Positions 1 through 5,742 of a stretch of DNA of 5,742 nt are shown in pieces. Both the position numbers and the translations under genes were made by a program. This stretch comes from DAOVGU01 sp030637775 [NCBI: bacterium] (GTDB lineage: Bacteria > Ratteibacteria > UBA8468). The stretch lies in NCBI GenBank assembly GCA_030637775.1, contig DAOWFY010000166.1:1-5742 (forward strand). Reading direction: 5' to 3'. Position 1 is the first letter of the stretch; each line of letters opens with the position of its first letter. The notes beneath the pieces were generated by a model. The model was not told the origin of the DNA and did not search any database. It saw nothing but the letters and a program-made list of their open reading frames with translations.

Positions 1-1676
1 ACATCTGAATATTCTATATTTAGATAGGCTAAACCGATGTATTTCTCAGTAAAGGGAGAAAAGGTACCGCTGGTTACCTCCCCAATCCTCTTATTCTTAA
101 ATATAACCGGATAACCTTCCCGGGGAATAGCCCTTTCTGTCATCTCAAAGGAGATGATCCTTTTTCTTAATTTTTTCCTGAGAAGCACTTCTCTACCAAC
201 AAACCAGGGTTTATGGAACTTAACATAGAAACCGGCTCCAGCCTCAATGGGTGAGATATTGAATTTGCCGGCAAGCTCTTTTCCCCAAAGGGGGAATCCG
301 GCCTCGGTTCGGGTTGAATCCCTTGCTCCTAAACCGGCAGGTATTACCCCCAATCCCTCACCTTCTTTTAAAAGCAAATTCCAAATAAGACCACTATCAG
401 CAGAAGAAAGAAAAAGTTCAAAACCTATTTTCTCTCCCGTATAGCCGGCACAGGCAATGATAACTTCTCTCCCGGCAATCGCAGTCTCGATGAATTCTCT
501 TTTCTGTAGTTTTTCCAATCTTCTTAGGCCACCCTCAGCAATAATCCTCTTTAAAACAAGAAGGGAATTTGGTCCTTGCAAGGCAAGTATCGTCTTTTGC
601 TCTTTACCCGCAGATTGCTTACTTAAATTTCTTAAAATAACTTTTTCTTTTATCTCCTTTTGCGGATAATCTTCATCTATCAGATACTGTTTAGAATTGA
701 CCACATTTAGCCAGTTCCAGATTTTTTCCTGATTGATACAATTGCAAACCAAAAGATAATTCTTTCCATTCTTTCGATAAATCATCACATCATCCAAGAC
801 ATCGCCATCCGGATTTAAGACAAAGGAATAAAAGGATTCTTTGTCCTTCAACCACCATACATAGTTGGTAGTAACAATATCCAAAAAACTGGTTGCCCCT
901 TTGCCTTTAATTTCGATAATGCCCATATGCCCGATATCAAAAAGCGCCGCCGTTCTTCTCACCGCCTGATGCTCCTCAATGATGCTCGTATAAAAAATGG
1001 GCATTTCCCAGCCAGCGAAGGGAGAGATTTTCGCTCCTCTCCTCAGATGCTCGGGATAAAGAGGAGTCTTCTTTAATTTACCCTCTTTTTCCTCATAGAA
1101 GAACGCTCTCTTCTTATGATTCTTATGAGGGGAGACGACTTCTTTTAACCTCTTCTGACCGACGAAATATGGTTTGGATAAGGAGAACAATTCGGGATAT
1201 TCCTTATAGATGGTTTTGATATCCTTTCCCCTCTCCTTAATCCTCTCCGGCCATGCCTCACATCTCGGCAGGCGTGCTATACGGTGCTCCTTATTCGTCG
1301 CACCAGCACCCCTCAAGGGGAGTGAGTCCCCCGGAGATAGGTGGGGGTGTAACTTGTCAAATGTAGAGGTCTGACCCCCTATTATTACCGGGCCATTTAT
1401 CTTGGCTAAAATATCCTCATCAAAGATAATGTAGCCATTAGAAAGCTCCTTCAACCAGGACTTTACCAATCTCATTTTTTTGGCATTGCTGCATAAGACA
1501 AGAAAGCCCTTCTCCCTTTTCTTCAAAGTAATGGCATCAAGAAGTATGCCATCCCTATTAAAAAGTAAACTTGACAAAGATTCCCCGGATTTAAGGGAGC
1601 TGATATCAGAGGTAACCACCTGCTGGAGGAAGGTCTCTGCTCTTTTACCGGATATCTTCAATAATCTTTCTGACAT
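1..1676 (-). CDS. gcvT: Aminomethyltransferase (glycine cleavage T protein) with extra N-terminal GcvT/YgfZ-like domain, C-terminus cut by window edge
   Basis: I translated this frame by hand: 558 codons without a stop, running off the left edge. Residues about 200-558 are a nearly complete GcvT, which moves the methylene group of protein-bound aminomethyl-lipoate to tetrahydrofolate and releases ammonia. Landmarks are FAGWEMP (220-226), FDIGHMG (246-252), the conserved DD pair (295-296), YTGE (412-415) and GLGARD (448-453). Cys409 stands where the family usually has Arg before GYTGE. Only some 15-40 C-terminal residues should be missing. Residues 1-100 form a second, half-length GcvT/YgfZ-like domain (LKISGKRAETFLQQVVTSD, then FNRDGILLDA), followed by an odd GC-rich stretch (about 100-142) and a linker with KPYFVGQK (168-175). 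ATG 1676 is chosen because the domain begins at once; AAAGGA precedes it by only 2 bases. It overlaps the end of glyA by 32 bases, suggesting translational coupling. The GcvT call is firm; the role of the front domain is unknown. Confidence 0.9.
   Translation of the reverse strand, partial: MSERLLKISGKRAETFLQQVVTSDISSLKSGESLSSLLFNRDGILLDAITLKKREKGFLVLCSNAKKMRLVKSWLKELSNGYIIFDEDILAKINGPVIIGGQTSTFDKLHPHLSPGDSLPLRGAGATNKEHRIARLPRCEAWPERIKERGKDIKTIYKEYPELFSLSKPYFVGQKRLKEVVSPHKNHKKRAFFYEEKEGKLKKTPLYPEHLRRGAKISPFAGWEMPIFYTSIIEEHQAVRRTAALFDIGHMGIIEIKGKGATSFLDIVTTNYVWWLKDKESFYSFVLNPDGDVLDDVMIYRKNGKNYLLVCNCINQEKIWNWLNVVNSKQYLIDEDYPQKEIKEKVILRNLSKQSAGKEQKTILALQGPNSLLVLKRIIAEGGLRRLEKLQKREFIETAIAGREVIIACAGYTGEKIGFELFLSSADSGLIWNLLLKEGEGLGVIPAGLGARDSTRTEAGFPLWGKELAGKFNISPIEAGAGFYVKFHKPWFVGREVLLRKKLRKRIISFEMTERAIPREGYPVIFKNKRIGEVTSGTFSPFTEKYIGLAYLNIEYSD
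1250..1380. repeat. GC-rich palindromic repeat-like insertion inside the gcvT frame
   Basis: This stretch differs from the AT-rich coding sequence around it and is dense in inverted repeats. On the plus strand they are: GCCATGCC/GGCAGGC with a one-base bulge (1250-1273); GGTGCT/AGCACC (1283-1310); CACCCCT/AGGGGAGTG (1307-1324); CCCCC/GGGGG (1328-1347); and GGTC-t-GACC (1368-1376). The minus-strand end, GGGGTCAGACC followed by TCTACATTTGACA, resembles from memory a sequence dispersed in many environmental genomes near REP-associated transposases. That resemblance is unverified. It encodes about 42 residues (about 100-142 of the GcvT frame) rich in His, Pro, Gly and Arg, without stop or frame change. 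The flanks IINGPV-type and WPERIKERGKDI read as ordinary protein, so I infer an in-frame insertion. The exact ends are uncertain. Confidence 0.6.
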
Positions 1677-3066
1677 CTTCCTTTGCTCTTTGTAAAATCT
1701 CAAAATCGATCTTTCCTCGGGGAATCTCCCCGGTAAGGCCAATATATGAAAATGGCTTAATGTTGGTCAAAATAGCAGCGATAACTTTAGCCAATTTCTT
1801 CATCTCGAGAACTCCGAACTCTCGTTGGGTAACCCACGGGGTGCCAAGTCGAATACCACTGGCTAAAGTGGTAGCTTCGTCTCCAGGGATAGTATTCTTA
1901 TTGGTCACTATTCCGGCAAGATCTAAAATGCGGGCCGCCGGCTCCCCCTTCAGAGGATAGCCATTTCTTCCCTTAATCTTCCTTAGGTCAATTACCAAAA
2001 GATGGGTATTTGTTCCTCCATAGGCCAATTTCAAACCTTCATTCTGCAAAGCAGAGGCTAAAACTTTGCAATTTTCAACTATTCTTTTTTGGAGATGACG
2101 ATATTGTCTTGTCTGGGCAATTTTGAAGGCAACCGCAATTGCGGCAAATTTGTTCACATGAGGTCCTCCCTGCTCTCCCGGAAAGACACTACTCTCAATC
2201 TTTTTTGCCTTTTCCCTATCGGTTGTCAGAATAACTGCCGCCCTGGGTCCACAGATAGTTTTATGGGTGGTAAAGGTAATCACATCGGCATACCCAATAG
2301 GGGTTGGATAGAAACCGGCGATAACCAGACCGGCCGGATGGGCAATATCGGCAAAAAGCAAAGCCCCGCATTTATCGGCAATCTCGCGAAATCTCCGCCA
2401 GTCCGGTGCCCAGGGATAGGAGGTATAGCCAGCAATGAGCATCTTTGGTTTATATCTTAAAGCCAACTTTTCTATCCTTTCATAATTGAGCCTTTCGGTC
2501 TTGGAATCGACCCCATAGGAGACAATATCATACCTTTTGCCTGAACGATTAAACTTGCTTCCGTGGGTTAAATGTCCGCCAACAGTCAGCGCCATTCCCA
2601 TTATTGTATCCCGTGGTTCACAGAAGGCTTCATAGACGCTATTGTTGGCTGCCGCTCCCGAGAGAGGCTGGATATTAACGAAGATATCCTCTGCTCTTGT
2701 TCTATCGGTAGCAAAGCATTTGGCTATTCTTCTCCTGGCTAAAGATTCAATGAAATCGGCATATTCGCAACCCTTATAGAAACGTCGGTTGCCGTAACGG
2801 CGATAATAGGAAAGCTGGTATTCAAAATCAAGTAGTTCCTTCTCCTCCCCTTGATTCATTCTTAAGGCGGGATAGCCCTCGGCATAGATGTTGGTAAAGC
2901 GAGAACCTAAAGCTTCCCTTACCGCTTTTGGGCAGATACTCTCGGAAGGAATAAGAATGACCTTGTCTTTTTGCCTTCTTTCCTCAAAATCAATAATCAG
3001 ACCTGTGTCGGAATCTACCTCGGATAAATCCTTTTTATCAAGCAAATCTTTATATTTCTTTATCAT
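1645..3066 (-). CDS. glyA: Serine hydroxymethyltransferase
   Basis: A 473-residue PLP enzyme that interconverts serine plus tetrahydrofolate with glycine plus 5,10-methylene-tetrahydrofolate in the cytoplasm. Visible motifs are IPSES (39-43, usually xSEN), TNIYAEGYP (58-66), RFYKGCEYADFIESLA (95-110), SGAAANNSVY (136-145), GGHLTHG (163-169), DIAHPAGL (240-247), TTHKT with the PLP-binding Lys269, GPR (273-275) and SGIRLGTP (403-410). It is longer than the usual 415-420 residues, mainly from about 27 extra residues (67-94) between YAEGYP and RFYKG. I recognise this insert from a subgroup of bacterial enzymes. ATG 3066 is the first possible start because an in-frame TAA lies directly before it; no Shine-Dalgarno sequence can be seen. 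A glycine riboswitch lies upstream and gcvT overlaps downstream, so the enzyme probably works in the glycine-to-serine direction here. Confidence 0.95.
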   Translation of the reverse strand: MIKKYKDLLDKKDLSEVDSDTGLIIDFEERRQKDKVILIPSESICPKAVREALGSRFTNIYAEGYPALRMNQGEEKELLDFEYQLSYYRRYGNRRFYKGCEYADFIESLARRRIAKCFATDRTRAEDIFVNIQPLSGAAANNSVYEAFCEPRDTIMGMALTVGGHLTHGSKFNRSGKRYDIVSYGVDSKTERLNYERIEKLALRYKPKMLIAGYTSYPWAPDWRRFREIADKCGALLFADIAHPAGLVIAGFYPTPIGYADVITFTTHKTICGPRAAVILTTDREKAKKIESSVFPGEQGGPHVNKFAAIAVAFKIAQTRQYRHLQKRIVENCKVLASALQNEGLKLAYGGTNTHLLVIDLRKIKGRNGYPLKGEPAARILDLAGIVTNKNTIPGDEATTLASGIRLGTPWVTQREFGVLEMKKLAKVIAAILTNIKPFSYIGLTGEIPRGKIDFEILQRAKEDVRKIIEDIR

Positions 3067-3068
3067 TT

Positions 3069-3100
3069 AAAAATAAAGGGGCATTTCTTTATGCCCCCCT
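3069..3100 (-). terminator. Riboswitch-controlled intrinsic terminator abutting glyA
   Basis: On the minus strand GGGGCAT (3097-3091), loop AAAGAA, and ATGCCCC (3084-3078) form a 7-bp stem. G-U and A-U pairs can extend it to about 10 bp. It is followed by TTTATTTTT (3077-3069). The upstream arm shares its G-run with the closing P1 stem of the second glycine aptamer (CAGGGG, 3101-3096). Forming the aptamer should therefore weaken the terminator, as in the known glycine-activated gcvT leaders. The U-run ends 2 bases before the glyA ATG, leaving no room for a normal ribosome binding site. Confidence 0.85.
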
Positions 3101-3249
3101 GTCCTTTTACCTGAGAGATTTAACCCTTCGGTTTCCCTCCATCGCGGAGAGACCTCTCCAGAGGTTTTTTAGACGGCAGTCCTTTTGCCTGAGAGTTTTT
3201 TGCCCCTTCGGCTCCTCCGCTATTAGAGCGGAAGCCTCTCCCGCCATCT
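3096..3249 (-). promoter_or_regulatory. Tandem (two-aptamer) glycine riboswitch
   Basis: Two glycine aptamers lie head to tail in the glyA leader. Aptamer I (3249-3171) is closed by AGATGGC (3249-3243) pairing with GCCGTCT (3177-3171), with one G-U pair. It contains GGGAGAG, a GC-rich variable hairpin (about 3235-3213), CCGAAGGGGC, and CTCTCAGGCAAAAGGAC. Aptamer II (3164-3096) is closed by CCTCTG (3164-3159) with CAGGGG (3101-3096). It carries GGAGAG, ACCGAAGGG and CTCTCAGGTAAAAGGAC. The linker is six A residues (3170-3165). Both CTCTCAGG-type and AAAAGGAC cores are the family's most conserved parts. Position before glyA-gcvT and overlap of the last P1 with a terminator point to a switch that turns the operon on when glycine is high. 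The sign of the response is inference. Confidence 0.95.
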
Positions 3250-3259
3250 AGATATGAAA

Positions 3260-3274
3260 ATCTGGCTACCAGAT
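3260..3274 (-). terminator. Short hairpin between the 73-residue gene and the riboswitch; weak terminator or operator
   Basis: ATCTGG-TAG-CCAGAT is a perfect 6-bp inverted repeat with a 3-base loop, followed on the minus strand by only three further T residues and then C. It lies 12 bases past the stop codon of the 73-residue gene and 10 bases before the riboswitch. It could end the upstream transcript inefficiently, or be a protein-binding site for a glyA promoter. The stem is short and the U-run poor, so I hold the terminator reading loosely. Confidence 0.35.
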
Positions 3275-3286
3275 AGAAAAGATATA

Positions 3287-3508
3287 TTAATTGAGGCGGT
3301 ATTTTCTTGGAGCAAGAATTTCAAGCTTACCTTCCTTCTGCCACCTTTCCCAGCGAGCTTTGGTCAGAAGGAATAAGGCTTGCTGCTCCTCTCTATCTCG
3401 CGGTTTCCTTCCTATTCTTCTTCCTTTAGAAGAGATTAATAAGACCCGCATTTTAGCGAACTTGGCTAAATTTTTTCGGTAATAGTTATTAAAATTAAGC
3501 CTTATCAT
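3287..3508 (-). CDS. Small basic protein of unknown function, partner of the nucleotidyltransferase
   Basis: The frame encodes 73 residues and I do not recognise it. It is strongly basic, with KGRRIGRKPRDR at residues 29-40 and a likely helix with LLTKARWERWQKEGKLEIL (47-65). It has no Cys or His, no signal peptide and no membrane segment. The lack of His excludes the RX4-6H HEPN partner often found next to such nucleotidyltransferases. The ATG lies 3 bases after the upstream stop, so the two genes form one transcription unit and are probably translationally coupled. Met20 (MRVLLISS) is an alternative start, since the conserved-looking part begins there; neither start has a convincing Shine-Dalgarno sequence. 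By position it could be an antitoxin or accessory subunit, which is inference only. Confidence 0.6.
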   Translation of the reverse strand: MIRLNFNNYYRKNLAKFAKMRVLLISSKGRRIGRKPRDREEQQALFLLTKARWERWQKEGKLEILAPRKYRLN

Positions 3509-3511
3509 TTT

Positions 3512-4084
3512 TTATTTTGAACATCTCTTCTTTAATTTTTTTAATGCCTTTAAAGCCTCTTCCTTTAAGGCACGGCTCTCTAAATATGGCCAGTCAATCT
3601 CTGAAAAATGAAGTTTCATCAATTGTTCTGCCCATTCTGCATCTTCTATCGACTTCCAATGGACATAGGCATTGAGTCGATCAATAATTAAGTCCTCTAT
3701 TCCAATTAAATAGACCTTTAATCCTTCTACCTCTGCTTCCAATATTTTAGATTCCTCCCCTTCTCCTAACGAAGAAGCAGGAATTTCCACCTCTAAGTCA
3801 ATCTCGGACAAAAGCCAATGTCTCCCTAATTTTTTAAATCCCCACGATTTAAGCAGTTTATCGATAATTTTGTAACCCGGCGAGACCAGGTCAATATCGG
3901 CGGTTGCATAGGTGCCCAAAGTATAAAATTCTACTGCATTCCCTCCTACAACAATCGGTTTGATTCCTTTATCCTTCAAATATTTGGTGAGAATGCCAAC
4001 AAAATATAATCGTTGTTTAAAAGGAGGGGAAATCCTTAGAAGCCGCCTAAATTCTAAAGGCTTGGCAGAAACTTTCTTCTTCAT
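3512..4084 (-). CDS. Nucleotidyltransferase-fold protein (AbiEii/DUF6036-like), possible toxin
   Basis: A 190-residue protein from ATG 4084; a TTG directly upstream (4087) would add one residue. Numbering here starts at ATG 4084. It shows the minimal nucleotidyltransferase signature VVGGNAVEFYTLGTYATADIDLV: GG at 47-48, the metal-binding DxD at Asp63 and Asp65, and a likely third acidic position in IDLEVEI (95-101). The later IGIEDLIIDRLNAYVHWKSIEDAEWA (about 128-152) matches the EDLI..R/K...WR.KD-like segment of AbiEii and DUF6036 families. Such proteins include toxins that transfer nucleotides to tRNA or to partner proteins, but the substrate here is unknown. It is the first gene after a strong promoter with a palindrome at +1, and is followed closely by a small basic protein. 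The fold is well supported; the toxin role rests on organisation alone. Confidence 0.8.
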   Translation of the reverse strand: MKKKVSAKPLEFRRLLRISPPFKQRLYFVGILTKYLKDKGIKPIVVGGNAVEFYTLGTYATADIDLVSPGYKIIDKLLKSWGFKKLGRHWLLSEIDLEVEIPASSLGEGEESKILEAEVEGLKVYLIGIEDLIIDRLNAYVHWKSIEDAEWAEQLMKLHFSEIDWPYLESRALKEEALKALKKLKKRCSK

Positions 4085-4126
4085 CAATAATTATTTAGCC
4101 AATAAAGGTAATTTTTGAAAACGTCG

Positions 4127-4140
4127 CCAACCTAAGTTGG
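4127..4140. promoter_or_regulatory. Palindrome at the predicted transcription start (candidate operator)
   Basis: CCAAC-CTAA-GTTGG is an inverted repeat of 5-bp arms around a 4-base centre. It starts 5 bases beyond the -10 box of the nucleotidyltransferase promoter and covers the expected +1 near 4138. A protein bound here would block initiation, as in autoregulated toxin-antitoxin operons. The same arms could form a small hairpin at the RNA 5' end. Confidence 0.45.
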
Positions 4141-4144
4141 TTAA

Positions 4145-4173
4145 AGTATACCGCAGATTAAAAGTTAAGTCAA
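4145..4173 (-). promoter_or_regulatory. Sigma70-type promoter of the nucleotidyltransferase operon
   Basis: Minus-strand -35 box TTGACT (4173-4168) and -10 box TATACT (4150-4145) are separated by exactly 17 bases. Each matches the consensus at 5 of 6 positions. Transcription should start near 4138, giving a leader of about 54 bases before ATG 4084. Confidence 0.8.
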
Positions 4174-4220
4174 AAATCATTTCTCTCCCTCCCCAACTTT
4201 GTTTATCGGCTCTAAACTTA

Positions 4221-4250
4221 TTGACAATAAAGGCTCTTTTCTGTTATATT
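4221..4250 (+). promoter_or_regulatory. Sigma70-type promoter of the M20 peptidase gene
   Basis: A perfect -35 box TTGACA (4221-4226) is followed after 18 bases by TATATT (4245-4250, 5 of 6). TTATAT with 17-base spacing is the alternative register. The expected start is about 4256-4258, only 0-3 bases before the peptidase ATG at 4259, so the mRNA would be leaderless or nearly so. It diverges from the nucleotidyltransferase promoter, with 47 bases between the two -35 boxes. Confidence 0.75.
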
Positions 4251-4258
4251 TATTGGAA

Positions 4259-5470
4259 ATGGAGAAGGATGTTTTTGCCGAATTGACTAAATTAAAAAAG
4301 GAGATGGTTGGCTCCTTGATGGAACTGGTTAAGATTCCTGCGATCAGCCCACAATCGGGAGGAAAGGGAGAGGCGGAAAAGAGCAAATTCGTAGAAGAGC
4401 TTTGTAATGATATTGGATTTGATGAGATTATCCATTATGATGCCCCCAGCCGGCAGGGAAAAAGACCTAACCTCATTGCTAAAATAAAGGGAAGAAAATC
4501 GGGGAGTCCTCGGCTCTGGATTATTACCCATCTGGATGTTGTTCCCCCAGGAAACTTAAAATTATGGAAAACTCATCCTTTTGCCCCGGAAATCAGGAAG
4601 GGAAAGATTTTTGGTCGGGGAACCGAGGATAATGGCCAGGACCTTATCGCTGCCTTATATGCCCTCAAAGCGATAAAAAATTTAGGGATAACTCCGGAAA
4701 GGGATATCTACTTTGCGGCCTGCTCTGATGAAGAAACGATCAGTAAATATGGGATGAAATATTTAATTAATAGGAATCTTTTTAAGAAAGGGGACCTCTT
4801 CCTTGTTCCTGATGGCGGAAGTCCGGATGGCTCTCTGATCCAGGTAGCGGAAAAGTCCTTGCTCTGGCTGCAGATTGAAACAACTGGTAAGCAATGCCAT
4901 GCCAGCATACCGGAGCAAGGAATTAATGCTCTTGAAGCTGGCTCCTATTTTATTGGCAGGCTAAAAAATCTGCGGAAGGCCTTTGGCAAGAAGGACCCTT
5001 TCTACGAACCGCCTTATTCCTCCTTTGCGCCGACTAAAAGACTGGAAAATATTCCCAATATCAATACTATTCCCGGCACCGATACATTTTTTATAGATTG
5101 CCGAATCTTGCCTTGCTACGAAATTTCTGAAGTCTTAAAGTTCTTGGAAAAGATCAAAAAAGAGGTAGAAAGGGAAAAGAAGGTAAAGATTAAGATCAAG
5201 ATTATTCAGAAGGAAGAGGCGACAAAAACTAAAAGACACAGCCCAATAGCAAAGGTCCTGAAGAAAGCGGTAGAAAGAGTCTGCGGTGTAAAACCAAGAG
5301 TAAGGGGGGTTGGATGGGGCACCTGTGCTGCTTTCGTACGGAAACTTGGCTATCCGGCGGTCGTCTGGAGTAAAGTGGAGAGAACAGCCCATAGCCCCAA
5401 TGAATACGCAAAAATTGAGAATCTTCTCACCGACAGCAAAGTCTTCGCTTCGGTATTCATTTCGCTTTAA
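4259..5470 (+). CDS. M20-family metallopeptidase/deacylase (ArgE/DapE/carboxypeptidase class)
   Basis: A 403-residue cytoplasmic zinc hydrolase of the M20 family, which cleaves peptides or N-acyl amino acids. The full two-metal site is visible: HLD (His91, Asp93), GRGTEDNGQ with bridging Asp124, the catalytic and metal-binding Glu158-Glu159 in SDEE, Asp185 in VPDGG, and His378 in TAHSPNEY. The lid/dimerisation domain is inserted at about residues 195-320 and carries GKQCHAS with His214 and PEQGINALEAG. The length is normal for the family. Sequence alone does not distinguish dipeptidase, desuccinylase or acetylornithine-type activity, so no gene symbol is given. An upstream in-frame TTG (4199) would add 20 residues but lies before the promoter -35 box, so ATG 4259 is chosen. 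No Shine-Dalgarno is present, in keeping with a leaderless mRNA. It ends in tandem TAA codons (5468-5473). Confidence 0.92.
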   Translation: MEKDVFAELTKLKKEMVGSLMELVKIPAISPQSGGKGEAEKSKFVEELCNDIGFDEIIHYDAPSRQGKRPNLIAKIKGRKSGSPRLWIITHLDVVPPGNLKLWKTHPFAPEIRKGKIFGRGTEDNGQDLIAALYALKAIKNLGITPERDIYFAACSDEETISKYGMKYLINRNLFKKGDLFLVPDGGSPDGSLIQVAEKSLLWLQIETTGKQCHASIPEQGINALEAGSYFIGRLKNLRKAFGKKDPFYEPPYSSFAPTKRLENIPNINTIPGTDTFFIDCRILPCYEISEVLKFLEKIKKEVEREKKVKIKIKIIQKEEATKTKRHSPIAKVLKKAVERVCGVKPRVRGVGWGTCAAFVRKLGYPAVVWSKVERTAHSPNEYAKIENLLTDSKVFASVFISL

Positions 5471-5480
5471 TAAAGAGTTT

Positions 5481-5497
5481 TTTTAGCAAGGCTAAAA
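5481..5497. repeat. AT-rich hairpin after the peptidase gene
   Basis: TTTTAGC-AAG-GCTAAAA is a perfect 7-bp inverted repeat with a 3-base loop, 10 bases beyond the peptidase stop codon. Its T-run precedes rather than follows the stem on the plus strand, so it is not a standard intrinsic terminator. It may protect or process the mRNA 3' end. Confidence 0.4.
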
Positions 5498-5511
5498 GGA
5501 AATTCTATACT
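5483..5511 (+). promoter_or_regulatory. Weak candidate upstream promoter
   Basis: TTAGCA (5483-5488, 4 of 6) is followed after 17 bases by TATACT (5506-5511, 5 of 6). It lies about 85 bases upstream of the strong promoter at 5568, an arrangement like the tandem promoters of rRNA operons. The -35 box overlaps a hairpin and the match could be chance in AT-rich DNA. Confidence 0.25.
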
Positions 5512-5567
5512 ATAAATTCAGCAAAATATCAGAAAGTATTACCTATGCACCCATCCCGTACAGAGAT

Positions 5568-5596
5568 TTGACAGAAAATAATGATTGTATTACAAT
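5568..5596 (+). promoter_or_regulatory. Strong sigma70-type promoter of the right-hand transcript
   Basis: Perfect -35 TTGACA (5568-5573), 17-base spacer, and -10 TACAAT (5591-5596, 5 of 6). The expected start is near 5602-5604, so a leader of 100 bases or more follows. I see no A/T-tract UP element directly upstream of the -35 box. It is the closest match to consensus in the window and would serve a highly expressed unit such as an rRNA operon. Confidence 0.8.
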
Positions 5597-5613
5597 ATCA
5601 CAGGTACTGTCAA
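5584..5613 (-). promoter_or_regulatory. Opposing minus-strand promoter, mirror image of the forward one
   Basis: On the minus strand TTGACA (5613-5608) is followed after 18 bases by TACAAT (5589-5584). The two -10 boxes form ATTGTA-T-TACAAT (5584-5596) and the two -35 regions form TTTGACAG/CTGTCAAA (5567-5574 and 5607-5614), both centred near 5590. Reverse transcripts would start near 5577 and run toward the peptidase gene. Whether RNA polymerase uses it is unknown. Confidence 0.45.
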
Positions 5614-5641
5614 AAATAAAATGAAAGAATTATGAAAGATA

Positions 5642-5665
5642 ATTGGGAGTATGTACATTCCCAAT
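5642..5665 (+). ncRNA. Leader hairpin (boxB-like position)
   Basis: ATTGGGA (5642-5648) and TCCCAAT (5659-5665) form a perfect 7-bp stem with a 10-base loop, which itself contains the palindrome ATGTACAT (5651-5658). It sits about 40 bases into the predicted transcript and 10 bases before the boxA-like element, the relative position of boxB in rRNA leaders. The octamer ATGAAAGA is repeated just upstream (5621-5628 and 5632-5639) with an 11-base period. Confidence 0.5.
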
Positions 5666-5675
5666 AGAGTAGTTT

Positions 5676-5687
5676 TGCTCTTTGAAA
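5676..5687 (+). promoter_or_regulatory. boxA-like antitermination site
   Basis: TGCTCTTTGAAA matches the rRNA boxA core (TGCTCTTTAACA in E. coli) at 10 of 12 positions and continues as ATTT, also as in E. coli. BoxA in RNA is bound by NusB-NusE and makes transcription of untranslated rRNA resistant to Rho. With a strong promoter and hairpin before it, the simplest reading is the leader of an rRNA operon whose 16S gene lies beyond 5742. No rRNA sequence is in the window, so this is inference. Confidence 0.55.
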
Positions 5688-5703
5688 ATTTAAAAAGATA
5701 GAG

Positions 5704-5742
5704 ATGGCTGAAAAGATAGACTATTGGAATTGGAACTTACCC
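5704..5742 (+). CDS. Possible start of a protein gene running off the right edge
   Basis: ATG at 5704 opens 13 codons, MAEKIDYWNWNLP, without a stop before the edge. That length has no statistical weight by itself. No clear Shine-Dalgarno precedes it (GATAGAG only), but that is also true of most genes here. It competes with the rRNA-leader reading of the same stretch; both cannot easily be right. Confidence 0.25.
   Translation, partial: MAEKIDYWNWNLP

What the first reader, a model, noticed from the sequence alone, without database searches (positions are those of the whole stretch)
1250..1380. Palindromic mobile-type repeat read as protein inside the GcvT frame
Five inverted repeats crowd into about 130 GC-rich bases within AT-rich coding DNA, and the frame passes through without a stop. 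One end (GGGGTCAGACC then TCTACATTTGACA) looks like a dispersed repeat known to me from environmental genomes. Inserted repeats normally break genes; here one seems to have added about 42 residues between a domain and its linker. The RNA hairpins could also slow translation or transcription within the operon.
Basis: partly seen in the sequence, partly recalled or inferred. Interest (0 to 1): 0.65.

Follow-up and report, generated by a model that had tools for sequence, protein, structure and literature searches.

The report
Translated mobile palindromes inside bacterial genes
A small mobile DNA repeat, itself carrying another repeat, lies inside a gene for a glycine-degrading enzyme in an uncultivated bacterium and is read straight through as extra amino acids; sibling copies sit in the same way inside many other genes, some of them essential.

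Summary
Window 1228-1378 (minus strand) is a composite of three dispersed repeats read in frame within gcvT. A (1355-1378) matches the terminal repeats that flank two Y1-tyrosine-transposase genes of this genome. B (1228-1353) is a C-rich nested palindrome. C (about 1255-1311) sits inside B. Close named relatives are Candidatus Ratteibacteria. One family relative (G003) has a plain linker at this point and another (G002) has A alone, so the insert was probably built stepwise; it adds about 33-35 residues in a predicted-disordered inter-domain linker.

The wider result concerns B. Of 89 distinct copies examined in four genomes, 49 lie inside long open frames (45 ORFs). A Pfam match runs across the insert in 22 of the 45 ORFs, among them alanyl- and valyl-tRNA synthetase, CarB, GatB, topoisomerase I, peptidyl-tRNA hydrolase, RibD, IspG and RecJ. 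Internal length is a multiple of three in 41 of 46 intragenic copies against 3 of 12 intergenic ones. A, by contrast, is inside an open frame at 0 of 26 other sites.

It works like the Rickettsia palindromic elements; sequence membership is not shown. I call it a new variant of a known kind. The insert is most likely neutral; translation and what moves B are unshown.

The parts
1355..1378 (-). Element A: 24-base terminal repeat of a Y1-transposase element (GGGGTCAGACCTCTACATTTGACA), residues about 100-108 of GcvT
   Evidence: 44 exact pattern matches in the own genome; inverted copies flank both Y1_Tnp genes
1228..1353 (-). Element B: C-rich nested palindrome, residues about 108-150, interrupted by C
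   Evidence: dispersed copies
1255..1311 (-). Element C: third repeat lying inside B, residues about 123-141; ends approximate
   Evidence: separate copies at C53, C136 and C78; B+C together at C65 and three places in G001
3..1676 (-). gcvT (aminomethyltransferase), cut by the contig end; N-terminal GcvT/YgfZ-like half domain, linker with the insert, catalytic domain
   Evidence: TIGR00528 299 bits, cut-off 236
1645..3066 (-). glyA (serine hydroxymethyltransferase), overlapping the start of gcvT in another frame
3095..3259 (-). glycine riboswitch upstream of glyA
   Evidence: RF00504 above gathering score at 3167-3253; two-aptamer model RF03166 at 3095-3259, 65 bits, below its gathering score of 110

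Best explanation
The segment is a nested set of small mobile palindromes that is read as part of GcvT. A terminal repeat of a Y1-transposase element (A) came to lie in the linker between the N-terminal half domain and the catalytic domain; a C-rich palindrome (B), carrying a third repeat (C), came to lie at its 3' end. Shown: the repeats are dispersed, the frame is kept, one relative has no insert here and another has A only, and B occurs inside many other open frames with its internal length nearly always a multiple of three. Inferred: the insert survives because it lies in a flexible linker and keeps the frame, so the enzyme still works, while copies that break genes are lost. B behaves as selfish DNA with one mostly stop-free, most-used reading frame (such as LHPHLSPPPLRGRIEERG), in the manner of Rickettsia palindromic elements. 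A is probably moved by its Y1 transposase; what moves B is unknown.
For: Dispersed repeats. Empty and A-only states in G003 and G002. Two Y1_Tnp genes flanked by inverted A copies. B inside open frames: 49 of 89 copies, 14 of 22 in the own genome. Pfam match across the insert in 22 of 45 ORFs. Length multiple of three 41 of 46 inside, 3 of 12 between genes. Empty sites for RibD (G002, G003) and GatB (G003). Predicted disorder: GcvT residues 110-140 below pLDDT 50. Variable linker in 18 homologues.
Against: No proof of translation or movement; all genomes are drafts and no reads were seen. Frame test is partly circular: an out-of-frame copy would leave the spanning class; head and tail classes together are 19 of 28 multiples of three, and 5 of 46 spanning copies are not. 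B has no more open frames than its shuffles. B is somewhat rarer in open frames than random positions (49 of 89 against 2125 of 3109, p 0.009). A in G000 and G002 differs in subtype and offset, so one shared A insertion is not proven. 22 of 45 means that in 23 ORFs the insert is not bridged by a Pfam match.
Confidence: 0.9

Rival explanations
1. Assembly artefact: the assembler joined two contigs through a shared repeat, so the insert in gcvT does not exist in the cell.
For: The genome is a 177-contig draft and contigs do end in these repeats: C65 starts inside B+C, C53 starts and C167 ends in B-like matches.
Against: Both flanks belong to one gcvT in the right order, as in G002 and G003, and the frame runs through. 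The same kind of insert recurs at matching sites in other genomes.
Confidence: 0.04
2. Co-opted insert: the repeat-derived linker now does something useful, for instance spacing the two domains or slowing translation through its RNA hairpins.
For: Some B inserts are shared between genera at matching places (a glycosyltransferase in G000, G001 and G002); sense-strand folding z -2.70.
Against: The inner part of shared inserts differs between genomes while the frame stays; inserts lie in unrelated proteins; predicted disorder; no terminator-like site.
Confidence: 0.1
3. Decaying gene: gcvT is on its way to a pseudogene and the insert is tolerated for that reason.
For: The glyA-gcvT fusion seen in many other bacteria is split here, and the N-terminal part is only a half domain; the same-genus genome G001 gave no gcvT match.
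Against: The catalytic domain is over the TIGR00528 cut-off (299 against 236 bits), the frame is open to the contig end, G003 has the same split, and genes as basic as alanyl-tRNA synthetase carry B in the same way.
Confidence: 0.04

Closest known systems
Rickettsia and Wolbachia palindromic elements (RPE, WPE)
   Same: Palindromic repeats of about 100-150 bases read in frame inside unrelated genes; one tested enzyme (guanylate kinase) stayed active (passages of PMC2229807, and PMC10969869)
   Different: B is shorter (54-73 bases), C-rich, with other sequence; it is found in a non-rickettsial draft genome and is combined with another repeat; no sequence kinship shown
TIRYT elements (terminal-inverted-repeat tyrosine transposase, 'TIRtrons')
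   Same: A flanks Y1-transposase genes as inverted copies and occurs alone or in inverted pairs; GGGGTCAG fits the motif GGGGWSAS (passages of PMC3733652)
   Different: Here one copy of A lies inside a gene; 26 other sites do not lie in open frames
GTAG/CGTC REPs inside coding regions
   Same: Palindromes reported inside genes of several bacteria (passages of PMC3733652)
   Different: B is longer and starts and ends without those tags
QMITE elements of Coxiella burnetii
   Same: Non-autonomous repeats that overlap or extend reading frames (passages of PMC5896051)
   Different: Longer, mainly at gene ends or between genes; B often lies within conserved domains

Membership tests
RPE/WPE-like coding palindromes (as a kind) | Dispersed palindrome | tested here: met
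   (three of four B copies folded have z below -3; L005 only -0.59)
RPE/WPE-like coding palindromes (as a kind) | In-frame presence inside unrelated, conserved genes | tested here: met
   22 of 45 ORFs have a Pfam match across the insert
RPE/WPE-like coding palindromes (as a kind) | Product is translated and works | not testable with these tools
   needs peptides or enzyme assays
RPE/WPE families proper | Sequence match to an RPE or WPE model | tested here: inconclusive
   No such name in NCBIfam results for 7 of 10 proteins listed in full; for the other 3 only the best 25 rows were shown. That NCBIfam holds RPE/WPE models is recalled
TIRYT terminal repeat (element A) | Inverted copies flank a Y1 tyrosine transposase gene | tested here: met
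   both Y1_Tnp genes
TIRYT terminal repeat (element A) | GGGGWSAS motif | tested here: met
   GGGGTCAG (sequence; motif from PMC3733652)
TIRYT terminal repeat (element A) | Catalytic HUH and tyrosine residues intact | not tested
   Pfam match only, over the cut-off for both
GTAG/CGTC REP (element B) | GTAG or CGTC tag at one end | tested here: not met
   B copies start (G/A)TTACACCCCC and end in a G run
MITE (element B) | Target-site duplication and an autonomous partner with the same ends | not tested
   Flanks were not searched systematically; Y1_Tnp genes found here carry A, not B, at their ends

The most novel reading that the evidence does not exclude
Translated C-rich palindromes are a general and largely undescribed source of new protein segments in uncultivated bacteria: in this lineage they occur inside essential genes almost as often as chance would place them there, persist between genera while their hairpin tips are exchanged in whole codons, and a different palindrome has independently entered the same GcvT linker in another phylum (Thermoflexia, L096).
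Probability: 0.35. Interest if true: 0.75.

Novelty: new variant of a known kind. Interest (0 to 1): 0.55.

Why it matters
Coding palindromes are known mainly from Rickettsia and Wolbachia, and REPs inside genes from several bacteria. Here a large load of in-frame palindromes is seen in draft genomes of a little-studied lineage, in genes such as tRNA synthetases, carbamoyl-phosphate synthase and topoisomerase I. Empty, single and nested states of the same site in related genomes make it possible to test how selfish DNA adds segments to proteins. It also warns annotators that peptides such as LHPHLSPPPLRGRIEERG and its frame variants are repeat-derived, not domains.

Tried and rejected
An exact search for the 24-base A in genome contigs found nothing (the own and near genomes may be left out there), while the own genome holds it. 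I considered that B evolved to be open in all frames: rejected, mean 3.47 open frames of 6 against 3.61 in shuffles, and none of 85 copies open in all six against 3.9% of shuffles. I considered that the A transposase moves B: no support, since the Y1_Tnp genes carry A ends and B copies shown carry A only in gcvT; not excluded. I considered a terminator or promoter role: no terminator-like site, and the two promoter-like sites lie outside the insert. The first GatB alignment picked the wrong frame in G003 and was redone. The Foldseek search listed GcvT and its folate-binding relatives and added nothing on the insert.

Rows dropped and limits: B matches with nhmmer E above 1e-6 were left out before the 89; the C65 copy (L002) fell out in de-duplication. 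G001, G002 and G003 were sampled: loci were fetched for listed, mostly better-scoring copies only. 3 of 49 intragenic copies lacked an anchor in the length test, 4 in the frame tally. A first count of A sites (0 of 25) dropped one site by a script error; the recount is 0 of 26 sites and 0 of 40 single copies. 'Not in an open frame' does not prove that an A site is intergenic. L183 and L166 (two O-antigen-ligase-like frames, 42% identical) carry B at different places and were not counted as shared.

Full report
Setting. The window is contig C29 of a 1.40 Mb draft genome of 177 contigs, 83.5% complete. Two family-level relatives are 100% identical over the compared loci to named records: G003 to PFWI01000068.1, bacterium (Candidatus Ratteibacteria) CG_4_9_14_3_um_filter_41_21, and G002 to DAOVNU010000031.1, bacterium isolate CSMAG_1505. 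I therefore place the host with Candidatus Ratteibacteria; no call names the host itself. The minus strand carries a glycine riboswitch, glyA and gcvT.

The observation. The gcvT frame is open through a GC-rich segment (0.57; 10 of 11 neighbouring windows 0.37-0.44, one 0.515) that folds better than most shuffles on the sense strand (z -2.70). The hairpin count is nearer four than five. The 171-base segment has 54 matches in the genome at E <= 10, which fall mostly on three sub-segments; these define elements A, B and C.

Element A. The degenerate 24-base pattern has 22 forward and 22 reverse exact matches in the own genome, 21 and 20 in G001, 14 and 13 in G002, none in G003 and 3 and 3 in the distant G048; 4 of 61 genomes have it, and the reversed control pattern has none. 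Two genes match Pfam Y1_Tnp, each between inverted A copies. The gcvT copy shares the letters GGGGTCAGACCTCTACATTT with the copies at the C86 transposase. The start GGGGTCAG fits the motif GGGGWSAS of repeats that flank TIRYT genes (passages of PMC3733652). At 26 other sites of the own genome (the transposase sites left out) A never lies in a frame open for 40 residues on both sides: 0 of 26 sites, 0 of 40 single copies.

Element B. Ten copies of 54-73 bases align as a nested palindrome with discrete length classes. A covariance model finds 68, 132, 19 and 138 matches at E <= 1 in G000 to G003; many places count on both strands, and weak ones may be chance. At E <= 1e-4 with stricter filters 15 of 61 genomes have matches: the own, 12 of 34 class relatives and 2 of 26 others. 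Among fetched loci I kept 89 distinct copies: 49 inside frames open for at least 40 residues on both sides, 15 at the head of a frame, 13 at the tail, 12 neither; in the own genome 14 of 22 are inside. Random positions in the same loci give 2125 of 3109, so B is mildly rarer in open frames than chance (p 0.009), while A and B differ sharply in the own genome (0 of 26 against 14 of 22, p 7e-7).

Are these real genes? The 49 copies lie in 45 ORFs, all scanned with Pfam. A domain match runs across an insert in 22 of 45: NAD_binding_1, DHH (RecJ), RibD_C, tRNA-synt_2c (alanyl-tRNA synthetase), FAD_binding_2, Aminotran_1_2, T2SSE, CPSase_L_D3, GatB_N, Mur_ligase, Queuosine_synth, tRNA-synt_1/Anticodon_1 (valyl-tRNA synthetase), GcpE (IspG), PfkB, 5_3_exonuc, Glycos_transf_1, GvpL_GvpF, CobA_CobO_BtuR, Molybdopterin, Topoisom_bac, Pept_tRNA_hydro and MoeA_N. 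In the other 23, GcvT among them, the insert lies between or beside domain matches, or no domain was found (3 ORFs had no Pfam match). In the own genome 7 of 13 ORFs are bridged. Empty sites: RibD in G002 and G003, with a different B variant at the same site in G001; GatB in G003. Alanyl-tRNA synthetase has short loops in G002 and G003 but a longer, different loop in G001. Shared sites: a glycosyltransferase in G000, G001 and G002 and an M28-like protein in G000 and G001. The inner hairpins of the shared glycosyltransferase and RibD inserts differ, so the tip seems to be remodelled while the frame is kept.

Frame test. Between two fixed anchors the element length is a multiple of three in 41 of 46 intragenic copies, 3 of 12 intergenic ones (p 3e-5) and 22 of all 40 non-spanning copies (p 5e-4); lengths inside genes are 36, 39, 45, 48, 54, 57 and 63 rather than one value. 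This points to selection on the frame, with the caveat that the spanning class is itself defined by an open frame. Of 45 intragenic copies placed, 24, 7 and 6 use the three forward frames and 6 and 2 two reverse frames; the most used frame is open in 85% of 85 copies. The element has no more open frames than its shuffles, so it is not built to be read in every frame.

The gcvT site. In the aligned segment the window has 92 residues, G003 57 and G002 59; G002 carries A alone (AAGGGGTCAGGTCTCCACATTTGACAAAATT) and G003 neither A nor B. No gcvT was found in the same-genus genome G001. The likely order is A, then B with C, but A subtypes and offsets differ between G000 and G002. The B+C composite is itself dispersed: at C65:1-120 (98%) it opens a contig in frame with the gene that follows, and G001 has three, one of them inside a long frame that I read as TauE-like, translated from the other strand, the other two not in long frames. 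In the alignment with 18 chosen homologues the linker varies in length and sequence. In the AlphaFold2 model residues 110-140 fall below pLDDT 50, matching the repeat-derived residues 100-150.

A second phylum. In a Thermoflexia genome (L096) the same GcvT linker holds another palindrome, in frame, that folds with z -4.39; a related sequence at the same place in L105 gives z -2.97. The L096 genome has one further near-full copy at 84% and two short matches; the full copy is in frame in a gene that looks like a STAND ATPase just before its P-loop (the label is my reading).

Comparison with print. RPEs are described as 105-146-base palindromes fused in frame in Rickettsia genes, with one tested enzyme still active (passages of PMC2229807; passages of the review PMC10969869). 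REPs within coding regions are reported in several bacteria (passages of PMC3733652); Coxiella MITEs overlap frames (passages of PMC5896051). The original RPE and WPE papers were not read. Listings for Ratteibacteria (5 papers), coding palindromes and in-frame palindromic repeats in uncultivated bacteria showed no title or abstract on such repeats in this lineage; those papers were not read for it.

Verdict. It works like an RPE; membership in the RPE families is not shown. Translation, present mobility and any effect on the enzyme remain unshown.

Noticed in passing
window 1645-1676; L063:643-3693; L066, L073, L096, L105 and others: glyA and gcvT are one fused ORF of about 1000-1330 codons in 22 of 23 loci looked at, but split by overlapping frames in the window and in L064. 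Many of the fused proteins carry an N-terminal GcvT-like half or full domain.
   Followed up: partly
L063 about 2557 (G002 gcvT): A second C-rich palindrome-like insert (LLPIPSPQGRGKERKE) further down the G002 GcvT linker region, absent from the window protein.
   Followed up: partly
G000 C4, C12, C34, C58, C73, C78, C81, C101, C110, C117, C119, C134, C139, C170: A often occurs as inverted pairs 52-203 bases across, like REP doublets.
   Followed up: no
L007, L008, L023: C belongs to a larger family of hairpin-rich repeats with GACGAA-type motifs; their function is unknown.
   Followed up: no
L006 (RecJ), L157 (PolA-like), L222, L230 (valyl-tRNA synthetase): Single genes carry two B copies in frame.
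   Followed up: partly
L249 (G001 alanyl-tRNA synthetase): A longer, different loop (PRPERETVQDSQRLHQ) lies where G000 has B; it may be another repeat.
   Followed up: no
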